Source of the DNA: Arthrobacter terrae
Lineage (GTDB): Bacteria > Actinomycetota > Actinomycetes > Actinomycetales > Micrococcaceae
NCBI RefSeq assembly: GCF_015708085.1
Contig: NZ_JADNYM010000034.1
Location: 1 to 44,509 of the forward strand
DNA length: 44,509 nucleotides
Direction: 5' to 3'
Shown here: one piece after another, positions 1 through 44,509 of the stretch
Layout: each line of letters opens with the position of its first letter
How positions within the stretch are numbered: the stretch's first letter is position 1
Notes under the pieces: model-generated
What the model saw: only the letters and a program-made list of their open reading frames with translations
Databases searched by the model: none
What the model was told of the DNA's origin: nothing
Made by a program: the position numbers and the translations under genes

Positions 1-611
1 TCCACATCGGCTTTCGCCCGCCCCGGTTCAACCCCCACCCCATGCACCAGATACTCACGCATATTCTTCGTCCCGATCCCGGACAACCCCGCAGCCCCGC
101 ACTGATCAGCTGCCGCGACACTGTGCAGATACACCGCATCCAACCGACGCCGCGTACTCTCAGCCGCACCAATAATCGACAGCCACGCCTCCTGCGACAC
201 AGCCTGCGGATCCGTCCCCAAAACCTCCGCCAACAACACATTCATCTGCTCCAACCGTCCCACGATCCCCGCCGACGGCCCCACCACAAACAGAGCCTCC
301 CCAACCGGACCATCAACCGGTACCCCAGGAACCGGTGAACCAGCGGGAACACCCGGGCCGGCGGCACCGCCGGCATCGGACCCGCCGGTACCGGCGGCGC
401 CGTCGGGCCGGCCGGTCCCGTCGTCGTCGGGCCGACCGGTCCCGGGAACAGTGCCAGGGACCGGAACAGGACCGGAGCCGGTGGCAGAGCCGGTCCCCGG
501 AACTGCGGCAGGGACGGGGCCGGAGCTTAGTCCCGCGCGCTCGAGCCGATGCGGATACTTCGCCGTGACCGCAGCCAGCACCCGAGCCAGATTCTCCCGA
601 TCAATCTCCAC
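1..611 (-). CDS. DUF222 / 13E12-repeat family protein, N-terminal part (runs off left edge)
   Basis: The minus strand is open from GTG at 611 to the window edge with no stop, giving about 203 residues of an incomplete protein. It begins VEIDRENLARVLAAVTAKY, then has a Pro/Gly/Thr-rich low-complexity linker (about residues 35-90), then a helical DUF222-like part containing RRRLDAVYLHSVA and GTKNMREYLVHGVG. DUF222 proteins usually carry a C-terminal HNH nuclease domain, which would lie outside the window; their function is poorly known and they multiply in actinobacteria. An in-frame TGA at 627-629 limits the start to GTG 623, 620 or 611. I chose 611 because a GAGGGG box lies about 11 nt upstream. 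A second, damaged member of the family lies at the right edge on the same strand. Confidence 0.8.
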   Translation of the reverse strand, partial: MEIDRENLARVLAAVTAKYPHRLERAGLSSGPVPAAVPGTGSATGSGPVPVPGTVPGTGRPDDDGTGRPDGAAGTGGSDAGGAAGPGVPAGSPVPGVPVDGPVGEALFVVGPSAGIVGRLEQMNVLLAEVLGTDPQAVSQEAWLSIIGAAESTRRRLDAVYLHSVAAADQCGAAGLSGIGTKNMREYLVHGVGVEPGRAKADV

Positions 612-829
612 ACCACCCACCACCCCTCAACACCCGAACCCGGCAACCCACACCGCCCGTCTGTACCGGCAACCTGAACCGGCAAGAAAACCAGGAAATC
701 CTCCCGATCTCCAACTACCTCAAGGCTACGAAGACACTGACACCAACAGGACAAAAAGACCCCAAAACAGGCCCCTGTGGAAAAGTATTTTGAAAAACTT
801 TCCCGGCTCGGCTGCACAGACGGGTCTCG

Positions 830-1336
830 TCAGGCTGGGGAACTTTCAGCCAGGTCCAGAGCGCGGCGAACTGCCACTGTGGATGCGTAGATGACAGCGG
901 CGTCCTCCCCGAACGCCACCCGCTGATCCAGTGCGGTGCTGAAACTACGGACCGCTGCAGGGTAGTTTCCGGCCGAAAAATGGACCTTCCCCAGCTGCTG
1001 GTGAACCCACGACTCCATTGCGGTCGAGGCAATATCTGCGGCTAGGCACTTCAGGCGAGCCACTGCACGCTCGGTATGATGTGTGGCCCGCAGGACATCC
1101 GCGTCCAAGAGCTGAAGCCGGAAAGAAACCGGATCCGCCACTCTGGCGTCCGCTACGGCTTCGGCGGCTTCGGCCACCCGTCCCCTGGCCAGCAGAACAA
1201 ATATTCGGTCTGCCGGGTCTTGCGTTGTGCTCAGAGCCTGATCGCACGCCTCAGCGTCCACTACCTCAGGCAGCAGGGTTGTGGGGCTGATGGCGGTGCC
1301 TGGAAATCCCGCGTAGGGCCAGTCCTGGTACGCCAT
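830..1336 (-). CDS. Small TPR-like hypothetical protein downstream of aroB
   Basis: A 168-residue soluble protein rich in Ala, predicted all-helical. The stretch around residues 45-150 alternates Ala-rich helices (LLARGRVAEAAEAVADAR, then HQQLGKVHFSAGNYPAAVR), which resembles two to three degenerate tetratricopeptide units. There is no signal peptide or membrane segment. It starts 3 bp after the aroB stop with no clear ribosome binding site, so translation is probably coupled to aroB by re-initiation. A TPR-like gene after aroB is common in Arthrobacter relatives as far as I recall. No enzymatic role can be inferred; a protein-interaction role is the usual guess for such folds. Confidence 0.7.
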   Translation of the reverse strand: MAYQDWPYAGFPGTAISPTTLLPEVVDAEACDQALSTTQDPADRIFVLLARGRVAEAAEAVADARVADPVSFRLQLLDADVLRATHHTERAVARLKCLAADIASTAMESWVHQQLGKVHFSAGNYPAAVRSFSTALDQRVAFGEDAAVIYASTVAVRRALDLAESSPA

Positions 1337-1339
1337 CAG

Positions 1340-2434
<1,095 letters not shown>

Positions 2435-2523
2435 TTACCACTCTCTTAAAACTTGCTTGTGTCGGAAGCTGCATCGTCAGGCAGCTGAAACGGGTCCGGT
2501 TTGTGCTGTGCCTTAACTCTGTT

Positions 2524-3075
2524 TCAACTCTGCCGCAACAAAGCGATCAACTCCCGTACCAGTACATCCACCGTACCCGTGCGCACATCCAGGGTCACAT
2601 CGGCCAGCGCGCGGTAAACCGGGCCCCTGGCAAGGGCAAGCTGCCGCCAGCGTTCCACCGGGTCCTCTGCCAGAAGCGGCCGGCCGCTGCCACGCAAAAT
2701 CCGGCCCCGCACTGTCTCCAGGTCTGCATCCAGATGAATGACGGTGGCATCGGCCAGCAGCTGCGCTGTCCCGGCGTCCAGCACGGCCCCTCCGCCCAAA
2801 GACATGACGACGGGCCGGTGCGTTCCGGCGGCCAGCGCATCGGCTATCACTTTGGCCTCGATCCGGCGGAAGAAATTCTCCCCACGTCCGGCGAATATTT
2901 CAGCGATACTGCCGTACTTCTGCACGATCTTCTGATCTGTGTCCACGAATTCCAGCGCCAGCGACTTGGCGAGTTCCTGGCCGATGGCGGACTTCCCGAC
3001 CGCCATCGGCCCGATGAGCACCAGCGTTCGAGGCGGTACAAATCCTCCACCCTGCGTGCCCCTCGCCGGCATCAC
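2524..3075 (-). CDS. aroK: Shikimate kinase AroK
   Basis: Phosphorylates shikimate at the 3-hydroxyl using ATP. 183 residues, typical length. The Walker A loop is GPMAVGKS (residues 22-29), followed by the shikimate-binding DTD (45-47), an arginine-rich GRGENFFRR segment, the SLGGGAV Walker B-like loop near residue 92 and the lid arginine in [10 protein letters not shown]. The start overlaps the aroC stop by 4 bp (ATGA type), indicating translational coupling. The first ten residues are poorly conserved, so an internal start is possible. Confidence 0.96.
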
Positions 3076-4280
3076 TGGCCCAGTGAGTCCAGGGTGTGCG
3101 GGATGTTGGCCAGATAGGCCCGCTGGTTCCGGGCCGTTTCGGAAATCGAGTCGCCGCCGAATTTCTCCATCACGGCCTCCGCCAGCACCAGCGCCACCAT
3201 CGCCTCGGCCACCACACCTGCAGCCGGCACAGCACAGACATCGGAGCGTTGGTGATGTGCCTTCGCGGGTTCCCCGGTAGCCACATCGATGGTCCGCAAG
3301 GCCCGGGGAACCGTGGCGATCGGCTTCATGGCCGCGCGGACGCGCAGTACGTCTCCGATGCTCATGCCGCCTTCGATGCCGCCTGCACGGTTGCTGGTGC
3401 GGGCAATGACGCCGTCTTCACCGCGGACAATTTCATCATGAGCAGCGGACCCGCGCCGGGCGGCGGTCCGGAACCCGTCCCCCACCTCGACGCCCTTAAT
3501 GGCCTGGATGCCCATCAATGCGCCCGCCAGCCGCGCGTCCAACCGACGGTCCCAATGAACGTAGCTGCCCAGTCCCGGTGGGAGGCCATAGGCCAGCACC
3601 TCGACGACGCCACCGAGGGTTTCGCCCTCCTTGTGGGCCGCGTCCACCTCCGCCACCATTGCGGTGGACGTTTCGCTGTCAAAACAACGCAGCGGGTCTG
3701 CGTCGAGGGCCGCTACGTCACCGGGGACCGGTACGGCGGCGCTTTCCGGGACAGCCACCGCGGCGATGGCCACGGTGTGGCTGACCAGCTTGATCCCGAG
3801 AGCTCCGAGCACCTGCGCCGCCACGACACCAAGGGCCACCCGTGCCGCCGTCTCTCTGGCACTGGCGCGCTCCAGGACCGGACGAGCCTCGTCGAAACCA
3901 TACTTTTGCATGCCGGTAAAGTCGGCATGGCCGGGACGCGGCCGGGTAAGCGGGGCATTGCGTGCCTGCTCGGCCAGCAGCTCCGGCGCAACGGGGTCCG
4001 CAGACATTATCTGCTCCCACTTGGGCCATTCCGAGTTGCCGATCTGAATCGCCACCGGCCCACCCTGCGTCAGTCCGTGCCGCACGCCGCCAAGGATCGT
4101 CACCTCGTCCTGCTCAAACTTCATCCGGGCGCCGCGGCCGTATCCCAGCCGGCGCCGTGCCAGCGCTGCACGGATGAGCGTACTCGTCAGCTCAACTCCG
4201 GCCGGCACGCCCTCGATAATTCCCACAAGTGCCGGACCATGGGATTCTCCGGCAGTCAACCAACGCAACATAGTTCCCAT
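3072..4280 (-). CDS. aroC: Chorismate synthase AroC
   Basis: Converts 5-enolpyruvylshikimate-3-phosphate to chorismate with reduced FMN, the last common step to aromatic amino acids, folate and quinones. 402 residues as drawn. Family signatures: [20 protein letters not shown] at the N terminus, [42 protein letters not shown], and [15 protein letters not shown] near residue 300. The true start may be the second ATG at 4271 ([10 protein letters not shown]), which fits the family better than MGTMLRW. It lies 33 bp after aroE and overlaps aroK by 4 bp. Confidence 0.97.
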
Positions 4281-4313
4281 CCTGCCATGACAGGGTGTCC
4301 CGGCGGCGCACTT

Positions 4314-5270
4314 CTACCGCCGGGCAACGCCTAAAGCGTCACACATTACATTGATGACATCGGCCGTGATAAGGACATGCTCGTCGGTAAAGAGCCGGAC
4401 CTGTTCCACACCCTGATAGAGCAGCATCTCGATCCCCGGCACAATTGTCCCGCCGCTGCCTTGCCAGCGGGCTGCCAGGGCACTGGGCCACGGGTCGTAC
4501 GCAACGTCAAGCAGCAGTTTCCCGACGAGGGACGACGGCGGCACAAGGCCTGCGAGCGGATCGGCCGCACGGGGAGGCAAAGTGGAGATGACGACGTCGT
4601 AGCTCGACAACGCCGCTGCGGCACCTTCCCACCGCCGTACCTGGCAATCGAGCCCGACGGCGGCGCCGGCGTCGAGCGCCTGAACGGTCCCGGACCGCTG
4701 TGGTGAACCCACGCCACGGATAAAAATGTCGGCCGCTGGCGCACCAAGTTCTTTGAGCGCAGCCACTGCAGAGACGGCCGTTCCTCCACCGCCGAGGACG
4801 GCCGATCTGGGCGCCCGGCCGATTCCGGCGACTCGAAGGGCATTAACGATGCCGGCGACGTCCGTATTGTGTCCTACCAGCCGCTGCCTGCCCGGATCTG
4901 ACCGGTCGACGACAACGGTATTCACCGCCCCCAACCTGGCAGCGGCGGGATCAACTGCATCCAGCAGCGGCAGAACAGCCGTTTTCAACGGCATTGTCAC
5001 CGACAGCCCGTACCAGTTGCGCTCCGCCCGTACCCGGGCCAGGAGAGGTTCCAGATCGGAAACCTCGGTGTCAATCGCCGAATAGAGGTAGCTCAGGCCA
5101 AGCCGGGCGTAGGCGGCATTGTGCAGGGCCGGCGACCGGGAATGTCCAATCGGATGGCCCAACACGGCTCCACGGAGCCCGGCTTCTCCCTTCGGGGCTG
5201 TGTTGGCTCCCCGGAGGTCGGCTCTTCCCCGCGGAGCCGTGTTACTCCCGGAAGCCGGGGCTACCGGCAT
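4314..5270 (-). CDS. aroE: Shikimate dehydrogenase AroE with duplicated N-terminal extension
   Basis: NADP-dependent reduction of 3-dehydroshikimate to shikimate. 318 residues, about 30 longer than usual because of an N-terminal extension. The enzyme proper starts near residue 35 (GAVLGHPIGHSRSPALHN) with substrate-binding S44 and S46, catalytic K96 in SVTMPLK and D137 in HNTDVAG; a glycine-rich NADP loop follows near residue 158. The start ATG at 5270 overlaps the mltG stop by 10 bp, which supports it as the coupled start. The extension is a 13-codon tandem duplication (ANTAPRG-type and ANTAPKG-type units; see the repeat entry), an addition not needed for catalysis. Next in line is aroC. Confidence 0.95.
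   Translation of the reverse strand: MPVAPASGSNTAPRGRADLRGANTAPKGEAGLRGAVLGHPIGHSRSPALHNAAYARLGLSYLYSAIDTEVSDLEPLLARVRAERNWYGLSVTMPLKTAVLPLLDAVDPAAARLGAVNTVVVDRSDPGRQRLVGHNTDVAGIVNALRVAGIGRAPRSAVLGGGGTAVSAVAALKELGAPAADIFIRGVGSPQRSGTVQALDAGAAVGLDCQVRRWEGAAAALSSYDVVISTLPPRAADPLAGLVPPSSLVGKLLLDVAYDPWPSALAARWQGSGGTIVPGIEMLLYQGVEQVRLFTDEHVLITADVINVMCDALGVARR
5166..5243 (-). repeat. 2 x 39-bp tandem duplication in aroE N-terminus
   Basis: Two adjacent 39-bp units (5205-5243 and 5166-5204) with about 30 of 39 bases identical encode NTAPRGRADLRGA and NTAPKGEAGLRGA, immediately before the first core strand of AroE. The unit is 13 codons, so the frame is kept. Confidence 0.85.
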
Positions 5271-6466
5271 TTCCCAACGTTCGCATCACACCAGGCCTGG
5301 TACTTCGCCACATTTTTTAGATGGTCCGCATAGGTTGTCGCGTACAACGTCTCCCCGGTGGTGAGATTGACCGTCACCCAGAAATAGTAGGGGTTGGCTT
5401 GCGGATGCGCGGCGGCATTGATCGCCTTTTCCCCCGGAGAGCCAATCGGCCCTACCGGTAGTCCGGGATTGGCGAAGGTGTTGTACGGGTTACTGGCGTC
5501 CTTCTTTTGCGCATCCGTAATATTGTAGGTTTTCAGGCCAAGTCCGTAGGCCACCGTTGCGTCGGATTCCAGCCGGCCGCCGGTCTCCGCATTCGGATTA
5601 TGCAGGCGGTTTTCGATGGCTCCGGAGATCAAGGCGTAGTTGGCTTCGTTGCCCTCGAACTCGATAATGCTGCCGATCGTCAGGACCCGATACTGATCGG
5701 CCGGATCGGTAACGCCATCCTTGACCAGGGTGTCCTTTGTTGCTTGGACCAGCTGGGTGAGAATCTGTTCCGCCGTCATCTCGATCGGAAAGCGGTACTC
5801 CCCCGGCGCGAGGTAACCTTCCAGACTTTTTGCAGCCGGCGGAAGCCCGAATTTGGCCGGAGTCTCGGCCAGGGCGGTAAATGTTGATTCCTTGATGCCG
5901 GTCGAGGTGGCCAGCAATGCCAGCACCTCCGGCTGCCGCAGGTTCTGGGCGATGGCAGCATAGTGGACCTTATTATTGTCCGGCGCCAGCAGCACCGATA
6001 CCGCGTCGGAGGCTTTCATCTCGAGCTTGAGTCCAAAGGACCCGGGCTGGATCAGCTTGTTGCCCTTCGCAGCGCTCAGCGCGTCCAGGACCGCGGACTC
6101 GCTTGCGGCGACGCCCTGCGCAACCAGACCCTCCGCAACGGTGCGACCGGTTGCCCCGGACGGGACGATGAACGTCACGGTCCCATGGCCTGGTCCGGGA
6201 TAATCCGCATCACTATTGCCCGTCAGCATCGGACGCACGGCTTGGAACGCGAAGAATGCCACGGCGACAAAGACCGCAACGACGAGCAGGAAAATAAGCG
6301 TCCGACGGCGGCGACGGACCCGTTTTGAGATCCGCAGTACACCTTGATTAGACGGCTGTTCAGCTTCGTGCGCGTTCAGCTGCTCCGTCTGCCCGCCGTG
6401 TAAGTGCTCGAGCGGATCCCCGCCGTAACCGTCGGAATCGGGACGATCCCCGAAGATGTGGCTCAA
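5261..6466 (-). CDS. mltG: Endolytic murein transglycosylase MltG
   Basis: Membrane-anchored lytic transglycosylase that cuts nascent glycan strands and ends their elongation. 401 residues. A cytoplasmic N-terminal tail of about 55 residues (charged, KRVRRRRR) precedes one membrane segment (about residues 56-78, TLIFLLVVAVFVAVAFFAF), then an extracellular LysM-like part (GTVTFIVPSGATG) and the YceG/MltG catalytic domain. The catalytic Glu is in GSIIEFEGNEANYALISGAI; ESDATVAYGLG and NTFANPGLPVGPI are also family hallmarks. The start overlaps the ruvX stop by 4 bp and the stop overlaps aroE by 10 bp. Confidence 0.95.
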   Translation of the reverse strand: MSHIFGDRPDSDGYGGDPLEHLHGGQTEQLNAHEAEQPSNQGVLRISKRVRRRRRTLIFLLVVAVFVAVAFFAFQAVRPMLTGNSDADYPGPGHGTVTFIVPSGATGRTVAEGLVAQGVAASESAVLDALSAAKGNKLIQPGSFGLKLEMKASDAVSVLLAPDNNKVHYAAIAQNLRQPEVLALLATSTGIKESTFTALAETPAKFGLPPAAKSLEGYLAPGEYRFPIEMTAEQILTQLVQATKDTLVKDGVTDPADQYRVLTIGSIIEFEGNEANYALISGAIENRLHNPNAETGGRLESDATVAYGLGLKTYNITDAQKKDASNPYNTFANPGLPVGPIGSPGEKAINAAAHPQANPYYFWVTVNLTTGETLYATTYADHLKNVAKYQAWCDANVGKCR

Positions 6467-7131
6467 AGGGTTTGTCCTGGTTCGGCGCTGACTGGTTCGG
6501 CGCTGTTTTTTTCGGCGCTGACCTGTTCCGCACTCTCTGGGCTGATAACACGTTCTGGGCTGATAACGCTCTCGGGGCCGATGACGCCGTCCTTCGCTTG
6601 GGGCGTATTGCCGGCACGCCCCAACGCGCCGCTCCGCCGTCCTGTCACTATGGTTCCGGCACTGGTGCCGCGTGATTTCTCGATGTCAAGGGCATGCTGC
6701 AGAATTCCCACTGCAGCCACCTGATCCACAACTGTACGATGCCGGCGGCTGCTCATGCCAGCGGCCTGCAGCGACTGGTGGGCTGTCACGGTACTGAGGC
6801 GTTCATCCACCATTCGCACCGGCACAGGGTATTGAGCCTCGAGCAGCGCATCCACCAGCAGCTGGGCATAGCTGCGCGCCATCTGGGCCGACGCCCGCTC
6901 CTGCCCGCTCATGGTCCGCGGCAGTCCAACGTAGATACACACCACGTCCCGCTCCTGCGCTTCCCGCACCAGGATCCGGACATCGTGGTTCTTCTTGGTG
7001 TCCCGGTTCAGTGTCCGCACCGGCGTCGCCAAAATGCCGCGCGGATCGCAGGACGCCAAGCCAACCCGCACAGTACCGACGTCAACCCCCAGCTTTACGC
7101 CGGGCAGGGGGCCCACCTCTGACTCGGACAT
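6463..7131 (-). CDS. ruvX: Putative pre-16S rRNA nuclease / Holliday junction resolvase YqgF (RuvX) with repetitive C-terminal tail
   Basis: RNase H-fold nuclease of the YqgF family, implicated in 16S rRNA 5' maturation and in junction resolution. 222 residues; the family is usually about 150-170. The catalytic core is intact: D in KLGVDVGTVRVGLASCDPRG (about residues 14-33), E in MVDERLSTVTAH, D in VVDQVAAVGILQHAL. The last 50 or so residues are a low-complexity tail of ISPE- and VSAE-type units arising from short DNA repeats and probably disordered. It lies 9 bp after alaS and overlaps mltG by 4 bp, the usual actinobacterial alaS-ruvX-mltG arrangement. Confidence 0.93.
   Translation of the reverse strand: MSESEVGPLPGVKLGVDVGTVRVGLASCDPRGILATPVRTLNRDTKKNHDVRILVREAQERDVVCIYVGLPRTMSGQERASAQMARSYAQLLVDALLEAQYPVPVRMVDERLSTVTAHQSLQAAGMSSRRHRTVVDQVAAVGILQHALDIEKSRGTSAGTIVTGRRSGALGRAGNTPQAKDGVIGPESVISPERVISPESAEQVSAEKNSAEPVSAEPGQTL
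6536..6589 (-). repeat. 3 x 18-bp tandem repeats in ruvX tail
   Basis: Three 18-bp units (6536-6553, 6554-6571, and a diverged 6572-6589) encode VISPER/VISPES/VIGPES-type hexapeptides. A separate cluster at about 6480-6525 repeats TTCGGCGCTGA three times and encodes the SAEP/SAEK motifs. Confidence 0.8.
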
Positions 7132-7140
7132 GAGAACCCC

Positions 7141-9822
7141 TTAGGACCGCTGCTGGATCGCGCCGACGACGGCGGCAAGAGCGGCCGGTACCTGTGCCGG
7201 GTCGCTGCCACCACCTTGCGCCACGTCATCTTTGCCGCCGCCGCCGCCGCCGAGAATTCCCGCCGCCAGCTTGACCAGCATGCCTGCCTTCACCCCGGCC
7301 GCCCGGGCGGCTTCGTTAGTGGCAACCAGCACCATCGGACGACCGTTGGCGACCCCGGCCACGGCAACCACCGCAGCAGCGGAGCCGAGCCGGTTCCGCA
7401 GATCCAGCGCCAGCGTGCGGAGGTCATCTGCGCCGCCAACCGCGCCGCCGTCGTGCGCGATCACCTGCACACCGGCCAGGAAGCGAGCCGTCCCGACCAA
7501 AGTGGCCGCCTCTGCGGCCAACTGATCCTTGCGCAGGCGCTCTAGTTCCTTCTCAGCCGTCTTGAGCTTGTTGAGCGTGGTCGCCAGTCTCTCCGGCAAA
7601 AGGTTCGAGGGGACGTTGAGCATATCGCTGAGCTCGGTGACGAGAGCACGCTCGGCGGCCAGATGCCGGAAAGCATCCATCCCCACGAACGCTTCAACAC
7701 GCCGGTTGCCCGAGCCGACCGACTGATCGCCCAACAGCGTCAGGCTGCCAATCAACGAGGTGCTGGCTACGTGAGTTCCCCCGCAAAGTTCACGCGACCA
7801 GGCACCATCAATCTCCACAACCCGCACATCGCTGCCATAGTTCTCGCCGAACAGGGCCGTGGCACCCAGGGCCTTGGCATCGGCCAGCGCCATGACGTTC
7901 GTATCGACGCGGTAGTTATTCCTAATGGCAATATTGGACACTTCTTCGATCTCGGACCGGGTGGCGGAGCTCAGCCCCTCGCCCCAGGAGAAATCAAAGC
8001 GCAGGTACCCGGCCTTATTGAACGAACCGCGCTGCAGCGCCTCCGGGCCCAGAATCTGGTGCAGCGCCGCGTGCACAATGTGCGTGCCGGTGTGCGCCTG
8101 CTCTGCTGCGTGCCGGCGCTGCCGGTCGACCGCCGCACGGACCATGGCGTCCGCGGGCATTTCCCCCTCGCGGACTATGGCCTTGTGCACGCTTAGTCCT
8201 TTGACCGGCCGTTGCACGTCCAAAACCTCAGCGATAAACCCGTCACCGGTGAGCAGACCTGTGTCGGCGGCTTGGCCACCGGCCTCGGCATAGAACGGTG
8301 TCTGTGCCAGCACAATTTCGATTTCGTCTCCGGTGGCTGCGTGCGCCACTTTCCGTCCGCCGGACAGGATTGCGCGGACTCGGGATTCACCGTCCAGCTC
8401 GTCATACCCGGTGAAGATGGTTTGCCCGCCGGCCAGGAGTTCATTGAATACGGACAAGTCCGCGTGGCCGCTCTTCTTGCCGCGGGCATCGGCCTGCGCA
8501 CGCTGGCGCTGTTCAAGCATCAGGGAGCGGAACCCTGCCTCGTCCACAGCCAGGCCGGCTTCTTCGGCCATTTCAAGGGTCAGATCGATCGGAAAACCGT
8601 AGGTATCATGCAACGCAAAGGCTTCCGCCCCGGAGAGGGAGGTACCGGCGGCCTTTGACTCGGTCACCGCCTCCTCCATCCGCGCGGTTCCGCTGGCGAT
8701 GGTGCGCAGGAACGACTTTTCCTCCGCATACGCGATCCGGGCTATCCGCTCGAAATCGGCCTCAACCTGGGGGTACACGCCTTTCATGGCGTCCCGGGAT
8801 GCCGGCAGCAGCTCGGGCAGGCAGGCACGTTCCACGCCGAGCAGGCGCATCGCGCGGACGGCACGGCGGATCAGCCTTCGCAGCACATAGCCACGGCCTT
8901 CATTGGAGGGGGTGACGCCGTCGGAAATCAGCATCAGTGCCGAACGGATATGGTCCGCCACCACCCGCATCCGGACGTCGTCGGTGTGGTGCGGGTCCGC
9001 AGCGGTCTCGGCGCTGGTGTATTCCTTGCCCGAAATGGCCGCGGCGGCGTCCAGCACCGGACGGACCTGATCCGTTTCGTAGAAATTCTCCACACCCTGC
9101 AGGATCAGAGCCAGCCGCTCCAGCCCCAACCCGGTATCGATGTTCTTCTTGGGCAGCTCACCGGCAACGTCAAAGTCTTCCTTGCTGCGGACCGCCGATA
9201 GCTGGTACTGCATGAAAACGAGATTCCAGATTTCGATGTACCGTACATCGTCAACCGCCGGGCCGCCGTCCGGACCATAGGCCGGACCACGATCGTAGTA
9301 AATCTCCGAGCACGGACCGCCGGGGCCGGGCTGGCCCGTATGCCAGTAATTATCCTTTTTGCCCATCCGCTGGATACGCTCCGCAGGGAGTCCGGCGATC
9401 TGCTGCCACAGCGCGGCGGCCTCATCGTCATCAAGATAGACAGTCACCCACAGGCGGTTCTTGTCCAGCCCATAGCCGCCGTCGCTGATGCTGCTGGTCA
9501 GTAATTCCCAGGCAAAGCCAATTGCTTCGGTCTTGAAGTAATTGCCGAAGGAAAAGTTGCCGCACATCTGGAAAAAGGTTCCGTGCCGGGCAGTCTTGCC
9601 AACTTCTTCAATGTCGCCCGTACGGATGCACTTCTGCACACTGACAGCCCTGTCGTAAGGGGCTTCCTCGCGCGCTGTGAGATACGGGATGAAGGGCACC
9701 ATACCGGCAACCGTGAAAAGCAGTGAAGGATCACTGGAAACCAACGACGCGGACGGGACTGCTGTGTGATCCTTGCTGGTGAAAAACTCGATCCATCGGC
9801 GTGCGATTTCCTGCGACTGCAT
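7141..9822 (-). CDS. alaS: Alanyl-tRNA synthetase AlaS
   Basis: Charges tRNA-Ala with alanine. 893 residues, full length. Domains in order: class II catalytic core (starts SQEIARRWIEFFTSKDH; motif KCIRTGDIEEVGKTARHGTF; GLGLERLA), helical tRNA-recognition region, editing domain with the zinc/hydrolysis motifs HTGTHIVHAAL and RELCGGTHVA, and a DHHA1/C-Ala domain ending in a Gly-rich stretch (ILGGGGGGKDD) that is normal in this family. It is preceded in the operon by two small genes and followed 9 bp later by ruvX. Confidence 0.98.
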   Translation of the reverse strand: MQSQEIARRWIEFFTSKDHTAVPSASLVSSDPSLLFTVAGMVPFIPYLTAREEAPYDRAVSVQKCIRTGDIEEVGKTARHGTFFQMCGNFSFGNYFKTEAIGFAWELLTSSISDGGYGLDKNRLWVTVYLDDDEAAALWQQIAGLPAERIQRMGKKDNYWHTGQPGPGGPCSEIYYDRGPAYGPDGGPAVDDVRYIEIWNLVFMQYQLSAVRSKEDFDVAGELPKKNIDTGLGLERLALILQGVENFYETDQVRPVLDAAAAISGKEYTSAETAADPHHTDDVRMRVVADHIRSALMLISDGVTPSNEGRGYVLRRLIRRAVRAMRLLGVERACLPELLPASRDAMKGVYPQVEADFERIARIAYAEEKSFLRTIASGTARMEEAVTESKAAGTSLSGAEAFALHDTYGFPIDLTLEMAEEAGLAVDEAGFRSLMLEQRQRAQADARGKKSGHADLSVFNELLAGGQTIFTGYDELDGESRVRAILSGGRKVAHAATGDEIEIVLAQTPFYAEAGGQAADTGLLTGDGFIAEVLDVQRPVKGLSVHKAIVREGEMPADAMVRAAVDRQRRHAAEQAHTGTHIVHAALHQILGPEALQRGSFNKAGYLRFDFSWGEGLSSATRSEIEEVSNIAIRNNYRVDTNVMALADAKALGATALFGENYGSDVRVVEIDGAWSRELCGGTHVASTSLIGSLTLLGDQSVGSGNRRVEAFVGMDAFRHLAAERALVTELSDMLNVPSNLLPERLATTLNKLKTAEKELERLRKDQLAAEAATLVGTARFLAGVQVIAHDGGAVGGADDLRTLALDLRNRLGSAAAVVAVAGVANGRPMVLVATNEAARAAGVKAGMLVKLAAGILGGGGGGKDDVAQGGGSDPAQVPAALAAVVGAIQQRS

Positions 9823-9863
9823 GACCCTGGGGGACCCTTCGTTAATGTCTGGCGAAAAGGAGA

Positions 9864-10127
9864 CTAAATTGACGGCCCGACGGCGGCACGACGGCCGGTT
9901 GAGGCCGCCGGGTCCACGGAGTCCAGGCCAAGCGCGCCGCGCAGATCGCCTTCGCGCTCGCTCATACCCTCGCGTACCGCGTCGGCAAAATTATGGATAC
10001 TGTCGCTAAGCTGGCCCACGGCCCGATTCAGCCCCGCCGGGCCCAGCGCTCCGCGTGCCTGCGTCACCTTACGAACGGCAATGGCGCCAATGGCGATGCC
10101 CATGCCGAGCCAGAAAATCTTCTTCAT
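9864..10127 (-). CDS. Small YtxH-like membrane-associated hypothetical protein
   Basis: 87 residues starting MKKIFWLGMGIAIGAIAVRK: one hydrophobic N-terminal segment (about residues 4-18) followed by a polar helical region with VGQLSDSIHNFADAVREGM and an acidic end. The ATG at 10127 was chosen over an upstream ATG because AAGGAG lies 10 nt upstream of it. Such a single-pass small protein commonly sits between a DUF948 gene and alaS in Arthrobacter relatives (recollection, not a search). Function unknown; a membrane- or division-associated role is speculative. Confidence 0.75.
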   Translation of the reverse strand: MKKIFWLGMGIAIGAIAVRKVTQARGALGPAGLNRAVGQLSDSIHNFADAVREGMSEREGDLRGALGLDSVDPAASTGRRAAVGPSI

Positions 10128-10188
10128 GTTCCGGTAGCTCCTTGATCTGTGCCAGCTCCTGAGGATCGCTGGCATGCTGCGGTGCGCT

Positions 10189-10566
10189 CTAGCGGCTGCG
10201 CGAATGCCTGGATGTCTGGGCGCGTCGTCCGGCCAGGGCGGAGCGGACGCCGTAGGAGAACGCGGCTACCTTGATCACCGGTGATCCAACGGTAGCTGCC
10301 AGCAGGGAGGACAACGCGGAGATATTCGCGGTCGCATCCGAAACATTTGTGGAAATACCATCCACCTTCTGCAGCTGGGCGTTCGTCGTCGATACCGTTG
10401 CGGTCACCTCATCGATCAGCGGCGTCGTGCCCTCGCTAAGGGTTGAAATGGTGCGCCGGACTTCGTCAAAGACCCGGCCGAGCTTGAACACCGGGACTGC
10501 CAAAATTGCCACCAGGACGGCAAAAACGCCTGCTGCTATAAGGCCTGCAATGTCTCCACCGGACAT
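10189..10566 (-). CDS. DUF948-family membrane protein
   Basis: 125 residues. One transmembrane helix at about residues 7-28 (AGLIAAGVFAVLVAILAVPVF), then a long amphipathic helical region with the LGRVFDEVRRTI, LIDEVTATV and VDGISTNVSDATANISALS pattern typical of DUF948 proteins, and a basic C terminus. It is the first gene of the operon toward alaS, preceded by a GAGG ribosome binding site. The preceding intergenic DNA contains the rpsD terminator, so a promoter for this operon should lie near 10567-10637. Function unknown. Confidence 0.8.
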   Translation of the reverse strand: MSGGDIAGLIAAGVFAVLVAILAVPVFKLGRVFDEVRRTISTLSEGTTPLIDEVTATVSTTNAQLQKVDGISTNVSDATANISALSSLLAATVGSPVIKVAAFSYGVRSALAGRRAQTSRHSRSR

Positions 10567-10637
10567 AGGTGAGAGCCTCTTCTCTTCTGCTTAACGGAAA
10601 TAACTACGGCGTGCTTCGTTAAGTACCTTACCTATAA

Positions 10638-10667
10638 AGAAGCCCGCGGCGTGTGCCACGGGCTTCT
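10638..10667 (-). terminator. Rho-independent terminator of rpsD
   Basis: A 9-bp perfect stem, AGAAGCCCG (10638-10646) with CGGGCTTCT (10659-10667), and a 12-nt loop. In the minus-strand transcript it is followed by a short U-rich run (TTTAT). It sits about 130 bp downstream of the rpsD stop. Confidence 0.75.
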
Positions 10668-10738
10668 CTACAGACTGCTGATGGTCCATATTCGTTCCCG
10701 TCCACGAATCCCTGAACGGGACCACGCACCAAGAGAAC

Positions 10739-10816
10739 TTAGCGCAGGTGGGACCTCAACGGCTTATTAACGTGAGTAGAACTCAACGGATCATTAGCGT
10801 GAGTAGAACTCAACGA
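10739..10816 (-). repeat. Tandem duplication of the rpsD 3' end (period 27 bp)
   Basis: The last codons and stop of rpsD (10793-10816, encoding VEFYSR-stop) are repeated just downstream at 10766-10789 with 22 of 24 bases identical. A third, decayed copy can be seen at about 10739-10762 (TTAGCG near one end and CTCAACGG near the other). The copies lie after the functional stop, so they are transcribed but not translated as part of S4. Confidence 0.8.
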
Positions 10817-11420
10817 CCAGCTGCTCTTCGCAGGTCACGGGGACCTCCGAGCGCTTCGGGCGGCGCACCAGGCGGGCCTGAAGGCTTTCGAGCTTGACGT
10901 CCAGGTACGGGGGCACCATCGGAAGCACGTCGCGGTGCGCGCCGGCGGCGGCAACCTGCAGTGGGACCATGGTCTCGCTGCGCTGATGTACATGGATGAG
11001 CTGGCCCTCCGCAACACGGTAGGACGGGCGGTCCACGCGGGCGCCGTCAACCATGATGTGCCGGTGTACTACCAGCTGGCGGGCCTGAGCGGTGGTGCGG
11101 GCAAAGCCGGCACGGAGCACCAAGGCATCCAGACGCATTTCCAGCAGCTCGACCAGGTTTTCACCGGTCAGGCCCTTGGTGCGCTTGGCTTCCTCGAAGG
11201 CACGGGTCATCTGTGCTTCACGGATACCGTACTGGGCACGCAGACGCTGCTTTTCGCGCAAACGCACGGCGTAATCGCTGTCCTGTTTCTTGCGGGCACG
11301 GCCATGCTCACCGGGACCGTACGGGCGGCGCTCGAGGTACTTAGCTGCCTTAGGGGTTAGAGCAATGCCAAGGGACCGCGAGAGGCGGGCCTGGCGGCGG
11401 GCACGTAGGGTGTTAGCCAC
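10794..11420 (-). CDS. rpsD: 30S ribosomal protein S4
   Basis: Primary 16S rRNA-binding protein of the small subunit 5' domain. 208 residues, normal length; N-terminal ANTLRARRQARLSRSLGIAL, central GLTGENLVELLEMRLDALV and the S4 RNA-binding domain (RQLVVHRHIMVDGARVDRPS). It starts at GTG 11420 with GGAAGGA 5 nt upstream. It is monocistronic here, as often in actinobacteria that lack rpsD in the alpha operon. The C-terminal codons are duplicated downstream, and a hairpin lies in the leader. Confidence 0.97.
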   Translation of the reverse strand: MANTLRARRQARLSRSLGIALTPKAAKYLERRPYGPGEHGRARKKQDSDYAVRLREKQRLRAQYGIREAQMTRAFEEAKRTKGLTGENLVELLEMRLDALVLRAGFARTTAQARQLVVHRHIMVDGARVDRPSYRVAEGQLIHVHQRSETMVPLQVAAAGAHRDVLPMVPPYLDVKLESLQARLVRRPKRSEVPVTCEEQLVVEFYSR

Positions 11421-11853
11421 GTTGTCCTTCCACTGTTCATGCGGTAAAGCTCGCTGGCTTCATCGACTGGCGTCCATTTGAACGGCTACTACCGTTCAGT
11501 GTCTGCCATGCCGGTGAAAGATCAGTGCTTTAGTTACGTTTCCGGCCTCCATCGTGGAGAGCTAGGGCTACCGCTGCCCGTCGCTGCAACCGCTGGGCAT
11601 ACCTGCATCGCTGAACTTGACCGGGCCGACGGGTCGAACCGGGAAAGAAAGTCAGGAAAGGCAGCAGGTATGGAGCCAAGGCTTGCCAGTGCAGCAACAA
11701 TTCTAGCAGTCATTGACTTCGGCTGCTTTCCAGTTGACCGCCAGCGCCAGCCTGCTACGCCAGGACCCGCCGGGTGGGGTTCTGGCTGCGGGAAACGACG
11801 CCTGTCCCGCCCCATGACGCGCGCACGCCGCGCGGCATGTGACGCAAGGGGCG
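11421..11853. promoter_or_regulatory. rpsD leader and rarA-rpsD intergenic region
   Basis: A 433-bp gap between rarA and rpsD, both on the minus strand. It must hold the rpsD promoter and 5' leader. The clearest structure is TGAACGG (11479-11485) pairing with CCGTTCA (11492-11498) around a 6-nt loop, about 60 nt upstream of the start. S4 autoregulates its own mRNA in several bacteria, so a role in feedback is possible but unproven. Short open frames on both strands here lack ribosome binding sites and family resemblance and are not called. Confidence 0.4.
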
Positions 11854-13335
11854 TCATTTTTTGCGTCTTGCCCGGATGATTTGCCGCAGTCGGGCAAGCC
11901 GGACCGAGATATCCCGCTCCACGCCGTTGCCTGTGGGTGTGTAGTAGTCCCGGCCCACCAGGTCATCCGGCGGGTACTGCTGGGCTGCGACTGAATGCGG
12001 CTCGTCGTGCGAGTATATATAGCCTTTGCCGTGGCCCAGCTGCTTGGAGCCGGGATAGTGGGCATCCCGCAATGCTGCCGGAATCATCGTGCCCAGCCCG
12101 GCGCGGACGTCGGCAATGGCCGAGTTAATTCCCAGATAGGCTGCATTCGATTTGGGCGCCGTAGCCAGGTGCACGACGGCTTCCGCCAGGACGATCCGGG
12201 CCTCCGGCATCCCGATCAGGGCAATCGCCTGGGCGGCAGCCACCGCGGTCTGCAGAGCCGTCGGATCCGCCATGCCAATATCTTCGGCGGCGGAGATAAT
12301 GATCCGCCGCGATACGAATCGGGGGTCCTCGCCGGCCTCCAGCATCCGTGCCAGGTAGTGCAGGGCCGCATCAACATCCGAGCCCCTGATGGACTTAATG
12401 AACGCACTAATCACGTCATAGTGCTGGTCGCCTGCACGATCATAGCGGACGGCTGCCGCATCTACGGCCCGCTCGGCGTGGCCGAGGTTCACCAGCACGG
12501 TGTGCGCTCCGGCCTCCCCCGCTGATACAGCCTCTGCTTCGGGCTCAGCACCGCCGCCGTCGGCGTGCGCCACGCCGGCCGCAGCCTCCAACGTAGTCAG
12601 CGCACGGCGTGCATCGCCGCCGGCGAGCCGCACCAAGTGATCCACTGCCTCTTCGCTGAGCCTTACTTTGCCGGCCAGGCCGCGGGGATCAGTCACCGCC
12701 CGCAGCACCAGGTTACGGACGTCGTCGTCGGTCAACGGGCGCAGCGTGAGCAGCAGCGAACGGGACAGCAGCGGCGCCACGACGGAAAACGAGGGGTTCT
12801 CGGTGGTGGCAGCGATGAGCACCACCCAACGGTTTTCCACGCCCGGCAGCAGCGCATCCTGCTGGGCTTTGTTGAACCGGTGAATCTCGTCCAGGAACAA
12901 CACCGTGGTGCGGCCATAGAGGTCACGGGCGGTCAACGCCTCATCCATCACCCGCCGCACGTCTTTGACCCCCGCGGTGATCGCTGAAAGCTCCACGAAT
13001 TTCCGCCCCGGGCCTCTGGCGATCACGTGCGCCAGAGTTGTTTTCCCTGTCCCGGGCGGACCCCACAGGATCACCGAGCTCGGTCCCGCCGGACCATTCT
13101 GGCCCGCGCCGGCCGCCAGCAACTGCAACGGGGACCCCGAGCCAAGCAGGTGCTGCTGCCCGACCACCTCCGCCAGGCTGCGCGGACGCATACGTACCGC
13201 CAGCGGACTTCGCGGCCGCGCCGGTTGATCCCGGCCCCGTTGCTCCTGGTCGGCTAAGTCCTCCGCGTCCCGACCGTCCACCCCGCCATCCGTATCGGAG
13301 GAGGAGGAAAATGCACCGTCAAAGAGATCTGTCAC
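11854..13335 (-). CDS. rarA: Replication-associated recombination protein A (RarA/MgsA), AAA+ ATPase
   Basis: Clamp-loader-like AAA+ ATPase acting at stalled replication forks. 493 residues. The N-terminal 40 residues are acidic and disordered; the core starts [20 protein letters not shown]. Walker A is GPPGTGKT (92-99), Walker B is [10 protein letters not shown], with sensor 1 in [12 protein letters not shown]. The C-terminal MgsA/RarA oligomerisation part includes [20 protein letters not shown] and [10 protein letters not shown]. An Ala/Glu-rich insertion (about residues 255-280, [17 protein letters not shown]) interrupts the helical domain. Start GTG at 13335. The gene is divergent from the release-factor-like gene at 13445. 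Confidence 0.93.
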
Positions 13336-13444
13336 CAGCTAAGGCTATCTTCAGCGCCAAAATCGCCACCTCGCTCACCGCCGGGCGCACCAACTCGCTC
13401 ACCGCTGTGTCAGTCCTTGCAACTGCGCGGGTAGGCTCGTTTAA

Positions 13445-14125
13445 ATGGCAACCCAATCCCGCGCAACACTGGTATCCGCTGACCGGCTGCCGGGCTGGGC
13501 GGAGCGGTTCGCGGCCGCGCACGGTGCGGTCCGCTGCGATCAGGACGACGACGGACTGCGCCTAACTGCCGCGGACGGCAGCACGGCTCTGCTCCAATCG
13601 CCTTGGCCACCGGCCGGAAGGCCTGGCAGGGGTGCCACCGAGCTGGAAAGGCTTGCCTCCCTGGCAGCGCAGAGCCGCACAGTCGCCGTCGTTCTGATCC
13701 GCAGTGCCGGCTACGCGCTGGGACTATGCCGGGACGGTGCGGTTCTGGTTTCCAAGTCCGGCAGCGGATTCAGCCAGTCGAGGTCCGGTGTTGGCGGCTC
13801 GTCCCAGCAGCGCGCCGCCAGGCGACGCGAAAACCGAGCCGATGCCATGCTCGAAAGAGTGGCCGAACAGGCCCAGCTTCTTTTCGGGCCGCGGCCACCA
13901 GCGCCCGGAACGGGAGCCGACGTGACAAATATCGGTACAGCTGAATATTTGGTCTTGGGCGGTGACCGGGCACTGACCTCGCTCTGGCTGGCCGAACCTC
14001 GGGCCGGTTTCCTGACCAGACTTCCCCAACTAAGGTTTCTCGATGTTCCCGACCCTAAGCCTGCGGTCCTGAAAACCGCCGCCCGCGACGTGCAGGCTAT
14101 CCGCATTCGTGTGACGGACTCCTAG
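13445..14125 (+). CDS. acVLRF1-family peptidyl-tRNA hydrolase / Vms1-like release factor
   Basis: 226 residues. I recognise the actinobacterial VLRF1 family, distant relatives of eRF1 and yeast Vms1/human ANKZF1, proposed to release peptidyl-tRNA from stalled ribosomes. The diagnostic segment is GVGGSSQQRAARRRENRA (residues 115-132), equivalent to the GGQ loop of eRF1 and the GGSQ loop of Vms1, followed by basic helices. Preceding strands LIRSAGYALGLCRDGAVLVS fit the RNase H-like fold of that domain. The C-terminal part (GGDRALTSLWLAEPR, then PQLRFLDVPDPK) is also family-like. No zinc finger or ankyrin repeats as in eukaryotic homologues. The first of three plus-strand genes; divergent from rarA. 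Assignment is from memory of the motif, not a search. Confidence 0.75.
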   Translation: MATQSRATLVSADRLPGWAERFAAAHGAVRCDQDDDGLRLTAADGSTALLQSPWPPAGRPGRGATELERLASLAAQSRTVAVVLIRSAGYALGLCRDGAVLVSKSGSGFSQSRSGVGGSSQQRAARRRENRADAMLERVAEQAQLLFGPRPPAPGTGADVTNIGTAEYLVLGGDRALTSLWLAEPRAGFLTRLPQLRFLDVPDPKPAVLKTAARDVQAIRIRVTDS

Positions 14126-14286
14126 CCCAGACCCCGGCAACAGCGGCCAGCCACCACGCGGCTGAGCGGAGTTCCTGCAGGCGTGCCGAAGCGGCAACGC
14201 GCACCCTTGCAGAACCGCCATACCGCAACCTATAGTCAAGTACGGCTAAGCAGCAGGCCATGAAGCTCGTTTGCCTTGGAGTTTTT

Positions 14287-14601
14287 ATGGATCACAAGCT
14301 CGGCGTCACCGTGCGTTTGACCATTGCACCGCCGGCCGTCACCGTCGATGTCAGCGGCTGCGTCACGCTACCGGGTGTCAATGCGCTGCTTCCGATCATT
14401 CACCGGGCCAGCCGGATCACCGAGCGGGCCACCATTACGGTCGATGTATCCACCGCGCGGCACATCGACCAACCCGCCTTGGAATACCTTTCATTCCTGG
14501 CAACAGGCGTGGGGTCCGAGCCCTTCACCGTGCTGGCCCCGAAACTGCTGCCGTCCTGCCCCGACGCCGCGAAACTCATCAGCTACGGTTCAGCGGTGTG
14601 A
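14287..14601 (+). CDS. Small STAS-like hypothetical protein
   Basis: 104 residues, start ATG at 14287 preceded by GGAG and a 5-nt spacer. Alternating strand and helix, with VTVDVSGCVTL, then ITVDVSTARHIDQPALEYL, resembles the beta-alpha layout of STAS (anti-sigma-factor antagonist) domains, where a conserved Ser/Thr follows the D-x-S-x strand. The resemblance is weak and the phospho-acceptor is not certain. No sigma or anti-sigma gene is nearby. Codon use is like its neighbours. Confidence 0.55.
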   Translation: MDHKLGVTVRLTIAPPAVTVDVSGCVTLPGVNALLPIIHRASRITERATITVDVSTARHIDQPALEYLSFLATGVGSEPFTVLAPKLLPSCPDAAKLISYGSAV

Positions 14602-14639
14602 GCGGCCGGAGCGCACTATTTCAATACCCGGTTTGGTGG

Positions 14640-14837
14640 GTGTCACCGTTGAGGCTTCCATCCGACCTTTCAGACCTCAGCATGCTTGAATTGGGCACCC
14701 TGACTAACCGGCTCTTCAAGGAGTTGGACCGTACGTGCCCCAACCCCGGAGCCCGGACGAACTACGACAGAATAGTCACCGAACTGGAGTCCCGGGAAGC
14801 AGCCGATAAAAGCCCGCTGGGCCCGTCCCGATCCTGA
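14640..14837 (+). CDS. Short hypothetical protein (about 51-65 residues)
   Basis: An open frame ending at 14837 that encodes LPSDLSDLSMLELGTL, then KELDRTCPNPGARTNYDRI and a charged ELESREAADKS end. The pattern of one helix, a PNPGA turn and a second helix looks like a compact two-helix protein I have seen in Arthrobacter genomes. The start is uncertain: GTG 14640, TTG 14649 and ATG 14682 are all in frame, and none has a strong ribosome binding site. It ends directly at a hairpin cluster. Confidence 0.45.
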   Translation: MSPLRLPSDLSDLSMLELGTLTNRLFKELDRTCPNPGARTNYDRIVTELESREAADKSPLGPSRS

Positions 14838-14872
14838 GTGGGCGGGCTTCCTCTAATGCAGGGGAGCCCGCC
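14811..14872. terminator. Bidirectional terminator with three alternating arms between small gene and aspS
   Basis: Arm A AGCCCGC (14811-14817), arm B GGCGGGCT (14841-14848) and arm C AGCCCGCC (14865-14872). B can pair with A or with C. B:C is the better helix because CCTC and GGGG extend the stem inside. The site separates convergent genes and probably stops both transcripts. Confidence 0.65.
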
Positions 14873-14893
14873 GTCGCCGGCAGTGCGGGTGGT

Positions 14894-16666
14894 TCAGCTT
14901 GCTGGCTTAGCCTCGGGCTTGAAATCCACGCCGGCTTCCTTGCGCTGCTGAGCGGTAATCGGAGCCGGGGCTGCCGTCAGGGGATCGTAGCCGCCGCCGG
15001 ACTTCGGGAACGCAATGACGTCCCGGATCGAGTCCACTCCGGCCAGCAGCGACACCGCGCGGTCCCAGCCGATCGCAATTCCGCCATGTGGCGGTGCTCC
15101 GAATTTGAATCCGTCCAGCAGGAACCCGAACTTTTCCCGGGCTTCTTCGGCTGAAAGTCCCATGACCTCGAAAACCCGCTCCTGGATGTCACGGCGGTGA
15201 ATACGGATTGATCCCCCGCCGATTTCGTTTCCATTACAGACGATGTCGTAGGCATAGGCCAAAGCGGCCTGCGGATCGGTATCGAAGGAATCCATGAACT
15301 CCGGCTTGGGAGAGGTGAAGGCATGGTGCACGGCCGTCCACGCACCGCCGGAGATCGCCACATCACCGGACGCTTCTGCCGTTGCCGCGGATTCGAACAT
15401 CGGTGCATCCACGATCCAAACAAACGCCCAGTCTGCTGGATTAATCAGCCCGGTCCGGTGCCCGATTTCCACCCGTGCCGCGCCCAGCAGTGCCCGGGAT
15501 GGCCCCACTTCTCCGGCGGCGAAGAAGATGCAGTCCCCGGGCTTTGCCCCCACGGCGTCCGCCAAACCGGCCCGCTCCAAATCGGTCAGGTTCTTAGCCA
15601 CCGGACCGGTCAGTTCGCCGTCGTCCTTGAATAAAACGTAAGCCAAGCCCTTGGCGCCACGCTGTTTGGCCCATTCCTGCCACGCATCCAGCGTCCGGCG
15701 CGGCTGAGAGGCACCGCCGGGCATGACGACGGCGCCAACGTAGGGAGCCTTAAAGACACCGAAGTCGGTGTCTTTAAAGAACTCCGTCAGCTCGGTCAGC
15801 TCCAGGCCAAACCGCAGATCCGGCTTATCCGAACCGTACTTCTCCATCGCGTGCCAGTAAGTCATCCGCTGGATCGGCAATGGAATTTCGACATCAATCA
15901 GCTTCCAGAGCGCGGACACGATGCCCTCTCCCAGGGCAATGATGTCATCCTGGTCCACGAAACTGGCCTCAATATCCAGCTGGGTGAATTCCGGCTGCCG
16001 GTCCGCACGGAAGTCCTCGTCCCGGTAGCAGCGGGCAATCTGGTAATACTTTTCAAATCCGCCCACCTGCAGCAGTTGCTTGAACAGCTGCGGGGACTGC
16101 GGCAGTGCGTACCAGGATCCCGGAGCCAAGCGGGCCGGGACGACAAAGTCGCGGGCGCCCTCCGGCGTGGAACGGGTCAATGTAGGGGTTTCGATTTCGA
16201 CGTAGCCCTGCTCGTGCAACAGGTTCCGGGCTACGCGGTTGGCTTCGCTGCGCAGGCGCAGGTTCCGCTGCATATTGGGCCGGCGCAGGTCCAGGTAGCG
16301 GTGCTTGAGCCTGGCTTCCTCGCCCACTTCGACGTGCTCGTCAATCTGGAACGGCAACGGCGCCGCCTCATTGAGCACCGTCACCGTATCCGCGATGACC
16401 TCTATTTCCCCGCTGGCGAGATTGGGATTCCCGTTGCCCTCCGGGCGCTGCTGCACGGTCCCGGTGATCTGCAGCACGTACTCATTGCGCAGCGCGTGGA
16501 AAACCTCTTCTTCACGCACCACGATCTGGGCAATTCCGGATTCATCACGCAGATCAAGGAACGCCACGCCACCATGATCCCGACGTCGGGCAACCCAACC
16601 GGAGAGGGTTACAGTTTGTCCGATGTGCTCGGCTCGTAAGGAGCCAAGGTCATGTGTGCGCAGCAC
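14894..16666 (-). CDS. aspS: Aspartyl-tRNA synthetase AspS
   Basis: Class II synthetase charging tRNA-Asp (or tRNA-Asx in genomes that use transamidation). 590 residues from GTG 16666, chosen over an upstream ATG because the family starts [10 protein letters not shown] and AAAGGA lies 5 nt before this GTG. The N-terminal OB-fold anticodon-binding domain includes [20 protein letters not shown]; the class II core has [38 protein letters not shown] and [15 protein letters not shown]. The bacterial GAD insertion domain lies between them (about residues 290-410). The gene follows hisS after a 237-bp gap holding a large inverted repeat. Confidence 0.97.
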
Positions 16667-16836
16667 AGCATTCCTTTCAATGGTTCGGCCGCGGAAATCC
16701 AACATGCAACTCTTCCGCAGACCAAGGGCAATTGCCGATGATAAGTAGGTTATGGCGAAGCGACACTCCGGCCCTCATCGAGTTTACCGTTGAATCCTGC
16801 GGTTTCCGCGTCGACCACCCGCGGCACCCTCTATTT

Positions 16837-16902
16837 CCCAAGTAGGTAGCAGCAACTGCAGCCAAATCGCGGAATGCGTGCCGCTGCTGCTACCCAGTTG
16901 GG
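16837..16902 (-). repeat. 18-bp near-perfect inverted repeat after hisS
   Basis: Arm 16837-16854 and arm 16885-16902 are reverse complements at 16 of 18 positions (core GGTAGCAGCA / TGCTGCTACC), with a 30-nt loop. It begins 1 bp beyond the hisS stop and lies about 170 bp upstream of aspS on the same strand. There is no U-run after it in the minus-strand transcript, so it may be a 3' stability or attenuation structure rather than a simple terminator. Confidence 0.65.
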
Positions 16903-16903
16903 A

Positions 16904-18277
16904 TCAGGGGGCTCCAGGGGCGACGACGACGCTCGGCTGGAGGTCCTCGGCCGGCGGTGTCCAGCTGGCTGGGTCTGCGGCGCTTTGATCCCCGCTGCGG
17001 ATGTCTTTGACCTGGTGGCTGCCGTCCTCGGCCGTAAACCAGACGAACGGTATGCCACGTCGGTCCGCATACTTGATCTGCTTGCCGAATTTCTCTGCTT
17101 TAGCCGCCACCTCTGTGGCAATTCCCCGGCCGCGCAGGGCCGCGGCGACGTCCTGGGCCTGCGGCCAGCTGTTATCGTCGGCCAGGGATATCAGAACCGC
17201 GGTGGGAACACTGCGGGAGGCAACCGCCAGCTGCTGCCCGACAATGCGCGAGACCAGGCGTGTGACACCGATGGACAGCCCGACGCCGGGAAAACTGCGG
17301 TTGCCCTTCGTGGCCAACGACTCATAGCGTCCGCCGGAGCAGATTGAGCCGAGATTTTCGTGCCCGACCAGTACCGTCTCGTAAACGGTTCCGGTGTAGT
17401 AATCCAGGCCGCGGGCAATGCTCAGATCCGCTACGACGGAACCGGGAGCACGGGAAGCCGCGGCGGAAACCACCTGCTCCAATTCGCTGAGCCCTTGTTC
17501 GAGCAGTTCATTGGTAACTCCCAGGGCGCGCACCTGCTCCACAAAGGTCGTATCCTCGGTCCGGATCGAGGCCAGCGCCAGCGCGGCGCGGGCCTGGCTG
17601 TCCGTAGCACCGAGCTCCGTCTTGAGCAGGTCCGCGACAGCCTCGGCGCCGATCTTATCCAGCTTGTCGATGCTGCGCAGCACCCCGGCGGTGTCCGCCA
17701 AACCGATTCCGCGGTAGAACCCCTCGGCCAGCCGCCGATTATTCACCCGCAGTTTAAAAGCCGGAATGGGCAGCGCGGACAGTGCCTCCACGATGACCAG
17801 CGCCAACTCAACGTCGTAGCGGAAGGGCAGCTCGCCGTCGGCCACGACATCTATGTCCGCCTGGGTAAACTCGCGGGACCGGCCATCCTGGGGCCGCTCG
17901 CCGCGCCAGACCTTCTGAATCTGGTAGCGCCGGAATGGGAACGCGAGGTAGCCGGCGTTTTCCACGACGTAGCGGGCAAACGGGACGGTCAGATCGAAGT
18001 GCAGGGCCAGCGCAGCATCTGCTTTCGCGTCGGACGTGGATTTCGCGTCGGCTCCGGCACCGGGCTCCTCCTCCTGCAGCCGGCTCAGCCGGTAGACCTC
18101 CTTGTCGATCTCGCCCTTGCGCAACAGCTGACCCACTGTTTCCACGGCCCGGGTTTCAATCGAGGAGAACCCGTGCAGTTCGAAGGTCCGCCGCAGGGTG
18201 TCCAGCACATGGAGCTCCACCAGCCGTTCCTGTGGCAGCCACTCGGGGAAACCGGACAGTGAGGCGTTGCGTGCCAT
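16904..18277 (-). CDS. hisS: Histidyl-tRNA synthetase HisS
   Basis: Class II synthetase charging tRNA-His. 457 residues, slightly longer than the usual 420-440. Motifs: FDLTVPFARYV (motif 1 region), RYQIQKVWRGERPQDGRSRE (motif 2), the HisRS signature LDYYTGTVYE and GGRYESLATK (motif 3 region), with a C-terminal anticodon-binding domain (VLISLADDNSWPQAQ). The extra length comes from a repetitive insertion, GADAKSTSDAKADAA, before motif 1. Start ATG 18277 follows GAGGAGAG by 8 nt. Divergent from the cyclophilin gene. Confidence 0.97.
   Translation of the reverse strand: MARNASLSGFPEWLPQERLVELHVLDTLRRTFELHGFSSIETRAVETVGQLLRKGEIDKEVYRLSRLQEEEPGAGADAKSTSDAKADAALALHFDLTVPFARYVVENAGYLAFPFRRYQIQKVWRGERPQDGRSREFTQADIDVVADGELPFRYDVELALVIVEALSALPIPAFKLRVNNRRLAEGFYRGIGLADTAGVLRSIDKLDKIGAEAVADLLKTELGATDSQARAALALASIRTEDTTFVEQVRALGVTNELLEQGLSELEQVVSAAASRAPGSVVADLSIARGLDYYTGTVYETVLVGHENLGSICSGGRYESLATKGNRSFPGVGLSIGVTRLVSRIVGQQLAVASRSVPTAVLISLADDNSWPQAQDVAAALRGRGIATEVAAKAEKFGKQIKYADRRGIPFVWFTAEDGSHQVKDIRSGDQSAADPASWTPPAEDLQPSVVVAPGAP
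18023..18058 (-). repeat. 2 x 18-bp tandem duplication in hisS
   Basis: Units 18023-18040 and 18041-18058 share TTTCGCGTCGG and encode the ADAKS/SDAKA pair inserted just before the conserved HFDLTVPF motif. Confidence 0.75.
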
Positions 18278-18464
18278 GGGTAAAGCTCTCCTCTTCGAAA
18301 CGGACGACGCCGGTCAATAACCGCCAAGCACAGCGGTTTATCAGGGTCTTTTAGGATTATTGCGACAGCTGGATGGGTACACTGTCTGCGGCAGCCATTT
18401 TATCCGGTTCAGCGGCGCCCCACCCAACCACGGGAAAAACCAGATTTCCAAGGAGAGCAGAACT

Positions 18465-19286
18465 GTGGCGAGCACCAACCGTGACGCGCGCGAGCAAAAA
18501 CGCCGTATCACCAGCATGGAAGCCAAGCGGAGCCTCCGCGAGCAGCAGGCGAAACGCCGGAAGCGGGACAACGTCGCGGCAGCAGTGGCGATCGTCGCCG
18601 TCGTCGTGCTTGCCGTTGTCCTGCAGCTGACGGTATTCAGTCATAATCCGACGGCGGATCAGACCGCCGCCGTCGAGGCCCCGCTCGACTCCAGCGCGCC
18701 GCCGTCGGCAGCAGCATCGGCTTCTGCTGATGCGACCAGCTCGGCAGCTCCGACGAACTCCGCAGGAATTCCGCCCGCTTCTGCCGCTGCCGGGAAGACC
18801 TTCACCGGCACCCTAAGCCTCAACGGCGCACCAATCGGTATTGAAATCGATGGCACCAAGGCTCCCCAGGCCGCGGCGGTCTTCAAATCCCTTGCGGATG
18901 CAGACTTCTTCAAGGGTCTGTCCTGCCACCGGCTGACCGATGCCGATAATTTCGGCGTCCTGCAGTGCGGGTCCAAAGCCGGGGACGGTGCCGGTGACCC
19001 CGCTTATCAGTGGGGTCCGGTAGAAAACTCTCCAGCCGACGGCAAATACCCTGCCGGGACAATCGCGGTAGCCCGTGGCAGCAGCACCTACAGCAACGGG
19101 ACGCAATTCTTCATCGTCTATAAGGACACCGTCCTGCCGCAGACCGACGGCGGCTACACGATCATGGGTAAGGTGACCTCGGGCCTGGACGTGGTGCAGA
19201 AAATAGCCGACGCGGGCATCACCGGCGGATCAACCGATGGGGCCCCTGTGACGCCCGTAACGATAGACTCGTTTACGCTCGAGTAA
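18465..19286 (+). CDS. Membrane-anchored cyclophilin-type peptidyl-prolyl isomerase
   Basis: 273 residues from GTG 18465, which has AAGGAG about 9 nt upstream. A basic cytoplasmic tail (residues 1-36) leads into one membrane helix (about 37-57, VAAAVAIVAVVVLAVVLQLTVF), then a Ser/Ala-rich linker (60-105) and a C-terminal cyclophilin domain, predicted outside the membrane. Domain motifs: GLSCHRLTDADNFGVLQCG (catalytic Arg region), PAGTIAVARG, SNGTQFFIVYKDT and GYTIMGKVTSGLDVVQKI. The lack of a clear Cys lipobox suggests an uncleaved anchor. Accelerates X-Pro isomerisation in exported proteins. Commonly found between hisS and rel in actinobacteria. Confidence 0.9.
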   Translation: MASTNRDAREQKRRITSMEAKRSLREQQAKRRKRDNVAAAVAIVAVVVLAVVLQLTVFSHNPTADQTAAVEAPLDSSAPPSAAASASADATSSAAPTNSAGIPPASAAAGKTFTGTLSLNGAPIGIEIDGTKAPQAAAVFKSLADADFFKGLSCHRLTDADNFGVLQCGSKAGDGAGDPAYQWGPVENSPADGKYPAGTIAVARGSSTYSNGTQFFIVYKDTVLPQTDGGYTIMGKVTSGLDVVQKIADAGITGGSTDGAPVTPVTIDSFTLE

Positions 19287-19345
19287 ATTGAGCGGCAGTG
19301 GCATCCAGTAGTGCAAGATTATCCTCCAGCGAAAGATTTTTAGCG

Positions 19346-20935
19346 GTGACAGACAGTCAGCAATCCGACGACATGGCCAGGATCCACCCGGTGGATGAGA
19401 CCGACCACACGGTAATGGAGGTTCCGGCAGTCGAGACTCCGGCAGTCGAGACTCCAGCAGCCGAAGTTCCGGCAGTCGAGACTCCAGCAGCCGAAGTTCC
19501 AGCACTCGAGACTCCAGTAGCCGAGACTCCAGCAGCCGAAGTTCCGGCACCGACCGCTGCCCAACGGCGGATTCCGTCTCCGGCGGCTTTCGCCGCGCGG
19601 CCACGCCCGGCAGCTCCTCTCCCCCGCGCCGAAGGGGCAGCCGCCGCGCCATCTCCAGCCGGTACGTCGCTGACCGGAACGTCCTTGGCGACGGCCGCCA
19701 AGTGGGGACGTGCCGAAGAAGACGGTCATGTCTATGTACTCATCGACGGTGAAGAACAGCCCGTTGGTCAGTTTCCCGGAGCCAGCACCGATGAGGCACT
19801 GTCCTACTTTGCCCGAAAATTCGACGACGTCGCCGCCGCCATTACGCTGCTGGAGCAGCGAGTCGAGGCGAAGGCACCTTCGGCCGACATGCACAAAACG
19901 GTCGGGCACTTGCGGGAGCAGTTGGCGGAACGGAATGCGGTGGGAGATATCCGCGGCGCCGAACAGCGTCTGGACTCCTTGGACCTGAGCATCAAAGCCC
20001 TGGAAGTGGCTGAACGCGCCGTGCACCAGGCCGCCCGCGCCGTGGAGCTCAAATCCCGGGAAGCCATCGTTGTCGAGGCCGAAGAGATCTCCGGTCAAGA
20101 CCCGGACAGCATCCAGTGGAAGACCAGCAGCTCCCGGATGAATGAGCTGTTCGAATTGTGGAAGACCGCCCAAAAGAATGGGATGCGCCTTGGGCGCAAT
20201 ACCGAAGAAGCCCTGTGGAAGAGATTCCGCGCTGCCAGAACCGACTTCGACCGCCACCGCCGTGCATACTTCTCGGCACTGGACAGTAATAACTCTGCAG
20301 CCAAATCCGTCAAGGAGAACATCATCGCAGAGGCAGAGGCGCTGTCCAGTTCCACGGACTGGGGTTACGCCGCCGGTGAATACCGCCGTCTGATGGACCA
20401 GTGGAAGGCAGCTCCGCGGGCAAGCCGAAAGGACGACGACGCTCTTTGGGCTCGTTTCCGTGGCGCACAGGACAAGTTCTTTGCTGCCCGACAGAGCGTC
20501 AACGAAGAGCTGGATCAGGAATTCTCGGCAAATCTGGTGGTCAAGGAAGCGCTGATCGCCGAGGCGAAGTTGCTCCTTCCGATCCAAAGTCTGGCTGCTG
20601 CCAAGAAATCTCTGCAGTCCATTCGTGACCGCTGGGAAGCGGCCGGAAAGGTGCCCCGCGCGGATATGCAGCGCGTGGAGGCCGGTTTGCGTGTGGTGGA
20701 GGACGCCGTCCGCAAGGCCGAGGAGGACAACTGGCGCCGCACCGATCCTGAGGCCAAGGCCCGCACCAGCAGCGCCCTAAGCCAGCTCGAAGCCACCATT
20801 GCGGCACTACGCGACGATCTGGCGGCGGCCGAAGCTACTGGAGACCAGCGCAAGCTGACGAAGGCGCAGGAAGCTTTGGCCGCGCGTGAGTTGTGGCTGG
20901 AACAAATCCAGAAGGCCGCCGAAGACTTCGACTAA
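19346..20935 (+). CDS. DUF349-domain protein with Pro/Ala repeat N-terminus
   Basis: 529 residues from GTG 19346 (VTDSQQSDD); an earlier in-frame GTG at 19298 is less likely by family resemblance. Residues about 25-70 are nine 5-residue units of E-T/V-P-A type, then a Pro/Ala-rich linker to about 130. A compact region EDGHVYVLIDGEEQPVGQFP follows, then DEALSYFARKFDDV and a long helical body with at least three DUF349 units (for example LWKRFRAARTDFDRHRRAYF and LWARFRGAQDKFFAARQSV). Predicted coiled-coil, cytosolic. Function unknown; E. coli DUF349 members have been linked to RNA or ribosome-related processes only loosely. A strong terminator follows. Confidence 0.88.
   Translation: MTDSQQSDDMARIHPVDETDHTVMEVPAVETPAVETPAAEVPAVETPAAEVPALETPVAETPAAEVPAPTAAQRRIPSPAAFAARPRPAAPLPRAEGAAAAPSPAGTSLTGTSLATAAKWGRAEEDGHVYVLIDGEEQPVGQFPGASTDEALSYFARKFDDVAAAITLLEQRVEAKAPSADMHKTVGHLREQLAERNAVGDIRGAEQRLDSLDLSIKALEVAERAVHQAARAVELKSREAIVVEAEEISGQDPDSIQWKTSSSRMNELFELWKTAQKNGMRLGRNTEEALWKRFRAARTDFDRHRRAYFSALDSNNSAAKSVKENIIAEAEALSSSTDWGYAAGEYRRLMDQWKAAPRASRKDDDALWARFRGAQDKFFAARQSVNEELDQEFSANLVVKEALIAEAKLLLPIQSLAAAKKSLQSIRDRWEAAGKVPRADMQRVEAGLRVVEDAVRKAEEDNWRRTDPEAKARTSSALSQLEATIAALRDDLAAAEATGDQRKLTKAQEALAARELWLEQIQKAAEDFD
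19418..19552 (+). repeat. 9 x 15-bp tandem repeat encoding EVPAV/ETPAA units
   Basis: Nine 15-bp units in frame within the DUF349 gene; each encodes Glu-Thr/Val-Pro-Ala/Val-Val/Ala/Leu/Pro. Units are highly similar and arranged partly as an alternation of two types, suggesting slippage or unequal exchange of 15- and 30-bp blocks. Confidence 0.9.
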
Positions 20936-20973
20936 AGACCACCGGCGCCGGGATAAGACTCAGGGGGCCCGGC

Positions 20974-21020
20974 AAAAGGTCCGCGCAGGAAGATTTCCAC
21001 ACTTCCTGCGCGGCCCTTTT
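20974..21020 (+). terminator. Strong Rho-independent terminator after DUF349 gene
   Basis: Long stem: CCGCGCAGGAAG (20981-20992) pairs with CTTCCTGCGCGG (21002-21013), extended across one mismatch by AAAAGG (20974-20979) and CCTTTT (21015-21020). The loop is 9 nt and the 3' arm ends in T-rich sequence. Confidence 0.85.
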
Positions 21021-21051
21021 GTTTGCCGGCACCGCGCCGCAGACTGGGTAG

Positions 21052-21663
21052 ATGCCTGCACCGAGCTCTACCCCGCCGTCCCAAAGTATGGGTACCGTTT
21101 TCTCTCCTGGCAGGCACTTCAGCCGTACCACTCTGCAGTCCATGTGCCTGGATTCCATCCTTGTACCGGTGTTCCGGGATTCGTATATTCCGGCCGGCAC
21201 TGCCATTACGCCGGCCCTGCGCGGCAGGGCCATGGCACTGGCCACGCCCGCCAACCTCGCCGGTCGGGGAATCGCCGGCAGACTGAGTGCGGCCTGGATC
21301 TACGGTTGCTCGGGCCCCGGAGCTGTCATTTCCCTGCTGGTGGACAGCGGGCATCGGGCCGGAGCGCTGCTGCCCGGCAGCGGCTGCACTCTGCACGAGG
21401 TGAAGCTCAGCCGCTTTGATGTTGCCGTCGTCGGCAGCATGCCCGTCACGACGCCGCTGCGGACCGCCGTCGACCTGGCTGTCCATGTGCCCGCTGTTGA
21501 CGCTTTGCCGGCGCTGCGGACGCTCGCCGCGGACCCGGCGCTGAATTGCCCGCTCGGTCTCATCCGCCAGGCCCTGCAGTCCTGCCACCGCGTGCCGCAC
21601 AAGCAGGCGGCGCTGGCGCTGATCCAGTCGCTGCTGGAGGAGCGGAGCGGTTCTGCCGGCTGA
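21052..21663 (+). CDS. AbiEi-antitoxin-like / DUF559-neighbourhood hypothetical protein
   Basis: 203 residues. The layout (an N-terminal winged-helix-like part with DSILVPVFRDSYIPAGTAIT, then LAGRGIAGRLSAAWIYGCSG and a small beta domain HEVKLSRFDVAVVGSMPVTTPLRTAVDLAVHV) matches proteins labelled type IV toxin-antitoxin AbiEi-family antitoxin in actinobacteria. No partner AbiEii nucleotidyltransferase lies nearby, so a working toxin-antitoxin pair is not supported. The first 12 residues and start are uncertain (ATG 21052 or 21088; no good ribosome binding site). It is convergent with rel, 10 bp apart, and set off from the DUF349 gene by the terminator. Confidence 0.6.
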   Translation: MPAPSSTPPSQSMGTVFSPGRHFSRTTLQSMCLDSILVPVFRDSYIPAGTAITPALRGRAMALATPANLAGRGIAGRLSAAWIYGCSGPGAVISLLVDSGHRAGALLPGSGCTLHEVKLSRFDVAVVGSMPVTTPLRTAVDLAVHVPAVDALPALRTLAADPALNCPLGLIRQALQSCHRVPHKQAALALIQSLLEERSGSAG

Positions 21664-21673
21664 ACCGGGCCGA

Positions 21674-24058
21674 TCAGACCCGGCGTTGGGATCCGGTAGT
21701 GCGGTAGACGTCGAAGACGCCGTCGATGCGCCGCACTGCGCTGAGCACGTGGTGCAGGTACTTTGGATCCCCCATTTCGAAGGCGAACCGGGAAATGGCG
21801 ACCCTGTCGCTGGAGGTGTGGACGCTGGCGGCGAGGATATTAACATGGTTCTCGGAGAGAATTCTGGTCACGTCCGAGAGCAGGCTCTTGCGGTCCAGAG
21901 CCTCGACCTGAATTTCCACGAGGAAGACGCTGGATTGCGTGGGTGCCCATTCCACGTCCACCAGCCGTTCGGGTTCATTCTTCAGATGCGCCAGATTGCG
22001 GCAGTCCGACCGGTGCACCGAAATACCCGAGCCCTTTGTGACAAACCCGGCGATCGTATCCGGCGGCACCGGCGTACAGCACCGCGCCAGCTTCACCAGC
22101 ACGTCACCCATCCCGTGGACGATGACGCCGGAGTCCGAGTAGCGCGGCCGGCTCGGCACGCCTGGAGCGGCGATTTCGGCGACTTCGTCCTCGGCGACGT
22201 CGTGGCCGCCGAGGGACTCGACGACCTTTTCGACGACGGACTGGGCGGAGGTGTGGCCATCACCGACCGCGGCGTACAGTCCGGTAATGTCCACATACCG
22301 GAAATCCCGGGCCACTGACAGCAGCGCATCATGGCTCATCAGGCGCTGCAGCGGAAGGTTCTGTTTGCGCATGGCACGGGTGAGGAGCTCTTTGCCCTTT
22401 TCAACGGCCTCTTCACGGCGTTCTTTGCTGAACCATTGGCGGATCTTGTTCCGGGCCCGCGGACTCTTGACGAAGTTCTGCCAATCCTGGCTCGGGCCGG
22501 CTCCCTCAGCCTTGGAGGTAAAGATCTCCACCCAGTCGCCGTGGTTCAGTTCGCTATTGAGCGGAATCAGCTTGCCGTTGACCCGGGCACCGATGGTGCG
22601 ATGACCCACTTCAGTGTGCACGGCGTAGGCGAAGTCCACCGGCGTGGACCCTGCCGGCAGCGCCATGACCTCACCCTTGGGAGTAAAAACAAAAACTTCC
22701 CGGGCATTCATTTCAAACCGCAGCGAATCCAGGAATTCACCCGGGTCACGGGTTTCCTGCTGCCAATCCACCAGCGTCCGCAGCCAGTTCATGTCATCGC
22801 CGTTCACGCTCGCGGCGGGGCCGCCCTTGGGCTGGTTCTTGTACTTCCAGTGGGCCGCGACGCCGTATTCCGCGCGCTGATGCATGTCCACGGTCCGTAT
22901 TTGGATCTCCACGGGCTTACCGTCCGGGCCGATCACAGTGGTATGCAGGGACTGATACATATTGAATTTGGGCATCGCAATGTAGTCTTTGAACCGGCCG
23001 GGCAGTGGGCTCCAGCGTGAATGCATCTGCCCCAGCGCGGCATAGCAGTCCTTCACCGAGTCGACCAGGATCCGCACGCCCATCAGGTCGTTGATATCGT
23101 CAAAGTCCTTGTCGCGGACAATCATCTTTTGGTAAATGGAGTAGTAGTGCTTGGGCCGGCCGGTAACCGTGGCATGGATCTTGGCCGTGCGCAGATCCTC
23201 GGTGATCTGGTTGCGGATGACCGCCAGGGACTTTTCGCGCTCCGGGGTTCTATCCCCCACCATCCGCACAATCTCGTCGTAGACCTTCGGATACAGTGCG
23301 GCGAAGGAAAGGTCTTCGAGCTCCCATTTGATCGTATTCATGCCCAGCCGATGGGCCAACGGGGCAAAGATTTCCAGCGTCTCCCTGGCCTTGCGGCCGG
23401 AGGACTCGGCGGAGACGAACCGCCAGGTCCGCGCGTTGTGCAGGCGATCCGCGAGCTTGATCACCAAAACCCGGATGTCCTTGGCCATCGCAACGACCAT
23501 CTTGCGCACCGTTTCCGCCTGGGCGGCCTCACCAAAGGTGACCTTATCCAGCTTGGTGACACCGTCCACCAGCATGGCGACCTCGTCACCGAATTCCGCA
23601 CGCAGCTGATCGAGTGTGTAGGGGGTGTCCTCCACTGTGTCGTGCAGCAGGGCCGCGGCAAGGGTACTGCCGGACATGCCCAGCTCACCCAAAATGGTGG
23701 CGACGGCCACCGGGTGCGTAATATACGGGTCCCCACTCTTGCGCTTCTGTCCCTGGTGGCTTCGCTCGGCAACCACGAAGGCACGCTGGATCAGGTCAAA
23801 ATCCTCTTTCGGATTATTAGCCCGAACCGTGCGCAGCAGCGGTTCCAGGATCGGCGAATAACCGCTGTTCCCCCGCCCGGTCAAACGTGCTAAACGTGCA
23901 CGGGTGCGCTCCCGCCGGCCAGGAAACGTCGGGCGCAATTCCGTCGGGCTTTGACCAGCCTGCTGGACTGCCACGTCCACCGGGGTTTCCGCCGACTGCT
24001 GCGGCTCCGGAGCAGCCGGTTCCACCACCTTGCCGGTCGCGCCGCCCTGCTCGTCCAC
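21674..24058 (-). CDS. rel: Bifunctional (p)ppGpp synthetase/hydrolase Rel (RelA/SpoT)
   Basis: Makes and degrades the stringent-response alarmone (p)ppGpp. 794 residues, from GTG 24058. Domain order: N-terminal low-complexity extension (1-60), HD hydrolase with H101, HD 139-140 and ED 143-144 (LLHDTVEDT), synthetase domain ([31 protein letters not shown]), TGS ([20 protein letters not shown]), helical and zinc-finger/CC region ([17 protein letters not shown]), and a C-terminal ACT domain ending [11 protein letters not shown]. Both active sites look intact. Upstream DNA contains two arrays of 16-bp repeats. Located between secF and the cyclophilin/hisS group as is usual. Confidence 0.97.
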
Positions 24059-24104
24059 TGCCGTGTCCCTCTCCGTGGGCCCAAACTCCTCGAGTCCTGC
24101 TCTT

Positions 24105-24169
24105 TACGCACCATGCCGTTTTATGCACCGTGCTTGTTACACACCGTACTCACTGAGCACCGCGCAGAA
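24105..24169 (-). repeat. Four degenerate 16-bp units upstream of rel
   Basis: Units beginning near 24105, 24122, 24138 and 24154, each built around GCACC-G-GC/ACACCGTAC, lie 47-111 bp upstream of the rel start. They could be remnants of duplication or part of the rel promoter region. Confidence 0.55.
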
Positions 24170-24215
24170 ACGGATTTCTCCTATTCTAAACCCGTCTGCC
24201 AGGTGGCCCGGTGGT

Positions 24216-24263
24216 ATCGCGGCACGGAGACATCGCGGCACGCAAACATCGCGGCACGCGGAA
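24216..24263 (-). repeat. 3 x 16-bp tandem repeat between rel and secF
   Basis: Units 24216-24231, 24232-24247 and 24248-24263 share ATCGCGGCACG followed by a variable 5-nt tail. The array touches the 3' end of secF (stop at 24266) and is about 160 bp upstream of rel. Confidence 0.8.
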
Positions 24264-24265
24264 GG

Positions 24266-25291
24266 CTAAGCCGTGACCGCCGCGGAATCTTCGCGGTCGG
24301 TTTCGGCCGCTTTTTCCGCCGCGCGACGCTGGGTTACCCGCTTGGCCTGCTTTACCAGCGACGGCTCGTGCATCCGCAGCCACGCGTACATCGGAGCCGC
24401 GATGAAGACGGTGGAGAAGGTGCTGACAATAATGCCAATGAACAGCGAGAGCGACAGGTCCCGCAGAGTTCCCGCACCGAGCAGGAACGCACCGATAAAC
24501 AGCACTGACGCCACCGGAAGGACGGCAACCATCATGGTGTTAATGGAGCGCACCAAGGTCTGGTTCACGGCTAGGTTGACTTCCTCGGCAAAGGTGCGCC
24601 GCGTGGAGCTTTCCACGTCTGCTGTGTTTTCCCGGATTTTGTCAAAGACCACCACGGTGTCATAAAGCGAGTAGCTCAGAATGGTCAGGAACCCGATAAT
24701 GGCCGACGGCGTCACTTCGAAATCGCTGGCGGAGTACAGTCCCGCTGTGGTAAACATCACCACCAGCAGGCCGATAATGGCGGCCACAGACATCCGCCAG
24801 GTGCGGAAGTACAACGCCATCAGCAGAGTGGCCAGCAGCACGAAAACGATTAACCCGATCAAGGCTTGCTTGGTCACGTCCGCTCCCCAGGTCGGCCCGA
24901 CGAACGTCGAGGTGACGTGATCCTCGTTGACACCGTAGGCCTTGATCAGCGCCGCTTTGACCTTGATGGTTTCATCATCGGTGAGCTTGTCCGTCTGGAT
25001 CCGCATCGTGTTACCGGCAATATTGGCAACCCGCGGGACGGTGCCGGGAACAATGTCCGTCACGGCACGCTCGCCGACGCCCGCATCCGTGTGCTGCACA
25101 TCCGAAACGGTGAATTCCGAGCCTCCGCGGAAGTCGATCCCGAGGTTGAATCCCCCGCGGATAATCGGCATCAGGATCGAAAGAATCACTACTACGGCAG
25201 CAATGCCGAACCAGATCTTGTGTTTGCCGACGAAGTTGTACGAGCGCTTGCCCGTGTAAAGCTCATTGCCGAAGGTGGCGAAACTGGTCAT
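24266..25291 (-). CDS. secF: Protein translocase subunit SecF
   Basis: Membrane partner of SecD that uses proton-motive force to help complete export through SecYEG. 341 residues with six predicted membrane helices; the first is KIWFGIAAVVVILSILMPII (about residues 25-44), followed by the periplasmic-side D-R-G-G motif GIDFRGGSEFTVSD. Other hallmarks: SLYDTVVVFDKIREN and NQTLVRSINTMM. The C terminus is charged. The start overlaps the secD stop by 4 bp and is preceded by AAGGAG inside secD. Confidence 0.96.
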   Translation of the reverse strand: MTSFATFGNELYTGKRSYNFVGKHKIWFGIAAVVVILSILMPIIRGGFNLGIDFRGGSEFTVSDVQHTDAGVGERAVTDIVPGTVPRVANIAGNTMRIQTDKLTDDETIKVKAALIKAYGVNEDHVTSTFVGPTWGADVTKQALIGLIVFVLLATLLMALYFRTWRMSVAAIIGLLVVMFTTAGLYSASDFEVTPSAIIGFLTILSYSLYDTVVVFDKIRENTADVESSTRRTFAEEVNLAVNQTLVRSINTMMVAVLPVASVLFIGAFLLGAGTLRDLSLSLFIGIIVSTFSTVFIAAPMYAWLRMHEPSLVKQAKRVTQRRAAEKAAETDREDSAAVTA

Positions 25292-27093
25292 GACTTGTTC
25301 TCCTTGGCCGCATCCTGCGATCCTTTGGACGGGTCAGCCGAACCGGCGCCCCTGCTGCCGGCCATTTGTTCCTGCCGTGCGGCGAGCCTCCGCTCGGCGA
25401 TGGTCTGCCGGCGCTCGGCCTCGGCCTGTGCACCGGAATTCTTACCCTTGGCCGCTGATGCAGAACCGGGCTTGGCGCCGCCCTTGACACCGAGTGTGAC
25501 CTGCATTGGCTCACGGAACCGGCCCGCGCCACGGTACAGCGGAACCGCACCGAGACGCTTGGGATCCAGGCCGGAGAACCGGTGCCCTTCACCGAAGAAC
25601 CGGGTACGCGCCAGCAGCTGAAGGGTGGGGTGGGTGAACATGAAGACGACAATCAGGTCCGCGATGGCTGTCAGGCCGAGCGTGAACGCAAAACCGCGCA
25701 CGCTCCCGACCGCAACGAAATACAGTACGACGGCGGCGAGCAGGTTCACTGCCTTGGAGGCCAGTACGGTGCGCTTGGCACGCCGCCAGCCATTCTCCAC
25801 CGCGGCAACCAAGCCGCGCCCGTCGCGGAGCTCATCACGAATACGCTCGAAGTAGACAATGAATGAATCTGCCGTCTGGCCAATCGCCACGATCAGGCCC
25901 GCGACGCCGGCCAGTGAGAGCCGATAGTTCTGTGTCCAGCCCAGAATGGCTATCGCAAGGTAGGTCAGGGCACCGGCAACCACCAGTGAGAAAATGGTCA
26001 CGAAGCCCAGGGCCCGGTACTGGAACAGCGAGTAAACCACCACCAGCAGCAGACCGATTATGCCCGCCAACAGACCCATTTCAAGCTGCTGACCACCAAG
26101 GGTTGCAGAAATCTGTTGTTCGCTTTGGATATCGAAGCTGATCGGCAGGGCGCCGAACTTGAGCTTATCCGCCAAGGACTTTGCCGACGCTTCGGTGAAG
26201 TTGCCGGTGATGGAGGAGTTCCCGTCCGAGATAACGGCCTGCGAGACGGGCGCAGAAATGACCCGCCCGTCGAGCACGATCGCGAACTGCGCCCGCGGGT
26301 CTTGTGGGTTTGCCTGCAGGAAACCGTTCAGCCGGGAGGTCACTTCGCGGAACTTGGTGGCGCCGTCGCTATTGAACTTCAGGTTCACCGACCACTGATT
26401 GGTGGTGGCGCCCTGTGCACCCTGCTGGAGGCCGTAGTTCGCATCGCTAATGTCCTTACCCGGGACCTCCACCGGACCGAGAATGTACTTCGCTCCTGAA
26501 GCCAGATCACAGGAAACGACGGGCTTCGCCGGGTCTGCATTGGTGGGCGGTTCCGTGACCGGTGGGACACAACTGGTGGTTTCGAAGGTCTTGTACAAAG
26601 CTGCGTCGACCCAGTTCTGGTCGCTGGCATTCGTCGGGGCAGCCGTCGGGACCGGCAGCTTATCCGGGGGCAGCATCTGGTCTGCCGGAGTGGCAGCTCC
26701 CTGACCGATCGTGATCACCGGCCGGAAGGACATGTCCGCCGAGGCTTTGATCAGCTCGCGGGTCTCCGCCGACGGCGTCCCCGGCAGGCTGACAATCACG
26801 TTGCGTCCGGACTGGGTACTGATTTCGGCTTCCGAAACGCCGGTTCCGTCCACGCGCTGTCGGATGATCGACACGGCCTGGTTCAGCTGATCGTCGTTAA
26901 TCGACTGGCCGCCCTGAACCTTGGGCGTCAGAATCATCTGCGTCCCGCCCTCGAGGTCAAGGGCGAGCTTGGGCGCCCAGCTGGCCTGGCCCCAGATGGA
27001 GCCACCCCCGAGCAGCATGGCGAGTGCAATAAAAATAATCCCAAGCCACAGCAGTGTCCTGCGGGCCATCGATGTAGGACGAATACGTGCCAT
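25288..27093 (-). CDS. secD: Protein translocase subunit SecD
   Basis: Export-accessory protein with six membrane helices and a large extracytoplasmic P1 domain. 601 residues. First membrane helix about residues 13-31 (TLLWLGIIFIALAMLLGGG), then the LALDLEGGTQMIL motif, the P1 head (to about residue 365), and the C-terminal membrane half with IGQTADSFIVYFERIRDELR. The cytosolic C-terminal tail (about residues 535-601) is long, Lys/Ala/Gln-rich and probably disordered, longer than in many homologues. Translationally coupled to secF; yajC lies upstream. Confidence 0.96.
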   Translation of the reverse strand: MARIRPTSMARRTLLWLGIIFIALAMLLGGGSIWGQASWAPKLALDLEGGTQMILTPKVQGGQSINDDQLNQAVSIIRQRVDGTGVSEAEISTQSGRNVIVSLPGTPSAETRELIKASADMSFRPVITIGQGAATPADQMLPPDKLPVPTAAPTNASDQNWVDAALYKTFETTSCVPPVTEPPTNADPAKPVVSCDLASGAKYILGPVEVPGKDISDANYGLQQGAQGATTNQWSVNLKFNSDGATKFREVTSRLNGFLQANPQDPRAQFAIVLDGRVISAPVSQAVISDGNSSITGNFTEASAKSLADKLKFGALPISFDIQSEQQISATLGGQQLEMGLLAGIIGLLLVVVYSLFQYRALGFVTIFSLVVAGALTYLAIAILGWTQNYRLSLAGVAGLIVAIGQTADSFIVYFERIRDELRDGRGLVAAVENGWRRAKRTVLASKAVNLLAAVVLYFVAVGSVRGFAFTLGLTAIADLIVVFMFTHPTLQLLARTRFFGEGHRFSGLDPKRLGAVPLYRGAGRFREPMQVTLGVKGGAKPGSASAAKGKNSGAQAEAERRQTIAERRLAARQEQMAGSRGAGSADPSKGSQDAAKENKS

Positions 27094-27207
27094 CAGCGGA
27101 TCTTTCTCTTCGTCACTGGCTCCGGACGCAACGCGGCCGCTCCAGCCCTACGGGCCGGAGCGGCAACTGCGCCGTAGTTCCCGCGGGAACTTCTCGCCTG
27201 GATGAGA

Positions 27208-27723
27208 CTAGTTGTCGTTTTTGTGGTCTTTGTTCAGGCGCAGGATCGTCTCGTCAGCGCTCTCGTTGACTTCGGCTGACCCGTTATCGCCATAGGCCCG
27301 GGGGTGCGGATCAGTCTGTCCGTCCGCCGGCACCCCCATCAGGGATGATGCGTCGTCAGGAACCGCTGAGTCAGGCCCGTCAGGGGCGGTGATCTTCGTG
27401 ATGGTCTGGCGGTGAACCGTTGCGGTATTGCCAGGGGAGAGTTCAAGGACAACCTTGTTCTCAGCCTCTTCAATCGAGAGCACGGTGCCGAACAGGCCGA
27501 AGTTTGTCATCACGGACACGCCCGTGGCCAGCTTTGCCTGCTGCTCCTGCTGTGCCGCCTTTGCTTTTCTCTGACGACGGAACATCATCAGGATGACAAC
27601 GGCAAAAAGCGCGAAAAGGATCAGTGTCATGGGGTCAAAGCCGCCCGCCTGTGGTTGGTCTGCGGCCAGAATGCTTGTGAACACAGCTGAGGTCCGTTCG
27701 TTTAAGTCAATGGGTTCCGGCAT
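27208..27723 (-). CDS. yajC: Preprotein translocase subunit YajC
   Basis: Small single-pass partner of SecDF. 171 residues as drawn. Membrane helix at about residues 32-48 (MTLILFALFAVVILMMF), then basic RRQRKAKAAQ and the YajC core (LATGVSVMTNFGLFGTVLSI, ELSPGNTATVHRQTITKI). The C-terminal 55 residues are acidic and low-complexity. The start is uncertain: ATG 27723 has no visible ribosome binding site, and GTG 27684 (VFTSILAADQP) would match homologues I recall better. Confidence 0.92.
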   Translation of the reverse strand: MPEPIDLNERTSAVFTSILAADQPQAGGFDPMTLILFALFAVVILMMFRRQRKAKAAQQEQQAKLATGVSVMTNFGLFGTVLSIEEAENKVVLELSPGNTATVHRQTITKITAPDGPDSAVPDDASSLMGVPADGQTDPHPRAYGDNGSAEVNESADETILRLNKDHKNDN

Positions 27724-27837
27724 AGTCGAATAACGTGCCGGAAGTCATACCAGTCTAAACCGTTTTTCCAAGCACTGCTTCATGGGCAGTCCAGACGATG
27801 CGCAAACTGCGGATCCGGCGCCTCTCCAACAGTGAAT

Positions 27838-29004
27838 TCAGCTGGCGAAATCACCGGCGGGGAAATCTTCAGCACCGTTATCCTCTTCGAGCGGCAGCAG
27901 TGGCTGCAGCGCCGCTCCCACGGCCCCCGGCGGCATCTGAAGACCCAAATGCGTCCATGCAGGTGCCATCGCGATCCGCCCACGGGGAGTCCGTCCAAGC
28001 AGCCCTTCCCGGACCAGGAACGGCTCGGCAACCGTTTCCACCGTTTCCGGTTCTTCCCCCACTGCAATGGCCAGGGTTGAGAGCCCCACCGGACCGCCAT
28101 TAAATTTGGTAATCAGAGCGTGCAATACCGAGCGGTCCAATCTATCCAAACCACGGGCATCTACCTCATACATATCCAGCGCGGCCGATGCCGTGCGTGC
28201 GTCAATACTGGACACCGCATGGACCAAGGCCCAATCCCTGACCCGGCGCAGCAGCCGGTTCGCAATCCTCGGCGTGCCGCGGGATCGGCCGGCAATTTCC
28301 GCAAAACCAGCGCTGGTCAGGGACAGATCGAGAAGCCCGGCCGATCGGCGCAGCACCAGTTCCAGTTCCGCGACCGAGTAAAACTCCAGGTGACCGGTAA
28401 AACCAAACCTGTCCCGCAGCGGCCCCGGCAGCAGCCCGGCCCGCGTCGTCGCGCCAACCAAGGTAAAGGACGGCAGTTCCAGCGGGATAGCCGTGGCGCC
28501 GGCCCCCTTGCCCACCACAATGTCCACCCGGAAATCCTCCATGGCCATATAGAGCATTTCCTCCGCGGGCCTGGACATACGGTGAATCTCATCCAGGAAC
28601 AGGACCTCGCCTTCGGAGAGCGAGGACAAAATTGCCGCCAGGTCGCCCGCATGCTGGATGGCAGGCCCTGAGCTGATCCGCAAGGGAGCATTCATCTCCG
28701 CGGCAATAATCATGGCCAACGTGGTTTTACCCAGCCCCGGCGGCCCGGACATGAGGACATGGTCGGCGCTGCGCCCCCGCAGGCGGGAAGCTTCCAACAC
28801 CAGCGAGAGCTGCTTGCGGACGCGCTGTTGGCCGACAAAATCGTGCAGATTCTTTGGTCGCAGCGCCGCTTCAATGGCTCTCTCCTCCGGCTCGCCAGAC
28901 AGCGGCGGCGCCGCTTCCGCGGAGACCACCGAGCGGGCGGCCTGCGCCCCGGGCACCTGCTCAGCCACCGGCTCCCGCTGCGCCACCGGCTCCCGCTCAA
29001 CCAC
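27838..29004 (-). CDS. ruvB: Holliday junction branch-migration helicase RuvB
   Basis: AAA+ motor that with RuvA drives branch migration. 388 residues, about 40 more than usual because of an N-terminal repeat-derived extension ([13 protein letters not shown]). Core: [19 protein letters not shown], Walker A GPPGLGKT (87-94), Walker [11 protein letters not shown], sensor 1 [11 protein letters not shown], arginine finger region GPLRDRFGF, and the C-terminal winged helix ([14 protein letters not shown]). GTG 29004 overlaps the ruvA stop by 8 bp, with a GGGAG ribosome binding site. Confidence 0.97.
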
Positions 29005-29017
29005 GGGCTCCCGCCCT
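28964..29017 (-). repeat. 3 x 18-bp tandem repeat across ruvA stop / ruvB start
   Basis: Units 28964-28981, 28982-28999 and 29000-29017 share GCTCCCGC-type cores (plus strand CCACCGGCTCCCGCT). They encode the REPVA repeat at the start of RuvB and include the ruvA stop codon, so duplication here may have created the overlap of the two genes. Confidence 0.75.
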
Positions 29018-29653
29018 CCCCGCAGAAGGTACGCGGGCTACGTCTTGGCCAAGCCAGCGCAGGGTGGCCCGCAGAATCGCTGCTACATTGGCGTTTTCCA
29101 GCAGGACCGGCTCGTCTGCGGTCGCCTTATCGATGCTCATTGCAGCGTCCTTCTCGGACCAGCCCAGCCCGGTCATCGCGGCGATCACCTGCGGCTTCCA
29201 GGCGGCGGGGCCGGCAGCACCGGCTGCGGTCGAGCCGCTGGCGCCCGTGCCTTCGGGGAGCAGCTTTCCGGTCAGTTCCAGGACAATCCGGCCGGCAACC
29301 TTGGGGCCGATCCCGGGGACCTTGGTGAACGTCTTGCCATCTGCACCGGCCACCGCCACCCGGATAGTTTCCGGCTCGTGCACCGCCAGCACAGCCAACG
29401 CCAGGCGCGGACCTATTCCGCTGACGCTGAGCAGAACGTCGAAAACCTCACGTTCGCTGCTATTGGCAAATCCGTAGAGCGTCATCGAATCCTCACGGAC
29501 AATCATCGAGGTGACCAGCGTGGCCTCCTGGCCCGTCCGCAAACCGCCTAGGGTCTTGGGTGCGGCATGGACCAACATGCCGATTCCGTGTACATCAATA
29601 ACGGCGGACGAGAGACCGATCTGCGCCACGGGGCCGCGAACAAAGCTGATCAT
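28997..29653 (-). CDS. ruvA: Holliday junction branch-migration protein RuvA
   Basis: Tetrameric junction-binding subunit. 218 residues. Domain I OB fold ([20 protein letters not shown]), domain II with two helix-hairpin-helix motifs ([16 protein letters not shown] and [19 protein letters not shown]), an Ala/Gly-rich flexible linker and the C-terminal RuvB-binding domain ([17 protein letters not shown]). It follows ruvC after 90 bp and overlaps ruvB. Confidence 0.96.
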
Positions 29654-29743
29654 AGGGAAAGTCTCCGGGTAGTAACGGTCTGCAGGTAGAACATATCTAC
29701 GAACAGCCTAGCGAAGTCCACGGACATCGCGGGAACGCCACGC

Positions 29744-30361
29744 TCAACGCCAGCCGTGAGAGGTCTTCTCTTTATTCTTTTTCGCCTTAGCCTCGGCCTC
29801 GCGCCATAGCTTTTGCGCCGCCGTCGAGCCCGCAGCGCCGGTCGTGCCCGCAGCGCCGGTTGCGCCCGGACCGGCAATCGCCGGCCCCGCCCGCCACGCA
29901 TGCGTGATTGCCAGGGCCAAAGCGTCGGCCGCGTCAGCGGGAGTAGGGGCGCAGTCAAGGCGCAGGATTTTCGTCACCATCGTGGTCACGGCGGTCTTGT
30001 CTGCGCGGCCGCTGCCGGTGACCGCGGCCTTCACCTCCGACGGCGTATGCAAAGCTACCGGAATGCCTCGGCGCGCCGCGGCCGCAATCACCACTCCGGA
30101 AGCCTGCGCCACGCCCATGACCGTACTGACGTTGAGCTGGGAGAACACGCGTTCAACGGCAAGTACATCCGGTTGGTAGTCGCTGAGCCATTTGTCGATC
30201 GAGTCAGCAATGACAAGCAGACGTGCATCGAGGCTTTTCTCCGGGGTGCTGCCCACCACGCCAAAGGCGACCAGCGTGGCTGTCCGGTTCACAGCGACGT
30301 CAACAACGCCCAGTCCGCACCGGGTCAGGCCCGGATCAACGCCTAGAACGCGCAGCGTCAG
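29744..30361 (-). CDS. ruvC: Holliday junction resolvase RuvC, apparent CTG start
   Basis: Dimeric RNase H-fold endonuclease that resolves Holliday junctions. The first ATG/GTG/TTG in frame would give a protein lacking the catalytic N terminus. Reading upstream restores [19 protein letters not shown] with catalytic D9, and the frame reaches CTG at 30361, which overlaps the yebC stop as CTGA. This gives 205 residues starting MTLRVLGVD. The other acidic residues are in [10 protein letters not shown] and in the [12 protein letters not shown] segment. GGAGGAGGA immediately precedes the CTG. The C terminus is a repeat-derived Gly/Ala/Thr tail plus a Lys-rich end. Upstream of ruvA by 90 bp. Confidence 0.9.
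29828..29863 (-). repeat. 2 x 18-bp tandem repeat in ruvC tail
   Basis: Units 29828-29845 and 29846-29863 share 16 of 18 bases (GCCCGCAGCGCCGGT) and encode the GAAGTT/GATGAA-type tail of RuvC. Confidence 0.75.
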
Positions 30362-31113
30362 TCCTCCTCCAACTCGGCCATGACCTCGGCGCTGACATCG
30401 GCGTTCGAGTAGATGTTCTGCACGTCGTCCAGATCCTCTAACGCATCGTAGAGCTTCATGAATTTACGGGCATGCTCCACATCCAGCTCCACCTGCATGG
30501 AAGGCACAAAGGCTGCATCATCAGTGTCGTAGTCAATGCCTGCCTCGGTCAGGGCCGCGCGGACGGCCGGCAAGTCCTGCGGCTCCGAGATGATTTCAAA
30601 GTTTTCACCGTCATCCTTGACTTCTTCCGCACCGGCGTCCAGGACGGCCAGCAGAACATCATCCTCTAAGAGATCCTTCTTGGGCAGCGAGACCACGCCT
30701 TTGCGGGCAAACATGTACGCCACGGAGCCCGGATCGCCCATGTTTCCGCCGTTGCGTCCCACCACCAGGCGAACCTCAGAGGCAGCGCGGTTCTTATTGT
30801 CCGTCAGACACTCGATCAGAATGGCCGTGCCCTGCGGACCGTAGCCCTCATACATGATGGTCTGATAGTCCACGGCGTCGCCAAGCTGGCCGGAACCACG
30901 CTTAATGGCTCGGTCAATGTTGTCCGCCGGGACGGACGTCTTTTTGGCCTTGGAAACGGCAAGTTCCAGCGACGGATTGCCTACCAGGTCCGCCCCGCCA
31001 ATCCGGGCGGCGACCTCGATGTTCTTGATCAGTTTGGCAAAAGACTTTGCACGGCGGCCGTCAATGACAGCTTTTTTGTGCTTGGTCGTGGCCCATTTGG
31101 AGTGCCCTGACAT
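30358..31113 (-). CDS. YebC/PmpR-family protein
   Basis: 251 residues, standard length. N-terminal signature [22 protein letters not shown], then [20 protein letters not shown] and [22 protein letters not shown]. The family was described as transcriptional regulators (some of ruv genes or quorum sensing); more recent work links YebC proteins to translation of difficult sequences such as proline stretches. Location directly upstream of ruvC, with a 4-bp stop/start overlap, is conserved in actinobacteria. Confidence 0.95.
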
Positions 31114-31116
31114 GCT

Positions 31117-31929
31117 TTACGCTTCTCCTCTAATCATGCGGATGAACAGCTCATGGATGCGGCGCTCCCCCGTCACCTCCGGATGGAAGGAGGTGGCAAG
31201 CAGATGCCGCGACCGCACTGCCACCGCTCTGGTATTACCTTCGATTCTAGCGGTCCGGGTGTTTTCCGGCTGCCCGGAGCCGTTATCCGGCGCAGCTGCG
31301 GCCGCGGGAAGCTGCACGGAGGCGAGCACCTCCACCGAGGCTCCCACGCGTTCCACCCACGGCGCGCGGATGAAAACCGCGTGTACCGGGACGCTGGACC
31401 GGGCATGGTTCGAGGCCTTGGCTTCAACCGGTGCCGCATTGGCCAGGGCTGCAGGAGACAAGGCCCGATCATTGAGGACCGCAGTAGACAAGACCGCATC
31501 GTTGAGGACCGCGAAATCAAGATCCGTTTCGAAGGACTCACGCTGGCGGCCAAAGGCATTGCGCCGCACGGTAATGTCCAGCCCGCCCAAGGTCTGCTGC
31601 GCATTGCCATCCCGGTCCGTAGCCGGATCGGCAATCTCATCGGCCAGCAGAATCATCCCCGCACAGCTGCCGTACACCGGCATTCCGGCGGAGATCCGCT
31701 CTTTCAGCGGCCCGGCAAGGGAAAAGATGCGTGTCAGCTTATCGATCGTGGTGGACTCTCCCCCGGGCAGAATCAGCGCGTCGACGTCGGCCAGCTCGGC
31801 GGCGCGCCGCACACTCACGGCGCGCGCCCCACAGGCCTCGATGGCGCGCGCATGTTCCCGGACGTCCCCCTGCAGCGCCAGGATGCCGACGGTCAGCGGA
31901 CGGTGGATGGGTCTTTCAATAGTCACCAA
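31117..31929 (-). CDS. pdxT: Pyridoxal 5'-phosphate synthase glutaminase subunit PdxT, with insertions
   Basis: Class I glutamine amidotransferase that supplies ammonia to PdxS for direct PLP synthesis. 270 residues, against about 190-240 in relatives. The triad is intact: C89 in [15 protein letters not shown]249 and E251 in SFHPEVTGE; the oxyanion region LPGGEST is at 54-60. Two insertions explain the length: residues about 139-179 (contains the doubled AVLND motif) and about 208-232. It lies 3 bp upstream of yebC. The usual upstream neighbour pdxS is 6.5 kb away, beyond the asnB block. Confidence 0.93.
31458..31517 (-). repeat. 2 x 30-bp tandem duplication in pdxT
   Basis: Units 31458-31487 and 31488-31517 share ATTGAGGACCGC/GTTGAGGACCGC and encode the doubled AVLND segment within a loop of PdxT. 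Ten codons per unit, so the frame is maintained. Confidence 0.8.
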
Positions 31930-32126
31930 AACATCATAATGGTCACCTTTAACGGCATGGGTCCCGTGGGCGGCGTGCGGGACAGCCGACAGGACGGCGG
32001 CACGGGCCCCGCGGCATGGCGTATCCGGACGGACCGCGCCGTCCGCTGCCGGGCCTGAAGGGATGGAGCCGGCCGAGACAGTAGCATTGACCGAGGACTG
32101 ACGTACTAAAGATGAGGTTTAGAAGT

Positions 32127-34829
32127 ATGTGCGGAATCGCCGGTTACTACGGTTTTGGGGAAGACGAAGCTCTTCTGCGGGAGATGAACTCGTGCATAGT
32201 GCACCGCGGTCCCGACGGCGAGGGCTATTACACCCACGGCCAGGTGGGTCTGGCACACCGACGGCTGTCCATCATCGATGTGGCCCACGGCCAGGAGCCG
32301 ATGTTCAGCCAGGACGGTCAAACCGTACTGGTGTATAACGGCGAAGTCTATAACTACCTTGACCTCCGGGATGAGCTCGTTGCCCTGGGCCGGACGTTCC
32401 GCACCGTCTCCGACACCGAGGTAGTGCTGCAGGCCTACGAGGAGTGGGGGGATGCTGCTTTTGACCGTTTCAACGGCATGTTTGGCTTTGCTATCCATGA
32501 CCGCAGGAACAACCGCCTGGTCCTGGCCCGGGACCACTTCGGCATCAAACCACTTTATTACGCCAATGCCGGCACAGCCGAGGACCCCAAGCTGCTGTTC
32601 GGTTCAGAAATCAAACCGCTGCTGGCCGCCGGCAAGCTGGACACCTCCCCCAACGAGCGGATCCTGTTCCGGTACCTGCAGTTCCGCATCCATGATGAGG
32701 AAGCACAGACCTTTTTCTCCGGCGTCTATAAGCTCATGCCCGGAGAAAAACTGGTCGTCGACACCAGCCCGGGTGCGACCAGTGGATTCACCGTCAGTCC
32801 ATACACCCGGTTCAAGGAAGAACTCGCAGAGCTGGCCAAAATCGAGACCCCCTACAGCCCGGCAGTCATCGATGAATACCGTCGCCGTTTCACCGAGGGT
32901 GTCCGGCTTCGGCTGCAGTCCGAGGTCCCCGTCGGCACCGCACTCTCCGGCGGACTGGACTCCTCCGCCGTCGTGGTGACCATCAATAAACTCATGCAGG
33001 AAAACGCAGCCGCCACCGATTCCCTTGGCGCCACGCAGCAGACCTTTTCAGCGATCTTCCCGAACTCAATCAATGACGAGGAAAAGTACGCCGACGCCGT
33101 CCTGGCCACCTGCACCGGGAACGTCACCAGCCATAAGATCCTGCCCAAGGCCGAGGAATTCGCCGTGGATCTTGAAGACTTCGTCCGGACGATGGAAGAG
33201 CCGATCATCTCCTCCGGTCCTTACGCTCAGTACCGCGTCATGCAGGAAGCATCAAAACACGTCACAGTACTGCTGGACGGTCAGGGTGCCGACGAGATGA
33301 TGGCCGGCTATATCCCCTACTACTTCGCCTATCTTCGCCAGCTGAAGAAGAACGGTCAGCGGGCCAAACTGGCCAAGGAGCTGGCCTCCAGCGCAGACAT
33401 TCTCTACCGTCTGGGGCGCTTCCGCCTCCGCGGCATGGTCACTGCGAAAAAGCCGCTGGCCATTTCTTCGCTGCTGAAGAAGGACTTTACGGCCGCGCAC
33501 AAAAGCGAGAGATTCGCTAATATTGCGGACAATCTCAAGCTCCGCCTCATCGACGATCTGTTCCATAAGTCCCTTCCTGCCGTATTGCGCTACGAGGACA
33601 AGAACACGATGCGCTTCTCGATCGAGGGCCGCGTGCCGTTCCTGGACAAAGAGGTGGTGAAATTCCTCTTCAGTCTGGATGACGAGTCCATCATCAAGGG
33701 CGGCTGGAACAAGCGGATCCTGCGCGATGCCACCCGCGACTTACTGCCGGAGATGATCAGCAACCGCCGAAACAAAATCGGTTTCACCACACCGGAGGCG
33801 GAATGGTTCATTCTGATGAAGGAAAAGATCTATGAGATCTTCCTTTCCTCCTCGTTCGGCGCACGCCCTTACTGGGATCAGAACGCCGTGCTGTATGCCT
33901 TCGAGGAATACCTGACGGGCAAGTCCAGTGCGTCCACCATGGTCTTTTGGCGGCTGCTCAACACCGAGCTGTGGCTGCGTGAGTTCTTTGATGAGCCCGA
34001 AGTTAAGGCCGGCATCGCGGACAAGAGCGACTACGCACCGAACGCGGACAAGCAGTTGGATATTACGGTCCCCGCCGCGGGGAAAGGACTGAACGGCAAA
34101 GAGTCCGACGGCGGCACGTACCGCCGCTACCCGCTGCGCACCGAGGTCTTCTACAAGGACACGGACTTTGACCCGGCTGTCATGGGCTATGTCGACCGCT
34201 TTTTCACGGGACTGCCGCAGGCCGGAGACGAGCATACCGCTGTTACGTCGGGAACCCCCTGGTACCTCTTCGTCAGCGAGAAAATCGTCGCCATGACCCA
34301 AGGCCGCTCCATCCCCGTCTGGGACATCAAGGTCACGCCGGCGGCCCGCACCTTGAGCCGCTTTGTGACCCGCAATCCCGGCGGCATCGGGCTTGCCAGC
34401 CCCTGGTCCATGCAGCTCGCCATCGATGAGGTGGGCCTGCCCCGGCTGCTGTACGCTGCCGGCCGCAGCGTGATCGGTAAGCTGCAGGGCAAGTCCGGTG
34501 TCTTCTATGAAGTCGTTGGGCATAACATCAATGCCATTGACGGGGCAGCGGGCTACCAGGTGGGTACTTCCACCCATTCGGTCAAATATGCACCCCTTGA
34601 TCCAGACGGTGTCGCGGCCAGGCTCAGTGCGCTGGTCAGGGAGCGCGTACCCGCAGGATTTGCCACCACCTTCGCGGGCACCGCAATTATGGATGCCAAC
34701 GATCTGGGCGTAGTGGCGCTGGGGCACGACACGGCACTGTCCAAGACCGTCCTTGAAGCCATCTTCAAAGACAACCCGCAGGGCCAGACGACCGAAACCA
34801 CGCCGATGTCCCTGGTCTTTAAGCGATAA
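32127..34829 (+). CDS. asnB: Asparagine synthetase (glutamine-hydrolysing) fused to an F420-0:gamma-glutamyl-ligase-like domain
   Basis: 900 residues from ATG 32127, which places the catalytic Cys at position 2 (MCGIAGYY); a more upstream ATG would bury it. GAGG lies 9 nt upstream. Residues 1-240: class II amidotransferase (HRGPDGEGYY, RLSIIDVAHGQEP, NGEVYNY, DHFGIKPLYY). Residues 245-620: synthetase with the ATP-pyrophosphatase loop SGGLDSS (274-280), DGQGADEMMAGY (384-395) and FSIEGRVPFLD. A linker (625-665) leads to a second domain, 665-900, with WYLFVSEKIVAMTQGR, SRFVTRNPGGIGLASPW, GKLQGKSGVFYEVVG and LDPDGVAARLS. That pattern matches stand-alone proteins annotated as F420-0:gamma-glutamyl ligase. 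Asparagine synthesis from aspartate, glutamine and ATP is inferred for the first part; the role of the second is unknown. A single uninterrupted frame with uniform codon use. Confidence 0.88.
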   Translation: MCGIAGYYGFGEDEALLREMNSCIVHRGPDGEGYYTHGQVGLAHRRLSIIDVAHGQEPMFSQDGQTVLVYNGEVYNYLDLRDELVALGRTFRTVSDTEVVLQAYEEWGDAAFDRFNGMFGFAIHDRRNNRLVLARDHFGIKPLYYANAGTAEDPKLLFGSEIKPLLAAGKLDTSPNERILFRYLQFRIHDEEAQTFFSGVYKLMPGEKLVVDTSPGATSGFTVSPYTRFKEELAELAKIETPYSPAVIDEYRRRFTEGVRLRLQSEVPVGTALSGGLDSSAVVVTINKLMQENAAATDSLGATQQTFSAIFPNSINDEEKYADAVLATCTGNVTSHKILPKAEEFAVDLEDFVRTMEEPIISSGPYAQYRVMQEASKHVTVLLDGQGADEMMAGYIPYYFAYLRQLKKNGQRAKLAKELASSADILYRLGRFRLRGMVTAKKPLAISSLLKKDFTAAHKSERFANIADNLKLRLIDDLFHKSLPAVLRYEDKNTMRFSIEGRVPFLDKEVVKFLFSLDDESIIKGGWNKRILRDATRDLLPEMISNRRNKIGFTTPEAEWFILMKEKIYEIFLSSSFGARPYWDQNAVLYAFEEYLTGKSSASTMVFWRLLNTELWLREFFDEPEVKAGIADKSDYAPNADKQLDITVPAAGKGLNGKESDGGTYRRYPLRTEVFYKDTDFDPAVMGYVDRFFTGLPQAGDEHTAVTSGTPWYLFVSEKIVAMTQGRSIPVWDIKVTPAARTLSRFVTRNPGGIGLASPWSMQLAIDEVGLPRLLYAAGRSVIGKLQGKSGVFYEVVGHNINAIDGAAGYQVGTSTHSVKYAPLDPDGVAARLSALVRERVPAGFATTFAGTAIMDANDLGVVALGHDTALSKTVLEAIFKDNPQGQTTETTPMSLVFKR

Positions 34830-34835
34830 GCACCA

Positions 34836-34860
34836 GCCGTCCCGGGTCCGGCGGGACGGC
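34836..34860 (+). terminator. Hairpin between asnB fusion gene and M3 peptidase
   Basis: GCCGTCCCG (34836-34844) and CGGGACGGC (34852-34860) form a perfect 9-bp stem with a 7-nt loop. There is no U-run, and the peptidase starts 20 bp later, so it could be an attenuator or mRNA-processing structure rather than a full stop. Confidence 0.5.
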
Positions 34861-34880
34861 AAGTGTGAAAGAGTCGGACC

Positions 34881-36914
34881 ATGACCGTAACTTCCCGGAA
34901 TAATCCGTTCCTTTCCGTCAGCACGCTCCCTTATGGCCTCCCGGACTTCGCCAGCATCACCGATGAAGACTTTCTGCCGGCGTTCGAGGCAGGATTCAGC
35001 GGGCACCTCGCAGAGATCGCCGGCATTAGCTCCACTGCGGAGCCGGCAACGTTCGAGAACACCGTGCTGGCGATGGAACGCTCCGGACAGCTGCTCTCCC
35101 GTGTGGCCGCTGTCTTCTTCAATAACTCCTCCTCGGATGCCACCGCAGAGATCCAGGAGCTGGAAACGGTGGTCTCTCCGAAGTTCGCCGCGCACGCGGA
35201 CAATATCTACCTCGATGCAAGCCTGTACCAGCGTTTTCTGCAGGTGGATACCGAAGGTCTCGACGACGAATCGGTGCGGCTGGTTGAGGAATACCGCAAG
35301 GCGTTCCGGCGCGCCGGCGCCGATCTGGCGCCGGCTGCGCAATCCAGGTCGCGGGAAATTAATGAGGAACTTTCGTCGTTGGGCACCGAGTTTTCGCACG
35401 GCGTCCTGAAGAACACCAATGATGCCGCCCTGCTGGTTCAGGACGCCGCTGAACTCGCGGGCCTGCCGGAGGAAGATATAGCCAGCGCCGCCGAGGCAGC
35501 GAAGACAGCAGGGCATGACAGCGGATACCTGCTCACTCTGATCCTGCCGACCGCTCAGCCCGCCCTGGAATTCCTCACGGACCGGGCAACCCGACGTCGG
35601 CTCTTCGAAGCATCGATTGGCCGCGGCGACGGCGTCGGCTCGGCCGACATCCTGCCCGTTGCCGCCAGAATGGCCGCCCTGCGGGCCGAACGAGCTGCCC
35701 TGCTCGGCTTTGATTCCCATGCCGCTTTCGTCACGGACGATGAGACAGCCCCGTCCCTGGACGCCGTGCAAACCATGCTGGCGCGGCTGGCACCGGCGGC
35801 GGTGGCAAATGCCCGCACGGAAGCGGATGTCCTGACGGGCCTGGCCGAGGCCGGGGGCCACAGCCTGGAACCATGGGACTGGGCCTTCTATTCCGCGCAG
35901 GTCCGACGCGATAAATACGACGTCGATCTAGCCTCCCTTCGACCGTACTTCGAATTCGAACGCGTCCTGCGGGACGGCGTTTTCGCTGCTGCGACCCGGC
36001 TGTACGGCATCACCTTCCAGGAGCGGCCGGACCTGCACGGCTACCATCCGGAAGTCCGCGTCTGGGAGGTCTTCAACGCCGATGGGTCCGGACTTGGATT
36101 GTTTCTGGGCGACTACTACACCCGGGACAGCAAAAACGGCGGTGCCTGGATGAACCCGCTGGTGGAGCAATCCGCTCTGCTCAATCTCCGCTCCGTGGTG
36201 GTGAATAATCTCAATATCTCCAAGCCCCCTGTGGGCGAACCAACCCTGCTGACCTACGACGAGGTGGTGACCTGCTTCCACGAATTCGGCCACGCCCTGC
36301 ACGGTCTCTTCTCCGAAGTAACGTACCCGCGGTTCTCCGGCACCAATGTGCCTCGCGATTTTGTTGAGTACCCCTCCCAGGTCAACGAAATGTGGATCCT
36401 TTGGCCGGAAATCGTGCAGAACTATGCCCGTCACTACCAAAGTGACGAGCCCCTGCCGGCGCGGACAGTGGCGAAGCTCGAAGATGCCCGCCTCTGGGGT
36501 GAAGGGTTCGCGACCACTGAATATCTCGGCGCCGCACTGCTGGATCTCGCCTGGCACAGTCTGCCGCCGGGCTCGCACGTGGCCGATCCGCTGGGCTTTG
36601 AAGCACAGGCGCTCTCCGACGCCGGCGTATCCCTGCGCCTGGTTCCGCCGCGGTACCGGACCGGATATTTCAAACATATCTTTGCCGGTGGATATTCTGC
36701 CGGCTATTACGCCTACATTTGGAGCGAGGTCCTGGACGCGGACACGGTGGAGTGGTTCAAGTCCAACGGCGGTCTGACCCGCAGCAACGGCGACCACTTC
36801 CGTTCCACGCTCCTCGCCCGTGGTAACAGTGCCGATCCGCTGGAGTCCTTTCGGAACTTCCGCGGCAGGGATGCCGCACTGGCGCCCCTGTTGACCCGTC
36901 GCGGGCTTAGCTGA
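34881..36914 (+). CDS. M3-family zinc oligopeptidase (Dcp-like)
   Basis: 677 residues, typical of M3 dipeptidyl carboxypeptidase/oligopeptidase A enzymes. The zinc site is HEFGH at residues 467-471 (CFHEFGHALHGLFSEV), with the third ligand Glu in FVEYPSQVNEMW about 25 residues on. The C-terminal substrate-binding part has YRTGYFKHIFAGGYSAGYYAY. No signal peptide, so it probably degrades short peptides in the cytosol. 51 bp after the asnB fusion gene on the same strand, possibly co-transcribed. The 3' end and stop codon are repeated downstream. Confidence 0.95.
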   Translation: MTVTSRNNPFLSVSTLPYGLPDFASITDEDFLPAFEAGFSGHLAEIAGISSTAEPATFENTVLAMERSGQLLSRVAAVFFNNSSSDATAEIQELETVVSPKFAAHADNIYLDASLYQRFLQVDTEGLDDESVRLVEEYRKAFRRAGADLAPAAQSRSREINEELSSLGTEFSHGVLKNTNDAALLVQDAAELAGLPEEDIASAAEAAKTAGHDSGYLLTLILPTAQPALEFLTDRATRRRLFEASIGRGDGVGSADILPVAARMAALRAERAALLGFDSHAAFVTDDETAPSLDAVQTMLARLAPAAVANARTEADVLTGLAEAGGHSLEPWDWAFYSAQVRRDKYDVDLASLRPYFEFERVLRDGVFAAATRLYGITFQERPDLHGYHPEVRVWEVFNADGSGLGLFLGDYYTRDSKNGGAWMNPLVEQSALLNLRSVVVNNLNISKPPVGEPTLLTYDEVVTCFHEFGHALHGLFSEVTYPRFSGTNVPRDFVEYPSQVNEMWILWPEIVQNYARHYQSDEPLPARTVAKLEDARLWGEGFATTEYLGAALLDLAWHSLPPGSHVADPLGFEAQALSDAGVSLRLVPPRYRTGYFKHIFAGGYSAGYYAYIWSEVLDADTVEWFKSNGGLTRSNGDHFRSTLLARGNSADPLESFRNFRGRDAALAPLLTRRGLS

Positions 36915-36955
36915 CACGGGCTTTGGCTGACGCGGGCTTTGGCTGACGCGGCTCT
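36900..36955 (+). repeat. Tandem duplication of the M3 peptidase 3' end (16-bp units)
   Basis: The last codons and TGA of the peptidase (36900-36914) are followed by CACGGGCTTTGGCTGA (36915-36930), CGCGGGCTTTGGCTGA (36931-36946) and a partial fourth unit, each repeating GGGCTT and GCTGA. Confidence 0.85.
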
Positions 36956-37100
36956 GTCCTGTATGCCCTTGGGAGAAGGCCTCGGTCAAAAGCCAGGAGC
37001 ATAGAGCGGCTGCAGCAGCCCGTCCGGAACCTGCTGCTCCCCCGGCAAGTTGCCGTCGTCGTCCGTCCCCCTGCCGTGCAGCGCACGAATAGCGCCGCCG

Positions 37101-38360
37101 TCAAGGGTCGCCGCGGCGACGAGCACATCGTCCCGCACGTCCTCCGGCCAGTCGTTCGGGCCGCAGACCGACGCCGATAATCCGCGCCGGAAGCACCTGC
37201 AGCCGAGGGAACGCCCCGAGGAACCGCAGCAGCCGCGGAGCTTTCACGGGCTCGGTGCCGGCCAACATCGGCAGCACCAGGAAGCGCTGCGCGATCCGCT
37301 GCAGCTGCTGGGTTCCAACTGTGGGGAACCAGCGCCGCCGGTGGACCGCAGCAAGAGTCCGGTGCGTCGGCCATCCTTGAGCTGCCCGCCCGGCTGCCAG
37401 CACGCGTGCTGCACAGACCGCGTCCTGAATGGCCAGATTGATACCCACGCCCCCGATCGGAGACATCGCATGAGCTGCGTCCCCAATGAACAATATTCCC
37501 GGCTTCGACCATCTCCTTAACCGGTCCAACCGCACCGTCAGCGTGCTCACATCATCGAAACCTGCCAGCTCCGCCACGTTTCCGGCCAGTTCCGGAATCA
37601 GCTCCGCAACGGACTTCCTTAGTGCTTCAATCCCGGCGGCCCGAACACGTTCATCCCCGCCCTTGGGAATCACATAGGCGATCTGCCAGTAATCGCCTCG
37701 ATCGATCGCCAGCACCACCCGGCCCGGGCCAAAATGCATGTCCAGCCCCTTTTCCGATCCGGCTGCCCGGCCAAGCCGGAACCACAGCACGTCCATCGGA
37801 GCACCATACTCCCGTGGCCGCAGGCCGGCGCACCGGCGCAGCGCTGAATTCCGACCGTCGGCAGCCACCGTCAGTTTGGCGCTCACCTGTACGGCTCCGT
37901 CCGGCCCCCGCGCCCGGACTCCGCGGACAGCTTCGCCGTCTGTCAGTAGGTCAACGGCTTCATGGCTGCGCAGCAACCTGAAGCTGGGAAGCTGCTGGGC
38001 GGCTTGCGCCAAAACGTTCAGGAAGTCCGCTTGTGGCATGAACCGGATGTAGGGATGCGCCGTCCGCAACCGTGAGAAATCCGCCACGCGGTAGGTTCCG
38101 TCGGCAAAGGTGGTGTGCAGCTCTGCGACGTCCCGGTGCGGGACCCGCTCCGTGTCCCCCGCCAGGCCCAGCTGGTCCAACACATCCAAAGTAGACGGGT
38201 GCACCGTATCGCCGCGGAAGTCCCGGATGAAGTCCGGATGTTTTTCCAACACAGTCACGTCCAGCCCTTGGCGCGCCAGCAGCAGGCCAAGCATCATGCC
38301 CGCCGGGCCGCCACCGACAATGCAGACATCCGTTCTGTACTCCGTGACAATACCGTCCAT
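37101..38360 (-). CDS. FAD-dependent oxidoreductase (PHBH/UbiH-type), possibly frameshifted near its C terminus
   Basis: 419 residues from ATG 38360. Rossmann FAD motif VCIVGGGPAGMMLGLLLA at residues 12-29, E of VLEKHP, an RGDTVHPSTLDVLDQLGL segment, and the second FAD motif FIGDAAHAMSPIGGVGINLA. This is the class A aromatic-hydroxylase-like fold. An upstream ATG at 38417 lies inside the pdxS terminator hairpin, so an internal start (38372, 38369 or 38360) is preferred. After GVGLRPE the annotated frame uses rare codons and ends at 37101, while another frame with better third-position GC runs on to a stop at 36986, suggesting an indel near 37150. Substrate unknown. Convergent with the M3 gene. 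Confidence 0.82.
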   Translation of the reverse strand: MDGIVTEYRTDVCIVGGGPAGMMLGLLLARQGLDVTVLEKHPDFIRDFRGDTVHPSTLDVLDQLGLAGDTERVPHRDVAELHTTFADGTYRVADFSRLRTAHPYIRFMPQADFLNVLAQAAQQLPSFRLLRSHEAVDLLTDGEAVRGVRARGPDGAVQVSAKLTVAADGRNSALRRCAGLRPREYGAPMDVLWFRLGRAAGSEKGLDMHFGPGRVVLAIDRGDYWQIAYVIPKGGDERVRAAGIEALRKSVAELIPELAGNVAELAGFDDVSTLTVRLDRLRRWSKPGILFIGDAAHAMSPIGGVGINLAIQDAVCAARVLAAGRAAQGWPTHRTLAAVHRRRWFPTVGTQQLQRIAQRFLVLPMLAGTEPVKAPRLLRFLGAFPRLQVLPARIIGVGLRPERLAGGRAGRCARRRGDP

Positions 38361-38401
38361 GCTGACCATCATGGCCCGCGCGTTGTCCCGCGACAACCAC
38401 G

Positions 38402-38439
38402 CAAACGGGTCCGTCACCCGATGGTGACGGACCCGTTTG
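38402..38439 (-). terminator. Very strong hairpin terminator of pdxS
   Basis: A perfect 17-bp stem (38402-38418 with 38423-38439) and a 4-nt loop (CGAT on the plus strand), 14 bp after the pdxS stop. It continues into TTTG without a long U-run. It must act before the downstream FAD gene. Confidence 0.8.
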
Positions 38440-38452
38440 GACGATGCGGAGG

Positions 38453-39391
38453 TTACCAGCCGCGCGTTGCCAAACGGTGCGGCTCCGGAATCTCGTCAAC
38501 GTTGATGCCGACCATAGCCTCGCCCAAACCGCGGGAGACTTTGGCGATAACATCGGCGTCATCGAAGAATGTTGTTGCCTTGACAACGGCAGCCGCCCGC
38601 TCGGCCGGGTTCCCGGATTTGAAAATTCCGGAACCCACGAAAACGCCATCCGCGCCGAGCTGCATCATCATCGCTGCATCGGAGGGAGTGGCAATACCGC
38701 CGGCCGTGAAGAGCACCACAGGAAGCTTGCCCGTGGCGGCGATTTCCTTCACGAGTTCATATGGTGCCTGCAGTTCCTTGGCCGCAACGTACAGTTCGTC
38801 CTCGGCCAACGATGACAGCCGCTGGATCTCGGCGCGGATCTGGCGCATGTGCATAGTGGCATTCGAAACGTCACCGGTACCTGCCTCACCCTTGGAACGG
38901 ATCATCGCCGCGCCCTCGTTGATCCGGCGAAGTGCTTCGCCGAGATTCGTTGCTCCACAAACGAACGGAACGGTGAAGTTCCACTTGTCGATGTGGTGGG
39001 CGTAGTCGGCGGGAGTCAAGACCTCAGACTCGTCAATGTAGTCCACGCCCAAGGACTGCAGCACCTGGGCCTCAACGAAATGTCCGATCCGGGCCTTAGC
39101 CATCACGGGAACGGAAACCGCCTCGATGATCTTGTCGATCATGTCAGGGTCGCTCATCCGCGAAACGCCACCCTGCGCACGAATATCCGCCGGGACGCGC
39201 TCCAGCGCCATGACCGCGACGGCGCCGGCATCTTCTGCGATGCGTGCTTGTTCGACGTTAATGACGTCCATAATGACGCCGCCCTTAAGCATTTCGGCCA
39301 TGCCGCGCTTGACCCGGCTGCTGCCGGTTACCCCGGCCGCGGTCCCGCCGCTGACAGGACCGGATACGGGCGTTACCTCAGGTGTAGACAC
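38453..39391 (-). CDS. pdxS: Pyridoxal 5'-phosphate synthase lyase subunit PdxS
   Basis: (beta-alpha)8 enzyme that condenses ribose-5-phosphate, glyceraldehyde-3-phosphate and ammonia (from PdxT) to PLP. 312 residues; the core starts near residue 25 ([20 protein letters not shown]). Probable catalytic residues by family: D42 and K99 ([11 protein letters not shown]). Conserved [20 protein letters not shown]-type and [12 protein letters not shown] segments are present. GTG 39391 with AGGGG 5 nt upstream. The N-terminal 20 residues are Ser/Gly/Thr-rich and dispensable by comparison. Upstream DNA holds a 27-bp palindrome. PdxT is encoded 6.5 kb away. Confidence 0.96.
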
Positions 39392-39480
39392 AAAAACCCC
39401 TATGGGAAAGTAGATGAGAGCCTCTTGCGCAAGGCGTAACTAGTCAGACTGAACTAGACACTTCAATCTTAGACCTCCGG

Positions 39481-39507
39481 ACGTACCGCAAAATATTTGC
39501 GTTACGT
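39481..39507 (-). promoter_or_regulatory. 27-bp palindrome upstream of pdxS
   Basis: ACGTACCGCAAA (39481-39492) and TTTGCGTTACGT (39496-39507) are reverse complements at 11 of 12 positions around a 3-nt ATA centre, 90 bp upstream of the pdxS start and 66 bp after pgsA. Candidate operator for a dimeric regulator, or the pgsA transcript terminator. Confidence 0.5.
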
Positions 39508-39572
39508 TATCCGGGCGGGAATGAGCGGTGCCTGATACGGGGCAAGAGCCAGCAGGATGCCGTGCCGCGGTT

Positions 39573-40286
39573 TTATGGATTAAGGCGGGCTTCCCCCGCC
39601 CGGGTCTCCCGGCTGCCTTCCTGGTCTCTTTCGGTGCCCCCGCTCAGCATCGTGCCGGCGTCACTGGCACCGCCGCCGTCGAGCATAAACGCCTGCCCGC
39701 GGACGGTGAGGATCCGCTGGAAGACCGTGTACAGACTGGCTGCGGCCAACAGGATCAGGACGATCAACAGCAGAATATTGTTGATGCCCAGGCCTACCAG
39801 TCCGGTTGCCACCAGCACCGATACCAGGCGGTCCGATCGTTCAGCGATGCCGACATTAGCCGTCATGCCCAGGCCCTCGGCCCGCGCTTTAGCATACGAA
39901 ACGATGCTTCCGAGGACCAAACACACCAGGGCCATGACCGCTATGGTGTGGTTGTTGCCGCCGGTGTAGAACCAGACAATAATCCCGGCGAACACCGCGC
40001 CGTCGCCCACGCGGTCCAAAGTGGAATCGAGGAAAGCACCCCACCGTCCGGAACGGCCAAGTGCCCGGGCCATCAGTCCATCGACGATATCCGAAAAAAC
40101 GAAGAAGGTGATGACCACAGTTCCCCAGAAAAGCTGACCGAGCGGATACCAGATCAGCGCCCCTGCGGCCACCCCCAACGTCCCGACAATAGTGACTGCG
40201 TCCGGCGAGATACCCCACCGCACCAAGAGGTTGGCCACTGGGGAGAAAATTCCGGCAAAGAGTGCACGCGCATACTTATTGAGCAT
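39573..40286 (-). CDS. pgsA: CDP-alcohol phosphatidyltransferase (probable phosphatidylinositol-phosphate synthase PgsA)
   Basis: 237 residues from ATG 40286, which overlaps the HIT stop by 11 bp; a longer upstream frame reads through HIT and is rejected. Multi-pass membrane enzyme. The CDP-alcohol motif is complete: D66, D69, G70, A73, R74, G83, D87, D91. By location after HIT and thrS it corresponds to the actinobacterial enzyme that joins CDP-diacylglycerol and inositol-3-phosphate. The usual next genes, PIM acyltransferase and PimA, are absent here. The last 30 residues are polar and low-complexity. Confidence 0.9.
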   Translation of the reverse strand: MLNKYARALFAGIFSPVANLLVRWGISPDAVTIVGTLGVAAGALIWYPLGQLFWGTVVITFFVFSDIVDGLMARALGRSGRWGAFLDSTLDRVGDGAVFAGIIVWFYTGGNNHTIAVMALVCLVLGSIVSYAKARAEGLGMTANVGIAERSDRLVSVLVATGLVGLGINNILLLIVLILLAAASLYTVFQRILTVRGQAFMLDGGGASDAGTMLSGGTERDQEGSRETRAGEARLNP

Positions 40287-40908
40287 GGTCCACTTCAGTG
40301 TCTTCCACAGCAGCTTCGGTCCATGCCTGCGCCACCTGGCGCCGGACATCTCCCAAAGTCTGCGTGATGGCCTTGGTCTGGGCAATGATAGGCAGGAAAT
40401 TTCCATCGCCACCCCACCGCGGCACCACATGCTGGTGCAGATGTGCGGAAATTCCGGCACCGCCGGTTACGCCCTGGTTCATACCCAAATTAAACCCCGA
40501 GGCATGGGAAACCTTTCGCAACACGCGCATAGCCTGTTGGGCCAGCGCCGCAAACTCCGCTGTTTCCGCCACCGTCAGATCCGTGTAGTCCGGAATGTGC
40601 CGGTAAGGACAGACCAGGAGATGCCCGGGATTATAGGGATAAAGGTTTAGCACTACGTAAGCGGTCTCACCGCGGTAGACAATGAGAGACTCCTCATCGG
40701 TGCGTGATGGAGCCACACAGAACGGGCACTCATCCTTGTGGAACTGGTCCTGGCCACCCTGAATGTAGGCCAACCGGTGCGGCGTCCACAGGCGCTGAAA
40801 AGCGTCCGGCACGCCAGGGAGCACAAAATCATCCTGCGCCGTGCCAGACTCTCCGGGCCTGGCCGCTTTGCCAGTGCCCGCTCCAGAGCTATCATCGTCG
40901 TTCTTCAC
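40276..40908 (-). CDS. HIT-domain protein (HIT-like nucleotide hydrolase/transferase)
   Basis: 210 residues from GTG 40908 (VKNDDDSSG), 16 bp after thrS. A disordered polar head of about 35 residues precedes the HIT domain, with a zinc-type CPFCVAP segment, VVLNLYPYNPGHLLVCPYRH, NQGVTGGAGISAH and the catalytic histidine triad SAHLHQHVVPRW. Probably a dinucleoside-polyphosphate phosphorylase or adenylyl hydrolase; the substrate cannot be told from sequence. Located between thrS and pgsA as in most actinobacteria. Confidence 0.9.
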   Translation of the reverse strand: MKNDDDSSGAGTGKAARPGESGTAQDDFVLPGVPDAFQRLWTPHRLAYIQGGQDQFHKDECPFCVAPSRTDEESLIVYRGETAYVVLNLYPYNPGHLLVCPYRHIPDYTDLTVAETAEFAALAQQAMRVLRKVSHASGFNLGMNQGVTGGAGISAHLHQHVVPRWGGDGNFLPIIAQTKAITQTLGDVRRQVAQAWTEAAVEDTEVDHAQ

Positions 40909-40924
40909 AGTAGCCCGCCTACCC

Positions 40925-42946
40925 TTACGCGGTCCGGTTCCGGACAGCGTCAACAATCCGGGACACGGCCTCGTCCACCGGCACCCCGTTGTCTTGGCTG
41001 CCGTCGCGGAACCGGAAAGACACCGCCGAGGCATCGACGTCGTCGCCCCCGGCAATCAAGACAAACGGCACTTTGTCCTTGCTCGCGGTTCGGATTTTCT
41101 TTGGGAACCTATCCGAGGACGTATCCACTTCGGCACGGATGCCTTGAGCCTTGAGTTTGTCGACTACGTCGAACATGTACTCGTTAAAGGTCTCCGCCAC
41201 GGGAATGGCCACTACCTGCACAGGTGCTAGCCACGCAGGGAACGCCCCGGCGTAATGTTCTGTCAGGACTGCCATGAACCTCTCCACCGAACCGAAGAGG
41301 GCGCGGTGAATCATCACAGGGCGCTGCCGGGTGCCGTCGGCTGCCTGGTATTCCAGTTCAAAACGCTCCGGCAGGTTGAAATCGAGCTGGATTGTTGACA
41401 TCTGCCAGGTCCGGCCGATTGCGTCTCTTGCCTGCACCGAGATTTTAGGACCGTAGAAGGCCGCGCCGCCCGGGTCCGGAACCAAGTCCAGCCCCGAAGC
41501 CTCCGCAACCTCCGCAAGCGTCCTGGTGGCTTCATCCCAGGCATCATCGGAACCAACAGACTTCTCCGGGTCCTTGGTCGAAAGCTCCAAGTAAAAGTCT
41601 TCCAACCCGTAGTCCTTGAGCAGATCCAGCACAAAGTTCAGCGTGGTGGTCAGTTCACCCTTCATCTGCTCGCGGGTGCAATAGATGTGGGCATCATCCT
41701 GAGTCATGCCGCGGACCCGGGTCAGCCCGTGGATGACGCCGGACTTTTCATAGCGATAGACGGATCCGAACTCGAAGAGCCGTAGTGGCAGTTCACGATA
41801 CGAACGGCCGCGGGAGCGGAAAACCAGATTATGCATAGGGCAGTTCATCGGCTTGAGGTAGTAATCAACCCCGGGCTTGCGGACGGTGCCGTCATCGTTA
41901 AGTTCCGCGTCCACGTGCATGGGCGGGAACATGCCATCTTTGTACCAGTCCAAGTGCCCGGACACTTCATACAGATTGGCCTTGGTGATGTGCGGGGTAT
42001 AAACGAACTCGTACCCGGCCTCGACATGCCGTTGCCGGGAGTAATCTTCCATCGTCTTACGGATAATTCCGCCCTTGGGATGGAAAATCGGCAGGCCGGA
42101 GCCCAGTTCGTCAGGGAAGGAAAAGAGGTCCAGCTCAATGCCCAGCTTGCGGTGATCCCGTCGCTCGGCTTCAGCGATCCGTTCCTGATACGCCTTCAGT
42201 GCATCCTTGGTAGGCCACGCCGTCCCGTAAATGCGCTGCAGCTGCTTGTTGTTCTGGTTTCCCCGCCAGTAGGCAGCGGCGCTCCGAGTCAGGGCAAAAG
42301 CATTGGAGATCAGCTTCGTATTAGGCAGATGCGGGCCACGACAAAGATCGCACCAGAGCGTGGTCCCCTCTTTGCGCTCAACATTGTCATAAATGGTCAG
42401 CTCTGCGCCGCCCACCTCAACATTGGAACCATCCTCCGCCGAGGCTGCGTCCGTGCCAGTGGAACCCTTGATCCCGATCAACTCGAGTTTGTAGGGCTCG
42501 TCCTTCATTGCCTCCCGTGCCTGATCTTCCGTGACGACGCGGCGGACAAACTTTTGGTTGCTGTTGATGATCTTCTGCATCATCTTTTCCAGCTGCTTAA
42601 GATCCTCGGGGGTAAAAGGCTCTTCAACGTCAAAATCAAAGTAAAAGCCATCGGTAATATAGGGACCGATTCCCAATTTGGCGTCCGGACGCAACTGCTG
42701 AACGGCCTGCGCCATTACGTGGGCGCTCGAGTGCCGGAGTACGTTGAGTCCGTCCGGAGAATCAATAGTGACAGGTTCGACGGCGGAACCGGGCTCTAGC
42801 GGCTGGTCCAAATCCTTCAGCTCGCCGTCCACGCGCATGACGACGACGTCGCGACGCTCGAAGAAGAGTTCGGCACCTGTTGTGCCCGTGTTCACCGTGG
42901 TCTCTTCGCCGTCGACGTTAAGGGTGATCTGAGTATCCACTGGCAC
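40925..42946 (-). CDS. thrS: Threonyl-tRNA synthetase ThrS
   Basis: Class II synthetase charging tRNA-Thr. 673 residues from GTG 42946, with GGAG 5 nt upstream; longer readings run into the broken DUF222 gene and are rejected. Domains: TGS (1-65, [15 protein letters not shown]), editing domain ([25 protein letters not shown]), catalytic core with zinc ligands in [12 protein letters not shown] and DDAHIYC, motif 2 [15 protein letters not shown], motif 3 [17 protein letters not shown], and the C-terminal anticodon-binding domain. First of the thrS-HIT-pgsA unit. Confidence 0.97.
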
Positions 42947-42976
42947 TGCTGCTCCTAATTTCGCGTCTGTAGCTCC

Positions 42977-43005
42977 GTCTAAGCAACATACGAGGGCTGC
43001 TGTAA
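42977..43005 (-). promoter_or_regulatory. Possible sigma-70-type promoter of thrS
   Basis: On the minus strand TTACAG (43000-43005), 17 nt, then TTAGAC (42977-42982), about 30 bp upstream of the thrS start. Boxes are weak matches to the consensus. Confidence 0.25.
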
Positions 43006-43107
43006 GCTCTTGACGATCGTACTGGGAACATCCCGCGCCGACCAACATCACTCTCCCGGCTGCAGGGCGTCTGTCCGGTTCGAGAGCAGATGGACGGGAG
43101 CCCATTA

Positions 43108-44390
43108 CTACCAACGGTTCTCCTTCATCAGCGCCGCGGTGATGATGGTGCGGGCGAAGTTTTGGGCGTCTTTGAGGTTGTCGTGGTGGGTGTTGCGGAT
43201 CCAGGGGTTCCCGGCGTAGCGGGCTGTCGTCTCTTCGCCCAAGGCGGTGCCAGCTCCGGTGTTTAGGCCGGTGGTGGTGTGGTGGTGGTGGAAGCGTGGG
43301 CGCGGGTGTTGGCGGGTGTTGGGTCCGTATTTCAGGTAGGGGATTCCGTCGTCCATGGTGACTTCCAGGATCCCGGCGTGGACCAGGGAGTGGCAGGAAG
43401 GGCATAGGGCGCACATGTTGGATACGGCGGTGGGTCCGCCGCGGGAGTACCAGATGACGTGGTGGATATCGCACCAGGACGCGGGCCGGTTACAGCCCGG
43501 ACGGACGCACCCGCCGTCGCGGACGGACACCGGCCCGGCGCTGGGCCGGTGTTGCGAGCCTGACCGCGGTCCCCAGATCCAGGACGGCACCGTTGGTGCC
43601 CAGGACGGCTCGTTCAAACGACGTGTCACACACCATTCTCGCCAGCGTGCCGGGACTGATACTGCCCAATCCGTCACACCACGACGGCATCGGATCCAAC
43701 GGCGTTAACCCACCAGCACCAGACAAACCCTGCTCCGGAAGTACCTCTGGTTCTGAACCAAAAAACCACGAAGACCCGGGGCTGGTGGAATCAGTGGTGC
43801 TGCTGTCAGTGGTACTGCTGTCAGTGGTGCTGGTGGTGGTGTCCCAGCCGACGCTGGTGTTCTCCGGACCTACTCCGCCTGGCCAGCCGCTGTCCTCCGG
43901 CGCACCGTCCGGGTCCGCCCAGCCCGACGGCAGATCCGACGGTTCGGCCGGTACAGGTCCGGGTCGGACGGGCACGGCACAGCTTTCCTGTGAACCGTGG
44001 TCTTCTGCGTCGGGATCTGCTGGGGTTTGTGGTGCTGCCGGTACCGGTCCGACCGTCAAGGCCAGCCGTGCTCCCGGTTCCGGGGACTCCAGTAACTCCG
44101 GTAATTCCAATGGCTCCGGGAATTCCAGTGGTTCCAGTGATTCCGGTGATTGTGATGGTGCCGGTGGTTCTGGTGGTTCTGCTGGTTTTGGTTGGTTTCC
44201 CAGGGTTTGTCGGAGGATGGCGGCGTCCTTGTCCGGGAAGCTGCGGAGCTGGTCAAAAGTGGTCGTAATCGTGATACGGGCCGGTCGCCTGCCCGGCCGG
44301 AGCCTACCGGCCCTACTCGGACCACAACGGGTACCACCGACACCCCTGCCCGTCCCCGGACCCGTCCCTGTCACTGTCTCTGTTGTGTTT
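43108..44390 (-). pseudogene. DUF222 / HNH endonuclease (13E12-type), broken by IS21 element and a frameshift
   Basis: The C-terminal two-thirds of a DUF222-HNH protein. From the IS boundary inward it reads GRLRPGRRPARITITTTFDQL (a DUF222 segment), then a long low-complexity linker (PEPLE and TTDSS repeats), then LARMVCDTSFERAVLGTNG and VRLATPAQRRA. The next residues should be the [19 protein letters not shown] and [21 protein letters not shown] motif (CxxC, HH, then CPSCH), but these are one frame over. Deleting one base in the CCGG run at about 43530-43536 would join the two. That run lies in a 9-bp hairpin, so the indel could be a sequencing artefact. The N-terminal half is missing beyond the insertion element. 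Not functional as it stands. Confidence 0.85.
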
Positions 44391-44509
44391 CGTCAAGTTA
44401 AAGTAGGCCATTTCGGCGCTAAGAATCAGGCCACTGCGGCACGTCTTTAGGCCATTTCAGCTGTCTGCTCATTTCATCAACGCATTTTTGACCCGGTAGG
44501 ACTCGCCGC
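44391..44509 (-). mobile_element. IS21-family element, right terminal part (continues off the window)
   Basis: The element begins with TGTTGTGTTTCGTC at 44391 and carries three imperfect repeats of AGGCCAnTnCnGC at 44405, 44428 and 44449. The spacings of 23 and 21 bp (two helical turns) are typical of the multiple transposase-binding repeats at IS21 ends. An istB C terminus lies just inside. The exact boundary is judged from the TG start and loss of DUF222 similarity. Confidence 0.75.
44469..44509 (-). CDS. istB: IstB-type ATPase, last 12 residues (partial)
   Basis: From the right edge the minus strand reads GESYRVKNALMK and TGA (44469-44471). The GESYR-x-K pattern is the usual C terminus of IstB, the AAA+ helper ATPase of IS21 transposition. 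Very short, so identification leans on the adjacent IS21-like end. Confidence 0.6.
   Translation of the reverse strand, partial: GESYRVKNALMK

Follow-up and report, generated by a model that had tools for sequence, protein, structure and literature searches.

A fused AsnB-type and CofE-fold protein of Arthrobacter terrae as a candidate replacement for MurT-GatD

A gene in a 44,509-nucleotide stretch of Arthrobacter terrae DNA (contig NZ_JADNYM010000034.1, genome G000; the whole stretch is referred to as the window) encodes a protein of 900 residues in which an AsnB-type head is joined to a CofE-fold tail (residues 665-900), and this fusion is real. The protein probably does the job of MurT-GatD, the amidation of one acid group of the wall precursor, or an alternative to that job. 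Judged from sequence comparison, it seems fairly likely that the fusion takes the place of MurT-GatD, as a non-orthologous replacement, in the synthesis of peptidoglycan precursor; in this reading the tail would act as carboxylate-activating ligase and the head would amidate or supply ammonia. Coordinates are given in Table 1.

Table 1. Coordinates in the window of the fused gene, its domains and its neighbours
Feature	Position	Strand	Basis or remark
Fused AsnB-type / CofE-like protein, 900 aa	32127..34829	+	Open frame, no stop
N-terminal class II glutamine amidotransferase domain (Cys2, R46, N71-G72-E73, D96)	32127..32627	+	GATase_7/GATase_6
Asn_synthase domain, SGGLDSS (274-280), DGQGADE (384-390)	32877..33980	+	Pfam, TIGR01536, alignment to 1ct9, AsnB comparison
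C-terminal CofE-fold domain (EK..A..QGR, IDG, P.DP, D.ND, DNP.GQ)	34119..34826	+	Conserved core
pdxT, divergent neighbour; marks the place of murT-gatD in relatives	31117..31929	-	SNO domain, synteny
yebC, second marker of the place	30358..31113	-	Synteny
M3 peptidase (Dcp-like), 51 bp downstream of the fusion	34881..36914	+	PF01432, 1.3e-108

The frame of the fusion holds an additional ATG at 32112, upstream of the start used here. Pfam searches of the 900-residue protein matched GATase_7 at residues 44-167 (7.8e-45) and Asn_synthase at residues 251-618 (3.4e-63). A scan of genome contigs yielded 47 loci, one of which (L048) was a contig-edge fragment and was dropped. Head and tail were read in a single frame in all 46 readable loci, which confirms the initial annotation of an AsnB joined in one frame to about 235 residues resembling an F420 ligase; a stop between the two domains was looked for in these loci and none of the 46 showed a break. 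A frameshift or assembly artefact as the source of the fusion was thereby ruled out. In one further genome, G294 (L098, 5976-8722), the head is read in another frame than the tail, which is either genuine or a sequencing error. The full-length predicted structure had a pLDDT of 60.5 and a pTM of 0.41, too low for domain packing to be read.

MurT was scored by one Pfam model, MurT_C (PF08353), which had no match in the window protein or in the G000 genome. In a first test MurT_C was missing in 22/23 tail-bearing genomes and present in 4/4 tail-less genomes of family f1. The order-wide samples for tail (single-sequence search) and MurT were taken as the same 297 genomes, with handles G000-G296 in both; 37 carried the tail, 98 carried MurT and none carried both (Fisher 1e-7, uncorrected for kinship). 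The exclusion held inside families. MurT was found in 0/35 tail-bearing against 9/12 tail-less genomes of f11 (47 genomes) and in 0/5 against 16/19 of f1 (24 genomes); in f17 it was absent from all 7 tail-bearing genomes and present in 15 others. Two f11 genera, g22 and g75, each contain both tail-bearing and MurT-bearing genomes; among the tail-bearing ones, g22 has intact as well as decayed heads, and g75 has decayed heads. Outside the order MurT was absent in 19/22 tail-bearing genomes, several of them incomplete assemblies, a figure that proves little, the background rate of MurT having been measured within the order; the distant genomes G335, G403 and G519 hold both a tail homologue and MurT. 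Some genomes have neither gene, namely G218, G240 and G261 in f1, and MurT was also missing from the tail-less f11 genomes G233, G692 (88% complete) and G695 (74% complete). Six f19 genomes, e.g. G038 and G021, matched MurT_C weakly (27.8-38.3 bits), which suggests a diverged MurT in that family.

The fusion and murT-gatD also occupy the same chromosomal places. Neighbouring genes were called by codon bias and then assigned by Pfam, and representatives of murT, gatD, pdxT, yebC, dapA, dapB, thyX, guaA, lysC and asd were confirmed by Pfam. In f1, murT-gatD was divergent from pdxT-yebC in 11/16 MurT genomes, lay beside yebC in the same direction with pdxT not in view in 4/16, and had no marker nearby in one (G071). 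The fusion adjoined pdxT in 44 of the 46 named loci, the window included, the exceptions being the Tersicoccus loci L025 and L026. In f11 the place is a different one: 22 of 28 loci examined (from 35 genomes) had the fusion between dapB and dapA, the remaining six having dapA only (1), a position after lysC-asd (3) or no marker (2), and of the 8 MurT loci fetched (from 9 genomes), 5 had murT-gatD next to thyX-dapA, with dapB visible in 3. In f17, guaA lay upstream of the fusion in 6/7 genomes and upstream of murT-gatD in 10/15. The gene that follows the G150 fusion was found downstream of gatD, convergent, in 15/15 genomes and within 254 bp in 10, although these f17 intervals often hold further genes (9-3970 bp from guaA to murT, 34-4988 bp from gatD to the convergent gene). 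That the same swap recurs in three families, each time beside different neighbours, argues for equivalent function and would otherwise be hard to explain.

The tail is truly akin to CofE despite a sub-threshold Pfam score. PF01996 gave 15.2 bits on the full window protein and 18.5 bits on the tail alone, below the gathering cut-off of 25, so the expected Pfam match was borne out only weakly in the window protein itself; among homologues, 32/34 matched PF01996 at E 0.01 (best 2.4e-15) and some relatives exceeded the cut-off, e.g. G347 at 50.8 bits. A structure predicted for residues 665-900 (pLDDT 78.8) was compared with the PDB by Foldseek, and as proposed from the sequence it resembled CofE: all five significant matches were CofE structures (2g9i, 2phn, 7uld), with E values of 8e-7 to 1e-5 and TM of about 0.5, and the next match had E = 2. 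The predicted model thus has a CofE fold. Searches of PDB sequences with the tail, by single sequence or by profile, did not find CofE, no NCBIfam family matched the window tail, and TIGR01916 scored nine tail homologues at no more than 34.9 bits against a cut-off of 180.65. Profile-profile comparison with true CofE gave a local match of 27 columns only; in global mode with more homologues the probability was 93.6 and E was 3e-8, with the equivalence of active-site residues approximate. By this approximate alignment, K41 and E43 (numbered as in A4, an alignment of true CofEs), invariant in seven true CofEs, are replaced in the tail by a hydrophobic residue and Gln, which leaves catalysis by the tail less than certain. 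A literature search found no description of the CofE active-site residues.

All 47 loci carry Micrococcaceae genus names except L010 (NZ_JADHDY010000014.1), named Sporosarcina beigongshangi, which is an Arthrobacter-like locus with the same neighbours and 85% tail identity; this record is a mislabelled or contaminated assembly. Within the order the tail occurred in a long frame in families f1, f11 and f17 and as a stand-alone gene in f19, where nine loci showed no AsnB-like gene within the 12.5-16 kb fetched. The phylum sample had a tail homologue in 25/396 genomes, fused to an intact AsnB in G335 and G347 (f33) and in G609 (f86), adjacent to yet separate from asnB in G530, and alone in others. 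Among plasmids the window tail had no match at E 1e-3. Tail homologues joined to other N-terminal regions were seen in L137-L139 (f58, f44), TPR-like in G659 (L137), and G379 holds two tail homologues (L140, L141), one of them adjoining murJ. No paper describing the architecture was found in a search that covered few subscription journals.

The head scored 416 bits against TIGR01536 (cut-off 267.1) and, with Cys2 and SGGLDSS present, is of AsnB type. Its acceptor stretch, EEPIISSGPYAQY, was unlike that of E. coli AsnB in an alignment to 1ct9, the sole reference used. In the same alignment the Asp-binding residues of E. coli AsnB, at the positions we take them to occupy, were not kept, SGEGSDE was replaced by DGQGADE, and the segment before the VPFLD motif was longer. 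One report names only D and R among these Asp-binding residues (PMC8554201). A similar acceptor stretch was common to 11 tail-linked AsnBs (the window, nine fused proteins and the G530 partner); eight of them have DGQGADE, two DGQAGDE and one NGQAGDE. Unfused AsnBs had SGEGADE (G381, G062) or SGQGADE (G041), and five further AsnBs gave no motif match.

In an alignment of 58 fused proteins, made up of the window protein, 49 others and 8 from the 46 named loci, 55 heads were readable; G294 was left out for its different frames, and G687 and G689 for heads cut by a contig edge. Cys2, NGE and SGG[LI]DSS were kept in 44/55 heads. Both Cys2 and SGGLDSS were lost in the other 11 (dead heads: G174, G199, G011, G090, G062, G160, G029, G277, G150, G702, G703), with motif placement approximate in the most diverged heads (18-28% identity). 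The tail motifs were kept across the fused set, the exceptions being G693, whose end is broken, and G255, G335 and G609, which show single changes. A tail tree was built from 64 rows, leaving out G693. The dead-head label, which G687 and G689 also bore there, needed 5 changes on it, and well-supported branches force at least 3 of these; the bootstrap stopped just short of convergence. Estimates of dN/dS by NG86, with several pairs near saturation, ranged in seven dead-head pairs from 0.19 to 0.98 for the head and from 0.04 to 0.25 for the tail; four intact pairs gave 0.13-0.21 and 0.07-0.17. Nine dead-head genomes were searched for other AsnBs: seven had none over the cut-off and G062 had two. 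The sole AsnB over the cut-off in G199 was its own dead head, barely over at 270.6 bits. The tail is the core of the fused protein, and the head decays repeatedly while the tail stays constrained.

CofE is described as activating a carboxylate with GTP as acyl phosphate and then coupling L-glutamate (PMC10861534), and MurT-GatD is thought to activate the D-Glu carboxyl, using ammonia from glutamine (PMC6085368). By analogy, we propose that the tail performs an activation equivalent to that of MurT-GatD. The carboxylate would belong to the precursor and is most likely the D-Glu alpha-carboxyl at position 2 of lipid II; once activated as an acyl phosphate, it would be joined to an amine, either ammonia or, more in the manner of CofE, an amino acid. 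The AsnB-type head would then supply ammonia or amidate the new end group, a step that would be dispensable and that may have been lost several times. A second, separate amidation by the head is favoured over mere ammonia supply because intact heads keep both glutaminase and synthetase motifs and dead heads lost both. Tentatively, the protein might be a two-step enzyme whose tail ligates Gly or Ala to the D-Glu alpha-carboxyl of the stem peptide and whose head amidates the new carboxyl. If so, the product would be glycinamide or D-alaninamide substituents on the wall, and lineages with dead heads would carry the amino acid unamidated. Such substituents were reportedly seen in early chemical studies of the walls of Arthrobacter (A. 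atrocyaneus). This species is now Sinomonas atrocyanea, and the fusion is present in two of its genomes (L043, L045). Our literature search for such amides of glycine or alanine in the walls of Arthrobacter found no report.

It is doubtful that the head serves as the housekeeping asparagine synthetase, with the tail added on for regulation or oligomerisation. The TIGR01536 score and the intact catalytic motifs of the window head agree with such a role, as does the fact that the head is the only AsnB over the cut-off in its genome; the stretch that forms the Asp site in E. coli is lost, however, repeated decay hits the head and not the tail, and in f19 the tail occurs by itself. AsnRS exceeded its cut-off in 2/31 genomes, G000 not among them (the score in G083 was 230 bits against 342.6), so transamidation can provide the Asn-tRNA, and 7/8 tail-less f1 genomes tested had no AsnB over the cut-off. 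Asparagine supply is not the point of the fusion. An unlikely alternative keeps the wall as the site of action and lets the head alone replace MurT-GatD by AsnB-type amidation of D-Glu, the tail having another role. AsnB-type enzymes elsewhere are described as amidating mDAP of peptidoglycan precursors (PMC8554201), but MurT was missing in the dead-head genomes too (11/11), and the dead-head genomes G199 and G011 retain the gene between dapB and dapA.

The CofE fold of the tail would also fit an enzyme that makes gamma-glutamyl tails on F420 or folate. CofD exceeded its cut-off in 15/46 tail-bearing genomes, and a chlamydial CofE homologue was predicted and tested as a substitute for FolC (PMC1971073). 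Against this, 31/46 genomes, including G000, had no CofD over the cut-off, and some of the f11 matches were weak; F420-type genomes and f11 genomes with weak CofD matches mostly showed a separate, strong PF01996 protein. G000 had neither CofD nor, at E 0.001, any PF01996 match in the genome, which leaves it without a true CofE, and FolC was over its cut-off in all 23 genomes tested, G000 among them. An F420 role for the fusion is unlikely, a gamma-glutamyl role on F420 or folate for the tail highly improbable, and this role was rejected. The initial annotation had suggested an enzyme that forms amides in a product such as a cell-wall component or a cofactor-like compound: the wall half agrees with the place of MurT-GatD and the exclusion of MurT, whereas the cofactor half is not supported, given the missing CofD and true CofE and the presence of FolC.

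As a putative replacement of MurT-GatD, the fusion works like that system without being a member of it. Both have an amide-forming part and a glutaminase part, share a chromosomal place in three families and occur mutually exclusively in the order; the fusion differs in having a CofE fold in place of MurT, with no Mur-ligase fold, and a class II (N-terminal Cys) amidotransferase/AsnB in place of the class I GatD. With CofE / FbiB (PF01996, TIGR01916) the tail shares the fold, the SEKIVA..QGR and P.DPD stretches and an Asp after the DPD helix. It differs in falling below curated cut-offs in the window protein, in its middle region, in occurring without F420 and, as aligned, in having a shorter C-terminal side; the part missing there may be the F420-binding hairpin of CofE. 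The head resembles the mDAP-amidating AsnBs (Listeria, B. subtilis AsnB, LtsA) in domain order, in glutaminase and PPi-loop motifs and, by description, in not keeping the E. coli Asp-site stretch, and the fusion differs from them by the extra C-terminal CofE-like domain. QimC of the Streptococcus pyogenes qim operon is described as similar to F420-0:gamma-glutamyl ligase and as belonging to a cell-surface operon (PMC13059722); it resembles the tail by this description.

MurT-GatD is described as universally present in Actinobacteria (PMC6085368). Tail-bearing genomes of several genera lack MurT and have an unrelated enzyme at the chromosomal place of MurT-GatD, and the fusion is a candidate for an unrecognised route of D-Glu carboxyl modification. 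A role is thereby offered for proteins matched by asparagine-synthase and F420-ligase models alone, and the decay of the AsnB-type head beside a retained partner tail constitutes a natural experiment.

The M3 peptidase downstream of the fusion had been taken as a pointer to a peptide substrate. It starts within 1.3 kb of the fusion in 30/46 loci and is also found near murT-gatD in 4/16 tail-less relatives (G024, G085, G207, G290), so that it was rejected as a specific partner. Between the M3 peptidase and pdxS, positions 37101-38417 of the window hold a gene that by eye is FAD monooxygenase-like and was matched in 3/46 loci.

Other links with wall genes were seen, some of which may be due to chance. 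In G403 a MurT-GatD protein is encoded about 285 bp upstream of the separate tail homologue. Among 15 distant loci (L128, L131-L144), 5 had murJ near a tail homologue: adjacent in L140, L142 and L143, at 1.1 kb in L139 and at 2.1 kb in L137. In G530, asnB and the tail gene form an unfused pair flanked by yggT and divIVA, with sepF nearby, and an alanine racemase gene was found near the f19 tail gene in the one locus checked.
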